This document shows positions 1 to 64,000 of a stretch of DNA of 64,000 bases, piece by piece. The position numbers and the translations under genes are program-made. Each line of letters begins with the position of its first letter. Positions within the stretch are counted from its first letter, which is position 1. The DNA comes from Devosia sp. Root635 (lineage in GTDB: Bacteria > Pseudomonadota > Alphaproteobacteria > Rhizobiales > Devosiaceae). The stretch lies in assembly GCF_001427605.1 (NCBI RefSeq), contig NZ_LMGZ01000022.1, forward strand, positions 1 to 64,000, read 5' to 3'. The notes under the pieces are model-generated. The model was given only the letters and a program-made list of their open reading frames with translations, had not been told where the DNA came from and made no database searches.

Positions 1-44
1 CTCATCGCATTGGCCAGAAAGATCATCGTCACTCTCAACGCCAT
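1..44 (-). CDS. Possible 5' end of a leftward gene (cut by window edge)
   Basis: An ATG at 44 on the minus strand opens a frame of 14 codons that runs off the left edge, beginning MALRVTMIFLANAM. The hydrophobic stretch would fit a membrane or exported protein. The ribosome binding site is weak and there is too little sequence to identify a family, so this is only a possibility. Confidence 0.25.
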   Translation of the reverse strand, partial: MALRVTMIFLANAM

Positions 45-84
45 GATGAAATCAAGAACCCCCTTCCACCCCTAAACTACAGTT

Positions 85-115
85 GCCGGCTCAAGGCCGG
101 ATGACATCGAGTGTG
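85..115. repeat. Half copy of a palindromic intergenic repeat
   Basis: The stretch reading GCCGGCTCAAGGCCGGATGA then CATCGAGTGTGGG resembles one arm of the palindromic repeat seen complete at 7893-8030 and 29597-29692 (CCGGGATGACATCGCGTGTG). It lies just downstream of the stop codon of the DUF427 gene, where it could act as a transcript end. Confidence 0.45.
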
Positions 116-156
116 GGATCGCGCAGCGCGCAAGTCCAGGCCGTGCTGCCCTGCCC

Positions 157-519
157 CTAAACCTCCGAATAGCGATATTCGATCTTGTCGCCCCAGAAGG
201 CGAGGTAGTCGCGGATGGGTTCGACCAGGGGGCATGGATCGGGATAGTACCAGACCTGGTCGGGGCCATCGGCGGTGAGGGTCTTGAGCGTGTAGTAGTG
301 GGCCTCGCCCTTGTAGGGACAGGTGGTGCGGGTTTCGGAGCGCTCCAGCACGTCCTCGCGGATATCCTCGCGCGGCAAGTAGATGCGCAGGGGCGCGCCC
401 GGTTCGTCGAGTTCGAGCGCATTGAGCGAACTGCCGATCTCGGCATCGTCGAACATTACATGCACCCGGCCCTTGGCGGGCCTGATCTTGATATCCTTGT
501 CCAGACATTGACGCGTCAT
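157..519 (-). CDS. DUF427 domain protein
   Basis: A 120-residue cytoplasmic protein of the DUF427 family (NTP_transf_9). The protein carries the family's hallmarks: RVHVMFDDAEIGSS near residue 18, LPREDI around 48, the TTCPYKGEAHYYTL core around 64-78 and the WYYPDP segment near 90. The function of the family is not established. An in-frame extension to 609 exists, but the ATG at 519 has an AGGA a few bases upstream and starts where the family usually starts, so I chose it. It is divergent from groES, and the CIRCE/promoter region lies between them, so its own promoter may overlap that region. Confidence 0.85.
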   Translation of the reverse strand: MTRQCLDKDIKIRPAKGRVHVMFDDAEIGSSLNALELDEPGAPLRIYLPREDIREDVLERSETRTTCPYKGEAHYYTLKTLTADGPDQVWYYPDPCPLVEPIRDYLAFWGDKIEYRYSEV

Positions 520-583
520 GATGTCCTGCCATGAGGAGTGAACGATCTCGATCAACGCGCGAGACGAAAGCCGGTTCACCCGA

Positions 584-614
584 CCTTGACTCACAAGGGG
601 GGCAGCCATATATC
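584..614 (+). promoter_or_regulatory. Probable groESL promoter
   Basis: TTGACT at 586-591 and TATATC at 609-614 are separated by 17 bases, a good sigma-70 type arrangement. Read as CTTGAC and CCATATAT it also resembles a heat-shock sigma factor (RpoH) promoter. Transcription would begin around 620, immediately before the CIRCE element, as expected for HrcA repression. Confidence 0.55.
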
Positions 615-626
615 CCCGTCACCCTG

Positions 627-653
627 TTAGCACTCTACAATGGCGAGTGCTAA
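627..653. promoter_or_regulatory. CIRCE operator (HrcA binding site)
   Basis: A perfect inverted repeat TTAGCACTC, nine spacer bases, GAGTGCTAA. This is the textbook CIRCE element bound by the repressor HrcA, placed 47 bases upstream of the groES start. Heat-inducible HrcA control of groESL follows from the known role of the element. hrcA itself is not in the window. Confidence 0.97.
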
Positions 654-699
654 CAGCGTCAGAAATTGCATTTTGAACATGCTGCCATAGGAGCAAAAC

Positions 700-990
700 A
701 TGGGCTTCCGTCCTCTGCACGACCGCGTGGTCGTCCGTCGCCTCGACAGCGAAGAAAAGACCAAAGGCGGGATCATCATCCCCGATACCGCCAAGGAAAA
801 GCCCTCCGAGGGCGTGATCGTCTCCGTGGGCCCCGGCGCCCGCGATGACGCCGGCAAGATCAACGCGCTGGACGTCAAGGCCGGCGACCGCGTGCTGTTC
901 GGCAAGTGGAGCGGCACCGAGGTCAAGCTCAACGGCGAAGACCTGCTGATCATGAAGGAATCCGACATCATGGGCATCGTCGAAGTCTAA
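700..990 (+). CDS. groES: Co-chaperonin GroES
   Basis: A 96-residue Cpn10 that caps the GroEL ring during protein folding in the cytoplasm. It begins [14 protein letters not shown], carries the mobile loop ([18 protein letters not shown], about residues 18-35) that contacts GroEL, and ends with the [10 protein letters not shown] tail typical of alphaproteobacteria. Length is normal. The start is preceded by AGGAGC. It is cotranscribed with groEL 52 bases downstream and controlled by the CIRCE element and promoter just upstream. Confidence 0.98.
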
Positions 991-1030
991 GGGACTTCCT
1001 CCTGTCCGTCGGTCCCAATTCACACTTTAA

Positions 1031-2683
<1,653 letters not shown>

Positions 2684-2738
2684 TCCAGCCCAGCAGAGCT
2701 TCGAGGTTCGTTTCTTCCCAGTCACGAACTTCGTGGAA

Positions 2739-2766
2739 GGCGCAGTGGAAACACTGCGCCTTTTTC
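2739..2766 (+). terminator. Intrinsic terminator of groESL
   Basis: GGCGCAGTG, a GAAA loop and CACTGCGCC form a perfect 9-bp stem followed directly by TTTTTCTT. It sits 55 bases after the groEL stop codon. Confidence 0.93.
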
Positions 2767-2819
2767 TTATGCGTGGCGGCGCGTCGCAGTAGAATACCGG
2801 AACAATTAGCGAGGATTCG

Positions 2820-3056
2820 ATGCGGACACCCCGACGCGGCAGCGCCTTTGATCAGGCGGAGGCGGCTTTCAAGACTGCGACCAGCAAGCCCGTGGAGGCC
2901 GCGCCGCCCAAGCCTATTGCCCCGCCCGAGGGTAAGGAGATGGTGACCTTGCGGCTCGATCGCGCCGTACTGGAACATTTCCAGGATGACGGTCCGGGCT
3001 GGCAGGACCGGATCAATGCCGCTTTGCGGGCTGCGGCCGGGCTCGATCCGGCCTGA
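2820..3056 (+). CDS. Orphan BrnA-like antitoxin (DUF4415)
   Basis: A 78-residue protein whose C-terminal half, VTLRLDRAVLEHFQDDGPGW then QDRINAALR, matches the ribbon-helix-helix DNA-binding motif of BrnA/DUF4415 antitoxins. The N-terminal half is a Pro/Lys/Ala-rich linker. BrnA normally neutralises the RNase toxin BrnT, encoded just upstream. No brnT-like gene is present here: groEL and its terminator lie upstream and a Sel1 protein downstream. It may be a free-standing DNA-binding protein or a leftover. Family call good, role unknown. Confidence 0.75.
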   Translation: MRTPRRGSAFDQAEAAFKTATSKPVEAAPPKPIAPPEGKEMVTLRLDRAVLEHFQDDGPGWQDRINAALRAAAGLDPA

Positions 3057-3143
3057 TTTCGTCGGTCCTCCCCCCTGTTGTGGGGTTTGACAGCACCGTG
3101 TCGAAGTTTCATTTTCCCGGAGGAAGTGGAGCGAGGGGATATC

Positions 3144-4016
3144 ATGTCCAAGCGTGTCGTTCTGGCGGCGGTGCTGTTGTTGGCGCTCAATCTGGCGGCG
3201 ACGGGCGATGCCTTTGCGCAAAAGACCAAGACCAAGGGCACGACGCCCCAGGTCACCCAGTCGCAGGACAATACGCTCGATCCTTATGATCCGGACGATC
3301 TGGAGGAAATCCTCGACGAGGGTGACGCGGCCTATTTCGTCGCCGAAGGACAGACGCCCGACTATCAATATGCCTTCGAAATGTATTCGCTCGCGGCGGG
3401 GGCCGGCGATGGCTATGCGATGAACCGCGTGGCGCTGATGTATGATCGCGGTGAGTTCGTGGCGCAGGACTATGGCAAGGCGTTCGACTGGTATCTCAAG
3501 GCCGCCGAGGCCGGGTTGCCGGCAGGCCAGAGCAATGTCGGCAGCATGTACAATGCCGGCGACGGCGTGCGGCAGAACTATGCCGAGGCGCTGCACTGGT
3601 TCCGCCTCGCCGCGGACAATGGCTATGGCTATGCCATGTATGCGCTGGGCGACATGTACATGGCCGGCAATGGCGTGGCCAAGGATGCCGAGGAAGCAAC
3701 CGCCTGGTATCAGAAGGCGTCCGATGCCGGCGACGCAAACGGACATTGGTCACTGTCGCTGCGCTATCTCTATGGCGACGGCGTGGGCAAGGATACGCAG
3801 CGAGCTGCCGAGCTGGCCTATCTGGCGCTGACCAACGGGCTGCAGGTGGCTTGGGACGAGTTCAAGGATATCCGCAATGCCGATACCTCGCCGAACTACC
3901 GTCGCGCCATCCAGGACATGCTGAAGCGCGATGGTTTCTACACCGGCACGATCGACGGCAGCTTCGGGCCGGCGACCCAGCGGGCCATCGAGGCGGCTTT
4001 CGGTTCGGCGCTTTAG
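3144..4016 (+). CDS. Secreted Sel1-repeat protein with peptidoglycan-binding domain
   Basis: A 290-residue exported protein. Residues 1-25 form a signal peptide ending DAFAQ. From about residue 65 to 235 there are roughly five Sel1-like repeats (36-residue helical repeats such as YGKAFDWYLKAAEAGLPAGQ and YAEALHWFRLAADNGYGYAM). The last 45 residues, including RDGFYTGTIDGSFGPATQRA, are a PG_binding_1 domain. It is probably periplasmic and bound to the cell wall; such proteins often scaffold envelope complexes. The ATG at 3144 is preceded by GAGGGGATATC and begins a proper signal peptide, so I prefer it to an upstream in-frame ATG at 3078. Its stop overlaps the stop of the convergent TSUP gene. 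Confidence 0.85.
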   Translation: MSKRVVLAAVLLLALNLAATGDAFAQKTKTKGTTPQVTQSQDNTLDPYDPDDLEEILDEGDAAYFVAEGQTPDYQYAFEMYSLAAGAGDGYAMNRVALMYDRGEFVAQDYGKAFDWYLKAAEAGLPAGQSNVGSMYNAGDGVRQNYAEALHWFRLAADNGYGYAMYALGDMYMAGNGVAKDAEEATAWYQKASDAGDANGHWSLSLRYLYGDGVGKDTQRAAELAYLALTNGLQVAWDEFKDIRNADTSPNYRRAIQDMLKRDGFYTGTIDGSFGPATQRAIEAAFGSAL

Positions 4017-4765
4017 CGGAAGAACAGCAGCCGCAGGGCCAGCGCGATCGACACCACGACTACCAGTGGCCGAATGATGCGGGCGCCGTAGCGGATGCCG
4101 GTACGGGCGCCGATATAGCCGCCGACGATCTGCCCGATGGCCATGGCGATGGCGGCAGGCCAGACCACGTCGCCGGCCGGGATGAAGATGGTCAGCGCCG
4201 CCAGGTTCGACACCAGATTGAGGATCTTGGTATTGCCCGAGGCGCGCGTGAGACCCAGGCCGAACAGCATGACGAATCCGATGGTGAGGAACGAGCCGGT
4301 GCCCGGTCCGAAAATGCCGTCATAAAAGCCGATGGCCATGCCCATGAACGGCACGAACAGCCCGAAGGGCAGCCGGGCGGCCTTGTCGGCATCCGAAAGG
4401 TTGGGCGCGAACAGGAAATAGAGCGCAATGCCGATCAGCGCCACGGGCACGGCGATATCGAGCAGGCTGATATCGATCTGCTTGACCACCAGGGCGCCGC
4501 AGAGGCTGCCGGCATAGGTCAGCGCGATGGCGGGAACCAGCGCCTTGAGCGAGACGAAGCCGCGCCGCCAATAGGTCAGCGCCGCCATGCCGGTGCCGAA
4601 CACCGATTGCAGCTTGTTGGTGGCGAGCGCGGCGACCGGCGGCAGGCCGGCCGAGAGCAGAGCCGGCAGGGCGATCATGCCGCCGCCGCCAGCAATGGCA
4701 TCAACAAAGCCGGCCAGCATGCCGACAGCGGCAAGCGCCAGGAGAACGAGGGGATCGAGGAGCAT
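4013..4765 (-). CDS. TSUP family permease (TauE/SafE type)
   Basis: A 250-residue inner-membrane protein with about eight hydrophobic segments and the family signature GGGGMIALPALLSAGLPP in the first third, repeated in degenerate form as GPGTGSFLTIGFVMLFG in the second half. TSUP proteins export or import sulfite, sulfoacetate and related organosulfur anions; the substrate cannot be read here. It is the last gene of a leftward run, 15 bases after the glycosyltransferase gene, and its stop codon overlaps that of the convergent Sel1 gene (shared TTAG). Confidence 0.88.
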   Translation of the reverse strand: MLLDPLVLLALAAVGMLAGFVDAIAGGGGMIALPALLSAGLPPVAALATNKLQSVFGTGMAALTYWRRGFVSLKALVPAIALTYAGSLCGALVVKQIDISLLDIAVPVALIGIALYFLFAPNLSDADKAARLPFGLFVPFMGMAIGFYDGIFGPGTGSFLTIGFVMLFGLGLTRASGNTKILNLVSNLAALTIFIPAGDVVWPAAIAMAIGQIVGGYIGARTGIRYGARIIRPLVVVVSIALALRLLFFR

Positions 4766-4780
4766 AGGGTCCAGTGGGGT

Positions 4781-5980
4781 TCAGGGTGTGGTGTCGTCGG
4801 GCCGCGCGGTTTCGGCAAGCCGCCGCTCGTAGATCGGGATGTTGATCATCGAGGACATGAAGCCGCTCATCATGAGCTGGAAGCCCGAAACCAGCGCGGT
4901 CATGGCCAGGATGACCGGGCGCATGGTGCTACTGGGATTGAGATGCCCGAAATCGCGCTCGGCCCATTCCGCCACGCCCCAGAGCAGCGCGACGATACCG
5001 ATCAGCATCAGGGCGGTGGCGACCAGCAGGATACGCTCGAGCGTCAGGGCTTCGAGCAGGCGATCATAGCTGCTGGATCGCGGGATGAAGCCATAGCGCG
5101 AGGCAAAGCGGCGACCGATGACGGCGAAGGAAATCGACTGCAGCCCGACGATGATGCAGAGCGCGGCGACAAGGAAAGTGTGGACATCGAACGAGACGCG
5201 GCCGAAACGCGCCGGTCCCGGCAACAGGATGGCGCCCACCAGCAGGCCCATGGCCAGCAGGGCAATGCCCGGATAGAGGAACAGCCAGCGCGGGGAAAAC
5301 AGCAGCAGGAACCGCAGATGGCGCCAGCCATCGCGGATGGACCGCAGATGGGGTTTTCGCGAGCGGCCGTCCTTGGCCAGTGTGGTCGGCACCTCGCGCA
5401 GGTCGAGTTGCGCCAATGTGGCCTTGACCACCATTTCGGAGGCGAATTCCATGCCTGACGTGCGCAGGTTGAGCGCCAGGATCGCGGCGCGCGAAAAGCC
5501 GCGCAACCCGCAATGGAAATCGCCGATCGGCGTGTGGAAGAACAGGCGGCCGACTGCGCTCAGCAGGGGATTGCCGATATAGCGGTGATGCCAGGGCATG
5601 GCTCCAGGGGCGATGCCGCCCCGGAAGCGGTTGCCCATGACCAGCTCGGCGCCGGCGCGGAGCTGGGCGACAAAGGCATCGAGATTGGCGAAATCATAGC
5701 TGTCGTCGGCATCGCCCATAATGACGAAGCGGCCACGCGCTGCCTGGATGCCGCCGGCGAGCGCGGCGCCATAGCCGCGTTCGGGGACAATGACCACGCG
5801 GGCGCCGAGACTTTCGGCAAGCTCGCGCGAACCGTCGGTGGAGCCGTTGTCGGCAATGACGATCTCCCCGGCAATACCGGTGCGGTCCAGGAAGCTGTGC
5901 GCCTTGCCAATGCAGGCACCCAGCGTCTCTGCTTCATTGAGGCAGGGCATCAGGATGGTGAGTTCGAATTCGTCGGCCAA
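4781..5980 (-). CDS. Family 2 glycosyltransferase with C-terminal membrane domain
   Basis: A 399-residue dolichyl-phosphate-mannose-synthase-like GT2. The GT-A domain occupies residues 1-230: LTILMPCLNEAETLGACI, then IVIADNGSTDGS, GYGAALAGGI and the metal-binding GDADDSYDF segment near residue 92. The C-terminal 160 residues contain four membrane segments. Related enzymes move a sugar from a nucleotide donor to polyprenyl phosphate at the cytoplasmic face for envelope polysaccharide modification. It lies between hisG and the TSUP gene on the same strand, but I see no functional link to histidine synthesis. Confidence 0.88.
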   Translation of the reverse strand: MADEFELTILMPCLNEAETLGACIGKAHSFLDRTGIAGEIVIADNGSTDGSRELAESLGARVVIVPERGYGAALAGGIQAARGRFVIMGDADDSYDFANLDAFVAQLRAGAELVMGNRFRGGIAPGAMPWHHRYIGNPLLSAVGRLFFHTPIGDFHCGLRGFSRAAILALNLRTSGMEFASEMVVKATLAQLDLREVPTTLAKDGRSRKPHLRSIRDGWRHLRFLLLFSPRWLFLYPGIALLAMGLLVGAILLPGPARFGRVSFDVHTFLVAALCIIVGLQSISFAVIGRRFASRYGFIPRSSSYDRLLEALTLERILLVATALMLIGIVALLWGVAEWAERDFGHLNPSSTMRPVILAMTALVSGFQLMMSGFMSSMINIPIYERRLAETARPDDTTP

Positions 5981-6043
5981 GTCTGGCCCCCCCGAGCCTC
6001 AAGCATTTGTGTCGTGAATCGCGGTGGCGGGCAATGGGCTGGG

Positions 6044-6751
6044 TCAGAAGCCGGCGCTGGTGCCGAGGCGTTGCAGCACCGCATCGAGCCGAGCCTTGCG
6101 CCTGGCTGACCAGCCGGCCGTACGCGAGACGACGAGGCACGCCTCGCTCTGCAGCATCACACCATCTTCGAGCACGCGCAGGCCATTGGCCGCAAGGGTC
6201 GAGCCGGTGCTGGTGATATCGACCACGATATCGGCCACGCCCGAGGCTGGCGCAGCCTCGGTAGCGCCCAGGCTTTCGACGGTGCGGTATTCGGCAATGC
6301 CGGCCCTGGCGAAATGCTGGCGGGTGATGGTGATGTATTTGGTGGCGATGCGCAGCCAGCGGCCGTGGCGGCTGCGGAAATCGGAGGCGACATCGGCCAG
6401 GTCGTGCATGTGGGTGACGTCGATCCAGGCATCGGGCACGGCCACGACGACATCGGCATTGCCGAAGCCGAGGGGCTTGGCGATGGACACTGACGCCGGG
6501 CCGCTCTCGCTGGTCTCGTGGATCAGGTCGCGCCCGGTGACGCCGAAATCGATGGTGCCGCGAATGAGCTCGCGGGCGATCTCGGAGGCCGGGAAGAAGC
6601 GCACCGTGACATCGGGCAGGCCCTCGATGGCGCCCAGATAGGAGCGCGCGCCGCCGGGGCGGGTGATTACGAGGCCGTTGGCGGCGAACCATTCGCGGGT
6701 GAGTTCTTCGAGGCGCCCCTTGGAGGGCACAGCGAGGGTAATGCCGGTCAT
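6044..6751 (-). CDS. hisG: ATP phosphoribosyltransferase, short form
   Basis: A 235-residue catalytic subunit of the first step of histidine synthesis (ATP + PRPP to phosphoribosyl-ATP). MTGITLAVPSKGRLEE opens the protein, DFGVTGRDLI lies near residue 70, and the PRPP loop appears as DITSTGSTLAANGL near 165. The C-terminal ACT-like regulatory domain of the long HisG is absent, so this is HisG-S, which needs HisZ. hisZ lies 52 bases upstream on the same strand. An upstream in-frame ATG at 6901 would overlap hisZ; the start at 6751 matches the family. Confidence 0.96.
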   Translation of the reverse strand: MTGITLAVPSKGRLEELTREWFAANGLVITRPGGARSYLGAIEGLPDVTVRFFPASEIARELIRGTIDFGVTGRDLIHETSESGPASVSIAKPLGFGNADVVVAVPDAWIDVTHMHDLADVASDFRSRHGRWLRIATKYITITRQHFARAGIAEYRTVESLGATEAAPASGVADIVVDITSTGSTLAANGLRVLEDGVMLQSEACLVVSRTAGWSARRKARLDAVLQRLGTSAGF

Positions 6752-6803
6752 GGGACTTTTCCCCGCATGAGCTTGTCCGAAAACCGGGAACCACTTTTCG
6801 GGC

Positions 6804-7874
6804 TCATGCCGAAACCTCCGCTTCGAGCCGGTCCACCCAGACCGAACAGCCGGAGGCGGCGATGGGCGCGGTGGCACCGAGGCGTTCGAGCAGGCGATCA
6901 TACTGGCCGCCCGAGGCGAGGATATCGCCGCGGGGGCCGGTCATTTCGAAGACGATGCCGGTATAGTAATCGAGGCGCGGCGAGAAGCCGGCGTCGAAGG
7001 CGACGCGGGCTTCACCCAGGCCATCGAGATGGCGCCTGATCGTGCGAATGGGCGCGCCGAGCATCAGCTTGTGCTGCGCCGCCAAGGCTTCGACCTGGGT
7101 CAGCGCCTGCAGTACCGGGCCGGAAATGGCGAGATAGTCGCGCAGGAGTTTCAGCGTGGCCGGCGGCACTTGCGCGGCGTCGAGGGCCTGTTGCTCGAGG
7201 TAACGGTCGGCGATCTCGTCGGGCGAGCGGCTTTCCGAGAGGCTGAGGCCGGCGGCCACCATCTGTTCGGTGATATCGGCGACCAGGGCCTTGCGGCTGG
7301 GCTGTTTGCCGCGCGGGGCGTCAGGGGCGGCTTCGAGGCGGGTCAGCAGGCGGTTCATCGCCTCGGGATGGCCGAAGCGGTTGCGGATGCGCGGGCGCCA
7401 GGCGTCGGGCATGTCGGCCTGGACCAGCAAAGCCTCGAACAGGCCGACACCGCCGAGGCGGATATCGGGGGCGACGCCGAAGATGGAGAGGGCAGCGCGG
7501 GCGAAGGTCAGTACCTGATCGAGCGCCACGTCGCCATCGGGCTGGGCCAGCAGTTCGATGCCGGCCTGGTCGAATTCGGCCGGGCCGTTTTCGCGCTGGC
7601 GGAAGATGGGGCCCATATAGGAAAAGGCGGCCGGCTCGCCGACGCCGTCATCGATGTAGGATTTGACGATGGGCAGGGTGAAATCGGGGCGCAGGCAATA
7701 TTCGGCGCCGGTGGTGTCGGTGGTCAGCAGCAGGCGGCGGCCGAATTCCTCGCCGGCGAGATCGAAATAGGGATCGGCCGAGAGCAATAGCGGCGGGGTG
7801 GCGCGGCATGCGCCCTGGGCTTCGACCAGGGATTCGAGATTGGCGCGGCGGAGGGCGGGGTTGGTCACTTCCAT
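6804..7874 (-). CDS. hisZ: ATP phosphoribosyltransferase regulatory subunit
   Basis: A 356-residue HisRS paralogue without aminoacylation activity; it assembles with short HisG and carries the histidine feedback site. The class II synthetase core is recognisable: LRPDFTLPIV near residue 68, a motif-2-like FRQRENGPAEFDQAGIELL near 93-111, FSPRLDYYTGIVFEMTG near 300 and ASGGQYDRL near 327. The start at 7874 (MEVTNPALRRANLE) is chosen because the upstream in-frame extension to 7952 is translated from a palindromic repeat. It sits between hisS and hisG, the usual arrangement in this order of bacteria. Confidence 0.95.
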   Translation of the reverse strand: MEVTNPALRRANLESLVEAQGACRATPPLLLSADPYFDLAGEEFGRRLLLTTDTTGAEYCLRPDFTLPIVKSYIDDGVGEPAAFSYMGPIFRQRENGPAEFDQAGIELLAQPDGDVALDQVLTFARAALSIFGVAPDIRLGGVGLFEALLVQADMPDAWRPRIRNRFGHPEAMNRLLTRLEAAPDAPRGKQPSRKALVADITEQMVAAGLSLSESRSPDEIADRYLEQQALDAAQVPPATLKLLRDYLAISGPVLQALTQVEALAAQHKLMLGAPIRTIRRHLDGLGEARVAFDAGFSPRLDYYTGIVFEMTGPRGDILASGGQYDRLLERLGATAPIAASGCSVWVDRLEAEVSA

Positions 7875-7892
7875 GACCCCCACAAACACGGT

Positions 7893-8030
7893 GTCATCCC
7901 GGCGCAGGCCGGGATCCATCCTGAGATGCGTCCCAACGCCGCCAGATCGCAAGACTTGACTGCACCACCTTGCGGCCGTGGGGCTATCTCGAGATGGATC
8001 CCGGCCTGCGCCGGGATGACATCGCGTGTG
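7893..8030. repeat. Palindromic repeat between hisS and hisZ
   Basis: Two inverted arms, GTCATCCCGGCGCAGGCCGG at the left and CCGGCCTGCGCCGGGATGAC at the right, flank about 100 bases. Each arm is itself a short hairpin. The same element occurs at 29597-29692 and in half form near 85. It lies inside the hisS-hisZ-hisG transcription unit, so it would form a large RNA hairpin. Confidence 0.85.
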
Positions 8031-8046
8031 TTGCGAGGACTGAGCA

Positions 8047-9543
8047 TCATTGCTCGCTCAGCAATTTCTGAACTGCCGAAACCAACTCGCTGCGCTTGAT
8101 CTCGAACTGGCCCGGCCGGGCGGCTTTCCATTCGGCATTGTCCGATATGGCGGCGGCGGCCTGCTTGCCGGCGATCAAATCCTTGATCTGGAGGATGCCC
8201 TGTTCGCGCTCCTGGCTGCCTTCGATCACGACGATGGGCGAATTGCGCTTGTCGGCATAGGCGACCTGCTTGCCGAAATTCTTGGTGTTGCCCAGGAACA
8301 TTTCGGCGCGGATGCCGGCATTGCGCAGTTCGGCGACCATGGCCTGGTAGCCGGCCATCTGTTCCTTGTCCATGACGAGGACGACGACCGGGCCCGCCGG
8401 TTCGGTGGCGCCGAGATTGCCTGTGAGTTTGAGCGCATTGGCAAGGCGCGAGACGCCGATGGAAAAGCCGGTGGCGGGCACGGGTTCGCGGCGGAAGCGG
8501 GAGACGAGGCCATCATAGCGGCCGCCGCCGCCGACCGAACCGAAGACCACGTCCTGGCCTTTTTCGTTCTGCACCTTGAAGGTCAGTTCGATCTCGAAGA
8601 CCGGGCCGGTATAATATTCGAGGCCGCGGACGACGGAGGGGTCGAGAATGACGCGGCCACCAAAGCCGGCAGCGCTGACGAGGCCGAAAATGGCGGCCAG
8701 TTCCTGCACACCGGCAAGGCCGGTTTCGGAACCGCCGATGAGGCCGGCCAGCGTATTGATGGTGGCGACGACATGGGCATTGCTGCCCCTTTCGACACCA
8801 TCTGCCGGAATACCGCTATCTACATAGGCAAGGATCGGCTCGATCTGTGCTTCGGTGAGACCAGCGCCCTTGGTGAAATCGCCGCTTTCGTCCTTGCGGC
8901 CGGCGCCGAGCAGGAGCTTGACACCTTCGGTGCCGAACTTGTCGAGCTTGTCGATGGCGCGGAGAACGGTGAGCTTCTGCTCGTCAGTGGTGACGCCCGC
9001 CGTGGCGAGCACGCCGTCCAGCACCTTGCGGTTGTTCACCCGCACGACATATTTCCCAGCCAGCCCTAGCGCGTCCATGACGTCGGCCATCATCATGCAC
9101 ATTTCGGCGTCGGCTTCCGGGCCCCCTGCCCCGACGGTGTCGGCGTCGAACTGCATGAACTGGCGGAAGCGGCCGGGGCCGGGCTTTTCGTTGCGGAACA
9201 CGTAGCCCTGCCGATAGGAACGGTAGGGCTTGGGCAGGCTTTCGAAATTCTCGGCGAAATAGCGGGCGAGCGGCGCGGTGAGATCGTAGCGCAGGCTCAT
9301 CCACTGCTCGTCGTCGTCCTGCAGCGAAAACACGCCGGCATTGGGCCGGTCGGTATCGGGCAGGAATTTGCCGAGGGTCTCGGTATATTCCAACAGCGGG
9401 GTTTCGACCGGGTCGAAGCCATAGCGCTCGTAGACTTTCCTGATCTTGTCGATCATGGCGCCCACCGCGGCGATTTCGCCGGGCGTGCGATCCTCGAAGC
9501 CGCGCGGCAGACGCGGGGCAATCAGTCTGGTCTTTTCGGTCAT
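8047..9543 (-). CDS. hisS: Histidyl-tRNA synthetase (alphaproteobacterial type)
   Basis: A 498-residue class II synthetase that charges tRNA-His. Motif 2 spans about residues 110-133 with [20 protein letters not shown]; the histidine-binding region reads [12 protein letters not shown] at 306-317 instead of the canonical [16 protein letters not shown] lies at 338-346; the anticodon-binding domain is C-terminal. These variants belong to the divergent HisRS known from alphaproteobacteria, which recognises a tRNA-His without G-1. That tRNA is in this same window at 14131-14207. Transcribed ahead of hisZ and hisG. Confidence 0.96.
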
Positions 9544-9620
9544 CTAGGCAGCCTCGGAAGTTGCGCCGTTGTTAGCGGATCGGGGTGGTTGAGACAACAG
9601 GCAGGGCGGCGGCCCGGTGG

Positions 9621-9645
9621 GGAGACCGGGATTTTCCCGGCCTCC
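9621..9645 (-). terminator. Hairpin downstream of the DUF1127-like gene
   Basis: GGAGACCGGGA, TTT and TCCCGGCCTCC form a stem of 11 bp with one imperfect pair, eight bases after the stop codon of the gene at 9653-9913. It has no run of T on the minus strand, so termination is possible but not certain. Confidence 0.5.
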
Positions 9646-9652
9646 CCTGCCC

Positions 9653-9913
9653 TTACATTCCAGGTCTCCGCAACGGGTCTGGAAAGCGGGGATTGGGCGA
9701 CACGTCCAGCCAATGGGCACCGATCGAGTCGGGCGGCAGGCCGAGATCGGCCCGCAGATGGGCCGGCAGGTTGTCGGGCAGCCGCGGGCGGTTCCACCAG
9801 GCACTGACCGCCGTGGCGAGGACGGCGAGCAGGCCGCGCTGATGCACGGCGTCTTCAATGGAGAATTCAAGGCGCAAAACGATGCTGCCCTCGGGCAGGG
9901 TATTGTAGGACAT
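9653..9913 (-). CDS. Small DUF1127-like protein
   Basis: An 86-residue protein starting MSYNTLPEGSIVLRLEFSIE, with a hydrophobic patch GLLAVLATAVSAWWNRP followed by NLPAHLRADLGLPPDS. The latter resembles the C-terminal LxDhLxxDIGL core of DUF1127 (YjiS-like) proteins. Members of that family in related bacteria affect RNA and phosphate metabolism. The ATG at 9913 has GGAA nearby upstream and the ORF extension to 9979 has no support. It is on the same strand as hisS, separated by a hairpin. Confidence 0.65.
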   Translation of the reverse strand: MSYNTLPEGSIVLRLEFSIEDAVHQRGLLAVLATAVSAWWNRPRLPDNLPAHLRADLGLPPDSIGAHWLDVSPNPRFPDPLRRPGM

Positions 9914-10251
9914 GACGGTTTCCGGGCGCGTCGGGACGCGGGACCGGCCTCTGTGGGGTTGGGTATGGATGAAGCGCAATCAGGACGCGGCGCGACCCGG
10001 CACTTCAACTCTGGCAGTTAGGAAAGTGTCCACGGCAGGAGCGCCGAGGCGGCTATGCGGCTGGCCCTCAGGCCCAGTGGCAATGTCGCGTAGTGGGACC
10101 CTGGCGGAGTTCAAATACTGCTGTCATGTAGTTGCCTCCCTCGGGTTGGCGTTGATGGACGATGCGCTTCTAGCTCTCGATTCCGTGATCCGCAAGCGAT
10201 GATGTGGCGGCTTGTCGCACATCGGCTGGATTGTTGCGCGGAAGCAACAGC
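9914..10251. other. Gap without a supported gene
   Basis: This 338-base stretch lies between the small DUF1127-like gene and tag. A plus-strand frame at 9912-10202 has no ribosome binding site, no recognisable domain and biased composition, so I do not call it. TGTTGC at 10232-10237 and GCAACA at 10244-10249 form a short hairpin just after the tag stop codon. The promoter of the DUF1127-like gene should lie here. Confidence 0.6.
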
Positions 10252-10875
10252 TTATCGGGGGCGCACCAGGGCATCGCGTTCGGCTTCGACGTCGGCGCGG
10301 CAGAAACAGCCTTCGATATGGTCGTTGACCAGCCCCATGGCCTGCATGAAGGCGTAGCAGGTGGTGGGGCCGACGAAATTGAAGCCGCGCTTGCGCAAAT
10401 CCTTGCTGAGGCGGACGGACGCCTCCGTCTGGGCGAGGCGGCGCAGGTTTTCCCAGCTCAGGTCATCGGGGCGATGTTCGGGGCGGGTCTCGAAGCGCCA
10501 GACATAGGCGGCGAGCGAGCCGAATTCGCGCTGGATTTCGAGAGTGCGGCGGGCGTTGTTGATGGTGGCGGCGATCTTGCCGCGATGGCGGATAATGCCG
10601 GGATCGAGCAGCAGGGTTTCGATATCGGCCTCGGTCATGGCCGCGACCCTGGCGATGTCGAAGCCGTGGAAGACCTCGCGGAAACGCTCCCGCTTGCGCA
10701 GGATGGTGATCCAGGACAGGCCGGACTGGAAGCCTTCGAGACAAATCTTCTCGAACAGCCGTGTGTCCGAGGTGACCGGGCGGCCCCATTCGCGGTCGTG
10801 ATAGTGGCGGTAGAGGGCGTCGTCGCCGGCCCAGGGGCAGCGCGGCAGGCCATCGGCAACCGACTCAATTGACAT
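10252..10875 (-). CDS. tag: DNA-3-methyladenine glycosylase I
   Basis: A 207-residue base-excision repair enzyme that removes 3-methyladenine from alkylated DNA. The N-terminal RCPWAGDDALYRHYHDREWG holds the first zinc ligand Cys, and GCFCRADVE near the C-terminus supplies further ligands. ICLEGFQSGLSW and RKRERFREVFHGFD are the family signatures, and FNFVGPTTCYAFMQA completes the active fold. The open frame extends far upstream to 11451, but only because it runs antisense to the receiver gene; the ATG at 10875 is the sensible start. It is divergent from the receiver gene. Confidence 0.94.
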   Translation of the reverse strand: MSIESVADGLPRCPWAGDDALYRHYHDREWGRPVTSDTRLFEKICLEGFQSGLSWITILRKRERFREVFHGFDIARVAAMTEADIETLLLDPGIIRHRGKIAATINNARRTLEIQREFGSLAAYVWRFETRPEHRPDDLSWENLRRLAQTEASVRLSKDLRKRGFNFVGPTTCYAFMQAMGLVNDHIEGCFCRADVEAERDALVRPR

Positions 10876-11022
10876 GAACAACACACTTTCACTATCGAGG
10901 GCGTAGAAATGCTTATTCCGCCGCTCATCCGATTGGAATCGCGGCAATACATATTTGACGAAAGACTTTGAGACGACCAGCCGCCGCGGCTTGAAGCGGC
11001 GAAATTTCAAGGGACGCCTGCC

Positions 11023-11448
11023 GTGATCATTCCGGGACGCCTGCGAGCTCTGGTGACGGACGACAATGCCTATGCGCGCGCCATTTCGGCAGCGGGCCTC
11101 AAGAAGCTGGGCGTCGGCGCGGTGGTCGAGGCCGATGGCGGCGCGGCGGCGATCCTCGCCTTGATGAGCGAGCCGTTCGATCTTGTGCTGATGGACTGGT
11201 ACATGCCCGATGTCAGCGGCGCCGGCGTGATGACCATGCTGCGCGACCCAAGGTTCGGCGCCGCGGCGCAGACGCCGGTGATTCTGATGACGGCCTATGC
11301 CAGCCGGGAGAATATCGCCCGCGCCCGGCAACTGGGCGTCAATGAAGTGCTGGTGAAGCCGTTTTCGACCGAACAGTTGGGAACGGCCCTGGGGCGGGTG
11401 CTGGGCGGGGGCTCGCGGGCCGCCAGCGGCGATTCGGTGTTCCTCTAG
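11023..11448 (+). CDS. Stand-alone receiver-domain response regulator
   Basis: A 141-residue CheY-like protein with no output domain. The acidic pair DD near residue 10, the phospho-acceptor Asp in LVLMDWYMPDVSG near residue 62, the Thr/Ser position in ILMTAYAS near 90 and the Lys of VLVKPFS near 114 are all in place. It starts at a GTG preceded by AAGGGA. Partner kinase and target are not evident; the large PAS kinase-like protein at 14488-17046 is nearby but not adjacent. Such single-domain regulators act by protein contact in relays. Confidence 0.88.
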   Translation: MIIPGRLRALVTDDNAYARAISAAGLKKLGVGAVVEADGGAAAILALMSEPFDLVLMDWYMPDVSGAGVMTMLRDPRFGAAAQTPVILMTAYASRENIARARQLGVNEVLVKPFSTEQLGTALGRVLGGGSRAASGDSVFL

Positions 11449-11589
11449 CACGCGGCAGCCCTCTTAGCCTTCCGCTAACCAATAGTTAGATCAATGGCTT
11501 AACCATGCCGCTTCACGGCATATTGGCCATTTCGCGCCAGTGTCACAGCCCAAAGCCGGCATCTCGCCGGTGGAATGTGGGATGCTGCC

Positions 11590-12213
11590 ATGATCGGGAT
11601 GAAGACGGCCGGCAAGGGCTTGCTGGCATTGCTGGTTTCGTTGTCGACGCTGCTGCCGGTCCAGGCGGCCGGGCTGCAGCCGGGCTGGCGCTTCGCGCCG
11701 CCGCCGGGCATCACCATCACCCAAGGCACGCCGCGCCACGCCTTGGCACTGCAGGCCAATATGCAGGTCAACCCGATCTATCTGCGGCAGGTGGTACAGT
11801 ATCCGACCAGCGAGCGCAGCGGCACGCTTGTCGTCGATACGGGCGCGCATTTCCTCTATTTCGTGCTCGGCGACGGGCGGGCGCTGCGCTACGGCATCGG
11901 CGTCGCCAAGGACGGGTTCGAATGGAGCGGCACGCATCAGATCACCCGCAAGGCCGAATGGCCGGGCTGGACGCCGCCGGCCGAAATGCTGAAGCGCAGG
12001 CCGGAGCTGCCGCGCCACATGGAAGGCGGGCCGAACAACCCGCTGGGCGCGCGGGCGCTCTATATCGGCTCGACGCTCTACCGCATTCACGGCACGACCG
12101 AGCCATGGAGCATCGGGCAGAATGTGTCGTCGGGCTGCATCCGCATGACCAACGCAGATGTGATCGATCTCTACGAACGCGTCCAACTTTATACGAAGGT
12201 GGTGGTCCTTTAA
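11590..12213 (+). CDS. L,D-transpeptidase (YkuD domain)
   Basis: An exported protein of about 207 residues. An N-terminal signal peptide (KTAGKGLLALLVSLSTLLPV then QAAG) precedes a YkuD domain whose catalytic signature IHGTTEPWSIGQNVSSGCIR is seen near residues 168-187, with Cys as nucleophile and His as partner. These enzymes form 3-3 cross-links in peptidoglycan or attach proteins to it in the periplasm. Starts at 11575, 11590 and 11599 are all possible; I prefer the middle one. A TadG-like gene follows 53 bases later on the same strand. Confidence 0.9.
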   Translation: MIGMKTAGKGLLALLVSLSTLLPVQAAGLQPGWRFAPPPGITITQGTPRHALALQANMQVNPIYLRQVVQYPTSERSGTLVVDTGAHFLYFVLGDGRALRYGIGVAKDGFEWSGTHQITRKAEWPGWTPPAEMLKRRPELPRHMEGGPNNPLGARALYIGSTLYRIHGTTEPWSIGQNVSSGCIRMTNADVIDLYERVQLYTKVVVL

Positions 12214-12266
12214 TAAGGATTTTCCACGAGAGTCGGGCTGCCTCGCAAGGGGCGGAGAACTCGTGA

Positions 12267-14108
12267 GTGCCCAGCGTCATGTATCGATTCCTTGCATTGG
12301 TCGGCCGTTTCGGACGCGATGAAAGTGGCGTGTTCGCAGTGTTGTTCGGGCTGATGGCCATCGTGCTGATCGCACTGGGCGGCGCCGGCGTGGATTACGT
12401 GGCGCTGCAGCAGGCCAGGAGCCGGGCGCAGGTTGCCCTCGATGCTGCGGCGCTGGCGCTTCAACCGCAAATCTTCAAGGCTAGCTATGATGAGGAGACG
12501 GTGCGCGCGCAGGCCGAGGCCATCGTGCTCGATCGCATCGGCGATGCCCGTATCAATGCCCGTGTCGATGGGATCGAGACCAGCATCCCCGATGGCTCCC
12601 TCTATCTCCATGCCGAGTTCACCATGCCGACCATGTTCGTGTCGCTGGTGGGGGTGCCTACCCTGGGCGCGGCCGTGCAGGCCAAGGCGACGCGCAAGAT
12701 GCTCGAGCTCGAAGTGGCCATGGTTCTCGACAATTCGGGCTCCATGGCCAACTACAACCGCATGACCTACCTCAAGGAGGCGGCGCGCTGCGCGACGCGG
12801 ATCATGTTCTATGGCGAGGTCGACGACGATTGCGACGAAGCAGACGACGCCGAAGCCCAGGACAATGTGAAGATCGGCATCGTGCCCTTCACCATGATGG
12901 TGAATATCGGCACGCAATTCTCCAATGCCACCTGGCTCGACTGGACCGGGCAGAACAGTATCTCGCAGTTGAATTTCGACAGCGACGACAATGCGTCCAC
13001 GCCATTTGCCGGCCCGGTCAATCGCAAGACGCTGTTCGCGCAGACGGGAACGTCGTGGCGGGGATGCGTCGAGGCCAGGCGGGCGCCCTACGATACGGAT
13101 GATACGGCACCCAGCACCACCGCCGCCTTGTTCACCCCGATGTTCTCGCCGGACACCGCGAGCGGAAACTACAACAGCTACATGAGCGACACGGGCGGCA
13201 CGTGCCAGGTCAAAACCTGCACCGAAAAGGTCGTGCGCAAGAATTGCAGCTATTCCTGGTGGAGTGGCTGGACCTGTTCGGGGAGCACCACGAACACCTA
13301 TACCAAGAAGGTCGGATCGACCACGACGAACCCCGCAGCGTCCTGCGTCCCGGCGAATGCCGTCGTCCTGAGCGGCCCCAGCACCGACCAGAACGGCACC
13401 ACGCTGACGACCACAACCACCTACAGCCTGTTGAGTGAACGGGAATTGCAGGAACGCCTGTGCAAATATAACGGCACGACTGTCGCCGACAGCAAGAATT
13501 CGGGCCCCAACGCCTATTGCCCCTCCATCTCGGTCCTGCCGCTGACCGACAATGTCGATAACGTGCTGGCCCGCATCAATGCCATGAATGCCGATGGCGG
13601 GACCAACATCCAGCAAGGGGCAATGTGGGGGTTTCATGCCCTTTCCAACACCGAGCCCCTGACGCAGGCCGCGCCCTATTCATCGGGGGCCGTGTCGAAG
13701 GTCATGATCCTGATGACCGACGGCTTCAACGAGCCGGACTATCAGCGCTACAGCGACACCTGGAACGGCACCGGTGTCTATTACTCATGGGGCTTCCGCA
13801 AGGACGGGCGCCTGCCGGACACCGACGGCATCATCGGCAACGAGAACGAATACAACGCCCATAACAGCAAGGCGGACATGTCCGCAACGATGGACGAAAA
13901 GACCGTCGCCACCTGCAACAATGCCAAGGCCGAGGGTATTCGCGTCTATACGATCGGCCTCAATCCCCCCAGCCAGGCCACGCGCGACATGCTTGAATCC
14001 TGCTCGTCGGGTGACGGCTACTATTTCTTCCCCGAGGATCCGAGCGACCTGGTTGACGTGTTCACGCAGATCGCCAACCAGTTGGCGCAATTGCGGCTGG
14101 CCCTTTAG
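12267..14108 (+). CDS. TadE/TadG-like protein with von Willebrand factor A domain
   Basis: A 613-residue protein. Near the N-terminus is a Tad pilus-assembly type membrane helix (DESGVFAVLFGLMAIVLIAL), so most of the chain is periplasmic or external. The vWA domain begins with the MIDAS motif MVLDNSGSMA near residue 155 and continues with VMILMTDGFNEPDYQ near 480. Between the two lies a long Cys/Thr-rich insertion (about residues 310-400). The TadG family helps anchor or assemble Flp pili, but no tad genes flank this one. The GTG start at 12267 follows GGAG; an ATG four codons on is also possible. Confidence 0.82.
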   Translation: MPSVMYRFLALVGRFGRDESGVFAVLFGLMAIVLIALGGAGVDYVALQQARSRAQVALDAAALALQPQIFKASYDEETVRAQAEAIVLDRIGDARINARVDGIETSIPDGSLYLHAEFTMPTMFVSLVGVPTLGAAVQAKATRKMLELEVAMVLDNSGSMANYNRMTYLKEAARCATRIMFYGEVDDDCDEADDAEAQDNVKIGIVPFTMMVNIGTQFSNATWLDWTGQNSISQLNFDSDDNASTPFAGPVNRKTLFAQTGTSWRGCVEARRAPYDTDDTAPSTTAALFTPMFSPDTASGNYNSYMSDTGGTCQVKTCTEKVVRKNCSYSWWSGWTCSGSTTNTYTKKVGSTTTNPAASCVPANAVVLSGPSTDQNGTTLTTTTTYSLLSERELQERLCKYNGTTVADSKNSGPNAYCPSISVLPLTDNVDNVLARINAMNADGGTNIQQGAMWGFHALSNTEPLTQAAPYSSGAVSKVMILMTDGFNEPDYQRYSDTWNGTGVYYSWGFRKDGRLPDTDGIIGNENEYNAHNSKADMSATMDEKTVATCNNAKAEGIRVYTIGLNPPSQATRDMLESCSSGDGYYFFPEDPSDLVDVFTQIANQLAQLRLAL

Positions 14109-14487
14109 GGGGAGCTGATATTGTTGGGAATGGTACCGCCTCCCCGGATTGAACGGGGGACCTCTAGATCCACAATCTAGCGCTCTAACCAACTGAGCTA
14201 AGGCGGCAAAGGCTCTGCGAGGGAGGACAAAAGGCCCGTCCCGAAAGCGGGCGGAACATAGGTCGAGAATCCCGTGATGACAAGCACCGATTTTGCCCAT
14301 GGATGACAGGCCACTTCGCGGCTCCGGTTTAACCATCCGGCCCGAAGTGCCAAGCCCGCCGCAGCGCCGCACTGGACCCTGGGGAACGCACCCTATATTG
14401 AAGAAACCTTGAGCGTCCGGGCGCAATTTGTACCGGAATGGGACGGAAACCCCGGCCCGCATCCGGAACGGAGAGACTTGATTTCAG
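14109..14487. other. Intergenic region containing tRNA-His
   Basis: This 379-base stretch holds tRNA-His on the minus strand at 14131-14207 and otherwise no supported gene. The 3' part (14210-14487) should carry the promoter of the tRNA (leftward) and that of the PAS kinase-like gene (rightward). Confidence 0.7.
14131..14207 (-). tRNA. tRNA-His (anticodon GTG)
   Basis: A complete 77-base cloverleaf with encoded CCA. The acceptor stem is GCCGCCT with AGGCGGT, the D stem GCTC/GAGC, the anticodon stem CTAGA/TCTAG with loop TTGTGGA (anticodon GTG), and the T stem CCCCG/CGGGG with TTCAATC. The discriminator is A73 and the first pair is G1-U72. The genomic base before G1 is T on the tRNA strand, so there is no encoded G-1. 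This is the divergent alphaproteobacterial form of tRNA-His. Confidence 0.97.
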
Positions 14488-17046
14488 ATGGATGCTGACT
14501 GGATCACATCGCCGAGCGCCCGCCGCGTGCAGCAGCATGCCGAGGATCCGCGTCCGGCCTGGCTGTGGTCGCAGGATGGCCAGGTGCTGCTGTGGCATAA
14601 CGCTGCCGCGCCGCTGTTCCTGGCCAAGCTCAAGAAGCATGGGCTGAAGCTGGCGCCGGCCGCCGTGCCGATCAAGGGCCAGGCCGCCCGCAATATCCGC
14701 CTTGGCTCGATCGGACGCACCAGCCTGGCCCGCATCCAGTTCATCGCCGGCGACAAGCCCGCTTCCAGCACCTGCGCGACGACGCCGCTGACCTGGCAGG
14801 ACGGGCAGACCGTGCTGCTGATCGTCGGCGTAGACCCGATCGCGCCCGAGATCCTGGCTGCCGCAGCGGCGCCAGCCGAAGCCGACGCCGAGCCCCCTGC
14901 CCCGGCGGACGATCTTGCCGCGGCACAGGACGCCCTGGCCGAGCCGAATGTGGACATGCCCGAGCCGCCGCCGAACAGCGTGGGCGCGCTGATCAGCGCC
15001 GACGAAAATGCCTATGCGCGCGAGCTGGAAAACTGGCACGACGCCGAGCATGACAACGGCCTGGCCCCTAAGTCGGTGGCCGACGACGAGCCGATGGCCG
15101 AGGCGACACCGGCGGCGGAGCCCGACAACGCGGAACCGCCAGCGAGCCGGCTGAGCCGGCTGGTCGACCGGCTTGCCGCCGACGAGGCACTGTTCACGCC
15201 GCTGACCGAGGCCGACGACGCCCCGCCCCCGGTAGTGGCGGCGCCGGAACCGGACGCGCCTGACGCGGGGGCAACGGAAGCCCTGTTCACGGTCACCGGG
15301 CGTGGCTTCGTGGCGGCGGAGACCGAATTGGCGGGTGCCGAAGCGGAGCAGGACGAGGCCGAGGCGGACCTTGCCGATCTGGCGGCGCTCGATGCCGCGC
15401 CGGAGACGCCGGCGGCCGAAGCTGTTGCCGAGTCCGATGGCATCGAGCGACTGGCCCGCGAAATGGCCGAGTTGGCGCCCCAGCCGGTGGTCGAGGCCGA
15501 TGCAGAGGCGGTAGAGCGCGTGTCGCGCTACAATTTCGACGAGTTGTCGCGCATTCTCAACGATCGGGTCGGCGACAATTCGCAGCCACCCAAGCCGGTG
15601 GCGGAACAGCCGCGCAGCGGCGCGCTGATCAACCTGGGCGGGGAGACGCTGGTTCTCAACCGGCTGCCGCTGGGCATATTGGTGTTCCGCGACCAGCAGG
15701 TGCTGTTCGCCAACCGCGCCATCACCGAGATGGTGGGTTATGACTCGGTGGAGAGCCTGCGCGCGGCGGGCCTGGCGGCGGTGTTCCCCGTGGCGGGCGC
15801 CGAGGGGCAGGATGCCGGCCCGGTCAACCACCTGACGCAGCGCGATGGAACGCTGGTGCCGGTCACGGCGCGCCTGCAGTCGATTTCCTGGCAGGGCCGC
15901 CCGGCGCTGATGCTGTCGGCGAGCACGACCGAGGTCCGCACCGGCCATGAAGCGGCCGTCAGCGCCTTTGCCCAGACCTTCGCCGATGTGCGCGGCGACG
16001 GCTTTTTCGAAGCCACGCGCGCCGGCGTCGTCAGCGCCATCACTCCGCGCAGCGCCGGATTACTGCGGGCCGACGGCGCGCTGGAAGGCAAGGCGCTGTC
16101 GTCGCTGGTGGCCAGCGGCGAAGTCGAGGCTTTGCGCGAATTCCTGGAGCGGCCGGCGCGGTTTGCCGAAACCGCCCGCCCCTGCCTGACCCTGCGCTCG
16201 CAATCCGGCTCGGCAGAGATCATTCTCTTCGCCCAGGGCCAGGCCGGGGTAGTGACCGGCTATTTCGGCTTCATCCGAGCCCGCGAGCCGGCGCCGCTGC
16301 GCCTCAGCGGCTATTCGGATGTCGACCCGGCCCTGCTGGCCCGCATCAGCCGCGGCGTGCGCCGGCCGCTCAATACAATTATCGGCTTTTCGGACCTGAT
16401 CCGCTCGGAGGCTTTCGGCGCGTTGCAGAACGAGCGCTACGAAAGCTATGCGCAGGACATCACCACCGCCGGCCACGAGATTGCCGCGCTGGTGGATGAG
16501 CTGGACGACTATGCGCGGCTGCGCGACGGACGCTACCTGCCGCAGCGCGCCAGCATAGAACTGACCGGCCTGCTCGAAAGCTGCGTGGTCCGCATCCGCC
16601 ATCAAGCGAGTGGCGCCCGCGTCATCGTGCGCAACGCCATTTCCGAAAGCCTGCCGCGCATCACCGCCGACCGGGCTTCACTGGCACAGGCGGTGCTGAA
16701 CCTGTTGGCCAGCGCTATCGACCAGACCCCGACAGGGGGTGCCGTGGTGATCTCGGCGCAGCGCGAGGACGATGGCGGCATTGCCGTGCATGTACGCGAC
16801 AGTTCCACCCATGCGGTGGACATGGCCGAACGCTTCGTGGTGTTCCGCGATGGTGTCGGCAAGAACGGACAGCTCATGACCCCGGTGCGGTCGAGCGTCG
16901 GGCTGGCGCTGACGCGATCGCTGCTGGCGGTCAACGCCTTCTCGCTGTCGGTCGATCCGGCCGGGGAGCAGGGCATGCTGTTCACGCTGATTATTCCGGC
17001 CGACCTGGTGGAGCGCCCGGCGCTGCCATCCGAGAGCAGCGAATAA
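14488..17046 (+). CDS. PAS protein with degenerate histidine kinase domain (pseudokinase)
   Basis: An 852-residue protein without clear membrane helices. An N-terminal PAS-like part (residues 1-120) is followed by an Ala/Glu/Asp-rich acidic linker (about 125-370), a PAS domain (about 385-500) and a kinase-like region (from about 610). In the dimerisation helix the usual SHELRTPLN appears as ISRGVRRPLN (620-629), with Arg622 in place of the phospho-acceptor His. The N-box has NLLASAID (738-745) rather than NLLxNA, and the DxGxG box is lost (VRDSSTH). So autophosphorylation looks impossible. The overall layout resembles the PdhS/DivL kinases of alphaproteobacterial cell-cycle control; that link is inference. 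Confidence 0.8.
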   Translation: MDADWITSPSARRVQQHAEDPRPAWLWSQDGQVLLWHNAAAPLFLAKLKKHGLKLAPAAVPIKGQAARNIRLGSIGRTSLARIQFIAGDKPASSTCATTPLTWQDGQTVLLIVGVDPIAPEILAAAAAPAEADAEPPAPADDLAAAQDALAEPNVDMPEPPPNSVGALISADENAYARELENWHDAEHDNGLAPKSVADDEPMAEATPAAEPDNAEPPASRLSRLVDRLAADEALFTPLTEADDAPPPVVAAPEPDAPDAGATEALFTVTGRGFVAAETELAGAEAEQDEAEADLADLAALDAAPETPAAEAVAESDGIERLAREMAELAPQPVVEADAEAVERVSRYNFDELSRILNDRVGDNSQPPKPVAEQPRSGALINLGGETLVLNRLPLGILVFRDQQVLFANRAITEMVGYDSVESLRAAGLAAVFPVAGAEGQDAGPVNHLTQRDGTLVPVTARLQSISWQGRPALMLSASTTEVRTGHEAAVSAFAQTFADVRGDGFFEATRAGVVSAITPRSAGLLRADGALEGKALSSLVASGEVEALREFLERPARFAETARPCLTLRSQSGSAEIILFAQGQAGVVTGYFGFIRAREPAPLRLSGYSDVDPALLARISRGVRRPLNTIIGFSDLIRSEAFGALQNERYESYAQDITTAGHEIAALVDELDDYARLRDGRYLPQRASIELTGLLESCVVRIRHQASGARVIVRNAISESLPRITADRASLAQAVLNLLASAIDQTPTGGAVVISAQREDDGGIAVHVRDSSTHAVDMAERFVVFRDGVGKNGQLMTPVRSSVGLALTRSLLAVNAFSLSVDPAGEQGMLFTLIIPADLVERPALPSESSE

Positions 17047-17124
17047 GCTGACAGCGAGCGTCGATTTTATTGACAGGGCCTGCGACCAGCGCCACAACGC
17101 GCGGACGAGCAGGAGAAAACGGTC

Positions 17125-18162
17125 ATGGCAGGTCGGCGAGGCATCCTTGGTGCGGCGGTGATGCTGGCGCTGGCGGGCAGCGGCCCGGCGCTGGCGCAGG
17201 GTGACGCGGTCAACGTCTACACCTATCGCGAGCCCGGACTGATCCAGCCGCTGCTCGACCGCTTCACCGAAGAAACCGGCATACGCACCAATGTCCTGTT
17301 CGCCGCCGACGGGCTGATCGAGCGCGTGGCCGCCGAGGGCGAGCTGTCGCCGGCCGACGTGATCGTCACGGTCGATATCGGCAACCTGGCCAACGCCAAG
17401 GAGCTCGGCATCACCCAGGCGATTGCTGGCGAGACGCTGGCGCGCGTGCCCGACCAGTATCACGACCCGGATGGGCAATGGGTGGCGCTGTCGCTGCGGG
17501 CCCGGGTATTCTACGCCTCGGTCGAGCGGGTGACGGAAACGGCACTGACCTATGAGGACATCGCCGGCCCTGAATGGCAGGGGCGTCTCTGCACCCGGTC
17601 GGGCCTGCATGCCTACAATATCGGGCTGATCGCCACCCGCATCGCCCATTGGGGCGTCGAGCGGACGCGCGGCTGGCTGGCCGGCGTGCGGGACAATCTC
17701 AATCATGCACCGACCGGCGCCGACCGCGACCAGGTGAAGCAGATTTTCGACGGCTCCTGCGACCTGGCCATCGGCAATACCTATTACATGGGCTTGATGC
17801 TGACCAACGACGCCGAGCCCGAGCAGAAGGAATGGGCCGCCTCGGCGCGGATCATCTATCCGGACGCCGACGGGGATGGCACGCAGGTCAATCTGTCCGG
17901 CGCCGTAGTTGCCAAATATGCGCCCAACAAGGCCAATGCCGACAAGCTGGTGGCTTTCCTGCTGTCGGACGAGGCCCAGCATCTCTATGCCAGCGGCAAT
18001 TACGAATTCCCGGTCGTCGACGGCGTCGAGCCATCGGAGCTGGTGGCGAGCTGGGGCGCCCTGACGGCCGACACCACGCCGATGGTCGAGATCGCTGCGC
18101 ATCGCAAGGAAGCGGCGGCGCTGGTCGACGAAGGCCGGTTCGACGAAGGCCCGCAGAACTGA
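17125..18162 (+). CDS. Iron-type ABC transporter substrate-binding protein
   Basis: A 345-residue periplasmic binding protein of the Fe(3+) class (FbpA/FutA). A signal peptide of about 26 residues ends PALAQG. VNVYTYREPGLIQPLLDRFT is the family's opening strand, and AIGNTYYMGLM near residue 212 contains the tandem Tyr pair that coordinates iron in FbpA. The start follows AGGAGAAAACGGTC. It is followed ten bases later by the matching permease gene. No ATPase gene follows. Confidence 0.92.
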   Translation: MAGRRGILGAAVMLALAGSGPALAQGDAVNVYTYREPGLIQPLLDRFTEETGIRTNVLFAADGLIERVAAEGELSPADVIVTVDIGNLANAKELGITQAIAGETLARVPDQYHDPDGQWVALSLRARVFYASVERVTETALTYEDIAGPEWQGRLCTRSGLHAYNIGLIATRIAHWGVERTRGWLAGVRDNLNHAPTGADRDQVKQIFDGSCDLAIGNTYYMGLMLTNDAEPEQKEWAASARIIYPDADGDGTQVNLSGAVVAKYAPNKANADKLVAFLLSDEAQHLYASGNYEFPVVDGVEPSELVASWGALTADTTPMVEIAAHRKEAAALVDEGRFDEGPQN

Positions 18163-18172
18163 CAGTCCGATC

Positions 18173-19828
18173 ATGACGGACCTGACGCAATCGCAGCGCG
18201 CCAACGGAAGGACATTCGGCCTGCCGGTGGTGCCCTTGCTGCTGGTGGCCGTGATGGGCCTGCCGATCGGCTGGTTGCTGTGGTCGGCTGCGGCGGCGCT
18301 GGGCTCGGGCAGCAACGGGCTGGCGGCGACGATGTTGCCGACGGCGTTGCGCGACACCATCCAACTCATGGTTCTGGTCGGCATGGTCACCGGCGCGGCG
18401 GGGCTGGTGGCCGCCTGGCTGGTGACACATTACGACTTCCCGCTGCGCCGGGTGTTCGACTGGGCGCTGGTGATGCCGCTGGCCGTGCCGACCTATCTGG
18501 CGGCCTATACCTATGTGGAATTCCTCGATTTCACCGGCCCGCTGCAAACCGCCTTGCGGGCGGTCAACGGGGCGACGTCGATCAAGGATTACTGGTTTCC
18601 CGATATCCGCAGCGACTGGGGCGCGGTGATCGTGCTGTCCAGCGTGCTCTATCCCTACGTCTATGTCGCCTGCCGGGCGTTTTTCCTGATGCAGTCGGCC
18701 AGCCTCAATATCGCGGCGCGCACGCTGGGGGCCGGCGGCATGCGGACCTTTTTCGCCGTGACGCTGCCGCTGTCGCGGCCAGCTCTGGTGGTGGGGGTGA
18801 CGCTGGCGATGATGGAGGTGGTCAACGATCTGGGGGCGGTGCAGTATTTCGGCATCAACGCCATCACCGCCATCATCTATTCGACCTGGATCAACCGCTC
18901 CGATTTCGGCGGTGCGGCACAACTGGCGGTAATGGTCGTGCTGGTCATCGGCCTGCTGATCGCGGCCGAGCAGCGGGCGCGGCGCGACCGGGTCTATCTG
19001 GCGCATCGCGACAGCCGCGTGCCACCGGCGCGCGAACCATTGCAGGGCGCGCGGCGCTGGGCCGCATTCGGCTTCTGCCTCGTGCTGCTGGGTCTGGGTT
19101 TCGGCACTCCGGTGGGGCAGTTGACCTATTCGGCGTTCCGCGTCGTGTTGCCGGAAACCATCACCATGACCGTCGCGGCGCTGGTGCCGACGCTGACGCT
19201 GGCCGGGCTGGGCGCGCTGACTACCGTGCTTGTCGGCCTGGCGGCGGCCAAGCTGGCGCATCACTCCGGGGCGGGCGCCCGCGGGGCGATCCGGCTGGCG
19301 ACGCTGGGCTATGCCATTCCCGGCACGGTGCTGGCGCTGGGGCTGCTGCAACCGCTCGGACAGGCCGACCTGTGGTTCAACCGCATGACGATGGCGCTGT
19401 GGGACTGGCGGCCGGGCCTCGTGCTTTCAGGATCGATGGCGGCCCTGCTCTATGTCTACGCCATCCGGTTCCTCGCCGTCAGTCATTCGACCATCGATGC
19501 GGCGATGAAGAAACGCGGCGACTCCATGCTGCAGGCCGGGCGAGTGCTGGGGGCGCGCGGGGTGGGGCTGCTGCTGCGGGTGGATTTGCCGACGCTGATG
19601 CCGGCGCTGCTGAGCGCGGCGACACTGGTCTTTGTCGAGATCGTCAAGGAATTGCCGGCGACGCTGCTGCTGCGGCCGCTCGGAATCGATACACTGGCGA
19701 CAGTGGTCTATGCGCGGGCCAATGTCGGACTTTTTGCCCAGGCAGCGCTGCCTGCCCTGTTTATCGTGCTGGCGGGGCTGATCCCGGTCATTCTTGCTAC
19801 GCGGCTGGGCGATCGTAGGAAAGTATAA
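18173..19828 (+). CDS. Iron-type ABC transporter permease (two fused permease domains)
   Basis: A 551-residue inner-membrane protein of the FbpB/FutB family with about twelve membrane segments in two halves. Each half carries an EAA-type loop for the ATPase: RTLGAGGMRTFFAVTLPLSR near residue 183 and GRVLGARGVGLLLRVDLPTL near 460. It imports ferric iron delivered by the binding protein encoded just upstream. An FbpC-like ATPase gene is missing from this locus, so the ATPase must come from elsewhere. The next genes belong to a dipeptide-type system. Confidence 0.92.
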   Translation: MTDLTQSQRANGRTFGLPVVPLLLVAVMGLPIGWLLWSAAAALGSGSNGLAATMLPTALRDTIQLMVLVGMVTGAAGLVAAWLVTHYDFPLRRVFDWALVMPLAVPTYLAAYTYVEFLDFTGPLQTALRAVNGATSIKDYWFPDIRSDWGAVIVLSSVLYPYVYVACRAFFLMQSASLNIAARTLGAGGMRTFFAVTLPLSRPALVVGVTLAMMEVVNDLGAVQYFGINAITAIIYSTWINRSDFGGAAQLAVMVVLVIGLLIAAEQRARRDRVYLAHRDSRVPPAREPLQGARRWAAFGFCLVLLGLGFGTPVGQLTYSAFRVVLPETITMTVAALVPTLTLAGLGALTTVLVGLAAAKLAHHSGAGARGAIRLATLGYAIPGTVLALGLLQPLGQADLWFNRMTMALWDWRPGLVLSGSMAALLYVYAIRFLAVSHSTIDAAMKKRGDSMLQAGRVLGARGVGLLLRVDLPTLMPALLSAATLVFVEIVKELPATLLLRPLGIDTLATVVYARANVGLFAQAALPALFIVLAGLIPVILATRLGDRRKV

Positions 19829-19975
19829 CAAAGCGGCATGCTGCCATGTTAGTGGCGATCCCATATATCTCGCGCCATGGGAGCCGGAGCCTCATGCGCC
19901 GGCGGGGTTCGACGATGCCGCATGACCGGCCGCGGACCGACTGGCGGTGCTGCCGCTACAATTGGGAGTTATCCT

Positions 19976-21457
19976 ATGAACAAGACGTTGAAGGCTTTCG
20001 GGCTGGCACTGGCGCTGAGCACGGCATTGGCCGGCATGGCCATGGCGCAGCCGACCGAAGTGCGGATCGGCGTGGCGCTGGAGCCCCCCGCGCTCGACCC
20101 CACGGCCGGGGCCGCCGAGGCCATCGACATCGTGGTCTATCAGAACGTGTTCGAGGGACTGACCCGCATCGACCAGAATGGCGCCGTTCAACCGGGCCTG
20201 GCCGATAGCTGGACCATTTCGGACGACGGGCTGACATATACGTTCAAGCTGCATGACGGGGTGACCTTCCATGACGGCACCACGTTCGACGCCGAAGACG
20301 TCAAGTTCACCTTCGACCGCATCCTGGGTGCCGACAGCGTCAACGCGCATCGCGAATTCTACGAGCCGATCACCAGCATCACGGTCATCGATCCGCTGAC
20401 CATCGAACTCAAGCTCGACCGGCAGATCGGGCGCTTCCTGTTCGATCTGGGCCGCGGCGATGCGGTGATCGTGGCGCCGGAAAGCGCCGACAACAATGCC
20501 AATGACCCGATCGGTACCGGCCCATTCGCCTTCGTGCAGTGGGACAAGGGCAGCCGCGTGGTGCTGGAGGCTTATGGCCCCTATTGGGGCGAACCGGTCC
20601 ACCTGACCAAGGCCAGCTACGTGTTCATCGGCGACACCGCGACGCTGACCAATGCCCTGCTGGCCGGCGATATCGACGGCACCAACAATTTCTCCACCGA
20701 TGCGCTGGCGGTGTTCGAGAACAATCCGCAGTTCAAGGTGCTGGTCGGCACGACCGAAGGCGAGACCATCCTCTCCACCAACAACAAGCGGCCGCCCTTC
20801 GACAATCTCAAGGTGCGCCAGGCCATGGCCCATGCGCTGGATCGCCAGGCGATCATCGATGGCACGACCAATGGCTATGGCACGCCGATCGGCGCGCCTT
20901 TCGCGCCGCATAATCCATATTATGTCGACCTGACGGGCACCTATCCCTACGATCCGGAGGCGGCCAGGGCGCTGCTGGCGGAGGCCGGCTATCCCGACGG
21001 GTTCAGCGCCACGCTGAAGCTGCCGCCGGTGCCCTATGCCCGCACCTCGGGCCAGATCATCGCCAGCCAGTTTGCCGCGGTCGGCATCAAGCTGGAACTG
21101 ATCAACGTGGAATGGGCGCAGTGGCTGGAAGACGTCTATGCCAACAAGGACTTCGACCTGTCCATCATCAGCCATGTGGAACCGTTCGACATTGGCAATT
21201 ATGCCAACCCCGATTACTACTTCGGCTATGACAATCCCGAATTCCAGGCGCTTATCGAAACCCTCAACGGCACGGTGGACGAAACCAAGCGCAAGGCGCT
21301 GGCCGTCGAGGCGCAGACCATTCTCGCCAAGGATGCGGTCAACGGATACCTGTTCGAGCTGGCGCAGACCGGGGTGTGGAATGCCAAGCTCACCGGCATG
21401 TGGCAGAATTCGCCGATCGAAGGCCTGGTGCTGCGGGATATCGCCTGGACTGAGTAA
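19976..21457 (+). CDS. Dipeptide/oligopeptide-type ABC substrate-binding protein
   Basis: A 493-residue SBP_bac_5 family protein. A signal peptide (MNKTLKAFGLALALSTALAG then MAMAQ) is followed by the family start RIGVALEPPALDPT, and the signature LADSWTISDDGLTYTFKLHD lies near residues 78-97. It binds peptides, opines or similar compounds in the periplasm; the ligand cannot be read. The ATG at 19976 has GGGAGT upstream. It heads the operon with two permeases and a fused ATPase, and a palindromic repeat separates it from the first permease gene. Confidence 0.93.
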   Translation: MNKTLKAFGLALALSTALAGMAMAQPTEVRIGVALEPPALDPTAGAAEAIDIVVYQNVFEGLTRIDQNGAVQPGLADSWTISDDGLTYTFKLHDGVTFHDGTTFDAEDVKFTFDRILGADSVNAHREFYEPITSITVIDPLTIELKLDRQIGRFLFDLGRGDAVIVAPESADNNANDPIGTGPFAFVQWDKGSRVVLEAYGPYWGEPVHLTKASYVFIGDTATLTNALLAGDIDGTNNFSTDALAVFENNPQFKVLVGTTEGETILSTNNKRPPFDNLKVRQAMAHALDRQAIIDGTTNGYGTPIGAPFAPHNPYYVDLTGTYPYDPEAARALLAEAGYPDGFSATLKLPPVPYARTSGQIIASQFAAVGIKLELINVEWAQWLEDVYANKDFDLSIISHVEPFDIGNYANPDYYFGYDNPEFQALIETLNGTVDETKRKALAVEAQTILAKDAVNGYLFELAQTGVWNAKLTGMWQNSPIEGLVLRDIAWTE

Positions 21458-21496
21458 GGGTTCGCTTTCCAGGCTGAGGGCCCGTGGTTCCTTCGT

Positions 21497-21622
21497 CTCC
21501 CTCCCCCTTGAGGGGAGGGATCGAGGGTGGCGGTCCATCAGTGGTCCACAAGGCCACCCCCTCCCCAGCTCTGCTACGGCCCCTCGGGCCGAGCGGCGCT
21601 ACCCTCCCCTCAAGGGGGAGGG
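21497..21622. repeat. Palindromic interspersed repeat, copy A
   Basis: About 126 bases bounded by CCCTCCCCCTTGAGGGGAGGG and its inverted copy CCCTCCCCTCAAGGGGGAGGG, with the interior CCCAGCTCTGCTACGGCCCC then TCGGGCCGAGCGGCGCTACC. It lies between the binding-protein gene and the first permease gene. Related copies are at 26891, 36854, 42346, 47784 and 51450. Confidence 0.9.
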
Positions 21623-21667
21623 TAGGCAGGAGCCTGTCCATACGGGCAGTTGGTCGAGAACGCCCGC

Positions 21668-22621
21668 ATGATCGCCTTCACCCTCCGCCGTTTCCTGGGG
21701 TTTGCTGCGACGCTGCTGGTGGCGGCGCTCGTCATCTTCTGGCTGCTCGATCTGCTGCCGGGCGATCCGGCGCAGTTTATCCTCGGCATCAATGCCACGC
21801 CTGAATCGGTGGCGCGGCTGCGGGTGCAGATGGGGCTCGATGCACCGGCGCATGAACGGTTCCTGGCCTGGATCTGGGGCATGCTGCAGGGCGATTTCGG
21901 CATGAGCTACACCCAGCGCGCGCCGGTGGCCGAGCTGATCTGGGCCCGGCTGGCGGTGACGCTGCCGCTCAGCATCTTTGCCATGGTCATTTCCATCGTC
22001 GTCGGGCTGCCGCTGGGGATACTGGCGGCGCGGCGGCGGGGCAAGCTGCTCGATACGGCCATCATGGTCACGGCGCAGACCGGGGTGGCCATTCCCAATT
22101 TCTGGTTCGGCATGCTGCTGACGCTGCTGTTTGCGGTGACTTTGCGCTGGCTGCCCCCGGGCGGCTTCACGCCGTGGAACGAGGATGGCGGCGCGGCCTT
22201 TCGCGGACTGATCCTGCCCAGTCTGGCGCTGGCTCTGCCGCAGGCGTCCATCCTGGCGCGCGTGATGCGGACGGCTTTGGTGGACGTGACCGGGCAGGAC
22301 TATATCCGCACCGCGCGGGCCAAGGGCCTCACCATGGGCGAGGCGGTGTGGCGGCATGGCGTGCGCAACGCGCTGCTGCCGGTGCTGACCATTCTGGGGC
22401 TGCAATTCGCCTACCTGGTCGCGGGCACGATCATCGTCGAGAACGTGTTCTACCTGCCGGGGCTGGGGCGGCTGATCTTCACCGCCATTTCCGAGCGCGA
22501 CCTGATCCTGGTGCGGGGGGCGACCATCATCCTCATCGTCACCGTGACGGCGACGATGCTGCTGACCGATATCGCCTATGCGCTGGTCGATCCGCGCCTG
22601 CGGGAAAGGAGCGCGCCATGA
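21668..22621 (+). CDS. Dipeptide-type ABC permease (DppB-like)
   Basis: A 317-residue inner-membrane permease with six membrane segments. The N-terminal LLPGDPAQFILGINATPESV is the DppB/OppB signature, and the EAA loop DYIRTARAKGLTMGEAVWRH lies near residue 212. It pairs with the DppC-like permease downstream, whose ATG overlaps its TGA stop. The start at 21668 (MIAFTLRRFLGF) is chosen over a TTG at 21650 inside the repeat-flanking sequence. Confidence 0.93.
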   Translation: MIAFTLRRFLGFAATLLVAALVIFWLLDLLPGDPAQFILGINATPESVARLRVQMGLDAPAHERFLAWIWGMLQGDFGMSYTQRAPVAELIWARLAVTLPLSIFAMVISIVVGLPLGILAARRRGKLLDTAIMVTAQTGVAIPNFWFGMLLTLLFAVTLRWLPPGGFTPWNEDGGAAFRGLILPSLALALPQASILARVMRTALVDVTGQDYIRTARAKGLTMGEAVWRHGVRNALLPVLTILGLQFAYLVAGTIIVENVFYLPGLGRLIFTAISERDLILVRGATIILIVTVTATMLLTDIAYALVDPRLRERSAP

Positions 22622-23457
22622 AGCGCCTGCTCAGCCATCCCAGCCTGGTGATCGGGCTTGTCGCGACGCTGCTCTTCCTCGCCCTCGGGCTGCTGTCGCT
22701 GGTATGGACCCCCTACCCCATCGCGCAGATCGATATTCCGCGTCGCTTCCTCGCGCCCAGCGCTGCCCACTGGCTGGGCACCGATAATCTGGGGCGCGAC
22801 ATGATGAGCCTGGTCATGGCCGGCACCTGGACGAGTTTTCTCGTGGCGGCGGTGGCCGTGGCCATCGGCGTCGGGGTCGGGGTGCCGCTGGGGCTGGCGG
22901 CCGCGGCCTGGGGCGGCGCGGTCGAGTGGGTGGTGCTGCGGCTCACCGATTTCGTCTTCGCCTTCCCGGCGGTGATCGCCGCCATTCTCATCACCACGCT
23001 GGTCGGGCCGGGCGCGGTGAATGCCATCGTGGCTATCGGCATCTTCAACATTCCGGTGTTTGCGCGGGTGGCGCGCGGCGGCGCCCTCAGCATCGCCACG
23101 CTCGACTTCGTGGCGGCGGGACGGCTGGCGGGGCTTGGCAATACGCTGATCGCCTGGCGGCACCTGTTGCCCAATGTGATGAGCCTCATCATCGTGCAGG
23201 GCACGATCCAGATGTCGCTGGGCATCCTGTCGGAAGCGGGGCTCAGCTATATCGGGCTGGGCACGCAGCCGCCCGAAACGAGCCTGGGGCTGATGCTGAA
23301 GGATGCGCAGGGCGTGTTCCTGATCCATCCGTGGCTGACGCTGGTGCCGGGGCTAGCCATCGTGCTGATCGTCATCGCACTCAATATTGCCGGCGACGGG
23401 CTGCGCGACGCCATCGATCCACGCCTGCGGCAGGGAAATCCCAATGTCCTTGCTTGA
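22618..23457 (+). CDS. Dipeptide-type ABC permease (DppC-like)
   Basis: A 279-residue inner-membrane permease. The DppC hallmark HWLGTDNLGRDMMSLVMAGT appears near residue 52, and the EAA region around LDFVAAGRLAGLGNTLIAW near 163. Start overlaps the stop of the first permease gene (ATGA) and its own end overlaps the start of the ATPase gene by 14 bases, so the four genes are tightly coupled in translation. Confidence 0.93.
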   Translation: MKRLLSHPSLVIGLVATLLFLALGLLSLVWTPYPIAQIDIPRRFLAPSAAHWLGTDNLGRDMMSLVMAGTWTSFLVAAVAVAIGVGVGVPLGLAAAAWGGAVEWVVLRLTDFVFAFPAVIAAILITTLVGPGAVNAIVAIGIFNIPVFARVARGGALSIATLDFVAAGRLAGLGNTLIAWRHLLPNVMSLIIVQGTIQMSLGILSEAGLSYIGLGTQPPETSLGLMLKDAQGVFLIHPWLTLVPGLAIVLIVIALNIAGDGLRDAIDPRLRQGNPNVLA

Positions 23458-25003
23458 GGTTTCCGGGCTCTCCATACGCTTCGGCGATGCCAAGGTGGTC
23501 AGCGACGTGAGCTTCTCGCTGCAGCGCGGCGAGCGCTTCGGCATTATCGGAGAAAGCGGCTCGGGCAAGACGCTGACGGCGCTCGCCATTACCGGCCTGC
23601 TGCCGGAAGGCGCGGCCATGGGCGGCACCATCAGCCTCGACGGCGCCCCCCTGCCCGGTTCGGAGCGCGCCATGGCGCGGCTGCGCGGCAAGCGCGTCGG
23701 CATGGTGTTCCAGGAGCCGATGACGGCGCTCAACCCGCTGATGCGGGTCAACGACCAGATCGAGGAGAGCATCCGCCTCGATGCCGCGCATGGCGCGACA
23801 CAGATCGAGGTGCCTTACCTGCTCAAGGAGGTGGGGCTGGAGCTCAAGCATGGCGACCGCTTTCCGCACCAGCTATCGGGCGGACAGCGGCAGCGCGTGA
23901 TGATCGCCATGGCGCTGGCCAGCCGGCCTGACATACTGATCGCGGACGAACCGACCTCGGCGCTCGACCTCATCACCCAGCGCAAGGTGCTCGACCTGAT
24001 CGCCGATATCTGCACGCGGCGGCAGATGGCTTTGCTGTTCATCAGCCACGACCTCAAGGCGGTCGGCGCTTTGTGCAACCGGGTTGCGGTGATGCATCGG
24101 GGGAAGCTGGTCGAAACCGGGCCGGCGATGAGCGTTTTTTCGGCGCCAAAACAGCCCTATACGCAAAAGCTGGTTGCCGCTTCGCGTTTCGATGTGCGGC
24201 CATTGTCGCGCCCGCCGATCGGCAGCACGCTGCTGGAGGTCGACGGCATCACGCGAGACTATCGGCAGGGCGGCATGCTGTTCTGGGCCGACAAGCCCCT
24301 GCGGGCGGTGGACGACGTGCACTTCTCCATTGCCAGCGCCGAATGCCTGGCGCTGGTCGGCCCCTCGGGCTGCGGCAAGACCACCCTGGCCAAGATCGTC
24401 GTCGGGCTGGACCGGGCGACGGCGGGCGAAGTCCGGCTGGCGGGCGCGGCCTATCACGGTTCGGACCTGCCCAATGGCTTGCGGCGCGATGTGTCGCTGG
24501 TGTTCCAGGACCCGTTCGGCAGCTTCAATCCCCGGCTGACCATTGCCGCCTCCCTGGCCGAACCGCTGCGCCTGGAGCCGGAATTGAGCGCGGAGGCAGC
24601 GCGCGCCAGGCTGGTCGAGTCGGTGGAGGCCGTGGGGCTCGATACCGCCATGCTGGCGCGCTACCCCCACGAATTCTCGGGCGGACAGCGGCAGCGGCTG
24701 GCTATCGCGCGGGCGCTGGTGACGCGACCCAAGCTGCTGGTGCTGGACGAGCCGGTATCGGCGCTGGACGTGTCGGTGCGCGGCGAGGTGTTGGCGCTGC
24801 TGGCGCGGCTGCAGGCCGATTTCGGACTGACCTATCTCATCATCAGCCACGACCTCGACATGGTGCGGGCCATGGCCGACCGGGTGCTGGTGATGGATGC
24901 CGGCAGGATCGTCGAAGAGGGCAAGCCGGCGCAAATCTTCGCCGAGCCGCAGCACAGGCTGACGCGGGATCTGATGGCGGCAAGGTTGCCGGATGTGGGA
25001 TGA
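23444..25003 (+). CDS. Fused double ABC ATPase (DppD-DppF type)
   Basis: A 519-residue protein carrying two complete ABC ATPase domains that in many bacteria are two proteins. The first has Walker A GESGSGKTL (about residue 38), signature LSGGQRQRV and Walker B ILIADEPTSALD. The second has GPSGCGKTT (about 306), FSGGQRQRL and LLVLDEPVSALD. It drives the peptide-type transporter encoded upstream. Start MSLLEVSGLSIRFG at 23444. A palindromic repeat begins four bases after its stop. Confidence 0.95.
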   Translation: MSLLEVSGLSIRFGDAKVVSDVSFSLQRGERFGIIGESGSGKTLTALAITGLLPEGAAMGGTISLDGAPLPGSERAMARLRGKRVGMVFQEPMTALNPLMRVNDQIEESIRLDAAHGATQIEVPYLLKEVGLELKHGDRFPHQLSGGQRQRVMIAMALASRPDILIADEPTSALDLITQRKVLDLIADICTRRQMALLFISHDLKAVGALCNRVAVMHRGKLVETGPAMSVFSAPKQPYTQKLVAASRFDVRPLSRPPIGSTLLEVDGITRDYRQGGMLFWADKPLRAVDDVHFSIASAECLALVGPSGCGKTTLAKIVVGLDRATAGEVRLAGAAYHGSDLPNGLRRDVSLVFQDPFGSFNPRLTIAASLAEPLRLEPELSAEAARARLVESVEAVGLDTAMLARYPHEFSGGQRQRLAIARALVTRPKLLVLDEPVSALDVSVRGEVLALLARLQADFGLTYLIISHDLDMVRAMADRVLVMDAGRIVEEGKPAQIFAEPQHRLTRDLMAARLPDVG

Positions 25004-25007
25004 GGGG

Positions 25008-25135
25008 CACGCCCTCGTGGTTCGAGGCGCTGAAGAAGCGCACCTCACCATGAGGGCTACTTGGCTCTATGTACCAGTAGCCTCATGGTGAGGTGCGAGC
25101 CCTTCGCGAGCCTCGAACCACGAGGGCGTGGCACC
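25008..25135. repeat. Large inverted repeat element, copy 1
   Basis: About 128 bases with outer arms GCACGCCCTCGTGGTTCGAG and CTCGAACCACGAGGGCGTGG and inner arms GCACCTCACCATGAGGGCTA and AGCCTCATGGTGAGGTGCG. The two arms differ at their centre: CGCTGAAGAAGCG on the left, GCGAGCCCTTCGCGAG on the right. It fills the gap between two convergent genes and ends at the glucosidase stop codon. The second copy is at 33532-33665 in the opposite orientation. Confidence 0.93.
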
Positions 25136-26805
25136 TAAAGCAATCCCACATAACTCCCGAACGGCTCCAGATCGAGTTCGCCCTCGATGGGCGCCGCGGT
25201 GACGCCGGGGCAGCCGGCATCGTGCGGCACCAGATCGGCCGGCAGCGCATATTCGGCGGCGGTGCCGCCCATGTTGAAGACGCAGAGCAGGCGCTGGGCG
25301 CCGTCCTCGCGGATGAAAGCCAGGATATTGCCGGGCGCATCGAGCAGGCGGATGGTGCCCTTGGCCAAAGCCGGATGGGCGCGACGGAACACCAGCATCG
25401 CGCGGTAGAATTCCAGCACTGAGCCCAGGACATTGTCCTGGGTATCGACGGCATGGGTCAGGTGTTCGGCCGGCACCGGCAGCCAGGTGCGGCTGGCGGT
25501 GGAGAAGGCGCCATTGGTGGCGTGGGACTGCCAGACCATCGGCGTGCGGCAACCGTCGCGGCCCTTGAATTCGGGCCAGAATTCGATGCCGTAGGGATCG
25601 ACCAGGTCCGAGAAGGACAGCTCGGCCTCCTTGAGGCCCAGTTCCTCCCCCTGATAGAGGCAGACCGAGCCGCGCATGCACAGGATCAGCGTGGCAGCGA
25701 GGCGGGTAAAGGCGGCCTCCTGCCCATGCACCGCCCAGCGGCTGACATGGCGCACCACATCATGGTTGGAAAAGGCGAGGCAAATCCAGCCGTCGGGGGC
25801 CTTGGCCTCGGTGGCGGCAATGGACTTGCGGAAATGCTCGGCGGAAAATTCGCCGCCGAGATAATCGAAGGTATAGGCCATGTGCAGGTGGTCATTGCCC
25901 GAGGTGTATTGCGCCATGATTTCGAGCTGGTGCTGGCTGTCGCCAATTTCGCCGACAGTGGTGCGGCCGGGATATTCATCCATCAGCGCGCGCAGGCGCT
26001 TGAGGAAGGCCAGGTTTTCCGGGCGCGACTTGTCGTAGATATGTTCCTGGAAATTATAGGGGTTCACTGCCGGGGCGGTCGAGGCGTTGAAGTCATCGGG
26101 GCGCACCACCGGATTGTCCTCGAAGCCGAGCGAACAGAAGTAGAAATTGACGGTATCGAGCCGGAAGCCATCGACGCCACGCTCCAGCCAGAAGCGCATT
26201 TCGGCCAGCAGGGCATCCTGCACTTCGGCGCTGTGGAAGTTGAGGTCGGGCTGGGAGACCAGGAAATTGTGCTGGTAATACTGCATGCGCCGGGAGTCCC
26301 ACTGCCAGGCGGAGCCGCCAAAGATGGAGAGCCAGTTATTGGGCGGGGTGCCATCGGGCCTGGGATCGGCCCAGACATACCAGTCGGCCTTGGCATTGGT
26401 GCGCGACTGCCGGCTTTCCGAGAACCAGGCATGCTTGTCGGACGAGTGGGAAATCACCTGGTCGATAATGACCTTGAGGCCCAGCGAGTGGGCCTTGCGC
26501 ACCAGATTGTCGAAATCTTCCAGCGTGCCGAAGCTGGGATCGATGTCGCGGTAGTTGGAAACGTCGTAGCCGAAATCCTTCATCGGCGAGGTGAAAACCG
26601 GCGATAGCCAGATGGCGTCCACCCCCAGATCGGCGACATAGTCGAGCCGGCTGGTAATGCCGACAAGATCGCCGACGCCGTCGCCATTCTGATCCTGAAA
26701 GGAGCGCGGATAGATCTGGTAGATCACCGCGCCGCGCCACCAATCCTGATCCACCGTGGTTTCGTCCGGTGTCTTGGCTTCGGTCATCAGCGACGTGGCG
26801 GTCAT
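25135..26805 (-). CDS. GH13 alpha-glucosidase (first copy)
   Basis: A 556-residue cytoplasmic glycoside hydrolase family 13 enzyme that releases glucose from alpha-glucosides such as sucrose, maltose or trehalulose. Catalytic residues are Asp217 in GFRLDTVN (nucleophile), Glu286 in TVGEIGD (acid/base) and Asp349 in FSNHDVVR. DWWRGAVIYQIYPRSFQD opens the barrel near residue 21. A second homologue lies at 36983-38614, about half the residues identical by eye. Its Shine-Dalgarno GGGAG lies in a hairpin at 26809-26831. No sugar ABC transporter genes adjoin. Confidence 0.93.
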   Translation of the reverse strand: MTATSLMTEAKTPDETTVDQDWWRGAVIYQIYPRSFQDQNGDGVGDLVGITSRLDYVADLGVDAIWLSPVFTSPMKDFGYDVSNYRDIDPSFGTLEDFDNLVRKAHSLGLKVIIDQVISHSSDKHAWFSESRQSRTNAKADWYVWADPRPDGTPPNNWLSIFGGSAWQWDSRRMQYYQHNFLVSQPDLNFHSAEVQDALLAEMRFWLERGVDGFRLDTVNFYFCSLGFEDNPVVRPDDFNASTAPAVNPYNFQEHIYDKSRPENLAFLKRLRALMDEYPGRTTVGEIGDSQHQLEIMAQYTSGNDHLHMAYTFDYLGGEFSAEHFRKSIAATEAKAPDGWICLAFSNHDVVRHVSRWAVHGQEAAFTRLAATLILCMRGSVCLYQGEELGLKEAELSFSDLVDPYGIEFWPEFKGRDGCRTPMVWQSHATNGAFSTASRTWLPVPAEHLTHAVDTQDNVLGSVLEFYRAMLVFRRAHPALAKGTIRLLDAPGNILAFIREDGAQRLLCVFNMGGTAAEYALPADLVPHDAGCPGVTAAPIEGELDLEPFGSYVGLL

Positions 26806-26808
26806 GAT

Positions 26809-26831
26809 TGGCTCCCGTGAAGTGGGAGCCA
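26809..26831 (-). promoter_or_regulatory. Hairpin containing the glucosidase ribosome binding site
   Basis: TGGCTCCC and GGGAGCCA form a perfect 8-bp stem with a 7-base loop, beginning four bases before the ATG at 26805. On the minus strand the stem contains GGGAG, the only good Shine-Dalgarno sequence, six bases from the start codon. If the hairpin folds, ribosome access is restricted. Effect not shown. Confidence 0.55.
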
Positions 26832-26890
26832 GTTAACGCGCGGGATGAGATGGAAGCAAGGTAAGCAGGCAGCGAAATCCCGGCCTTCGC

Positions 26891-27016
26891 CTCCCTCCCC
26901 CTTGAGGGGAGGGTAGCGTCGCTCGGCCCGTAGGGCCGCAGCAGAGCTGGGGAGGGGGTAGTTCTGTGGACCACCGATGGACCCCCACCCTCATTCCCTC
27001 CCCTCAAGGGGGAGGG
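26891..27016. repeat. Palindromic interspersed repeat, copy B
   Basis: Same element as copy A but in the opposite orientation: terminal CCCTCCCCCTTGAGGGGAGGG, then TAGCGTCGCTCGGCCCGTAG and GGGCCGCAGCAGAGCTGGGG, and closing inverted terminal arm. It lies between the GH1 stop codon and the start region of the GH13 gene. Confidence 0.9.
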
Positions 27017-27077
27017 AGGCGCAGGAGCCGATCCCGTAGCGAGGGAGGGAATACTGAGGATCTGGGAGTTGGCCGGC

Positions 27078-28391
27078 TCACCGTGTGTTGTGCAGCATGC
27101 CCTGGAAGGCGCGGTAGGACGATTTGGGCGTGCGCTGCTGGGTCTCGTAGTCGACATGGACGATGCCGAAGCGCTTGTTGTAGCCCTCGGCCCATTCGTA
27201 ATTGTCGAGCAGCGACCAGGCGAAATAGCCGCGCACGTCAGCGCCCTGCTCGCGGGCAGTCAGCACGGCCTTGAGGTGGTCGTCGTAATAGGTCACGCGA
27301 CGCGGATCGTCGTCGCCCTCGACCTCGGCCATGCCGTTCTCGGTCACGTAAAGCGGAATCTTGGTATATTCGTTGGAGACGCGGACCAGCAGGTCGCTCA
27401 GCCCCTTGGGGTAGATTTCCCAGCCGATATCGGTCTTTTCCAGCGGCCCCTTGACCTGCTCGATCGGGTTGCCCCCATCAGTGCCGGCCCTGTAGATGCC
27501 GCGGGTGTAATAGTTGATGCCCAGCCAGTCGAGCGGCCGCGACACGACTTCCATGTCCTTCTGGTAGTCGCTGGGCAGGTTGTCGCCGAGCCAGGCGGTG
27601 ACTTCCTGGGGGTATTGGCCCTTGAGCACACCGCCGAGATACCAGCGGTTGAACAGGGCATCGCCCATACTCATGGCGGCCAGGTCTTCCGGCTTGTCGC
27701 TGGCGGCCTCGGACTTTTCGAGGTTGAGCACGATGCCGAGGTTTTTCGCACCATTGGCGCGCAGCGCATCGATGGCGGTGCCGTGGGCGAACAGCACATG
27801 GTGCATGGCGCGGGCGGCGGCGCGGATATCGCGGTAACCGGGGGCGTGGATGCCCAGATAATGGCTGAGGAAGGCGACACACCAGGGCTCGTTGATGGTG
27901 GCGGTGGCCGTCAGGCGATCACCGTATTTCTGCGCAACGAGCGCCGCATAGTCGCCGAACCAGCCCGCAATATCGCGGTTCATCCAGCCGCCCTTGTCCT
28001 GCAGGGGCGACGGCAAATCCCAATGATAGAGCGTGGCATAGGGCTTGATGCCGCGTTCGAGCATGCCGTCGATCAGGCGATCGTAGAAGTCGATGCCGGC
28101 CTGGTTGACGGCGCCGGTCCCTTCAGGGATCAGGCGCGGCCAGGCGAAGGAGAAACGGTAGCCATCGAAGCCACCGTCGCGGATCAGGTCGAGGTCCTGC
28201 GGCCAGAGCTCGTAGTGATTGCAGGCATCGCGGCCGGTATCGCCATTATGGACATTGCCGGGGGTGGCCGAGAACGTGTCCCAGATGGAGGAGCCGCGGC
28301 CATCATGCTGACCACCTTCGATCTGGTAGGCCGCCGTGGCGACGCCAAAGGTGAAACCCGGACCGAAGTCCTTGCGGTCGATTGAGAACAT
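27078..28391 (-). CDS. GH1 beta-glucosidase
   Basis: A 437-residue family 1 glycoside hydrolase, cytoplasmic, cleaving beta-glucosides such as cellobiose. FTFGVATAAYQIEGG (residues 13-27) is the family signature, Glu168 in TINEPW is the acid/base and Glu351 in YVTENGM is the nucleophile. The start at 28391 has AGGAG five bases upstream. A LacI-type operator lies 66 bases upstream of the start, so the gene is probably repressed by a LacI-family regulator that is not encoded in the window. Confidence 0.95.
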   Translation of the reverse strand: MFSIDRKDFGPGFTFGVATAAYQIEGGQHDGRGSSIWDTFSATPGNVHNGDTGRDACNHYELWPQDLDLIRDGGFDGYRFSFAWPRLIPEGTGAVNQAGIDFYDRLIDGMLERGIKPYATLYHWDLPSPLQDKGGWMNRDIAGWFGDYAALVAQKYGDRLTATATINEPWCVAFLSHYLGIHAPGYRDIRAAARAMHHVLFAHGTAIDALRANGAKNLGIVLNLEKSEAASDKPEDLAAMSMGDALFNRWYLGGVLKGQYPQEVTAWLGDNLPSDYQKDMEVVSRPLDWLGINYYTRGIYRAGTDGGNPIEQVKGPLEKTDIGWEIYPKGLSDLLVRVSNEYTKIPLYVTENGMAEVEGDDDPRRVTYYDDHLKAVLTAREQGADVRGYFAWSLLDNYEWAEGYNKRFGIVHVDYETQQRTPKSSYRAFQGMLHNTR

Positions 28392-28456
28392 GAAGGCTCC
28401 TCTGGCCGGCAATTCGCCGTGATTGGGCTAGCCGAATAGCCGAAGCAGAGGATTTA

Positions 28457-28470
28457 TGCAATCGATTGCA
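28457..28470. promoter_or_regulatory. LacI-family operator upstream of the GH1 gene
   Basis: TGCAATCGATTGCA is a perfect 14-base palindrome with the central CG typical of LacI/GalR operators (TGnAAnCGnTTnCA). It sits in the 89-base gap between mrp and the beta-glucosidase gene, where it could block transcription of the latter. No identical palindrome was found elsewhere in the window by eye. Confidence 0.65.
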
Positions 28471-28480
28471 GGAGAGTTGC

Positions 28481-29560
28481 CTAGGATCGCAAGCGCGGTG
28501 TGTTTTCCAGAATTCGCCGGGCAATGGCTCGGTAGGCCACTGCTTCGGGCCCATCGGGCGCGGCAGCGACCGGGGGGTGGCCGGTATCGGAGCCTTCGCG
28601 GATGGACATGACCAGCGGGACGGCGCCGAGGAAAGCCATGTTCATTTCCGCAGCGGCCCGTTCGGCGCCGCCACTGCCGAAAATATCGTAGCGGGCGCCG
28701 GTATCGGGGGCGATGAAATAGCTCATGTTCTCGACAAGGCCGAGGATGGGCACGCCGAAGCGGGGCAGCATGTCGATGGCCTTCTTGGCGTCGATCAGCG
28801 CCAAATCCTGCGGGGTGGAGACCACGACGACGCCGTCGACCTCGGCCTGCTGGAACAGCGAGATATGGATATCGCCGGTGCCGGGCGGCAGGTCGATAAC
28901 CAGGATATCGAGCTGGCCCCAATCGGTTTCGCGCAATAGCTGGCGCAAAGCGGAGGTGGCCATGGGGCCACGCCAGACCACGGCCTGGTCCTTGGTCAGC
29001 ATGGAGCCGATGGACATGACCTTGAGGCCAAAGGCCTCATGCGGCGAGAAAATGCCGTCGTCGCGCACGGCCGGCTGGCCCTCTATGCCCAGCAGCTTGG
29101 GAATGGAGGGGCCGTAGAGGTCGGCATCGAGAATGCCGGTGCGCAGACCCTCGGCGGCGAGCGCCAGGGCAATATTGACCGCCGTGGTGGATTTGCCGAC
29201 GCCGCCCTTGCCGGAGCCGACGGCGATGATGTGCTTGATGCCGGGAACCGGTGTCTTGCCCGCCGGAACCGGCTTGCCATGCGAGAAGGTGGGGCCGGAT
29301 TTGGGCGGCGGCTTGCTGCCGGTGAGCGAGACCATGATCTTGCGGCTGCCGGCGAGCTTTTGCGCCGCCGCCGCCGCCTGCTCGCGGGCGGGGCCGAAGG
29401 CCGCCTCCATGCCCGGTGCAACGGCAATGGCGAAGGCCACGGCGCCAGATGTGACGATGATGTCGGAGAGGCCGGCATAGCCAGCCAGATCCCCGCCGCC
29501 GGGGATTTCCACAGCTGACAGAGCGGATTTGATGGCGGCGGCGAGTTCTGTATCGGCCAT
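28481..29560 (-). CDS. Mrp/NBP35-family iron-sulfur cluster carrier ATPase
   Basis: A 359-residue cytoplasmic P-loop protein (ApbC/Mrp) that handles Fe-S clusters for transfer to apoproteins. An N-terminal MIP18-like domain (residues 1-85) is followed by a linker and the deviant Walker A GSGKGGVGKSTT (about 116-127), DADLYGPSIPKLLG and VIDLPPGTGD. The CxxC that usually follows VENMSYF is absent here (IAPDTGARYDIFG), a state I also associate with other alphaproteobacterial homologues. The start at 29560 (MADTELAAA) is chosen over an upstream in-frame ATG at 29602. Confidence 0.93.
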   Translation of the reverse strand: MADTELAAAIKSALSAVEIPGGGDLAGYAGLSDIIVTSGAVAFAIAVAPGMEAAFGPAREQAAAAAQKLAGSRKIMVSLTGSKPPPKSGPTFSHGKPVPAGKTPVPGIKHIIAVGSGKGGVGKSTTAVNIALALAAEGLRTGILDADLYGPSIPKLLGIEGQPAVRDDGIFSPHEAFGLKVMSIGSMLTKDQAVVWRGPMATSALRQLLRETDWGQLDILVIDLPPGTGDIHISLFQQAEVDGVVVVSTPQDLALIDAKKAIDMLPRFGVPILGLVENMSYFIAPDTGARYDIFGSGGAERAAAEMNMAFLGAVPLVMSIREGSDTGHPPVAAAPDGPEAVAYRAIARRILENTPRLRS

Positions 29561-29596
29561 GGGCGGCGCGGGCGGCAATGGGCGCCACAACTCCAA

Positions 29597-29692
29597 TGTC
29601 ATTCCGGCGCAGGCCGGAATCCATCCTGAGATTTACCCCAACACACGCATCTCAGGATGGACCCCGGCCTGCGCCGGGGTGACATCGCGTGT
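29597..29692. repeat. Palindromic repeat between transaldolase and mrp
   Basis: Left arm GTCATTCCGGCGCAGGCCGG and right arm CCGGCCTGCGCCGGGGTGAC, followed by ATCGCGTGTG as in the copy at 7893-8030. Inner arms ATCCTGAGAT and ATCTCAGGAT extend the pairing, so the whole forms one long imperfect hairpin. Confidence 0.88.
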
Positions 29693-29707
29693 GTGGAGGT
29701 ACTCGAC

Positions 29708-30361
29708 CTAGAGGATCGACTGACCCGTGGCCTTCCAGTCCTTGAGGAAGCCGTCGATGCCCGCATTGGTCAGCGGGTGGTCCGCCAGCTTGCGGATCAC
29801 AGCGGGCGGGATGGTGGCGACATCGGCACCGGCCAAAGCGACCTGGGTCACGTGGTTGGGCGAACGGATCGAGGCGGCCAGGATTTCAGTGTCGAAGGCG
29901 TAGTTGTCGTAGATCTGGCGGATATTCTCGATCAGCTCGACGCCATCGAGGTTGATGTCATCGAGGCGCCCCAGGAAGGGCGAGATGTAGGTGGCGCCGC
30001 ACTTGGCCGCCAGCAGGGCCTGATTGGCCGAGAAGCAGAGCGTGACGTTGGTCTTGACGCCGCGCTCCTTGAAGGTCTTGGTGGCCTTGAGGCCGTTGAG
30101 GGTCAGCGGCAGCTTGACCACGACATTGTCGGCCAGGGCGGCCAGCACGGTGCCTTCGGCGATCATGCCGTCATATTCGAGGCTCGCCACTTCGGCCGAA
30201 ACCGGGCCGGGCACGACCGAGCAAATTTCCTTGACGACTTCCTTGAAGTCGCGGCCGGACTTGGCGATCAGCGACGGGTTGGTGGTCACGCCGTCGAGCA
30301 GGCCAGTGTCGTAGAGCTCCTTGATGTCCTTGATTTCCGCAGTATCGACAAAGAACTTCAT
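29708..30361 (-). CDS. tal: Transaldolase (small, FSA-like type)
   Basis: A 217-residue enzyme of the pentose phosphate pathway that transfers a dihydroxyacetone unit from sedoheptulose-7-phosphate. [20 protein letters not shown] and [17 protein letters not shown] open the barrel; the Schiff-base lysine lies in [15 protein letters not shown] near residue 83; [20 protein letters not shown] follows. The short length places it in the TalB-independent, fructose-6-phosphate-aldolase-like subfamily, so some aldolase activity cannot be excluded. Confidence 0.94.
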
Positions 30362-30432
30362 GGTTCCCTCCTAAATCCTTTTACAGGCAGATGTAGCACG
30401 GCAAAGCCTTGCCGCAAGGGCATTCGCTGGCG

Positions 30433-31617
30433 TTATTTGATGGCGGCCAGCATGGCGTCGGCCAGTTCGCCAACGCGGTCTTCGGGGATGCCGGCAACGT
30501 TGATGCGGCTGTCTCCAATCATATAGACGCCGTTATTGGCCTTAAGGTGTTCGACCACCGAATTTTCCAGCCCCAGCAGCGAAAACATGCCGCGATGGGC
30601 GGCGATGAAGTCGAAATCCTTGGAGTTCGACCGCTGGCGAATCGCTTCGCTCAGCTTTTCGCGCAGGCGGATCATGCGGGCGCGCATGGCGTTGAGTTCG
30701 GTTTCCCACTCGGCGCGCAACTCGGCATCCTCGAGGATGGTGCGGATGATTTCCGCGCCATGATCGGGGGGCTGGCTATAGGCGCCGCGGATGATGTTGA
30801 GCAGTTGGGACTGCGCAATATCGGCCTGGGCGGCGTCGCGCGCGACGAGAATGGCCGCCCCGACGCGTTCGCGGTAGAGGCCGAAATTCTTCGACCCCGA
30901 GAATGCTACCAGAGCTTCGGGCACCGAGGACAAAATCTTGCGCATGCCATAGGCATCGGCCTCGATGCCGTCGCCGAAGCCGAGATAGGCCAGGTCGATG
31001 AACGGCAGCGCGCCGGTACGGGCCAGGCTGGCGGCGACCTTATCCCATTGATCGGGCGTGAGATTTGCGCCGGTCGGGTTGTGGCAGCAGCCATGCAGCA
31101 GCACGACATCTTCCTTGCCCAGCGCGTCGAGCGCCGCGAGCATGGCGGCGAATTTGACGCCGCGGGTCTCGGTGTCGAAATAGGGATAAGTCTTGACCTG
31201 GAGCCCGGAATTTTCGGCGATCGGGTTGTGGTTGGGCCAGGTCGGATCGGAGACCCAGACGGTGGCGCCGGGCCGGGCGCGGTTGACCAGTTGCATCAGT
31301 ACCCAGAGCGAGCCGGTGCCGCCGGGGGCCTGGGCGATGCGGACGCGGGAGCGGTCGACGCTGTCGGCCAGGACCAGGTCGAGCACGGCGGCGCCATAGC
31401 CCTTGTTGCCGGCAATGCCGAGGTAAGTCTTTGTCTTTCCAGCCGAAAGGATTTTCTGCTCGGCCTTTTTCACCGAGGTCATGATCGGGGTGGCGCCCTG
31501 CTCGTCTTTGTAGACGCCGACGCCGAGGTCGATCTTGGTGGGACGCGGGTCGGCCGCGTATTCGCCCATGAGCGCCAGGATCTTGTCGCCGGGGGCCTTG
31601 GTCAGGGTCTCGAACAT
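30433..31617 (-). CDS. Aromatic/aspartate aminotransferase
   Basis: A 394-residue fold-type I PLP enzyme of the AspC/TyrB group, transferring amino groups between aspartate or aromatic amino acids and 2-oxoglutarate. IDLGVGVYKDEQGATPIM near residue 29 and LHGCCHNPTGANLTPDQWD near 175 are the family signatures; the PLP lysine is in FSGSKNFGLYRERVG near 240; an Arg that binds the substrate carboxylate lies near the C-terminus (GDSRINVAG). Which substrate it prefers cannot be told from sequence alone. Confidence 0.92.
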   Translation of the reverse strand: MFETLTKAPGDKILALMGEYAADPRPTKIDLGVGVYKDEQGATPIMTSVKKAEQKILSAGKTKTYLGIAGNKGYGAAVLDLVLADSVDRSRVRIAQAPGGTGSLWVLMQLVNRARPGATVWVSDPTWPNHNPIAENSGLQVKTYPYFDTETRGVKFAAMLAALDALGKEDVVLLHGCCHNPTGANLTPDQWDKVAASLARTGALPFIDLAYLGFGDGIEADAYGMRKILSSVPEALVAFSGSKNFGLYRERVGAAILVARDAAQADIAQSQLLNIIRGAYSQPPDHGAEIIRTILEDAELRAEWETELNAMRARMIRLREKLSEAIRQRSNSKDFDFIAAHRGMFSLLGLENSVVEHLKANNGVYMIGDSRINVAGIPEDRVGELADAMLAAIK

Positions 31618-31725
31618 GATGAAGAGTCGTTCCGGTGGGAAGGCGGGGTTGTTATAGGCGGCGGTGGGATTTTTGCAATGCGGGGAAGTGGCGCAGAAAC
31701 CCTTTGCCCACGGCGTGGGAGCAAA

Positions 31726-32655
31726 TCAACGTTTCAGCCCCAACCGATCGAGTTCTGCGATCAATTGCGGAATGATTTCAAAGAGATCGCCGATCAGCGC
31801 TACGTCGGCTAGCTTGACCAGGGGGGCTTCGGGGTCGGTGTTGATGGCGACGATCTTTTTGGCGCCCTGGATGCCGGCGAGATGTTGCAAAGCGCCCGAT
31901 ATGCCAATGGCGATATAGAGGTCGGGGGCGATGATCTTGCCGGTCTGGCCGACCTGCCAGTCATTGGGGGCATAGCCCGCATCGACGGCAGCGCGGGTGG
32001 CGCCGATGGCGGCGCCGAGCTTTTTGGCAAGTTTTTCAATCAGTTGGAAGTTCTCGGCCGAACCAAGGGCGACGCCGCCGCCGACCACGATCTGGGCGGT
32101 GGCGAGATCGGGTGTGTCGCTTTCGGTGCGGTGCGTGGCGATCAGGTTGGCGGCGGAAGCGACTGGATTATCAAGGGCTTCGATGGGGGCGGCATTGCCT
32201 GATGCGGCGGGGCGGAAGGCCGAGGCGCGGATGGTGAGGACGTGACGGAGCTGGTTGTCCGTGACGGTCTGGATGGCATTGCCGGCATAGATGGGGCGGT
32301 CGAAGCTGTTGGGGCCGCGGATAGCGATGATGTCGGTGACCGGCATCAGGTCGAGTTTGGCGGCCAGCCGGGGCATGACATCCTTGCCCACGCTGCCGGC
32401 GCTTGCGACCACATAATGATAACGGACTGTTAGCGTTGAGAGTAGCGTTTCGAGGCCATCGGCTAAAGAACTGCCCTTTGCGGTCAATACTTTAGCCACG
32501 CCGGACAGCGTGGATGCGGATTGTGCGATTGCGGAGGGGTCGTCGGCGACGACGAGGACATCGACCGGGCCCAGTTCACTGACCGCGCCGACGACGCGGG
32601 CGGTGGCGGGCGAGAGGGCGCCGCGGTCGTGATCGGCGAGAACCAGAACGCTCAT
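31726..32655 (-). CDS. etfA: Electron transfer flavoprotein, alpha subunit
   Basis: A 309-residue FAD-binding subunit. The C-terminal FAD domain shows KIIAPDLYIAIGISGALQHL then AGIQGAKKIVAINTDPEAPL (about residues 230-270), the classical ETF-alpha signature. With EtfB it passes electrons from acyl-CoA and other dehydrogenases to ETF-ubiquinone oxidoreductase. The ATG at 32655 overlaps the TGA of etfB; a GTG one codon upstream is the alternative. Confidence 0.96.
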   Translation of the reverse strand: MSVLVLADHDRGALSPATARVVGAVSELGPVDVLVVADDPSAIAQSASTLSGVAKVLTAKGSSLADGLETLLSTLTVRYHYVVASAGSVGKDVMPRLAAKLDLMPVTDIIAIRGPNSFDRPIYAGNAIQTVTDNQLRHVLTIRASAFRPAASGNAAPIEALDNPVASAANLIATHRTESDTPDLATAQIVVGGGVALGSAENFQLIEKLAKKLGAAIGATRAAVDAGYAPNDWQVGQTGKIIAPDLYIAIGISGALQHLAGIQGAKKIVAINTDPEAPLVKLADVALIGDLFEIIPQLIAELDRLGLKR

Positions 32656-33413
32656 CACAGCGCCTCCATATTGGAGACATCGGCGGCGATGAAGGCGGCC
32701 AGTTCGGCGACCGAGTCGACAGTCTTTCCTGCCACACGTTCCGGGGGCGGGGATATCTTTTCGACCACCAGGCGCGGGGCGAGGTCGACGCCGAATTCGG
32801 CGGCAGGGCGCGCGGCCAAGGGCTTGGAGCGGGCCTTCATCACCATGGGCAGGGCGGCGTTGCGCGGGGTGTTGAGGCGCAGGTCCGCTGTGACGATGGC
32901 AGGCAGCGGCAGCGACAGGGTTTCGCGGCCGGAATCGACTTCGCGAGTGACCTCCACCCCCTGCCCCACGACCTTGATCTCGGAGGCGAAGGTGGCCTGG
33001 GGGCGGTTGGTGAGGGCGGCGAGCATCTGGCCGACGTGATTGCTGTCATCGTCCACGGCCTGCTTGCCCAGCAGGACGATATCGGGATTTTCCTCGGCGA
33101 CCACCTTGGCCAGCAGCTTGGCGATGGCAAGCGTTTCGAGCGCGGCATCGGTCTCGATCAGGATGCCGCGATGGGCGCCCATGGCGAGGGCGGTGAGGAT
33201 GACGTCATTGGCGGTTTTCGGGCCGATGGAGACGACGACCACCTCATCGCCATGACCGGCTTCGGAGAGCTGGACGGCAGCTTCGACAGCATGCTTGCAG
33301 AAGGGGTTCATCGACAGGCGGACGCCTGACGTTTCGACGCCAGTTCCGTCGGGACGCACCCGGATGCGGACATTGTGATCGACGACACGCTTGATGGCGA
33401 CCAGGATTTTCAT
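32655..33413 (-). CDS. etfB: Electron transfer flavoprotein, beta subunit
   Basis: A 252-residue AMP-binding subunit. MKILVAIKRVVDHNVRIRVR opens the protein, the AMP region KQAVDDDSNHVGQMLAALT lies near 125, and VTREVDSGRETLSLPLPAIV near 160 is the ETF-beta signature with its recognition loop following. It is transcribed ahead of etfA with overlapping stop and start codons. Confidence 0.96.
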   Translation of the reverse strand: MKILVAIKRVVDHNVRIRVRPDGTGVETSGVRLSMNPFCKHAVEAAVQLSEAGHGDEVVVVSIGPKTANDVILTALAMGAHRGILIETDAALETLAIAKLLAKVVAEENPDIVLLGKQAVDDDSNHVGQMLAALTNRPQATFASEIKVVGQGVEVTREVDSGRETLSLPLPAIVTADLRLNTPRNAALPMVMKARSKPLAARPAAEFGVDLAPRLVVEKISPPPERVAGKTVDSVAELAAFIAADVSNMEAL

Positions 33414-33747
33414 GGGCTCTCCGGCAAGTTGCCGGTGTCATTGCAAAAATGGGGGATGCGGGCAAGCCGCGCCGGGGGAAATTTGGGCTAGGTGGCGCGG
33501 GATTGTTGGAAAAGGGTGCTGGGGGTGGGCAGTGCCACGCCCTCGTGGTTCGAGGCTCGCGAAGGGCTCGCACCTCACCATGAGGGCTACTTTGAACTCG
33601 GTGCACCAGTAGCCCTCATGGTGAGGTGCGCTTCTTCAGCGCCTCGAACCACGAGGGCGTGGCACAAAAGCAGCAATGTCATGCTAGTGTTGACGCCTTG
33701 GATTGGGACAGCGACACTGACCCAGAATGACTGTTTCGGACTTTTTC
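33414..33747. other. Divergent intergenic region with repeat
   Basis: This 334-base gap between etfB (leftward) and the M20 gene (rightward) holds the large inverted repeat copy 2 at 33532-33665 and no supported gene. Promoters for both genes should lie on either side of the repeat. Confidence 0.65.
33532..33665. repeat. Large inverted repeat element, copy 2
   Basis: About 134 bases, the reverse complement arrangement of copy 1 at 25008-25135: here the arm with GCTCGCGAAGGGCTCGCACC is at the left and the arm with GCGCTTCTTCAGCGCC at the right. Outer arms GTGCCACGCCCTCGTGGTTC and GAACCACGAGGGCGTGGCAC are perfect complements. Confidence 0.93.
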
Positions 33748-34923
33748 ATGCCTGTTCTCAACCGTATTGCCGAATTTCACGAGGAGATCGCCGGCTGGCG
33801 GCGGGATTTTCATGCGCATCCCGAATTGCTGTATGACGTGGTGCGGACGGCCGGCGTGGTGGAGCGGAAGCTGCGCGAATTCGGCTGCGACGAGGTGGTT
33901 GTTGGCATCGGGCGCAGCGGGGTCGTCGGCATCATCAATGGACGCAAGGGGGGCAGCGGGCGCACGATCGGGCTGCGGGCCGATATGGATGCGCTGCCGA
34001 TGACCGAAAAGACCGGCAAGGACTATGCCTCGACTACGCCCGGCAAGATGCATGCCTGCGGGCATGACGGGCATACGGCGATGTTGCTGGGCGCGGCGAA
34101 ATATCTGGCCGAGACGCGCAATTTCGATGGGCGCATCGCACTGATTTTCCAGCCGGCGGAAGAGGGCGGCGCGGGTGGCAAGGCCATGCTGGATGATGGG
34201 CTGGTGGAGCGTTTCGCCATCGCCGAATTCTACGGCATGCATAATTGGCCGGGCATGCCCGCCGGGCATTTCGGCATTCGCGCCGGCGGCATCATGGCGG
34301 CGACGGATCGGTTCTATATCGACATTACCGGCCAGGGCGGCCATGCGGCGCGGCCGCAGACAACGATCGACCCGATCGTGGTAGCGGCCAACATGATCGT
34401 GGCCCTGCAATCGATCGTGTCGCGCAATGTCGATCCGCTGCATAGCGCGGTGCTGTCGGTGACCATGGTTGAGGCCGGCGAGGCCGACAATGTGATTTCG
34501 CGCACGGCCAAGATCACCGGCACAGTGCGCACGCTCGATGGCGGCGTGCAGGACCAGATCGAGGCGCGGCTGGACCAGTTCGTGCCGCAATTTGCCGCGA
34601 GCTTCGGCGCTGCGGCGGCAATACGTTATGCACGGGGCTATCCGGTGACCGTCAACGCGCCCGAGCAGACGGCTTTCGCCGCGCAGGTGGCGCGCGAGGT
34701 GGCCGGGGACGAGCGCGTGGACGCCGAGGTTCCGCCCTCGATGGGCGGGGAGGATTTTTCCTTCATGCTGGAGGCGCGACCGGGGGCCTATATCTTCCTC
34801 GGCAATGGCGACAGCTCGGAACTGCACACCGATAGCTACGATTTCAATGACGCGGTCATTCCGGTAGGGGCGAGCTATTGGGTGCGGCTGGCGGAACGGG
34901 CGCTTCCGGTTGATGGGCGATAG
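33748..34923 (+). CDS. M20 family amidohydrolase (hippurate hydrolase-like)
   Basis: A metallopeptidase of about 391 residues that hydrolyses N-acyl amino acids or similar amides in the cytoplasm. Zinc ligands are visible in MHACGHDGHTAMLLGAAKYL near residue 97, in FQPAEEGGAGG near 135 (Glu-Glu) and in GMHNWPGMPAG near 163; the lid/dimerisation domain (DITGQGGHAARPQTTIDPIV) lies near 195. I chose the ATG at 33748, which has CGGA at good spacing; the ATG at 33727 adds seven residues. Confidence 0.92.
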   Translation: MPVLNRIAEFHEEIAGWRRDFHAHPELLYDVVRTAGVVERKLREFGCDEVVVGIGRSGVVGIINGRKGGSGRTIGLRADMDALPMTEKTGKDYASTTPGKMHACGHDGHTAMLLGAAKYLAETRNFDGRIALIFQPAEEGGAGGKAMLDDGLVERFAIAEFYGMHNWPGMPAGHFGIRAGGIMAATDRFYIDITGQGGHAARPQTTIDPIVVAANMIVALQSIVSRNVDPLHSAVLSVTMVEAGEADNVISRTAKITGTVRTLDGGVQDQIEARLDQFVPQFAASFGAAAAIRYARGYPVTVNAPEQTAFAAQVAREVAGDERVDAEVPPSMGGEDFSFMLEARPGAYIFLGNGDSSELHTDSYDFNDAVIPVGASYWVRLAERALPVDGR

Positions 34924-35038
34924 TCACGCCAAGGCGGCCTGCAAATAGCGAATTTCTGCGCTTCCGGTGCTCACGTACTGGAGTACGCTTCGTTCCGGTT
35001 CTCAAAATCCACTATTTTCGGCTCACCCTGACGTGACT
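34922..35038. repeat. Long imperfect hairpin element
   Basis: AGTCACG at 34922 pairs with CGTGACT ending at 35038, and much of the 117 bases between pairs imperfectly around GTACTGGAGTAC in the centre. The core reading GCTTCCGGTGCTCACGTACT is one I recognise as a dispersed intergenic element of rhizobia-like genomes. It overlaps the GTG start proposed for the AbrB-type gene. Confidence 0.7.
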
Positions 35039-36115
35039 CTCATCCCATCAAAGCCATCGCGCCTCTGGCGACAAACTCTCCCCGTCCTGCTCACCATCGC
35101 CGTCTCCGCCGTTGGCGGCTTGGTTGCCACGCTGCTGCAATTGCCGGCGGGGTGGTTGATGGGGGGTGCGCTGGCGGTAACGGCGGCGGCGATGGCGGGG
35201 CTGCCGGTGCGCATGCCCGACCGGCTGCGGGACGTGGCTTTCGTGCTGATCGGCATGTCGATGGGCGCCAATGTGGCGCGGGACAGTTTGAGCCTGATTG
35301 CCAGTTGGCCGGTGAGCCTCGCGGGACTGGTGCTGGAACTGGTGCTGATCATCGCGCTGACCGGCTGGATGCTGGTCAGGGTGTTCAAGCTCGATCCGGG
35401 CACGGCCTATCTCAGCTCGTTTCCGGGCCACCTCAGCTTCGTCATGGGAATTGCGGCAGCGGGCGTGGGACAGGCGCGGCAGATCGTCATCATCCAGGTA
35501 ATCCGCATCCTGATGCTGACCATTGCCGTGCCAATCGGGGCAGTGTTCCTGCCGATCGACCACTTCACGCCGCCAACGCCGACCAGCTTTCTCAGCATCT
35601 GGCAATTGCTGGCGCTGGGCGCGGGTTGCGTCGTGGTGGGGCTGGTCTTCGTGCGGCTCAGGATTCCGGCCGGCTTCGTGCTGGGATCAATGGCGGCGGC
35701 GACGGCGGCCAAGCTGGGCGGGCTCTATGTGGAGGCCATGCCGGCCCCACTGGTGACGGTGACCTTCATCCTCACCGGGGCGTTGATCGGCTCGCGCTTT
35801 GCCGGGATCACGCGGGGAGAGTTTCTGGCGGCAGCCAAGGGCGGCATCATCGCCACCGCGATGACCGTCGCGATCGTGACGGTGATTGCCTATGGGGTGA
35901 GCCTGTTCGTCGACATGCCATTCGGGCAAATCTGGCTGGGGCTGTCGCCGGGGGCGCTGGAAGGCATGGGGGCGCTGGGGATTGCGCTGGGCTATGATAC
36001 GGCCTTCATTGCGGCGCATCATGTGATCCGGCTGCTGCTGCTGAGTTTTGCCATTCCGACGGTGGTGGTGCTGATCCGCCGCCGCGAGGCTGCCGCAATC
36101 GCGCGGCAGCCTTGA
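35033..36115 (+). CDS. AbrB-family membrane permease (PF05145)
   Basis: A 360-residue inner-membrane protein with about ten hydrophobic segments in two homologous halves (each with PAGWLMGGALAVTAAA or PAGFVLGSMAAATAAK). This is the AbrB/PF05145 family, often labelled ammonia monooxygenase without evidence; the substrate is unknown. The GTG at 35033 starts just before the first transmembrane part; the upstream in-frame ATG at 34967 lies inside a repeat and is less likely. A small secreted protein gene follows after 19 bases. Confidence 0.85.
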   Translation: MTLIPSKPSRLWRQTLPVLLTIAVSAVGGLVATLLQLPAGWLMGGALAVTAAAMAGLPVRMPDRLRDVAFVLIGMSMGANVARDSLSLIASWPVSLAGLVLELVLIIALTGWMLVRVFKLDPGTAYLSSFPGHLSFVMGIAAAGVGQARQIVIIQVIRILMLTIAVPIGAVFLPIDHFTPPTPTSFLSIWQLLALGAGCVVVGLVFVRLRIPAGFVLGSMAAATAAKLGGLYVEAMPAPLVTVTFILTGALIGSRFAGITRGEFLAAAKGGIIATAMTVAIVTVIAYGVSLFVDMPFGQIWLGLSPGALEGMGALGIALGYDTAFIAAHHVIRLLLLSFAIPTVVVLIRRREAAAIARQP

Positions 36116-36134
36116 AGCCAAGGAGATTTTGACC

Positions 36135-36410
36135 ATGCGCCCTGTTTTGCCCCTGGCCTTTGCCATCCTGGCCGCCGCTGCGGCACCCGCTCTGGCCGCG
36201 CCGGCCTGTTCGGGCAGCTTCGGCATGGACCGCGACCGCTACAGCGAAGCGGAGATCAACGCCTACAATCTCGACCTGCTGCGCAGCATCGGCGTGGACG
36301 TGACGCGGGCCGAAATGTGGGGCGGCTGCATCCGCGTGTGGGTGCGGAGAGCCGATGGCCGCGAGGAAATGCAGTTTTACGAGCCGAGTAACCTGCGCCG
36401 GGTCGAATAG
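36135..36410 (+). CDS. Small secreted PepSY-like protein, copy 1
   Basis: A 91-residue exported protein. The signal peptide ends ALAAPA. The mature part has a Cys near its N-terminus and a second in AEMWGGCIRVWV, then REEMQFYEPSNLRRV. It is a paralogue of the next gene (shared pattern L..G..V...E.W..C.R..V...DG...M.F.EP..L..V). The alpha-beta pattern recalls a single PepSY-like domain; function unknown. The ATG at 36135 has AAGGAGA nine bases upstream. Confidence 0.78.
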   Translation: MRPVLPLAFAILAAAAAPALAAPACSGSFGMDRDRYSEAEINAYNLDLLRSIGVDVTRAEMWGGCIRVWVRRADGREEMQFYEPSNLRRVE

Positions 36411-36565
36411 GCCCCTTATTGCCGCGACATGACGGGAAGATGGGCATTTGATTGCCGGCTGCTTTCCGAGATTTCATATTGATTGCAGCAGTTTAACTGG
36501 CGATCAGGACATTCCGGACCGATGGTCGGGGGGTAAACGAACCTCCCGAGACAAGGATAAGAGAT

Positions 36566-36841
36566 ATGTTCAAGATCATCGCCACTGCCGTCGCCGCAGC
36601 CGGCCTTGCCGTGGTCGCCCTGCCGGCGCAGGCGGCAACCGGGGGCATTACCTGCGATACCGGAGCCGCCATTGCCGGCTCGGAGGACGTGATCAGCCAG
36701 GAGCTGACCGCGATGGGCTACACCGTCGACGGCATCGAGGAATGGAACAATTGCGTGCGCGCCTTCGTGGTGAAGACGGATGGCTCGCTGGGCATGGTGT
36801 TCTTCGAGCCCGGCACGTTGAAGCTCGTGGGCGAGGCGTAG
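36566..36841 (+). CDS. Small secreted PepSY-like protein, copy 2
   Basis: A 91-residue exported protein, paralogous to the gene at 36135. The signal peptide ends LPAQAA; the mature part keeps one Cys near its N-terminus (GGITCDTG) and one in EEWNNCVRAFVV, then GSLGMVFFEPGTLKLV. The paired cysteines suggest a disulfide in the periplasm. The start has AAGGATAAGAGAT upstream. Function unknown. Confidence 0.78.
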   Translation: MFKIIATAVAAAGLAVVALPAQAATGGITCDTGAAIAGSEDVISQELTAMGYTVDGIEEWNNCVRAFVVKTDGSLGMVFFEPGTLKLVGEA

Positions 36842-36853
36842 GCGGCGCCGCGG

Positions 36854-36951
36854 TGGCGGCCCTCTCTCTACATCGGGCACAAAGCCACCCCCACCCCCTC
36901 TGCTACAGCCCTTTGGGCCGAGCGACGCTACCCTCCCCTCAAGGGGGAGGG
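36854..36951. repeat. Palindromic interspersed repeat, copy C (left end worn)
   Basis: The right-hand part CCCCCTCTGCTACAGCCCTT then TGGGCCGAGCGACGCTACC and CCTCCCCTCAAGGGGGAGGG matches copy A, whereas the left terminal arm is not recognisable. It lies after the second small secreted protein gene and before the convergent GH13 gene. Confidence 0.8.
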
Positions 36952-36982
36952 TGGGCACAAGCCCTTGACACGGTGATGTATC

Positions 36983-38614
36983 CTAGCCTCGAAGGCTCAC
37001 TCGCCTGCCGGCGGGCAGCGCGATAAACGCGTAGCCGTTGGCGCCCAGTTGCAGGCTTTTGCCGGCGAGGACCGCGTGTTGCGAGATGGGCTCGACTTCG
37101 CCGGTGACCCCGGTGAGTTGCAAGGTCTGCGGCTCGGCCGAGAGGTTGAAGACGCAGAGCAGGCTCTGCTCGCCCAAGGTGCGGCGGAAGGCGAGGATCG
37201 GCTCAGCGGTCTTGAAGAAGCTGATATCACCCTCGCGCAAGGCCGGATGGGTTTTGCGCCAGGCGAGGATGGCGCGGTAGAAAGCCAGCGTCGAATTGGC
37301 GTCGGCATCCTGGCCGGCGACATTAAGCGCTGATTGCGCCGGCTTGAGCGGCAGCCAGGGCGTGCCCGAGGTGAAGCCGTTGGGCGCGTCGCCCTCGTCC
37401 CAGGGCATGGGGGTGCGGCAGCCGTCGCGGCCCTTGTCTTCGGGCCAGAAGCGGATGCCGCGCGGATCGGTCAGTTCCTCGAACAGCAGATCGGTTTCGG
37501 GCAGGCCGAGTTCCTCGCCCTGGTAGAGGCAGACCGACCCTCTGAGCGACAGCACCAAGGCGGCGGCCTGGCGGGCGAGATCGGCGGGCGAGCGGCTGAA
37601 CGGCGCCCAGCGCGTGATGTGGCGCGGCACGTCGTGGTTGGAAAAACTCCAGCAGGGCCAGCCATCGGGCCCGGCCTTGAAGAAGGTCTCGATACATTTG
37701 CGGAAATGGGCGGCAGTGAAGTGGGGCCCGAGAAAATCGAAGCCGTAGCACATGTGCAGCGCGTCGCCGCCGGACGTGTATTGGGCCATGAGCTGCACCG
37801 ATTTGTGGCTGTCACCCACTTCGCCGACCGACGTGGCGCCGGGATACTCGTCGAGCAGGGCGCGGACGCGCTTGAGGAAGGCCAGGTTTTCCGGCTGGCT
37901 CTTGGAATAGCGGTGCTCCTGCATGTCATAGGGATTGACAGCATAGGGCAGATGCTCGTCGCGCTTGTTGGGCGGATTGGAGCGCAGCTTGCTGTCGTGG
38001 AAATAGTAATTGACCGTATCGAGGCGGAAGCCGTCGATGCCGCGCTCGAGCCAGAAGCGCATGATATCGAGCACGGCCTGCTGCACTTCGGCATTGTGGA
38101 AATTGAGATCGGGCTGGCTGGCGAGGAAATTGTGCAGATAATATTGGCCGCGCGTGGGGTTCCACTCCCAAGCGCGGCCGCCGAACACCGCCGGCCAGTT
38201 GTTGGGCGGGGAGCCATCGGGCAGCGGGTCGGCCCAGACATACCAATCGGCCTTGGCATTGGTGCGGTTGAGCCGGCTTTCCTGGAACCAGGGGTGCAGG
38301 TCCGAGGTGTGGCTCACCACCTGATCCATGATGACCTTGAGGCCGCGGGCATGGGCCTGTTCCACCAGGCTATCGAAATCATGCAGCGAGCCGAACAGGC
38401 GATCGACCTCGCGATAGTCGGAGACGTCATAGCCCATATCGGCCTGGGGCGACTGGGTGATGGGCGATAGCCAGATGCAATCGACGCCGAGCCCGGCAAT
38501 GTGATCGAGCCGGCGGATAATGCCGGGCAGATCGCCGATGCCGTCGCCATTGCTGTCCTGAAACGAGCGCGGATAGACCTGATAGATCACTCCGCCGCGC
38601 CACCACTCGGTCAT
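36983..38614 (-). CDS. GH13 alpha-glucosidase (second copy)
   Basis: A 543-residue family 13 enzyme, paralogue of the gene at 25135-26805. Asp199 in GFRLDTVN, Glu265 in SVGEVGD and Asp328 in FSNHDVPR are the catalytic trio; WWRGGVIYQVYPRSFQD opens the barrel. The frame extends upstream to 39058, antisense to the cupin gene; the start at 38614 matches the paralogue. Neighbours are not sugar transport genes, so the operon context tells little about substrate. Confidence 0.93.
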   Translation of the reverse strand: MTEWWRGGVIYQVYPRSFQDSNGDGIGDLPGIIRRLDHIAGLGVDCIWLSPITQSPQADMGYDVSDYREVDRLFGSLHDFDSLVEQAHARGLKVIMDQVVSHTSDLHPWFQESRLNRTNAKADWYVWADPLPDGSPPNNWPAVFGGRAWEWNPTRGQYYLHNFLASQPDLNFHNAEVQQAVLDIMRFWLERGIDGFRLDTVNYYFHDSKLRSNPPNKRDEHLPYAVNPYDMQEHRYSKSQPENLAFLKRVRALLDEYPGATSVGEVGDSHKSVQLMAQYTSGGDALHMCYGFDFLGPHFTAAHFRKCIETFFKAGPDGWPCWSFSNHDVPRHITRWAPFSRSPADLARQAAALVLSLRGSVCLYQGEELGLPETDLLFEELTDPRGIRFWPEDKGRDGCRTPMPWDEGDAPNGFTSGTPWLPLKPAQSALNVAGQDADANSTLAFYRAILAWRKTHPALREGDISFFKTAEPILAFRRTLGEQSLLCVFNLSAEPQTLQLTGVTGEVEPISQHAVLAGKSLQLGANGYAFIALPAGRRVSLRG

Positions 38615-38649
38615 GTCAGTCTCCACTGTTTGCCATGAGGCTACCGGGT

Positions 38650-38679
38650 CGCAACGCAGAAGGGAATCGTGGCGTTGCG
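38650..38679. promoter_or_regulatory. Inverted repeat between GH13 and cupin genes
   Basis: CGCAACGC and GCGTTGCG are perfect 8-base inverted arms separated by 14 bases, in the 141-base gap between the divergent glucosidase and cupin genes. It may be an operator or simply a small hairpin. Confidence 0.3.
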
Positions 38680-38755
38680 CAGGCGGGCAATGCGCGTGTC
38701 GAAAAGCTGCGGCTCCGTTCGTCGTTATGGCAGAAGCAGATAACAGGAGGACATC

Positions 38756-39094
38756 ATGGTGCACGTATTGCGCGCGGCAGACCGGGCGCCGAGCAAGAGC
38801 CGGACCGTGCGATTCGAGGGCGCGGCCTATGGCACGGATATTTCGTTCTTTGCCGTGGATAACGACCCCGGACAGGGGCCGGGACTGCATACCCATCCCT
38901 ATCCCGAAACGTGGATCGTGCATTCGGGCCTGGCGCGGATCGTGGCGGGTGACGCGGTGATCGAAGCGGGACCGGGCGACATCGTGGTGGTGCCGGGCGG
39001 CGTGAAGCACAAATTCACCAATGTCGGCGAAGGCCGACTGGTGGTGTTCTGCGTGCATGACGCCGGGACGATGGAGCAGGAGAATCTGGAGTAA
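38756..39094 (+). CDS. Cupin domain protein
   Basis: A 112-residue single-domain cupin. The metal-binding motif GLHTHPYPETWIVHSGLARI near residue 43 carries two His and a Glu, and GDIVVVPGGVKHKFTNVGEG near 79 carries the third His. Such small cupins act as metal-dependent isomerases, oxygenases or sensors; which cannot be told. The start is preceded by a very good AGGAGGACATC. Divergent from the second GH13 gene. Confidence 0.88.
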   Translation: MVHVLRAADRAPSKSRTVRFEGAAYGTDISFFAVDNDPGQGPGLHTHPYPETWIVHSGLARIVAGDAVIEAGPGDIVVVPGGVKHKFTNVGEGRLVVFCVHDAGTMEQENLE

Positions 39095-39170
39095 TCGGGC
39101 TGCAAAGATGGCTTGGACAACAGGACGCCTTCAGGTACCACAACAAGGAACTAGAAGCTTTGGGGGAACG

Positions 39171-39803
39171 ATGACAAAATTCGCCATCTTAGCCGTGGCA
39201 TTGCTATCCGTGGGTCTAGCGGCGTGCCAGTCGGTTCAGTCCAATGTGACTGCATTTCATACATTGCAGCCCAACACCCCCGAAACATTTTCAGTTCGCG
39301 CCTCGAACATCCAGCAGGATAGCTTGGAGGCCACCACCTATGCTGGCTTAATTAGTGCACGGCTGGAGCAGCATGGCTGGAGCGCATCTTCGAGCCCCGA
39401 TGTAGACGTGCGGTTTGCGTACGCGATTGATGGCGGCAGAACGTCGATCAGTTCGGTCCCAATCTATGGACAAACTGGTGGAGGGACAACCTACACAACT
39501 GGCAACATATACGGCTCCGGGGGCTTTGGCTCCTATTCGGGCACCAGTTACACACCGACCACTTACGGCGTGGTGGGCGCCGCTCCCGTCTCTCATACAA
39601 CATATCAGCGCGTGCTCTCCGTTGAGATGACCAACACAAACACAGGCAAAAAGATATACGAAGCCAAGGTTGTGAGTTCTGGGTCTAGCGGGACCTTTGC
39701 GGAAGTCGCTGGTTGCTTAATTGACGCTCTGTTCGAGGATTTCCCTGGAACGAGCGGCAAAGCGCGCGCCGTCGAAGTCAGTATGAGTGATTGCGGGACT
39801 TAG
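39171..39803 (+). CDS. DUF4136-type lipoprotein
   Basis: A 210-residue predicted lipoprotein. A short signal peptide ends with the lipobox GLAAC at Cys18. The middle contains a DVDVRFAYAIDG strand typical of DUF4136, then a Gly/Ser/Thr/Tyr-rich insert (TGGGTTYTTGNIYGSGGFGS), then VLSVEMTNTNTGKKIYEAKV. Start follows GGGGGAACG. The DNA is visibly richer in A and T than its neighbours, which suggests recent acquisition. Function unknown. Confidence 0.75.
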   Translation: MTKFAILAVALLSVGLAACQSVQSNVTAFHTLQPNTPETFSVRASNIQQDSLEATTYAGLISARLEQHGWSASSSPDVDVRFAYAIDGGRTSISSVPIYGQTGGGTTYTTGNIYGSGGFGSYSGTSYTPTTYGVVGAAPVSHTTYQRVLSVEMTNTNTGKKIYEAKVVSSGSSGTFAEVAGCLIDALFEDFPGTSGKARAVEVSMSDCGT

Positions 39804-39807
39804 CTTG

Positions 39808-40737
39808 CTACACCACCGCGCTGATGAGCGGTTCGCCGGCGAAATGGGCTTCGAGATTGGCGACCAATAGGGCGCCCATGGCGTCGCGGGTCTGTACGGT
39901 GGCGCTGCCCTGGTGGGGGCTGAGCACGACGTTGTCGAGGGCAAGGAAGCCGGCGGGGACGTTGGGTTCGTTTTCGAAGACGTCGAGGGCGGCGCCGCCC
40001 AGGCCGCCATTCTGCAGCAGGTCGAGCATGGCGGGTTCATCGACCAGCGTGCCGCGGGCGATGTTGACCAGCATGCCCCTGGGGCCGAGCGCGGTGAGGA
40101 CTTCGCGGGAGACGATGCGCTCGGTGCCCTTGCCGCCGGGGGCGATGATGACCAGCCAGTCGCTGTCGCGCGCCATGTCCACGAGGCTGTCGTAGAAGAT
40201 ATGCGGCTCGGACGGCTGGCGTTTGCGGCCGTGATAGACGACGCGCATCTTCATGGCCTGGGCGCGGGCGGCGATTTCCTTGCCGATGCGGCCGAGGCCG
40301 AGAATGCCCACGGTCTTGCCGGTGAGTTCGGAGAGCAGCGGCATGGACCCGCCCAGCCACTTGCCCTGGCGGACATATTGGTCGGCCTGCGGGATGCGGC
40401 GGGCCAGGGCGATCATCAGGCCGATGGTGAGCTCGGCCACGGCGTCGTTGAGCACGTTGGGCGTATTGGTGACGCGGATATTGCGCGCCCTGGCCGATTT
40501 GGTGTCGATATTGTCGTAGCCGACGCCGAAGCTGGCGATGATTTCGAGATTGGGCAGGGCGTCCATCAGATCGGCCTGCACGCCCGAGCCGGCATGGGCG
40601 CGAATACGGCTGCCATTGGCGGCCAGCCAGGCCCGGGGGTCGGGCTGTTCGTGCAGCTTGTGGACGGTGTAGCGCTCGGCCAGAGCGGCTTCGCAACTGG
40701 CGAGTAGCTTGCCGGTCTGCAGGATCTCGATGGTCAT
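39808..40737 (-). CDS. D-2-hydroxyacid dehydrogenase (glyoxylate/hydroxypyruvate reductase-like)
   Basis: A 309-residue NAD(P)-dependent dehydrogenase. The Rossmann motif is GILGLGRIGKEIAARA (about residue 144-159); the catalytic trio is Arg in VNIARGTLVDE, Glu in FENEPNVP and His in LSPHQGSAT. The substrate may be glyoxylate, hydroxypyruvate or another 2-oxoacid. The start at 40737 (MTIEILQTGKLL) is preferred to an in-frame ATG seven codons upstream. Convergent with the lipoprotein gene. Confidence 0.93.
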   Translation of the reverse strand: MTIEILQTGKLLASCEAALAERYTVHKLHEQPDPRAWLAANGSRIRAHAGSGVQADLMDALPNLEIIASFGVGYDNIDTKSARARNIRVTNTPNVLNDAVAELTIGLMIALARRIPQADQYVRQGKWLGGSMPLLSELTGKTVGILGLGRIGKEIAARAQAMKMRVVYHGRKRQPSEPHIFYDSLVDMARDSDWLVIIAPGGKGTERIVSREVLTALGPRGMLVNIARGTLVDEPAMLDLLQNGGLGGAALDVFENEPNVPAGFLALDNVVLSPHQGSATVQTRDAMGALLVANLEAHFAGEPLISAVV

Positions 40738-40873
40738 GGGATTCCTCTTGTTGCCCACAGCTTAGCGGCAAGTCCCGCCATCGCAAGCCCTACCATTGCA
40801 AGACCGCTGGACGCCGCCAGCCAGATGTGCAGCAATGTGAAGGCGATGGGATGAGCCGTAGACCACTCGGAGC

Positions 40874-42298
40874 ATGATGGGCGACACAGCGCCGTTCGAC
40901 GAAATGCACAATGCGGATGGCAGCGTCCGCGAACCCTATCGGGCGCTGGCCCAGTGGCTCGATGAACAACCGGACAAGGCGCTGACGCTGATGCAGTCGG
41001 ATGCCGAGGCCATCTTTCGCAAGCTCGGCATCACCTTCGCCGTCTATGGCTCGGAGGAAGGCACCGAGAAGGTCATTCCCTTCGATGTCATCCCCCGCAT
41101 CATCGCGGCGCAGGAATGGCGCAGGCTCAGCCAGGGGATCGACCAGCGCGTGCGGGCGCTCAATGCCTTTCTCCACGACATCTATCACGGCCAGGACATC
41201 CTGAAGGCGGGGCGGGTTCCGGAAAAGCTGATCCTCGACAATTCGGCCTTCTGCCCGCAGATGATGGGGCTGGAGCCGGCCAGGCAGGTCTATGCCCATA
41301 TTATCGGCGTCGATATCGTGCGGGTGGGGCCGGACGAATTCTACGTGCTGGAAGACAATCTGCGCACGCCGTCGGGCGTTTCCTACATGCTGGAAGACCG
41401 CGAGGCGATGATGATCCTGGCGCCGGACCTGTTCCAGCGCCAGAAGGTCGCCCCGGTGGAGAATTATCCGGAAAACCTGCGGCGGACGCTGGAAAGCGTG
41501 GCGCCGGCGGGAGCGAGCGGCGCGCCCAATATCGTGGTGCTGACGCCGGGCATCTATAATTCGGCCTATTTCGAACATTCGTTCCTGGCCGACCAGATGG
41601 GCGCCACCCTATGCGAGGGGCCGGACCTCTTCGTCGATGGCGGCAAGGTCTATATGCGGACCACGACGGGGCCGGAACGGGTGGACGTGATCTATCGCCG
41701 GATCGACGATGATTATCTCGACCCCCTCACCTTCCGCCCCGATTCCATGCTGGGCGTGCCTGGCCTGTTCAGCGCCTATCGGGCGGGCAATGTGACGCTG
41801 GTCAACGCGCCGGGCACCGGCATAGCCGACGACAAGGCGGTCTATACCTATGTGCCTGACATCGTCGAATTCTACCTCGGCGAGAAGGCGCTGCTCCAGA
41901 ACGTGCCGACCTATAACTGCACCGACGACGAACAGCGCAACTGGGTGCTGGCCAATATCGGCGACCTGGTGGTGAAGGAGGTTCACGGCTCTGGCGGCTA
42001 TGGCATGATGGTGGGGCCGACATCGAGCAAGGCCATGCATGCCGAATTCCGCCGCAAGATCGAGGCGCGGCCCGACAATTACATCGTGCAGCCGACCTTG
42101 GCGCTTTCCACCTGCCCCACCTATGTCAATGCCGGCATCGTGCCGCGCCACGTGGATTTGCGGCCCTATGTGCTTGTCGGAGACGAAGTGCGGATCACGC
42201 CCGGCGGGCTGACCCGCGTGGCGCTGAAAAAGGGCTCGCTGGTGGTGAATTCGTCGCAGGGCGGCGGCACCAAGGATACGTGGGTGCTGGAGGAGTGA
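40874..42298 (+). CDS. Circularly permuted ATP-grasp protein
   Basis: A 474-residue protein of the circularly permuted ATP-grasp type 2 family (COG2308). YVLEDNLRTPSGVSYMLEDR near residue 156 and VVKEVHGSGGYGMMVGPTSS near 362 are family landmarks. It is always linked to an alpha-E protein, as here (next gene), and in other genomes to a transglutaminase and a proteasome-like peptidase. Comparative work predicts a peptide-synthesis or tagging pathway; the product is unknown. The GTG/ATG region around 40874 offers two ATGs; the first is reported. Confidence 0.9.
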   Translation: MMGDTAPFDEMHNADGSVREPYRALAQWLDEQPDKALTLMQSDAEAIFRKLGITFAVYGSEEGTEKVIPFDVIPRIIAAQEWRRLSQGIDQRVRALNAFLHDIYHGQDILKAGRVPEKLILDNSAFCPQMMGLEPARQVYAHIIGVDIVRVGPDEFYVLEDNLRTPSGVSYMLEDREAMMILAPDLFQRQKVAPVENYPENLRRTLESVAPAGASGAPNIVVLTPGIYNSAYFEHSFLADQMGATLCEGPDLFVDGGKVYMRTTTGPERVDVIYRRIDDDYLDPLTFRPDSMLGVPGLFSAYRAGNVTLVNAPGTGIADDKAVYTYVPDIVEFYLGEKALLQNVPTYNCTDDEQRNWVLANIGDLVVKEVHGSGGYGMMVGPTSSKAMHAEFRRKIEARPDNYIVQPTLALSTCPTYVNAGIVPRHVDLRPYVLVGDEVRITPGGLTRVALKKGSLVVNSSQGGGTKDTWVLEE

Positions 42299-42345
42299 TG
42301 GTGGCCGGCACTCACGTCCTTTCGCTCGAATTATCAGCTCTGTCG

Positions 42346-42471
42346 CCTCCCTCCCCCCTGAGGGGAGGGACCGAGGGTGGGGGTCCTTCGGTGGCCCACA
42401 GGATTACCCCCACCCCAGCTTGGCTACGGCCCTTCGGGCCAAGCGCCGCTACCCTCCCCTCAAGGGGGCGA
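42346..42471. repeat. Palindromic interspersed repeat, copy D
   Basis: Begins CCTCCCTCCCCCCTGAGGGG, contains CCCCAGCTTGGCTACGGCCC then TTCGGGCCAAGCGCCGCTAC, and ends CCTCCCCTCAAGGGGGCGAG. Same orientation as copy A. It lies inside the ATP-grasp/alpha-E gene pair, between the two genes. Confidence 0.88.
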
Positions 42472-42515
42472 GAGGGCAGGAACCGAAGCCTTCTCGGCGG
42501 CGTGGAGCCCCAGCC

Positions 42516-43466
42516 ATGACCATGCTCGGACGAACCGCGCAGAACCTGTTCTGGCTCTCCCGCTATGTCGAGCGGGCCGAGAACATGGCCCGGCTGCTGG
42601 AGGTGGGCTATCGCATGAGCCTCACCAGCCGGCGCGAGGGTGGGGCCAGCGAGCATCTGATGAGCATGATGCAGGCGGCGGAGGTGGACGAGGACTTCGC
42701 CCGGAAAGAGCGGCCGGCCGATGTCGATACGGTCGCCCATTTCATGATGTTCGATCCGGACAATCCCAGCTCGGTCTATTCTTGCCTGCAAGCGGCGCGG
42801 ACCAATGCGCGCTCGGTGCGTACGGCCATTACCAGCGACATGTGGGGCGCCATCAATTCGGCCTGGCTCGAATTTTCGCAGATCAAGCCGCGCGATGTGC
42901 GCGGCGCCAAGCTGATGGGCCTGCTCGAATGGGTCAAGAATTCCAGCCATCAGTTCCGTGGGGCGCTGCTGGGCACCATATTGCGGGATGACGGCTTCGC
43001 CTTCCTGCAGGCGGGCAGCTTCATCGAGCGGGCCGACAATACGGCGCGCATTCTCGACATGAAATATTTCGTGCTGCTGCCGCAGAGCGAAATGGTGGGC
43101 AGCGATCTCGATACCCAGCAATGGTCGCTGATCCTGCGGGCAGCCTCGGCGCATCGCAGCTATCGGCATGTCTATCATGACCGCTACCAGCCCCAGAATA
43201 TCGCCGACTTCCTGATCCTGCGGCCGGAAATGCCACGCTCGCTGATCTACTGCGCGCGATTCATCGAGCAGAATATCGAGACGCTGGGCGCATTCTATGG
43301 CCGCAAGCAGGTCTGCGACGACGTGGCGGGGCGATTGCGCGCCATGGTCGAGGGCACGACGATGGACACCATCTTTGCCCACGGGCTGCACGAATTCCTG
43401 ACCGAGTTCATCGCGCAGAACAACGACGTGGCAAACGCACTGGCGGAAAGCTACAACTTCTACTGA
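42516..43466 (+). CDS. Alpha-E domain protein (COG2307)
   Basis: A 316-residue all-helical protein of the alpha-E family, partner of the ATP-grasp protein. It starts MTMLGRTAQNLFWLSRYVER with the AENMARLLEVGYRM helix, and contains FLQAGSFIERADNTARILDM near residue 165, the two family signatures. Biochemical role unknown. The start at 42516 fits the family; an ATG two codons on is equally possible. Confidence 0.9.
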   Translation: MTMLGRTAQNLFWLSRYVERAENMARLLEVGYRMSLTSRREGGASEHLMSMMQAAEVDEDFARKERPADVDTVAHFMMFDPDNPSSVYSCLQAARTNARSVRTAITSDMWGAINSAWLEFSQIKPRDVRGAKLMGLLEWVKNSSHQFRGALLGTILRDDGFAFLQAGSFIERADNTARILDMKYFVLLPQSEMVGSDLDTQQWSLILRAASAHRSYRHVYHDRYQPQNIADFLILRPEMPRSLIYCARFIEQNIETLGAFYGRKQVCDDVAGRLRAMVEGTTMDTIFAHGLHEFLTEFIAQNNDVANALAESYNFY

Positions 43467-43513
43467 CCAAACTTAGCCCTTGCGCTAAGCATCGCCGAGT
43501 GATACTTAGCCTT

Positions 43514-43852
43514 ATGGAACAGTATCAAACTCAGCTCGATGGCATATTCCAGGCGCTGGCCGACCCGACCCGCCGGGCGGTGGTGGGGCGGCTGGGGCGG
43601 GGGCCGGCCAGCGTGGGCGAGCTGGCGGCGCCATTCGACATGGCCCTGCCCTCGTTCATGAAGCATATCCACATGCTGGAAGGGGCCGGGCTGATCCGCA
43701 CCAGCAAAGCCGGGCGGGTGCGCACCTGTACGATCGAGCGGGCGCGACTGGCGGCCATCGATAGCTGGCTCAACGAACAAAGGACGATCTGGGAAGGCCG
43801 GACGGACCGGCTGGAGCAGTTCGTCACGCAAGACAAGGAAGCGAAGAAATGA
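43514..43852 (+). CDS. ArsR-family transcriptional regulator
   Basis: A 112-residue winged-helix protein. LDGIFQALADPTRRAVVGRL and GPASVGELAAPFDMALPSFM then KHIHMLEGAGLIRTSKAGRV form the helix-turn-helix and wing. No metal-binding cysteines are visible, so it belongs to the non-metal branch that often pairs with AHSA1/SRPBCC proteins, as here: the next gene overlaps by four bases (ATGA). Likely a repressor of its own operon, which is the usual pattern. Confidence 0.9.
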   Translation: MEQYQTQLDGIFQALADPTRRAVVGRLGRGPASVGELAAPFDMALPSFMKHIHMLEGAGLIRTSKAGRVRTCTIERARLAAIDSWLNEQRTIWEGRTDRLEQFVTQDKEAKK

Positions 43853-44313
43853 CCCTGGACCCGGAACGCGATCTCGAAATCAGCCGCATCATCAAGGCGC
43901 CGCGCTCGGCCATCTGGGCGGCATGGACGACGCCGCAGAGCTTTGCCAAATGGTGGATCCCGGCGCCCGCTCTGTGCCGGGTGGCGGAGATGGACCTGCG
44001 GCCGGGCGGCGCGCTGACCACGCTGATGAGCCAGGATGGCGGCGATTTCGGGCCGCATCTGTCGGCCTGCTACCTGGCGCTCGACGAAGGCCGGCGGATC
44101 GTTTTCACCAATGCGCTGGTGGGCGGCTGGCGGCCGGCCGAGCAACCGATGATGACCGCGGTCATCACGCTGGACGACCATGACCTGGGCACCGCCTATC
44201 GCGCGGTGGTGATGCATAAGGACAATGCCGACCAGACCCTGCATCGCGACCTGGGCTTTTACGACGGCTGGGGCTCGGTGACGGCACAATTGGCGGCGCT
44301 GGTGGAGGGGTAG
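43849..44313 (+). CDS. AHSA1/SRPBCC domain protein
   Basis: A 154-residue START-like fold protein. LEISRIIKAPRSAIWAAWTT then PQSFAKWW is the AHSA1 opening, with MDLRPGGALTTLM and the C-terminal helix FYDGWGSVTAQLAALVEG. Such proteins bind hydrophobic ligands. Its gene overlaps the ArsR gene, so the pair is one regulatory unit. Confidence 0.9.
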   Translation: MTLDPERDLEISRIIKAPRSAIWAAWTTPQSFAKWWIPAPALCRVAEMDLRPGGALTTLMSQDGGDFGPHLSACYLALDEGRRIVFTNALVGGWRPAEQPMMTAVITLDDHDLGTAYRAVVMHKDNADQTLHRDLGFYDGWGSVTAQLAALVEG

Positions 44314-44494
44314 GCCTCCTCGCGGCCCCCTCGGGGCTCGGTTCTTCCTAGGGTCGGGGGGTGGGGAAGGCCCCCTCACCCGGCGCTACGCGCCGACCCC
44401 GGATCAAGTCCGGGGCAAGCTCTCTCCCCCGAAGGGAGAGGTGACGACGAGCGCCTAAATACTTATCTTTTTGGCTAACTTATGGAGACAGATA

Positions 44495-45118
44495 ATGCGA
44501 AACGTTATGTTGGGTATGATGACCACGCTCAATGGCCGGCTGGACAGCCCGTTCGAGTGGGTGGATGCGGTGGGCGACGATGTCTATCGGCGGATCAACG
44601 AGAATGCCAAGACATCGGACACGATGCTGGTCGGCCGCACCACCTATGACGAGATGGTGGCCTATTGGCCGGGCACGCTGGCGTCGGGCGAGGGCACTGG
44701 CAGCAACCAGACCATGGCCCGGCACATGAACGAGGTCGAAAAGCTGGTGATCTCGCGCAGCGGATCGCGGCCGCTGGAGCCCTGGCACAAGGCGCGGATG
44801 GTGACGACGGCGGACGATGCGGCGCTGGTGGCGTTCATCACCGAGCTCAAGGCGAAGCCCGGCGGCAACATCCACCTTTCGGGCGGAGCGAGCCTGGTAC
44901 AGTCGATGGTCCGGCTCGGGCTGGTCGACCGGTTCACCTTCTACGTGTTCCCGACGGTATCGCCCGGCGCGGCCTGGTTCGGGGAGGTCGCGGAAAAGCG
45001 GGACATGACGGTGATGGGTGTCGAGACGTTCGACAAGGGCGTGGTCGGACTGACGCTGGAGCCCCGTGCGCCGCTGGATATGGGCGCGCCGCAGCGCTTC
45101 ACCGAATTGCTGAGCTGA
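44495..45118 (+). CDS. Dihydrofolate reductase-like (RibD C-terminal) protein
   Basis: A 207-residue NADPH-type reductase fold. RNVMLGMMTTLNGRLDSPFE opens the domain, TMLVGRTTYDEMVAYWPG lies near residue 44 and GGNIHLSGGASLVQSMVRLG near 128. These proteins resemble RibD reductase and DHFR; the natural substrate is generally unknown. The ATG at 44495 follows GGAGACAGATA; an in-frame ATG at 44471 is not preceded by a ribosome binding site. Confidence 0.88.
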   Translation: MRNVMLGMMTTLNGRLDSPFEWVDAVGDDVYRRINENAKTSDTMLVGRTTYDEMVAYWPGTLASGEGTGSNQTMARHMNEVEKLVISRSGSRPLEPWHKARMVTTADDAALVAFITELKAKPGGNIHLSGGASLVQSMVRLGLVDRFTFYVFPTVSPGAAWFGEVAEKRDMTVMGVETFDKGVVGLTLEPRAPLDMGAPQRFTELLS

Positions 45119-45123
45119 ACCTT

Positions 45124-45147
45124 CACCTCTCCCTTGGGGGAGAGGTG
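45124..45147. terminator. Hairpin between convergent genes
   Basis: CACCTCTCCC and GGGAGAGGTG form a perfect 10-bp stem with a TTGG loop, between the DHFR-like gene and the convergent AEC carrier gene. It could serve both strands. No run of T follows. Confidence 0.5.
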
Positions 45148-45153
45148 GAAGGG

Positions 45154-46089
45154 CTACAAACTGAGAATATACAGCCAGCCCGAAATGGTCACGGCCGAGG
45201 CTATGGTGGCGATGAGGATGGCGTTGGCGGCGACGCTGACGCCACGATTGTAGTAGGTGGCGAAGACGTAGACATTGACACCGGCCGGCATGGCCGAGAG
45301 CAGGATGCCGTAGCGGGCCACCTCCATCGGTACATGCAGCACCCAGATCATCAGCACATAGGCGATGGCGGGGTGGACGATCAGCTTGATGATGGCGGCG
45401 ACCAGCGCCTGCTTCCAGTTATCGCTGAGCTTGAATTCGTTGAGCGCCCCGCCAATGCCGAACAAGGCGGCGGGGACCACGGCCTGGCTCATCATGGTGA
45501 AAAAGGCCTCGGCCGGCTCGATGAGCTTGAGGCCGGAGAAATAGCCGGCCATGCCGGCGGCAATGCCCCAGATGAGTGGATTGGAGCCGACGCGCTTGCC
45601 GGCGGTCAGCAGGGTCTTGCCGAGGGCCTGGCCGTCGCGGCGCATCAGTTCCATGGTCACCATGCCCACCGTCAGCAGGATGGCGCCATGCAGGCCGATG
45701 ATAGACAGCGTGACTGGCAGAGAATCGGCGCCATAGGCGCGGGTCATGATGGGCAGGCCAACCAGCACGGTATTGGTGAACATGCCGGAAAAGCCCACCG
45801 ACACTGCCTCGCCCGGCCGGTTGCCGAAGAGCTTCAGCGCCACGACGATGCCGAGCACGAAGCAGATCAGCGCCCCCAGATAATAGGGGCCGATGATGGA
45901 AATATTGAAGGCGGCGCGGAAATCGCTGGTCAGCAGCGAGTGGAACAGCAGGCAGGGCGTCGCGAAATTGTTCACGAAAGCGATCAGGCTCTTGATGCCG
46001 TCGGCCGGGAACAGGCGGAGGCGAACGGCCGAATAGCCGAGCGCCATCAGCGCGAAGATGGGCGCAATGACGATGAGAATGGCGAGCAT
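45154..46089 (-). CDS. AEC family transporter
   Basis: A 311-residue inner-membrane carrier of the auxin efflux carrier (AEC) family with about ten membrane segments. It opens MLAILIVIAPIFALMALGYS, shows the family patterns FVNNFATPCLLFHSLLTSDF near residue 40 and SMFTNTVLVGLPI-like stretches near 105, and ends in a hydrophobic helix. Substrates in bacteria include malate and other dicarboxylates; unknown here. Divergent from glpD. Confidence 0.88.
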   Translation of the reverse strand: MLAILIVIAPIFALMALGYSAVRLRLFPADGIKSLIAFVNNFATPCLLFHSLLTSDFRAAFNISIIGPYYLGALICFVLGIVVALKLFGNRPGEAVSVGFSGMFTNTVLVGLPIMTRAYGADSLPVTLSIIGLHGAILLTVGMVTMELMRRDGQALGKTLLTAGKRVGSNPLIWGIAAGMAGYFSGLKLIEPAEAFFTMMSQAVVPAALFGIGGALNEFKLSDNWKQALVAAIIKLIVHPAIAYVLMIWVLHVPMEVARYGILLSAMPAGVNVYVFATYYNRGVSVAANAILIATIASAVTISGWLYILSL

Positions 46090-46195
46090 GACCGGGGATT
46101 CCCGAACCGGAGGGATACCCTGCCCTAGCCTTCTGGCGGCGCAGGGTCAACTTGCATCTTGTATGGAAGATTGGGGCAGAGGCCGTGATCCGCGC

Positions 46196-46245
46196 AAACG
46201 AAACGCTAGTCTTTCAAAACGAAACAAAACCGCGTATAAACGAAA
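46196..46245 (+). promoter_or_regulatory. Three AAACGAAA boxes upstream of glpD
   Basis: AAACGAAA occurs at 46196-46203, 46217-46224 and 46238-46245, exactly 21 bases (two helical turns) apart, ending 21 bases before the glpD start. DeoR-family regulators such as GlpR often bind tandem direct repeats, so this is a good candidate GlpR operator array. The regulator gene is not in the window. Confidence 0.7.
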
Positions 46246-46266
46246 GATAGCAGCAAGGACTGGTTC

Positions 46267-47757
46267 ATGGGCGGCAGCGACAACGTCGACATCTTCGTTA
46301 TCGGCGGGGGCATCAATGGCGCCAGCGTGGCGCGCGATGCGGTGGGACGCGGCTATTCGGTGGCGCTGGCCGAGATGAACGACCTGGCCAGCGGCACCTC
46401 TTCGGCGGCGACCAAGCTGGTACATGGCGGGCTGCGCTATCTCGAACATTACGAATTTCGCCTGGTGCATGAGGCGCTGGCCGAGCGCGAGGTGCTGTGG
46501 GCGGAGGCGCCCCATATCATCAAGCCGCTGCGCTTCGTGCTGCCGCATCACAAGGGGCTGCGGCCGGCGGCGGTGCTGCGGGCGGGGCTCGCCATGTACG
46601 ACTATATGGGCGGACGGCGCCTGCTGCCGCCGACCAAGACGCTGGATCTGACCCGGCACGAGACCGGCAAGCCGCTGAAGCCAGGCTATCGGCTGGGCTT
46701 TGAATATTCCGATTGCTGGGTCGACGATGCGCGCTTCGTGGTGCTCAACGCCCGCGACGCGGCCGACAAGGGCGCGGCGATCCATGTGCGGACGAAGGTG
46801 ACCAGCGTACGCCGGGACAGTGGCGGGTGGCTGGTGGAACTGGATGGCGAGGCCGGACGGCAAAGCGTGCGGGCCAGGCTGGTCGTCAATGCCGCGGGGC
46901 CGTGGGTGGACGAGGTCATAGCGGGGGCGATGGGCCGGAACGGCGCGCATAACGTGCGGCTGGTCAAGGGCAGCCATATCGTGGTGCGCAAGCTCTACGA
47001 CCACGACCGTTGCTATATCTTCCAGAATGGCGATGGCCGGATCATCTTCGCCATCCCCTATGAGGATGATTTCACCCTGATCGGCACCACCGACGAAGAC
47101 TATCACGGCGACCCCAAGGATGTGCGGATTTCCGAGAAGGAGACCGACTACCTGCTGAGCGCGGCGAGCGAATATTTCGCCAAGCCCGTAACGCGCACGC
47201 AAATCCACTGGACCTATTCGGGCGTACGGCCGCTGTTCGACGACGGGGCCAGCGCGGCGCAGGAGGCGACGCGCGACTATGTGCTCAAGCTCGATGGCGA
47301 CGCGGCGACGGGCGCGGCGATCAATGTGTTCGGCGGCAAGCTGACCACGTCGCGGCGGCTGGCGGAATCGGTGCTGGAAAAGATCGAAGGCGTGCTGGGC
47401 AAGAAGGGCCCGGCCTGGACCAGGACGAGCCGGCTGCCGGGTGGCACGTTCGAGCCATTGGCCTTCGACGCCGAACTGCGGCGACTGGGCATGGACTATG
47501 CCGGAATGCCGGCGGGCCTGTTGCGGCGGCTGCTCAGGCAATATGGCAGCAAGGCGCGGGACGTGCTGGGCAGCGCCAGCGATACCGGCGGGCTGGGGCG
47601 GCATTTCGGCTGGGATCTTTATGCGGCGGAGGTGGATTATCTGGTGGCCCATGAGTGGGCACGGACGGCGCAGGATGTATTGTGGCGGCGGACGAAGGTC
47701 GGGCTGCGGGTGAGCGCCGATGAGGTGGCGGCGCTGGGGGCGTATATGGCGAGGTGA
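46267..47757 (+). CDS. glpD: Glycerol-3-phosphate dehydrogenase, aerobic
   Basis: A 496-residue FAD enzyme at the inner membrane oxidising glycerol-3-phosphate to dihydroxyacetone phosphate and feeding the quinone pool. The FAD motif IFVIGGGINGASVARDA lies at residues 9-25, LVHGGLRYLEHYEFRLVHEA near 54, and WTYSGVRPLFDDG near 318. Length is typical. It is followed by glpK on the same strand with a palindromic repeat between, and preceded by a triple direct-repeat array that looks like an operator. Confidence 0.97.
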   Translation: MGGSDNVDIFVIGGGINGASVARDAVGRGYSVALAEMNDLASGTSSAATKLVHGGLRYLEHYEFRLVHEALAEREVLWAEAPHIIKPLRFVLPHHKGLRPAAVLRAGLAMYDYMGGRRLLPPTKTLDLTRHETGKPLKPGYRLGFEYSDCWVDDARFVVLNARDAADKGAAIHVRTKVTSVRRDSGGWLVELDGEAGRQSVRARLVVNAAGPWVDEVIAGAMGRNGAHNVRLVKGSHIVVRKLYDHDRCYIFQNGDGRIIFAIPYEDDFTLIGTTDEDYHGDPKDVRISEKETDYLLSAASEYFAKPVTRTQIHWTYSGVRPLFDDGASAAQEATRDYVLKLDGDAATGAAINVFGGKLTTSRRLAESVLEKIEGVLGKKGPAWTRTSRLPGGTFEPLAFDAELRRLGMDYAGMPAGLLRRLLRQYGSKARDVLGSASDTGGLGRHFGWDLYAAEVDYLVAHEWARTAQDVLWRRTKVGLRVSADEVAALGAYMAR

Positions 47758-47783
47758 AGCTTGCGAACCACGTTCGCAGTCGA

Positions 47784-47936
47784 CTCCCTCCCCCTTGAGG
47801 GGAGGGATCGAGGGTGGGGGTGTCGGAGGTGCCGCGGGCATCGAGCTTGTGGTGGCCGCGACACCCCCCACCTGCTCGATCACGGACTTAGCTGAAGCTA
47901 AGTCCTATCTCGCTTCCCTCCCCTCAAGGGGGAGGG
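47784..47936. repeat. Palindromic interspersed repeat, copy E
   Basis: About 153 bases with the same terminal arms as copy A (CTCCCTCCCCCTTGAGGGG and CCCTCCCCTCAAGGGGGAGG), but a different interior on the right: CCACCTGCTCGATCACGGAC then TTAGCTGAAGCTAAGTCCTA. It separates glpD from glpK. Confidence 0.88.
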
Positions 47937-47981
47937 TGGGTCCGGTGGGTTTGGCAAGATCGTGCCTCGGAGGAGAATTTT

Positions 47982-49469
<1,488 letters not shown>

Positions 49470-49510
49470 GAAGGGTCCTGACAGGCAGGACAATCGCATA
49501 CAAGGCTGGC

Positions 49511-49619
49511 ACGGCCTCGCCACGACCACCGCGCGGGAGGTTGGCAGGGGGTGTGGGGCCCGGATATGGGGGCTGAACATCCCCCACCCTTGATCCCTCC
49601 CCGCAAGGGGGGGAGGGAG
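49511..49619. repeat. Palindromic interspersed repeat, second subtype (copy F)
   Basis: CACGACCACCGCGCGGGAGG then TTGGCAGGGGGTGTGGGGCC and, at the right, CCCCACCCTTGATCCCTCCC followed by CGCAAGGGGGGGAGGG. Similar to the element at 54211-54311. Lies between convergent glpK and the CAP-domain gene. Confidence 0.75.
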
Positions 49620-49671
49620 ACGACTGAAACATTGCAGCCCGCCGGGGAAACCAGCAGATCAGGCCATGGCC

Positions 49672-50175
49672 CTATGGCGTAGCCCACGCCTGGAAGCTGC
49701 CGCCCGCGATCATGGCCCAATAGAGCTTGCCGCCGGGGCCGCGGGCGGCGGCGAGGCCGAATTCGACGAAGCGGTGGCTGAGCAGGGTGGAGCGGTGGCC
49801 CGAGGAGTCCATCCAGCCGCCGATGATGCCCTGCAGATCCTTGTAACCCTTGCCGACATTCTCACCCACGGCGCCGAGATAGCCGGCGGCGGTGACGCGC
49901 TCGCGCAGGGTGACGCCCAGATCGTGGCTCATGGTGTTTTTCTGCGCCATCAGGCGGGCCTGGGAACGGGCGGCGTCTTCAAGGCGGGTATTGTAGGTCC
50001 AGGGCGGCGCGCCATTGGCCTTGCGCACGGCATTGATGGCGGCGAGGATTTCATCGTCGGTGAGCGTTTCGGGCGTGCTGTCGCCCTTGGGCAGCATCGG
50101 GATGGTGGTAGAGCAGGCGGTAAGCGCCGTGGCCGCGGTGAGCAGGAGGAAGCCGCGGCGGGTCGAAGTGAGCAT
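49672..50175 (-). CDS. CAP-domain lipoprotein
   Basis: A 167-residue exported protein. The signal peptide TRRGFLLLTAATALTACS carries a twin-arginine-less lipobox with Cys near residue 21. The CAP (SCP/PR-1) domain follows, with SRSQARLMAQKNTMSHDLG-like patterns, AGYLGAVGENVGKGYKDLQG and WMDSSGHRSTLLSHRFVEFG containing the family His residues. Function in bacteria is poorly known. The ATG at 50175 has GGAG upstream and is preferred to one four codons earlier. Confidence 0.87.
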   Translation of the reverse strand: MLTSTRRGFLLLTAATALTACSTTIPMLPKGDSTPETLTDDEILAAINAVRKANGAPPWTYNTRLEDAARSQARLMAQKNTMSHDLGVTLRERVTAAGYLGAVGENVGKGYKDLQGIIGGWMDSSGHRSTLLSHRFVEFGLAAARGPGGKLYWAMIAGGSFQAWATP

Positions 50176-50193
50176 CGATGGCTCCATGAAGGA

Positions 50194-51045
50194 TCAGGCC
50201 TGGTCGTAGGCGCTGAGCAGGTTCGGCAGGCAGGCGAGCAGGCCGGTAATGGGATTGCCGTCGGCAAGATCCCAGCAGGCCGAAAGGGCGGCGTGGGCGG
50301 CGGCCCAGCCCAGCATGCGCTTGCGGGAAAAGTTCAGGCGCTGGGACAGGATATCGGCGCGGGCGGCAATGCGACGCGGATCGGCGGCGATATTGTCGGC
50401 ATGCTTGGGATTGATGAAGACATTGGCCAAATCATAGGCCGGATCGCCGACGAGGCCCTTGGGATCGATGGCCAGCCAGCCGCGATCGGAGGACAGGATA
50501 TTATCGTGGTGCAGGTCGCCATGCAGCGGAAGCTGCGCGCTAGGGCGATCGAACAGCTTGAGGGCAATGCCGCTGGAGCGGGCATAGAGATCGCGGGCCG
50601 TGTGTGGCCAGGCCCTTACATCGGTATCGAACAGAGTCTGGAAGCGGGTGCGCAGCGGCTGCAAATCCTGGGGGGCGCCGGGACGGGCCCTATGGAGATT
50701 AGCGACCACCGTGGCGACGGCGATGGTGCTTTCGTCATCGCGGCCGGCACGCACCGGATCGGATAGAGGGCCGCCATCGAGCCATTCCATGAAGATGGTG
50801 TCGCCATGGATATCGAAAACCGTGGCGGCGCCATCGCCTTCATACCATTGCAGCAGGCGGGCGCCCCTGCCCTCCTCCTCGGCGACGACGGGCTTCAATA
50901 TCTTGAGGGCGCCAAAATTGCGGCCATTCTGCTCGACGCGAAAAATCCAGCTCCGCGGCGTGTCGGCTACCGGGGTCGATTTGGTCAGGGACCAGCGGAT
51001 CATGGCGCGGCTGAGCGCGGTTTCTACAGGCGACTGATTCATCAT
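50194..51045 (-). CDS. APH(6)-like phosphotransferase
   Basis: A 283-residue kinase related to streptomycin 6-phosphotransferases (APH_6_hur, PF04655). The catalytic loop LPLHGDLHHDNILSS near residue 178 and the metal motif AIDPKGLVGDPAYDLANVFI near 198 are intact. Chromosomal members often have no known substrate, so resistance should not be assumed. It lies 18 bases upstream of the CAP-domain gene on the same strand. The frame begins with two consecutive ATGs. Confidence 0.88.
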   Translation of the reverse strand: MMNQSPVETALSRAMIRWSLTKSTPVADTPRSWIFRVEQNGRNFGALKILKPVVAEEEGRGARLLQWYEGDGAATVFDIHGDTIFMEWLDGGPLSDPVRAGRDDESTIAVATVVANLHRARPGAPQDLQPLRTRFQTLFDTDVRAWPHTARDLYARSSGIALKLFDRPSAQLPLHGDLHHDNILSSDRGWLAIDPKGLVGDPAYDLANVFINPKHADNIAADPRRIAARADILSQRLNFSRKRMLGWAAAHAALSACWDLADGNPITGLLACLPNLLSAYDQA

Positions 51046-51260
51046 TGCCGCTATTAGAGCAGATGGTGGACTATTTCGACAGGTGGGTGCTGATTGCCGG
51101 AAAACTTGATGAAATCATGACGATAACCACTGGGTAAGCCTGCCGATTGGCACAGTGGCAACCCTAAAGCGAGGAAGGGCTGGCGCGGCAAGGCTTCTTT
51201 ACCGGTAGCGGGCGCAAGGTCAGGGAACGCGAAAACAAGTCCATCAGGGGGGAACTTGGA

Positions 51261-51437
51261 ATGACGCATCAACCTTATGAAGACCGTCGTGAGCCGACCC
51301 GGCTCGCCGACATCATCGCCGCCGACGAAGTGCATCCAACGCTGGGCCGGCAGGTGCTCAACGGGCTCGGCGGATTGCTGGTGCTGCTGGTGACCGGGGT
51401 GGTCGTCGTGGCGCTGGTGCTGTGGAAGTCGCCTTAG
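51261..51437 (+). CDS. Small single-TM protein (58 residues)
   Basis: A 58-residue protein with a charged N-terminal half (MTHQPYEDRREPTRLADIIA then ADEVHPTLGR) and one C-terminal membrane helix (GGLLVLLVTGVVVVALVLW). A strong GGGGGGAACTTGGA precedes the ATG. No family recognised. It is too short for usual gene calling yet has a good start, strong helix and a clear stop. Confidence 0.65.
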   Translation: MTHQPYEDRREPTRLADIIAADEVHPTLGRQVLNGLGGLLVLLVTGVVVVALVLWKSP

Positions 51438-51449
51438 AACTCGATATTC

Positions 51450-51630
51450 ACCCTCCCCCTTGAGGGGAGGGTAGCGTCGCTGGGCCGAAGGCCCTAGCAG
51501 AGCTAGGGAGGGGGTGTCGGAGGTTCTGCAGACGCCGAATATGTGGGACCTCCGACACCCCTTCCTGCTCGATTCAACGGACTTAGCAACGCTAAGTCCT
51601 ATCTCGCTTCCCTCCCCTCAAGGGGGAGGG
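51450..51630. repeat. Palindromic interspersed repeat, mosaic copy G
   Basis: About 181 bases. The left part (AGCGTCGCTGGGCCGAAGGC then CCTAGCAGAGCTAGGGAGGG) matches copy B, while the right part (TCCTGCTCGATTCAACGGAC then TTAGCAACGCTAAGTCCTAT) matches copy E. Terminal arms are the shared CCTCCCCCTTGAGGGGAGGG and its inverse. It ends 36 bases before the uxaC stop. Confidence 0.9.
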
Positions 51631-51666
51631 TGGGCCCAGTGGATGGGCGAGACAGCGCCAACAGTC

Positions 51667-53073
51667 TCACTTGATCCGATAGGCATCCTTGGCGGCCTGA
51701 TAGCTCAGGTGCCTGGCCACATCCCGCGCGGTCGACTTGGTGATGCGGTTCTCACCCACCCATCTGCCCAGGAAGCCGCAAACTTCGCGGCGCCAGACGT
51801 CGTGGCGGGCGGGGATGGAGAGCAAAGCACGGGTATCGTCGTTGAAGCCGGCGAGATTGTAGAAGCCGGCACTTTCCACCACCTGGTCGAGATAGCGGCG
51901 GATGCCCTGCGGGCTATCGTGGAACCACCAGGGCGGGCCGATCATCAGCGAAGGCCAATAGCCGGCCATCGGCGCCAGTTCGCGGGCATAGGTGGTTTCA
52001 TCGAGCACGAACATGATGAGCCGCAGGTTGGGCTCGTTGCCGCAACGGCTGAGCAGGGCCTTGAGGCCGTTGACGTAATCGGTGGTGCCGGGAATATCGG
52101 CGCCCAGATCGGCCCCCCGCTCGGCAAAGAGCAGCGGATCGGTGTTGCGGCGCGAGCCGGCGTGAAGCTGCATGACCATGCCGTCTTCGACCGACAGCAG
52201 GGCCATTTCGGTCATCATCTGGGCGCGGAACAGCTCGGCATCATTGGCGTCGTGCTTTCCGGACAGCACCTTGTCGAGCAGAGCCTGCTTTTCAGGCGCC
52301 GACAGGTCGGCCGTATTGGCCGTGGGCACGCCGTGGTCGGTGGCGACGGCGCCGAAGCGGCGGAAATATTCGCGGCGGTTGCGGTGGGCATTGATGAGGC
52401 CCGACCAGGTGGCGATGTTCTCGCCGGTAATCTCGCCGAATTTCTGCAGGTTTTCGACGATGGCGGCGCGGCTGGGGTCGGTCACGTCATCGGGGCGATA
52501 GGTGGTGCGGACGCGGCCGATAGTGCCGTTCTGCTCCATCTTCTGGTGGTGGATCAGCGGGTCGAGGGCGAATTCGGTGGTGGCGATGACTTCCACGCGG
52601 GCGCGGTCGAGCAGGGCATGCGGCAGCAGGTCAGGCGTGGCCAGGGCCTTGTCGATCGTGTCGTAGATGGCGTCGGCCGTGGCAGGGGAGAGTTCCTGGG
52701 TGATGCCGAAGGCCCAATCGAGCGAATGGTCGATCCAGGTCTTGGATGGCGTACCGGCGAACAGGTGGTAATTGGCGGCAAAGAGGCGCCAGGCATCGCG
52801 GCCCTTGGCAACCGGCTTGCCATCCTTGCGCGGCACGCCCAGGTCATCATAGCTGAGGCCGCGGCTGCGCAGCATGCGGAGCACATAGTGATCGGGCGTG
52901 AGGAACAGCGCCGCCGGATCGGAAAAACGGCCATTGTCGGCGAACCAGGACGGATCGGTATGCCCATGCGGGCAGATCAGCGGCAGGTCGCGGACTTCGG
53001 GATAGAGCTCGCGCGCGATGGACTGGGCCGGCTCGGAAGCGGGAAACAGGCGGTCTGGATGCAAATGGGTCAT
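51667..53073 (-). CDS. uxaC: Glucuronate isomerase
   Basis: A 468-residue enzyme converting D-glucuronate to D-fructuronate (and galacturonate to tagaturonate) in the cytoplasm, the entry step of hexuronate use. It starts MTHLHPDRLFPASEPAQSIA, has the metal-binding LPLICPHGHTDPSWFADN near residue 30 and ATTEFALDPLIHHQKM near 170, GSRRNTDPLLF near 310 and AGFNDDTRALLSIPARHDVW near 410. Length is normal. No uxuA, uxuB or kdgK genes adjoin it, so the pathway is dispersed. Confidence 0.96.
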   Translation of the reverse strand: MTHLHPDRLFPASEPAQSIARELYPEVRDLPLICPHGHTDPSWFADNGRFSDPAALFLTPDHYVLRMLRSRGLSYDDLGVPRKDGKPVAKGRDAWRLFAANYHLFAGTPSKTWIDHSLDWAFGITQELSPATADAIYDTIDKALATPDLLPHALLDRARVEVIATTEFALDPLIHHQKMEQNGTIGRVRTTYRPDDVTDPSRAAIVENLQKFGEITGENIATWSGLINAHRNRREYFRRFGAVATDHGVPTANTADLSAPEKQALLDKVLSGKHDANDAELFRAQMMTEMALLSVEDGMVMQLHAGSRRNTDPLLFAERGADLGADIPGTTDYVNGLKALLSRCGNEPNLRLIMFVLDETTYARELAPMAGYWPSLMIGPPWWFHDSPQGIRRYLDQVVESAGFYNLAGFNDDTRALLSIPARHDVWRREVCGFLGRWVGENRITKSTARDVARHLSYQAAKDAYRIK

Positions 53074-53289
53074 GGTGGGGTTTTGCCATGAACCTCGCGG
53101 CAGATCAACGGACTTCCATACAAGATCAACGCCTGTGGCATTTTATGTAAATTAACCCCATTGCCAGGATCACGTTCGCCGGAAAGAGGCGCGGGACTAC
53201 CCTTCTCGTCGCGGGTGAGAAACAGCGCGAACGCGGCTGCCCAAGGCACAAATCCGGTCGGCTCGACCGGCGGCTGAGGGGTTGATCCG

Positions 53290-53457
53290 ATGGCAAATAT
53301 CGACAGCGACGAAGCGGAAAGCGTGCTGATGGCGGCGCGGCGGCAGGCGCGGGCCAGCGGCTATGTGCAACGCGCACAGGTAATGCTGATGGCCGCGGGA
53401 ATCGCGGCTTTCGGCATCGTGGCGGTGGCGGCCACCATGATGACCACTCTCCTTTAG
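53290..53457 (+). CDS. Small single-TM protein (55 residues)
   Basis: A 55-residue protein with a hydrophilic N-terminus (MANIDSDEAESVLMAARRQA) and a C-terminal membrane helix (MLMAAGIAAFGIVAVAATMM). GAGGGG lies about ten bases before the ATG. No family recognised. It ends 50 bases before the TctD gene and could be its first-operon member. Confidence 0.6.
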   Translation: MANIDSDEAESVLMAARRQARASGYVQRAQVMLMAAGIAAFGIVAVAATMMTTLL

Positions 53458-53507
53458 ACAGGACGGGCCACAGCCCTTAGTGTGGCGCCAGGGGAAATCC
53501 GGCGCCG

Positions 53508-54179
53508 ATGCGAATCCTGCTTGTTGAAGACAATGAAGACCTGGGCGAGGCGATCGAGAAACGCCTGCGCAGCGCCGGCCATTCGGTGGAGTGGGTCAAG
53601 GACGGCGCCGAGGTGGTGCATGCTGCCGAGGGCGATGATTTCGACGCGGTAGCGCTCGACCTGATGCTGCCCAATCGCGATGGGATCAGCCTCATCGCCG
53701 AGCTGCGGAAACACAAGTTCAATGCGCCCATCCTGGTGATCACGGCGCGCTCGGAAATCGACGACAAGGTGAGCCTGCTCGACCTCGGGGCGGACGACTA
53801 CCTGGTCAAGCCCTTCGATCTGCGCGAACTCGAAGCGCGGCTGCGCGCGCTGATAAGGCGGACGGGCGGGCAGACGACGAGCATGCTGGGCGTAGGCAAT
53901 CTCGAAATGGACATGGCGGGACTCAATGCCAGCGTCGAGGGGCGGTCGCTTGAGCTGGGGCGGCGCGAATTCCGGCTGCTGGAAATTCTCGTCACCAATG
54001 CCGGCAAGGTGGTGCCCAAGGAACGGCTGATGAACCAGTTGTTCAATTTCGACGAGGCGGTTTCGGTCAATGCGCTGGAGCTGCATATCTCGCGGCTGCG
54101 CAAGAAGCTGGAAGCGGCCAATATCGAAATCGGCACGGTGCGCGGGGTGGGCTATGTGGTGCGGACGCCGCATGGATAA
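53508..54179 (+). CDS. tctD: OmpR-family response regulator (TctD-like)
   Basis: A 223-residue regulator. The receiver (1-115) has the acidic pair VEDNED, the phospho-acceptor Asp in ALDLMLPNRDG near 51 and Lys in LVKPFDLRELEARL near 101; the winged helix (125-220) shows LGRREFRLLEILVTNAGKVV and the recognition helix AVSVNALELHISRLRKKLEA. It precedes the fused TctE kinase, so it most likely controls the divergently placed tctCBA genes. The tct assignment rests on this context. Confidence 0.92.
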   Translation: MRILLVEDNEDLGEAIEKRLRSAGHSVEWVKDGAEVVHAAEGDDFDAVALDLMLPNRDGISLIAELRKHKFNAPILVITARSEIDDKVSLLDLGADDYLVKPFDLRELEARLRALIRRTGGQTTSMLGVGNLEMDMAGLNASVEGRSLELGRREFRLLEILVTNAGKVVPKERLMNQLFNFDEAVSVNALELHISRLRKKLEAANIEIGTVRGVGYVVRTPHG

Positions 54180-54210
54180 TTCGCTCCATTGCGCCTCAAC
54201 CACCGCGCGG

Positions 54211-54311
54211 CTCCTCCCCCTTGACGGGGGAGGTTGGGAGGGGGTGCTGGGAGCCCCCATTTCATCGTGGCCAGCCGCCCCCCACCCCAACCCTCCCCGC
54301 AAGGGGGAGGG
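54211..54311. repeat. Palindromic repeat between tctD and tctE (copy H)
   Basis: CTCCTCCCCCTTGACGGGGG then AGGTTGGGAGGGGGTG, and at the right CCCACCCCAACCCTCCCCGC then AAGGGGGAGGGAG. Imperfect inverted arms of about 40 bases around GCTGGGAGCCCCCATTTCAT. It lies in the gap inside the regulator-kinase operon and would fold in the transcript. Confidence 0.82.
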
Positions 54312-54334
54312 AGCCGATCGCGTTTGCGGAGGCA

Positions 54335-56806
54335 ATGGTGGCGCCCCCTAAATCCTTCTCCATCCGTCGGCGCATCGTTGCTCTGGCGCTGGCGCTGTTG
54401 CTGGGGGCGGCGGTGGTGCTGATCGTGTTCATTCGCGACTATGCCGAACGGGCGGCGGATCGGGCGTTCGACCGGTTGCTGGCGGCGTCGGCGCTGACCA
54501 TTGCCGGGGCGGTACAGGTCGAGGACGATACGGTCATCGTCGAGCTGCCCTTTGCCTCCTTCGGCATGTTTTCGGGACGAGACCGGGTGTTCTATGCGGT
54601 GGAAGACCCCGGCGGGCGGGCGGTGACCGGCTATGCCGACCTGTCGGAGAGCCTGCCGGAAATGACCTCGGCCGGGCCGGTCTTTGCCGATGCGACCTAT
54701 CATGGCGAACTGGTGCGGGTGGCCAGCGTCGGGCGGCTGACCTCGTCGGGGGGCGACGCGGACTGGGTGACCATCCATGTGGCCGAGACGCAGAGCGAAC
54801 GCGAGGCATTGGCCTCGGAAATCCTCTCCAACGCCATCGTGCCGGTAGTGGCGCTGACGCTGCTGGCCATTGCGCTGGTGTGGTTCGGCATCGGGCGCAT
54901 GTTTGCGCCGCTTTATCAGCTCGAACAGGAATTGCGCGGGCGGGCCCCCGATGACCTCTCGCCCGTGGATGTGCCGGTGCCGGTGGAGGTGAGCCATCTC
55001 GTCAGCGGCCTCAATGCCTTCATGGCGCGGCTGGGCAGCGCCATGGAACGGGTGACCGGGCTGGTGGCCGAGGCGGCGCATGAAGTGCGTACGCCGCTGG
55101 CCTCGCTGCGGGCGCAGGCCGAGGTGGCGATGGATGAGCAGGACCCCGAGGCCCTGCGGGCGCGGGTGGGGCGCATTCACCAGGGGGCGGTACAGGCAAG
55201 TCAGCTCGTGAGCCAATTGCTGATGGAAGCGACGATTTCGCACCGGCTGGAAAACCAGGAGACGGACACCACAGCCTTCGGGACGGTGGTGGAGGATGTG
55301 CGGCAACGGCTGGACCCCGACCAGGCGGGGCGGCTGGTGGTGGCGCTGCCCGAGGCCGTGGCGGCGGCCCAAATCCGCGGCGACCGGGTGGCGTTGCGCG
55401 AAATGGTGCGCAATGTGGTCGACAATGCGCTGGTCTATTCGGCCGGCATGGTGGAAATCGGCGGCAGTATCGGCGAGGGCATGATGACCATGGCGGTGCG
55501 CGACCGGGGCCCCGGCATTGCCGCGGCGGAAAAGCCGCTGGTGCTGGAGCGTTTCAAGCGCGGCGCGGCGAGTGGGGCGCGGGCTGGCTCGGGGCTGGGG
55601 CTCTCCATCGTTCGGCGGGTGGTCGAGGCGCATCGCGGGGCGTTGCGGCTCAAGGACCGCGATGGGGGCGGCCTCGTGGTTGAGATCGACCTGCCGCTGG
55701 TGGGGCGGAATCCCAAGGTGGAGCAGTTGCGGCGGGCGCTGGGGAGCCTGTCGGCGCTGGTGCTCTGCCTGCTGCTGGTGGATATCCACCCCGCAAGTGC
55801 CATATCCTCCAGCTATCCGGCGCCCGATGGCAGCGCGGCCACGGTGCTGACCATCGTGGGCACCACCGATACGCCGCTGTTTGCCGATTTCATCGCCGGC
55901 TTCCAGGCGCTGCGGCCGGATGTGACGGTGCATTACGACGAGCAGGATTCCTTGCCGATGTATCAGCAGTTCCTCGCGGGCAAGATGGCGCCGAAGCCGG
56001 ACCTCTTGATCAGCTCGGCGTCGGACCTGATGATCAAGCTGGCCAATGACGGCCATGCCATGGCCTATGACAGCCCGTTTCTCGGCGCCCTGCCCGAATG
56101 GGCGCACTGGCGCAACGAGGTGTTCGGCTTCACGTTCGAGCCGGCAGTCATCATCTACAATCCCGATCGCATCAGCGCCGACGAAGTGCCGCGGACGCAT
56201 CTGACGCTGGCGGAACTGCTGGAAACAGAGACCGAGCGGTTCCGCGGGGCCATCGCCACCTATGACATTGCGGTCAGCGGGGTGGGGTATCTGCTGGCAT
56301 CGCAGGACCAGGTGATCTCGTCGAACTTCTGGCGGCTGGCGGCGGCATTCGGGCGCGTTGGCGCAGTGTTTTCAGGGTCGAGCCCGGCCATTCTCAACGG
56401 GGTGGCCGACGGGTCGCTGGCGCTGGGCTACAATGTGCTGGGTTCCTATGCCTTCGCGCGCAAGGCCGATGGGGCCAATATCGAAATCGTGGTGCCCGAC
56501 GATTATGTGCTGGTGCTGACGCGCTCGATGCTGATCCCGCGCGATGCCCCCTACCCCGACCTGGGCCGCGCCTTTGTCGATTTCGCGCTGTCGCCGGCGG
56601 GGCAGGCCATTGCCGCCGGGCAGACGGCTTTGGGCTCGGTGGTGGCGGGGGCGAATGGCGAATGGACCAGCGAAGCCATCGCGGCGCGTGGGCGCGGGGT
56701 GATCCAGCCCATTCCGCTGGGACCGGCGCTGATGGTGTCGCTGGACCAGCAGCGGCGCAAGCGCTTCCTCGATAGCTGGGGCGAGATCGTTTCGCCCAAG
56801 CCGTGA
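54335..56806 (+). CDS. TctE-like histidine kinase fused to a periplasmic binding-protein domain
   Basis: An 823-residue protein. Residues 1-470 are a complete sensor kinase: a first membrane helix (ALALALLLGAAVVLIVFI), a periplasmic 2CSK_N-type sensor, a second helix near 175, HAMP, His249 in AAHEVRTPLAS, the N-box MVRNVVDNALVYS, and DRGPGI and GSGLGLSIV in the ATP lobe. After LPLVGRNPKVEQLRR comes a third hydrophobic segment (SLSALVLCLLLVDIHPASA) and then, from about residue 490, an ABC-type (FbpA-like) solute-binding protein of about 330 residues. The binding domain would lie in the periplasm. ATG at 54335; GTG at 54338 has better spacing. Confidence 0.85.
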   Translation: MVAPPKSFSIRRRIVALALALLLGAAVVLIVFIRDYAERAADRAFDRLLAASALTIAGAVQVEDDTVIVELPFASFGMFSGRDRVFYAVEDPGGRAVTGYADLSESLPEMTSAGPVFADATYHGELVRVASVGRLTSSGGDADWVTIHVAETQSEREALASEILSNAIVPVVALTLLAIALVWFGIGRMFAPLYQLEQELRGRAPDDLSPVDVPVPVEVSHLVSGLNAFMARLGSAMERVTGLVAEAAHEVRTPLASLRAQAEVAMDEQDPEALRARVGRIHQGAVQASQLVSQLLMEATISHRLENQETDTTAFGTVVEDVRQRLDPDQAGRLVVALPEAVAAAQIRGDRVALREMVRNVVDNALVYSAGMVEIGGSIGEGMMTMAVRDRGPGIAAAEKPLVLERFKRGAASGARAGSGLGLSIVRRVVEAHRGALRLKDRDGGGLVVEIDLPLVGRNPKVEQLRRALGSLSALVLCLLLVDIHPASAISSSYPAPDGSAATVLTIVGTTDTPLFADFIAGFQALRPDVTVHYDEQDSLPMYQQFLAGKMAPKPDLLISSASDLMIKLANDGHAMAYDSPFLGALPEWAHWRNEVFGFTFEPAVIIYNPDRISADEVPRTHLTLAELLETETERFRGAIATYDIAVSGVGYLLASQDQVISSNFWRLAAAFGRVGAVFSGSSPAILNGVADGSLALGYNVLGSYAFARKADGANIEIVVPDDYVLVLTRSMLIPRDAPYPDLGRAFVDFALSPAGQAIAAGQTALGSVVAGANGEWTSEAIAARGRGVIQPIPLGPALMVSLDQQRRKRFLDSWGEIVSPKP

Positions 56807-57236
56807 GGATGGGAGATAAGCTGTCTACTCTACCACGCGCACAGTCGCCTCCCGCGGACTTGATCCGCGGGTCACTCTCAACACGACAAAAGCGGCGAGA
56901 GACCCGCGGATCAAGTCCGCGGAGGCGCCGGTGATTGGGGAACAGATCGCGCTTGTGACACCATGTTGCCCCGACCACGGGACGGCCCCCCTATCAGGAG
57001 AAGGTTGGGAGGGGGCCTCCAAACCATGCCAGCCATGCGCCGGTCACATGGATGAGACCTTTGTCCGAGTGATTCAGCTGAATTTCGCGCCATTTCATGT
57101 CTATCGGCCCCTTAATTGCACACAACGCATGGCTGACCTGACCTTTCGGCCCTACCGCAAGCGGCCCGATGCGCCCATCTGTCAACTCATGAAAGCGACC
57201 CGGCAATTCGGCCCGGTCTTTTGGAGGAACTGGCAA
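56807..57236. other. Gap without a supported gene, containing a large hairpin
   Basis: This 430-base stretch between the kinase fusion and the 56-residue gene holds an inverted repeat at 56846-56927 (arms CGCCTCCCGCGGACTTGATC and GATCAAGTCCGCGGAGGCG), then a trace of the CTCCCC repeat near 56990-57020. A frame leading into the next gene from 57050 is open but not gene-like. I see no gene. Confidence 0.6.
56846..56927. repeat. Inverted repeat downstream of the kinase fusion
   Basis: Left arm CGCCTCCCGCGGACTTGATC then CGCGGGTCACTCTC, right arm GAGAGACCCGCGGATCAAGT then CCGCGGAGGCG. The pairing is nearly complete over 30 bp with a loop of about 17 bases. It begins 39 bases after the stop codon of the fused kinase and may end its transcript. 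Each arm is also locally palindromic (CCGCGGACTTGATCCGCGG). Confidence 0.85.
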
Positions 57237-57407
57237 ATGAGCACCCCGCGCAAGACTTTCTTTGCGACCCTTGGCACTTTCGCCGACGTGTTCGGCAGCG
57301 CTGCTGCCGTCTCGAACGCGGTCGAGGCCGGGCGGGCGCCCAAGGCCAAGCACCTCAGGACCCTGGGTATCGATCCCGGCGCTTTCCGTTCGATCGGCAA
57401 GCTCTAA
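57237..57407 (+). CDS. Conserved small protein (56 residues)
   Basis: A 56-residue protein: an amphipathic N-terminus (MSTPRKTFFATLGTFADVFG), then SAAAVSNAVEAGRAPKAKHL and a C-terminal RTLGIDPGAFRSIGKL. The LxxLGIDPxAFxxI ending is one I associate with small proteins of rhizobia-like bacteria, in the DUF1127 neighbourhood of families. TTGGAGGAACTGGCAA precedes the ATG and a strong terminator follows, so the gene has its own transcription unit. Function unknown. Confidence 0.72.
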   Translation: MSTPRKTFFATLGTFADVFGSAAAVSNAVEAGRAPKAKHLRTLGIDPGAFRSIGKL

Positions 57408-57470
57408 GTCTCCCTGGCGCGTCGCTTCCCTCCCTGTGCGGCCTGCGCCGAGCCGTCGATTGAATGTCGG

Positions 57471-57509
57471 AAAGCCCGGATGCCTGAACAAGGCATCCGG
57501 GCTTTTGCT
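57471..57509 (+). terminator. Intrinsic terminator after the 56-residue gene
   Basis: AAAGCCCGGATGCCT, loop GAACA and AGGCATCCGGGCTTT form a perfect 15-bp stem followed by TGCTTTCC. The stem ends in A/T pairs, so it can also serve the leftward tctA transcript from the other side. Confidence 0.9.
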
Positions 57510-57535
57510 TTCCTGCGTCCACAGAAATGGCGGTG

Positions 57536-59083
57536 TCAGTCCTCGTCGGCCGCGAGCTGGCTGAAGACCTCGCCTTTGCCGCGCAGGCGGAACCAGAGCG
57601 GAATCAGCACTGCCGCCGCCGCAATGACATAAAGGCTGATGGCCAGCGGCGACTGTATCAGCACCAGCGGATCGCCCTGGCTGATGGCCAGTGCCCGGCG
57701 CAGCTGCTGCTCGGACAGCGGACCCAGGATGAGCCCGATCACCACCGGGGCGATGGGGTATCCGAAGCGGCGCAGCACAAACCCCAGGATGCCGAACCCC
57801 AGCAGCATCATCAGCTCGAACGAGAAGCGGATGCCGAACAGGTTGCCGGACATGGCGCCATTGGCCCCCAGCGTGCCCAGCGTGGCAAAGAGCAGGATGC
57901 CGGCATAGAGCCAGGGCTTGGGCACTGTGAGGAGCCGGACCCAGAGGCCGATCAGCGGCAGGTTGAGCACCAGCAGCATGAAATTGGCGACCAGCAGGCT
58001 GGCAATAAGCGCCCAGACCAGCGGGGCATTGTTGGTGAACAGCAAGGGCCCCGGCTGCAGGCCGAATTGCTGGAAGCCCGCCAGCATGATGGCGGCGGTG
58101 GCCGTGGTGGGCAGCCCCAGCGTGAGCAAGGGCATCAAGGTGCCGGCGGCCGAGGCATTGTTGGCGGCTTCGGGACCGGCGACGCCTTCGATGGCGCCAT
58201 TGCCGAATTCTTCGGGGTGCTTGGTCAGACGCCGTTCGGCCGCATAGGAAAAGAACGTGCCGATCTCGGCGCCACCGGCCGGCATGGCGCCGATGGGGAA
58301 GCCGATGAGGGTGCCGCGCAGCCAGGCCGGCCAGGAGCGCTTCCAATCCTCCAACGTCATCCAGACCGAGCCTTTGACGGCCACGACTTCATCATCGAGA
58401 CTGCCGCGGGCTGCGGCAACGACGAGGGTTTCACCGATGGCGAACAGGGCCACGGCCAGGGTCGTCACCTCGATCCCGTCGAGCAGGTCGGGGATGCCGA
58501 AGGCCAGGCGCGCCTGCCCAGTCTGCAGGTCGATGCCGATAACGCCCAGTCCAAGCCCGATAAAGAGCGCAGTGACGCCGCGAAGCGCGCTATCGCCGAA
58601 GGCCGCCGAGACGGTGACAAAGGCCAGCACCATCAGCGCGAAATAGTCGGCCGGGCCAAAGGAAATGGCGATCCTGACCAACCAGGGGGCAACGAAGGCC
58701 ATGGCCAGCGTCGCGATCAGGCCTGCCACGAAGGAGCCGATGGCGGCGGTGGCCAGAGCCGGACCGCCCCTGCCTTTGCGGGCCATCTTGTTGCCCTCGA
58801 GCGCGGTGACGATCGAGGCGGATTCACCGGGCGTGTTGAGCAGGATGGAGGTGGTCGAGCCGCCATACATGCCACCGTAGTAGATGCCGGCGAACATGAT
58901 GAGCGAGCCGGCCGGATCGAGGCGATAGGTAACGGGCAGCAACAGGGCCACCGTCAGCGCCGGGCCGATGCCGGGGAGAACGCCCACGGCGGTCCCCAGG
59001 GTAACGCCGATAAAGGCGTAGATGAGGTTCTGCCATTGCAGGGCGGCGGCAAAGCCGGCTGCCAGAAGTCCGAAAGTGTCCAT
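57536..59083 (-). CDS. tctA: Tripartite tricarboxylate transporter, large membrane subunit
   Basis: A 515-residue inner-membrane subunit of the TTT family with about twelve membrane segments. The N-terminal signature [20 protein letters not shown] near residue 38 and [20 protein letters not shown] near 68 are diagnostic; the mirror motif [20 protein letters not shown] lies near 256. It moves citrate or other tricarboxylates, driven by an ion gradient, from the TctC binding protein. Last gene of tctC-tctB-tctA. Confidence 0.96.
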
Positions 59084-59098
59084 AATCGTCCTTCCCGA

Positions 59099-59581
59099 TC
59101 AGGGAATCAGGCGCTCAAGTGGCCCGGCAGGCAGGGAAAGCTGCAAACCGCGGGCAAAAATGAACCATACGATGAAAGCGAAAACAGCGCCGCACAGGAA
59201 GGTGAACCACATCGGTCCCTTGCCGAAGGCCCTGGCGGTGCAGGCAACCAGGACACCAGAAGCCAGGGAGAAGCCCAGGCTCGAAACCAGCAGGATCTGG
59301 CCCAGCAGTCCGCCCACGATCCACAGGGCCGGTCCGTAGTTCTCGGGTGGACGGGCAGGAAAGCTGCCGCGCCAGGCCGAGACCGCGGTGCCAATGGCCA
59401 GCAGCAGCAGGCCGGCGGCTATGGCATAGGGGAAAACCTGGGGCCCGACGCGCGCCTGGTGAACCGGCAGGCGCATGATGCTGGTCTGCCAGAAGATGAC
59501 CACGGCAATGCCCGCCAGGATGAGGGCAATGACAAACGCCGCCCCATCGGGGCGGCGTTGCGGGTTGGACCCAGTCGTCAT
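59099..59581 (-). CDS. tctB: Tripartite tricarboxylate transporter, small membrane subunit
   Basis: A 160-residue membrane protein with four hydrophobic segments and the TctB/DUF1468 pattern LPVHQARVGPQVFPYAIAAG near residue 38. It completes the TTT complex with TctA and TctC. The ATG overlaps the tctC stop codon (ATGA), and tctA follows 15 bases later. Confidence 0.92.
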   Translation of the reverse strand: MTTGSNPQRRPDGAAFVIALILAGIAVVIFWQTSIMRLPVHQARVGPQVFPYAIAAGLLLLAIGTAVSAWRGSFPARPPENYGPALWIVGGLLGQILLVSSLGFSLASGVLVACTARAFGKGPMWFTFLCGAVFAFIVWFIFARGLQLSLPAGPLERLIP

Positions 59582-60516
59582 TGGACGAGGCCGATATCTT
59601 TGAGAACCGTGGTGGTCGACGCGATGTCGGCGTCGAGCTGGGTGTCGAAGGCATCGCCATCGAGATACATATCCACCCAACCCTTGGTCTCGAGGATCGA
59701 CTTCCAGGTTGCCGATTCCGCCATCTTCTTGATGTCGGCGGTGATGGCGGCCTTCTGCTCGTCGGTGATATCGGGGGCAGCGGCAATCATGCGCCAGTTT
59801 TCGACAGTCACATCCACACCGGTTTCAGAGAGGGTGGGGATGCCATCCATCTCGTTCTCACCGGACATGGCCAGCGCCCGCAGCTCACCGGCGGCGATCT
59901 GCGATTCAAATTCGCCATAGCCGGAAATGCCCACGGTCACCTGGCCACCCAGCACGGCGGCAAGCGCCTCGCCACCGCCCGAATAGGCGATGTAGTTGAC
60001 CTGGGTGGGATCGACGCCAACTGCCTTGGCCACAAGGCCGGCAATGATGTGGTCGACACCGCCGGCCGAACCGCCGGCCCAGGACACCGACCCCGGATCG
60101 GCCTTGAGCTTGGCAACCAGGTCATCCATGGACTGCAGCTCGGAATTGGCCGGCACGACGATGACGTCGGATTCGCCGATCAGGCGGGCGATCGGGGTGA
60201 TGTTGTCCAGCGTGACGGGCGAAGCATTGGTGAGAATGGCACCGACCATCACATAGCCGCCGACGATCAGGGCATTGGCATTGCCCGAATCCTGGGTGGC
60301 GAACTGGGCGAGGCCGATCGTGCCGCCGGCGCCCGGAACGTTGGTGACCTGCACATTGCCCGAAATACCTTCGGCGGTGAGTGCTTCCTGGATGGAACGG
60401 GCCGTCTGGTCCCAGCCGCCGCCGGGAGCGGCGGGGGCCATGATGGTGTAGTCGGCGGCGAAAGCGGGAACAGCCATTGCGCCAGAGACGAGCGCGGCCA
60501 AGAGCAGCTTGTTCAT
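59578..60516 (-). CDS. tctC: Tripartite tricarboxylate transporter, binding protein
   Basis: A 312-residue periplasmic protein of the Bug/TctC family. The signal peptide [20 protein letters not shown] precedes [20 protein letters not shown], and the Asp-containing loop [16 protein letters not shown] follows, both hallmarks of the family. [14 protein letters not shown] near residue 142 is the second ligand loop. Ligand is probably a tri- or dicarboxylate. The ATG at 60516 has GGGAGGACTT upstream. First gene of tctCBA; expression is probably controlled by the TctD/TctE pair at 53.5-56.8 kb. Confidence 0.95.
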
Positions 60517-60683
60517 AAGTCCTCCCATGTGAATATCCAGAACGTCATTGCGTTCGTGACGGGGAGAATAGGCGGCGTCCCTGTCACCGTCCTGTCAGCA
60601 CGGCGCGGGCGCCTTGCGACTTTGGTCCAGTCGGATACTTCTCAGCCAGATTGCGCCAGCGGGCCGACAATTGCAACGCCGGC

Positions 60684-62528
60684 TCAGGCGGTGCGGCGTT
60701 CATCCGCATCGGCATCGCGCTTCTGGGCGAAGAGGCCGAGCAGGCGGGTTGTATCTTCCACCGAGCCCGGGCGGGCATAGAGATAGCCCTGCCCCATGGT
60801 GCAGCCGAGCTCGGCGAGAATGCGCGCCTGCTCGGGCGTCTCGATGCCTTCGGCCACCAGCTTCATATCGAGCTTGCGGGCAATATCGATGATGGAGCCG
60901 ACCACGACATCGCTGGCGCCATCGCTGCCCAGGCGGGACACGAAGGAGCGGTCGATCTTGATGATATCGACGGGGAAGCTCAGCAGGTGGGTGAGCGAGG
61001 CAAAGCCGGTGCCGAAATCGTCGAGCGCCACCAGCAGCCCGCGCTGGCGCAGGGCGCTGACGGCGCGCGGCACCATCTGGTCGTTGCCGCCCATATAGAC
61101 CGATTCATTGACCTCGAGGACGATATGCTCCAACGGCACGCCGGCGCGCTCAAAGGTCTCGACGATGCGGGTTTCGAGGTCGCCGCGCTGGAAGTCGCCG
61201 GTGGTGACATTGACGCCGACATGCTGGAAGACAATGCCGAGATCGAGCCAGTGGCGGATATCTGATGCGATCTGGGTCAGCATCTGGCCGGTCAATTGCC
61301 AGGCGATGCGCGGATCGGCCATGGCGGCGTGGAACTCGCCGGCGGCGGCGATGCGGCCATCGGGCATGCGCATGCGCGCCAAAGCCTCCAGCCCGACGAT
61401 CTCGGCAGTGTCGAGCCGGACGATGGGCTGGTAGTGGGCGAGCATGCGTCCTTCGGTCATGGCCTGGTCGACGGCGCGGACCATGTTGGCGCGCTCCAGC
61501 ATGGTGGTGCGCAGGCCGGGCACGAAGCGGACATAGCCGCCGCGCCGGGTTTCCTTGGCGTGATAGAGGGCGAAATCGGCATTCTGGCTGAGCGAAGCGC
61601 CATCGGTGCCGTCGGGTCCGAACAGGGCCCCGCCGATGGTGATATGGGGATCGATGGTCTGGTCGCCGACCTGGATCAGGCCGCGAATTGCCGCGATCAT
61701 GCGGGTGGCGGCATCGTGCAGGGCGATGTCATCATGGCAATCTGCAACCAGCACGGCAAACTCGTCGCCGCCCAGACGGCAGGCAGTGAGCGAGGGATGG
61801 CAATCGGCGATGCGCTCGGCCACGGTGCAGATCAGCATGTCGCCGAAGACATGGCCGAGCGTGTCGTTGATCAGCTTGAGATGGTCGATATCGGCCAGCA
61901 GCAGGCCGAAGGGCTCGTCCATGGCGATGGACCGGCCCAGCATGTCATTGAAATGACCGCGATTGGGCAGGCCGGTCAGCGTATCGAAATAGGCGAGGCG
62001 ATGATTGCGCTGGCGCACCTGCTCGTGATCGATGGCAATGGCGCAGACATGCAGGCAGGTCTGGACAATGCGGCGCTCCATGTCGTTGGGGCCGCGGCGG
62101 GTGCGATAGTAGAAGGCAAAGGTGGCCACCACCCGACCGTCGCGGTCGCGAATGGGGCTGGACCAGCAGGCGCGCAGGCCAAGCGGTTCGACCAGCGCCC
62201 GATAGTCATCCCAGAGCGGGTTCCGGCTGATGTCGGTGACGATGACGGGCTCGTTGCGAAACGCGGCCGTGCCGCAGGAGCCGGCCCGCGAGCCTGTCGC
62301 CGCGCCGTCTATGGCGCTGGAATAGGCCAGCGGCAGGCTGGGCGCCGCCAGTGGATGCAGCAGGCCCTGGCTATCGACGGTCAGGATCGAGCAGACAATG
62401 CCGGGCGCCAGATTCTCGGCGCGGCGGCAGAGCAGATCCGCCACGGCCACGAGCGGTTCACCGCAGGCGACCGCCTCCAGCACTTCTGTCTGGAGACGCA
62501 ACAACAGACCGGTATCGTCTGGAATCAT
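60684..62528 (-). CDS. GAF-GGDEF-EAL cyclic-di-GMP protein
   Basis: A 614-residue soluble protein. A GAF domain spans residues about 15-168 (SRAGSCGTAAFRNEPVIVTD near 80-99), the GGDEF domain about 180-340 with an intact GGDEF at 253-257, and the EAL domain about 350-605 with EAL at 381-383, LEVNESVYMGG near 474 and ALDDFGTGFASLTHLLSFPV near 500. Both catalytic motifs are complete, so it may make and destroy cyclic-di-GMP in response to a small ligand. It stands alone; its target behaviour (biofilm, motility) is inferred from the family. Confidence 0.94.
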   Translation of the reverse strand: MIPDDTGLLLRLQTEVLEAVACGEPLVAVADLLCRRAENLAPGIVCSILTVDSQGLLHPLAAPSLPLAYSSAIDGAATGSRAGSCGTAAFRNEPVIVTDISRNPLWDDYRALVEPLGLRACWSSPIRDRDGRVVATFAFYYRTRRGPNDMERRIVQTCLHVCAIAIDHEQVRQRNHRLAYFDTLTGLPNRGHFNDMLGRSIAMDEPFGLLLADIDHLKLINDTLGHVFGDMLICTVAERIADCHPSLTACRLGGDEFAVLVADCHDDIALHDAATRMIAAIRGLIQVGDQTIDPHITIGGALFGPDGTDGASLSQNADFALYHAKETRRGGYVRFVPGLRTTMLERANMVRAVDQAMTEGRMLAHYQPIVRLDTAEIVGLEALARMRMPDGRIAAAGEFHAAMADPRIAWQLTGQMLTQIASDIRHWLDLGIVFQHVGVNVTTGDFQRGDLETRIVETFERAGVPLEHIVLEVNESVYMGGNDQMVPRAVSALRQRGLLVALDDFGTGFASLTHLLSFPVDIIKIDRSFVSRLGSDGASDVVVGSIIDIARKLDMKLVAEGIETPEQARILAELGCTMGQGYLYARPGSVEDTTRLLGLFAQKRDADADERRTA

Positions 62529-62648
62529 CGTGGACGCCTCAAACCCCCGGCCTGCAGGCTACGCGGGGCAAATGAAAGCGGCGTTCCGAAGATGGGTCGG
62601 ATTGCCGGAAACGCCGAAAGACGGCGTTAAGGATGGGGTGGCGAGCGG

Positions 62649-62678
62649 GATGGCGGCACCGCGAGAGGTACCGCCATC
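62649..62678. terminator. Hairpin after the autotransporter gene
   Basis: GATGGCGGCACC, loop GCGAGA and GGTACCGCCATC pair in 11 of 12 positions, eight bases beyond the stop codon of the autotransporter. No T run follows, so its terminator role is likely but not certain. Confidence 0.6.
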
Positions 62679-62685
62679 CATCGCC

Positions 62686-64000
62686 TCAGAAATTCACCCC
62701 GATCTGTCCGGTCGCGGACAAGGCGCGGAAGGTGCTGCCTTCGAACGTGGCCTTGGCGCTGATGCCCAGCGTCCAGTTGCCGTCTCCGGCGACATCGAAG
62801 CCGGCCGAGACATTGCTGAACGCCGATTGGCTGGTGCCGTCGAAGCTCAACCCCAGTTCGGCGCCGATGAACGGCCGCACCACGAAGGTCTCGTAGTCGA
62901 GCGTATATTGCAGCACGGCGCCGGCCGACAGGCGCAACTGGTTGAGCGTGAAGGCATCCACGGCGATCGTGGTGCCCAACCCGTCCGAGACGGTGTAGGC
63001 GCCGGCCGCTTCATGCAGATAGAAGGCGTTGGCCGATGGCCGCAGCACCAAGTCCTCGCCCAGCGCCCACTGGCCTTCGAGCCGCATCTTGGCCAGCAGC
63101 CGGTCGGTCTCGAACGTGCCGCGGAACAGGGCGGTCGAGACCTCGTTCCAGCTTCGGCCGTAGAACAAGCTGGCATCGAGGAATACGCCTTCGCCCAGCT
63201 CGGCCGACACATAGGGCCCCGCCAGCACGCCATTGCCGGTAGCGCGGCTGGTGCCGGTGATATCGTCCATCCAGTCGGCATGCAGCGCCACGCCCACCAG
63301 CAGTTGGTCGTTCACCAGCAGATCGGCGCCTCCTGACAGCAGTGCCATGCTGCCCCAGTGGTCGGTGCCGCCATCGGCGCGCATATGCAATGTGGCGGTG
63401 CCGTCGATCCAGAAATTGACCGCGCTGTCATCCACCGGCTGCAGGGCCAGCGACTGCGCCGCGGCGCTGGCCGCGGTGGCGGCCAGGGTGCTGGCGGCAA
63501 AGTTCATGGTCACCGAATTGCCCGATGGCGTGACCTGGACCATGCCGGGCATATTGGCCGAGGCCGCATTGCGGCGATCCCGCAATCCGGGCGCATCGAC
63601 CGCGCCAGCCAGCAGGCCCGCCCGCGCGGACACAAAGCCATTCGACAGATCGCCGAACACCGCTTCCACTCCGACCGGATCGATGGTGGTCGTATAGGAC
63701 ACCTTGGCAGGCTGGGACGTGCCCAGCGCGCTGGCGAGCGTGAAGGTGACAACAGCCGTGCCGCTGAATTGCGGGTTGGGAATGAACTTGAGATAGAGCG
63801 TGCTGGCCGGCGGCGGCACCGGCCCCGCGGCGGCAACCGCAGCGCCCACAATGCTGGCCGTGCCGGCATAGGGCGGCTCGACGCCCACGACATTGGCCGA
63901 GGTGAACGGCCCGCCCGTTGCCCCAACCGTCAGGTCGACGGGAACCGGCGTCGCCCCCGGCGGCACGACCACGGCCTGGTCGGTCGCCGTCACGGCGCGC
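62686..64000 (-). CDS. Autotransporter, C-terminal part (cut by window edge)
   Basis: The last 438 or so residues of a large surface protein; the start lies beyond the window. An Ig-like/cadherin-type repeat region (FIPNPQFSGTAVVTFTLASA) is followed by a linker and a C-terminal beta-barrel of alternating strands, including GGADLLVNDQLLVGVALHAD, FLDASLFYGRSWNEVS and RLEGQWALGEDLVLRPSANA, ending in the terminal Phe expected for BAM recognition (GQIGVNF). So it is a type V secretion protein with its barrel in the outer membrane. The passenger function cannot be read from this part. Confidence 0.88.
   Translation of the reverse strand, partial: RAVTATDQAVVVPPGATPVPVDLTVGATGGPFTSANVVGVEPPYAGTASIVGAAVAAAGPVPPPASTLYLKFIPNPQFSGTAVVTFTLASALGTSQPAKVSYTTTIDPVGVEAVFGDLSNGFVSARAGLLAGAVDAPGLRDRRNAASANMPGMVQVTPSGNSVTMNFAASTLAATAASAAAQSLALQPVDDSAVNFWIDGTATLHMRADGGTDHWGSMALLSGGADLLVNDQLLVGVALHADWMDDITGTSRATGNGVLAGPYVSAELGEGVFLDASLFYGRSWNEVSTALFRGTFETDRLLAKMRLEGQWALGEDLVLRPSANAFYLHEAAGAYTVSDGLGTTIAVDAFTLNQLRLSAGAVLQYTLDYETFVVRPFIGAELGLSFDGTSQSAFSNVSAGFDVAGDGNWTLGISAKATFEGSTFRALSATGQIGVNF

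Follow-up and report, generated by a model that had tools for sequence, protein, structure and literature searches.

How a sensor histidine kinase and a periplasmic binding protein come to share one reading frame, and whether this frame yields one tethered receptor or two separate proteins, is the question raised by a locus of Devosia sp. Root635. The window, meaning the whole stretch of 64,000 nucleotides that was analyzed (contig NZ_LMGZ01000022.1, positions 1 to 64,000), contains an intact frame of 823 codons, which runs from an ATG at 54335 to a stop codon at 56804-56806. The initial annotation had described one continuous frame for a complete kinase and a binding protein, with a third hydrophobic segment between them, and this was borne out by the frame itself, by Pfam and by hydropathy. 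The features of the locus are given below; all Pfam calls on the fused frame were above the curated cut-offs.

53508 to 54179, plus strand: OmpR-family response regulator, TctD-like (Response_reg and Trans_reg_C above the cut-off)
54335 to 56806, plus strand: fused frame, kinase plus binding protein, 823 aa (open frame, Pfam)
54383 to 54433, plus strand: transmembrane segment 1, residues about 17-33 (hydropathy)
54401 to 54823, plus strand: 2CSK_N sensor region, residues 23-163 (Pfam PF08521, E 8.5e-35)
54836 to 54886, plus strand: transmembrane segment 2, residues about 168-184 (hydropathy)
55061 to 55237, plus strand: HisKA, residues 243-301, with the phospho-acceptor His249 (Pfam; H249 invariant in the alignment)
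55379 to 55699, plus strand: HATPase_c, residues 349-455 (Pfam, alignment)
55697 to 55801, plus strand: predicted internal signal peptide, residues 455-489 (column analysis, hydropathy, motif counts)
between 55801 and 55802, plus strand: predicted signal-peptidase-I cut after Ala489 ((-3,-1) motif)
55802 to 56803, plus strand: predicted mature binding protein, residues 490-823, MctA/3c9h-like fold (AlphaFold, Foldseek)
57536 to 59083, minus strand: tctA (Pfam PF01970, E 7.2e-148)
59099 to 59680, minus strand: tctB (Pfam PF07331)
59578 to 60528, minus strand: tctC (Pfam PF03401)
60580 to 60597, minus strand: direct repeat TGACAGGACGGTGACAGG upstream of tctC, a probable response-regulator operator (repeat comparison)

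The catalytic motifs of the kinase were intact, with H249, N360, N364, D390, G392, G394, G420 and G422 invariant in an alignment of 88 rows. An OmpR-type regulator was located directly upstream of the fused frame, and the combination of 2CSK_N, HisKA and HATPase_c beside such a regulator is that of a TctDE/BctDE-type system. Against TctD, its best NCBIfam model, the regulator scored 202.6 bits, which is below the cut-off of 337, and we therefore call it TctD-like and not TctD. Between the kinase core and the third hydrophobic segment (about residues 468-484 by hydropathy) lay a short stretch containing Arg and Lys, and the motif PASA occupied residues 486-489. Within the binding domain, SBP_bac_11, SBP_bac_1, SBP_bac_8 and SBP_bac_6 of Pfam were matched between residues 513 and 776. 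Downstream of the fused frame, tctC, tctB and tctA occupied the minus strand from 60528 to 57536. The true start of tctB is probably further downstream, near 59584, most relatives aligning from about residue 34, and that of tctC is probably the ATG at 60516, which stands behind GGGAGG.

That a sequencing or assembly artefact joined two genes here has a negligible probability. Frameshifts in this gene were present in two Devosia relatives (G010 and G085), which would favor such an artefact; however, the adjoining tct genes were also broken in both, and the frameshifts are therefore read as assembly errors. An unbroken fused frame of at least 818 aa was found in 53 of 75 Devosia genomes, with 75-100% identity over the binding-protein part, as well as in named assemblies of several families. 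Furthermore, a Peteryoungia plasmid carries the fused gene annotated as one gene. The fused gene is no artefact. Among the 75 genomes, the fused frame of one (G088) ended at the contig end, two (G003 and G094) had two separate genes, and 17 had no match above 44% identity. The initial annotation had named split genes in relatives, with the fusion as a sequencing error, as the outcome that would speak against it; this does not hold for the 53 intact genomes, and the domain order that it had suggested searching for recurred in these genomes and in several families.

The fusion was also present in other Alpha- and Betaproteobacteria. Among the best 80 of at least 567 loci, the nearest named relatives were Devosia, with Devosia sp. 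Root436 at 95% identity over the binding domain. These 80, together with further loci, included named fused genes from Devosia, Aureimonas, Pararhizobium, Paracoccaceae, Azospirillum and a Roseomonas record, and also from Achromobacter, Alcaligenes and Pollutimonas. Relatives of the binding domain were encoded in 111 of 397 genomes of the order (E up to 1e-30) and in 60 of 398 genomes of the phylum (E 1e-40), the phylum count taking fused and split forms together. From the order matches, 40 loci were taken, namely the top of the list and those with long open frames, beside a few others. The loci analyzed gave 196 binding-domain rows, a redundant set and no random sample, of which 100 were fused; in the others, a kinase gene was located upstream on the same strand (56), on the other strand (24), downstream (3) or nowhere (13). 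After redundancy was removed (n = 113), 36 rows were fused and 77 were not, some of these 77 being transporter proteins or lying in loci without a kinase, in agreement with the early expectation that the binding protein would be a separate gene in related loci. We also observed that annotation as an "extracellular solute-binding protein" can hide the kinase part of a fused gene.

Next, we considered the third hydrophobic segment and the residues that follow it. In MAFFT alignments, which may favor the lining up of alanines, 50 of the 51 fused proteins of a non-redundant set had Ala at residue 489 (position -1), and the entropy of this column, 0.14 bit, was the lowest among columns 455 to 493. 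In the same proteins, position 487 (-3) was occupied by A in 35, T in 7, V in 4, P in 2, S in 2 and G in 1, and position 488 (-2) varied freely (2.99 bits). The codons at 489 were GCG (22), GCC (19), GCA (5), GCT (4) and ACG (1). All four GCN codons were thus used, indicating that the residue is kept and not the DNA. In a wider set of 36 non-redundant fused rows, which partly comprises the same proteins, Ala was present at 489 in 35 of the 35 filled rows.

Compared with the first two membrane segments, the third was shorter and its hydrophobicity was lower; its best 19-residue mean hydropathy was 1.83, against 3.13 for segment 1 and 2.54 for segment 2. A net charge of at least +1 preceded it in 50 of the 51 fused proteins. 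An [ATV]xA motif was found within 12 residues of the hydrophobic core in 46 of 51 proteins for segment 3, in contrast to 4 of 51 for segment 1 and 2 of 51 for the outer flank of segment 2. A control with a looser motif was less sharp, the contrast being weaker under both of its rules: 27/36 for segment 3 against 16/36 for segment 1 under the strict one and 36/36 against 27/36 under the lax one. We therefore dropped the motif count as sole evidence, and the column analysis carries the weight. An internal signal-peptide layout of n, h and c regions with a conserved (-3,-1) site was thus found, its contrast to segment 1 being weaker in the looser control. From the conservation of Ala489 and the motif contrast, we conclude that selection keeps a predicted signal-peptidase-I site, and the simplest reason for keeping it is probably that the protein is cut there.

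Unfused relatives were compared in the same way. Where kinase and binding-protein genes followed each other on one strand, an ATGA or GTGA overlap was present in 39 of 45 non-redundant pairs. The unfused binding proteins carried a signal-peptidase motif near their own N-terminus (62/77 under the strict rule and 76/77 under the lax one) and mostly started with an ordinary signal peptide (46 rows, some of them fragments). The two Devosia genomes with separate genes, G003 and G094, had three genes in the order response regulator, binding protein and kinase, and the encoded parts were 65-71% identical to those of the window. As observed for G003, the kinase lacked a third segment at its end, and a signal peptide of its own was present on the separate binding protein. 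In the binding-domain tree, both genomes nested inside the fused clade; holding 28 fused rows apart from them cost 31.2 log units (p-AU 0.0018), the tested group having been named after the first tree was seen. This nesting suggests that the fusion was probably undone in the lineage of G003 and G094, perhaps through duplication and loss of opposite halves, and the parts stay encoded there as free proteins. At least five changes between the fused and split states were forced by well supported branches of this tree, which is of a quick kind, built from the binding domain alone, contains two uncertain long rows (L131 and L027) and, being unrooted, gives no direction for the other changes.

The fold of the binding domain was then analyzed. 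Its AlphaFold model had a mean pLDDT of 95.0, and Foldseek matched it to 3c9h of Agrobacterium (TM 0.91-0.92) and to the metal-citrate entries of MctA (TM 0.86-0.89, 31-32% identity), both well ahead of phosphosugar and iron binders. Likewise, phmmer related the domain to MctA-like proteins with an E of 6.1e-41. The name FbpA-like, which the initial annotation had given to this domain, holds only in a wide sense, the iron-binding FbpAs being much more distant than 3c9h and MctA. Iron sensing by an FbpA, which was considered as a candidate, lost ground on this account, FbpA and HitA being far less close to the domain than MctA and 3c9h. The titles of PDB mutant entries name six positions of MctA (S26, D28, S79, S164, T199 and Y221). 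With an offset of 2 in the MctA numbering, deduced from the chain sequence, D28, S79, S164, T199 and Y221 correspond to D512, S561, S648, S683 and Y705. At these five positions, most of 90 rows had the same residue or a conservative replacement, T199 being replaced by S, whereas S26 corresponds to the variable T510 and was not kept. Judged by the MctA-like fold and the kept ligand-site residues, the domain probably binds citrate, a complex of citrate with a metal or a related tricarboxylate, although MctA-like residues are no proof of this. The connection to the tct transporter and its tricarboxylate, drawn when the locus was first described, gains indirect support from the fold, the site residues and the repeat upstream of tctC. 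A full-length model of the fused protein had a pTM of 0.48, with residues 465-486 below a pLDDT of 50 and no fixed placing of the domains, and so gave no support to the idea that the binding domain docks stably on the sensor region of the kinase.

In 22 aligned upstream sequences of tctC, the window included, the direct repeat TGACAG-N5-TGACAG stood out. Its period of 11 bases is the one usual for OmpR-type regulators. Within 250 bases upstream of tctC, the repeat was perfect in 13 of the 33 non-redundant loci that had a usable upstream region, had at most one mismatch in 23 and at most two in 28, compared with 0.25 loci expected at this last level from mononucleotide shuffles; 5 of the 33 upstream regions lacked a good repeat. 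A site with at most two mismatches was also found in 27 of 100 shuffled windows, and the repeat of the window alone therefore proves little. In six Devosia genomes, no tct gene was seen within the 2-5 kb that adjoin the fused gene, and all six had a perfect site just upstream of a tctC located 33-46 kb away. In G090, which has a second, divergent fused system, another perfect site was located at the regulator gene of that system. When up to one mismatch was allowed, the six genomes together had 24 sites, of which 7 were beside genes for response regulators, histidine kinases, binding proteins or Tct proteins and 17 were elsewhere. The genome of the window had one further perfect site and two one-mismatch sites, and no match to any of these four kinds of protein was found beside the further perfect one.

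Other fused loci differed in this respect. Among those of the Azospirillum type, no repeat was found in the stretch scanned of L207, L214 and L217, and L204 had only a one-mismatch site 2.9 kb downstream. In five loci of Achromobacter, Alcaligenes and related bacteria (L192, L193, L200, L201 and L202), the repeat, with 0-1 mismatch, coincided with the end of the fused gene or followed it closely, and it preceded a second binding-protein gene. In L192 (Achromobacter sp.), the fused gene was followed by this second binding-protein gene, a permease and an ABC ATPase, the latter two being named by eye from the sequence. Linkage to tctCBA was a feature of the window and many relatives; the genes were not adjacent in some Devosia, and no such linkage was observed in the loci of Achromobacter. 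Beside tctCBA as well as in the Achromobacter setting, a separate binding protein belongs to the transporter, and the fused one therefore looks like a dedicated sensor. Based on these comparisons, TGACAG-N5-TGACAG is a probable, though not a universal, operator of the response regulator.

We propose that the fused gene encodes a polyprotein, in which one precursor would give a kinase and a freed MctA-like co-sensor in equal number that together control tctCBA; we put the probability of this reading at about 0.7. Residues 1 to about 489 would form a TctE/BctE-like sensor kinase and residues 490-823 an MctA-like periplasmic binding protein, whose own signal peptide, now internal, would be the third hydrophobic segment. 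The C-terminal part would be exported by Sec, and signal peptidase I would cut after Ala489. This cut would release the binding protein into the periplasm and leave the spent signal peptide attached to the kinase, where it would serve as a third membrane segment. When loaded with ligand, the binding protein would dock on the kinase at its 2CSK_N sensor region, and the kinase would phosphorylate the response regulator; this in turn would bind the TGACAG-N5-TGACAG repeat and raise tctCBA expression. The fusion would fix the supply of kinase and co-sensor at 1:1, which unfused relatives may approach through their overlapping stop and start codons. The sequences themselves show the fused frame and its conservation, the conserved cleavage motif, the split relatives and the re-split lineage, the ligand-site residues and the repeat; from these we infer the cleavage, docking, ligand, signaling and regulation.

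A permanent tether, in which segment 3 is an uncut membrane anchor and the binding domain is an attached ligand domain of the same receptor, was the topology put forward in the initial annotation, and we now consider it unlikely. The continuous frame in 53 of 75 Devosia genomes and in several families would agree with it, and so would the at least five changes between fused and split states in the quick tree, as if attachment could be useful. However, a signal-peptidase site without a purpose would decay, yet Ala489 stands in 50 of 51 fused proteins; segment 3 is also shorter and less hydrophobic than the other two anchors, and the two Devosia genomes nested in the fused clade encode separate proteins. 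The absence of a fixed domain placing in the full-length model weighs little on either side. Of the topology first described, the three hydrophobic segments stand, while the third looks like a signal peptide and not like an anchor. The alternative mentioned with it, that PASA marks a signal-peptidase site, is now the better reading, judged by Ala489 in 50 of 51 proteins and the freely varying -2 position.

The two proteins could instead arise from two starts, the binding protein being made also or mainly from an internal start in the linker and the fusion being a side effect of gene overlap. In the window, an in-frame TTG follows GGTGGAG at a distance of 24 residues ahead of Ala489, and some relatives have an ATG at the same place, but a linker start codon was not conserved across the 51 fused genes: 8 of them had no ATG, GTG or TTG in residues 455-475, and a GGAG-like sequence preceded such a start in only 14. 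Moreover, if internal starts were sufficient, there would be no need for the kinase to lose its stop codon, and split relatives keep that stop. Two starts are therefore very improbable. A further reading, which we regard as doubtful, is that processing might itself be part of signaling. The uncut precursor, in which the C-terminus of the kinase still holds the binding protein at the membrane, would then be a distinct state, for example with the kinase locked off or preloaded, and the sensitivity of the kinase would depend on cleavage by signal peptidase I or on how far this cleavage proceeds. If processing did act as signaling, a signal peptidase would here mature a sensor kinase.

That binding proteins inform kinases is already known, and the sensing proposed in the polyprotein reading would resemble that of BctDE and HptSA. 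In Bordetella, as described in excerpts of PMC5812351 and PMC9602780, citrate-loaded BctC interacts with the kinase BctE and raises bctCBA expression; this, too, is a two-component system with neighboring tctCBA-type genes, and a ligand-loaded periplasmic protein informs its kinase, as proposed for Devosia. The sensing protein in those excerpts is the transporter's own TctC-type protein, whereas Devosia has a second, MctA-like protein in the frame of the kinase and a separate tctC. In Staphylococcus aureus, according to the excerpt of PMC8534201, HptA forms a complex with the sensor region of HptS, and a binding protein informs a kinase there, as proposed for the Devosia system, the corresponding structure, 6lkg, being rank 49 of our fold search; in contrast, the excerpt describes separate proteins, glucose 6-phosphate (G6P) as ligand and a double-PDC sensor. 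The excerpted part of PMC11113362 states that, for many kinases that a binding protein activates, the kinase gene lies next to that of the binding protein, and also reports a neighboring pair, PA4985 and AruS, for which an interaction was not seen; on that account, neighboring binding-protein and kinase genes need not interact. BvgS and EvgS appear in the excerpt of PMC8534201 as kinases with binding-protein-like periplasmic domains. The fused domain of Devosia is located behind the kinase core, at residues 490-823. In BvgS and EvgS, such domains precede the kinase core in the periplasmic sensor region and stay attached. In the literature searched, which comprised titles and the beginnings of abstracts and left most subscription journals outside, no report of a kinase C-terminally fused to a binding protein was found.

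MctA (PDB 7f6e and others) and 3c9h are the closest folds and sequences and share most of the citrate-site positions; by their titles, however, they are binding proteins of ABC transporters and no part of a kinase gene. To our knowledge, little work exists on how cells keep a binding protein and its kinase in step. Here, a kinase and binding-protein pair is encoded in one frame in several lineages, with an internal cleavage motif kept across families. The fused, overlapping and re-split forms offer a ready comparison of stoichiometry with attachment in binding-protein sensing, and the conserved repeat upstream of tctC offers a testable regulon. In its processing, the proposed precursor would resemble the FbcH cytochrome b/c1 precursor of Bradyrhizobium. 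The literature matches listed contained nothing on the processing of FbcH. In FbcH, signal peptidase cuts at an internal signal peptide, and one frame thereby yields two mature proteins; it differs in that it belongs to a respiratory complex, is no sensor and has no sequence relation to the Devosia protein.

A second, divergent fused kinase-binding-protein gene was observed in two Devosia genomes (L027, 4965-7367; L127, 4034-6400), with an identity of 32-41% by part. Each of these genes is accompanied by its own regulator, and directly upstream of the regulator gene lies a TGACAG direct repeat, which is perfect in L127 and carries one mismatch in L027. As for further copies of the repeat, a tandem array of three was found upstream of tctC in the Rhodobacteraceae loci L186 (4993-5020) and L187 (5040-5067), where it appeared as two overlapping pattern matches. 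The window's own genome also contains a second perfect site, TGACAGG-N4-TGACAG (G000:C19:125556-125572, L280). No tct gene is near this site, and a nearby gene appears, as judged by eye, to be of the GGDEF/EAL type; the site may be either a chance occurrence or a further target.

In the window, by-eye inspection of 54200-54320 revealed a G+C-rich, REP-like inverted repeat between the response regulator and kinase genes; in several relatives, these two genes almost abut or overlap. Among the relatives, L020 (G010) and L125 (G085) showed frameshifts in several adjoining genes, including the tct genes, which points to error-prone assemblies.

In the Achromobacter sp. locus L192 (5182-8996), three genes come after the fused one, encoding another MctA-like binding protein, a permease and an ABC ATPase. 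They possibly constitute an importer under the control of the fused gene.
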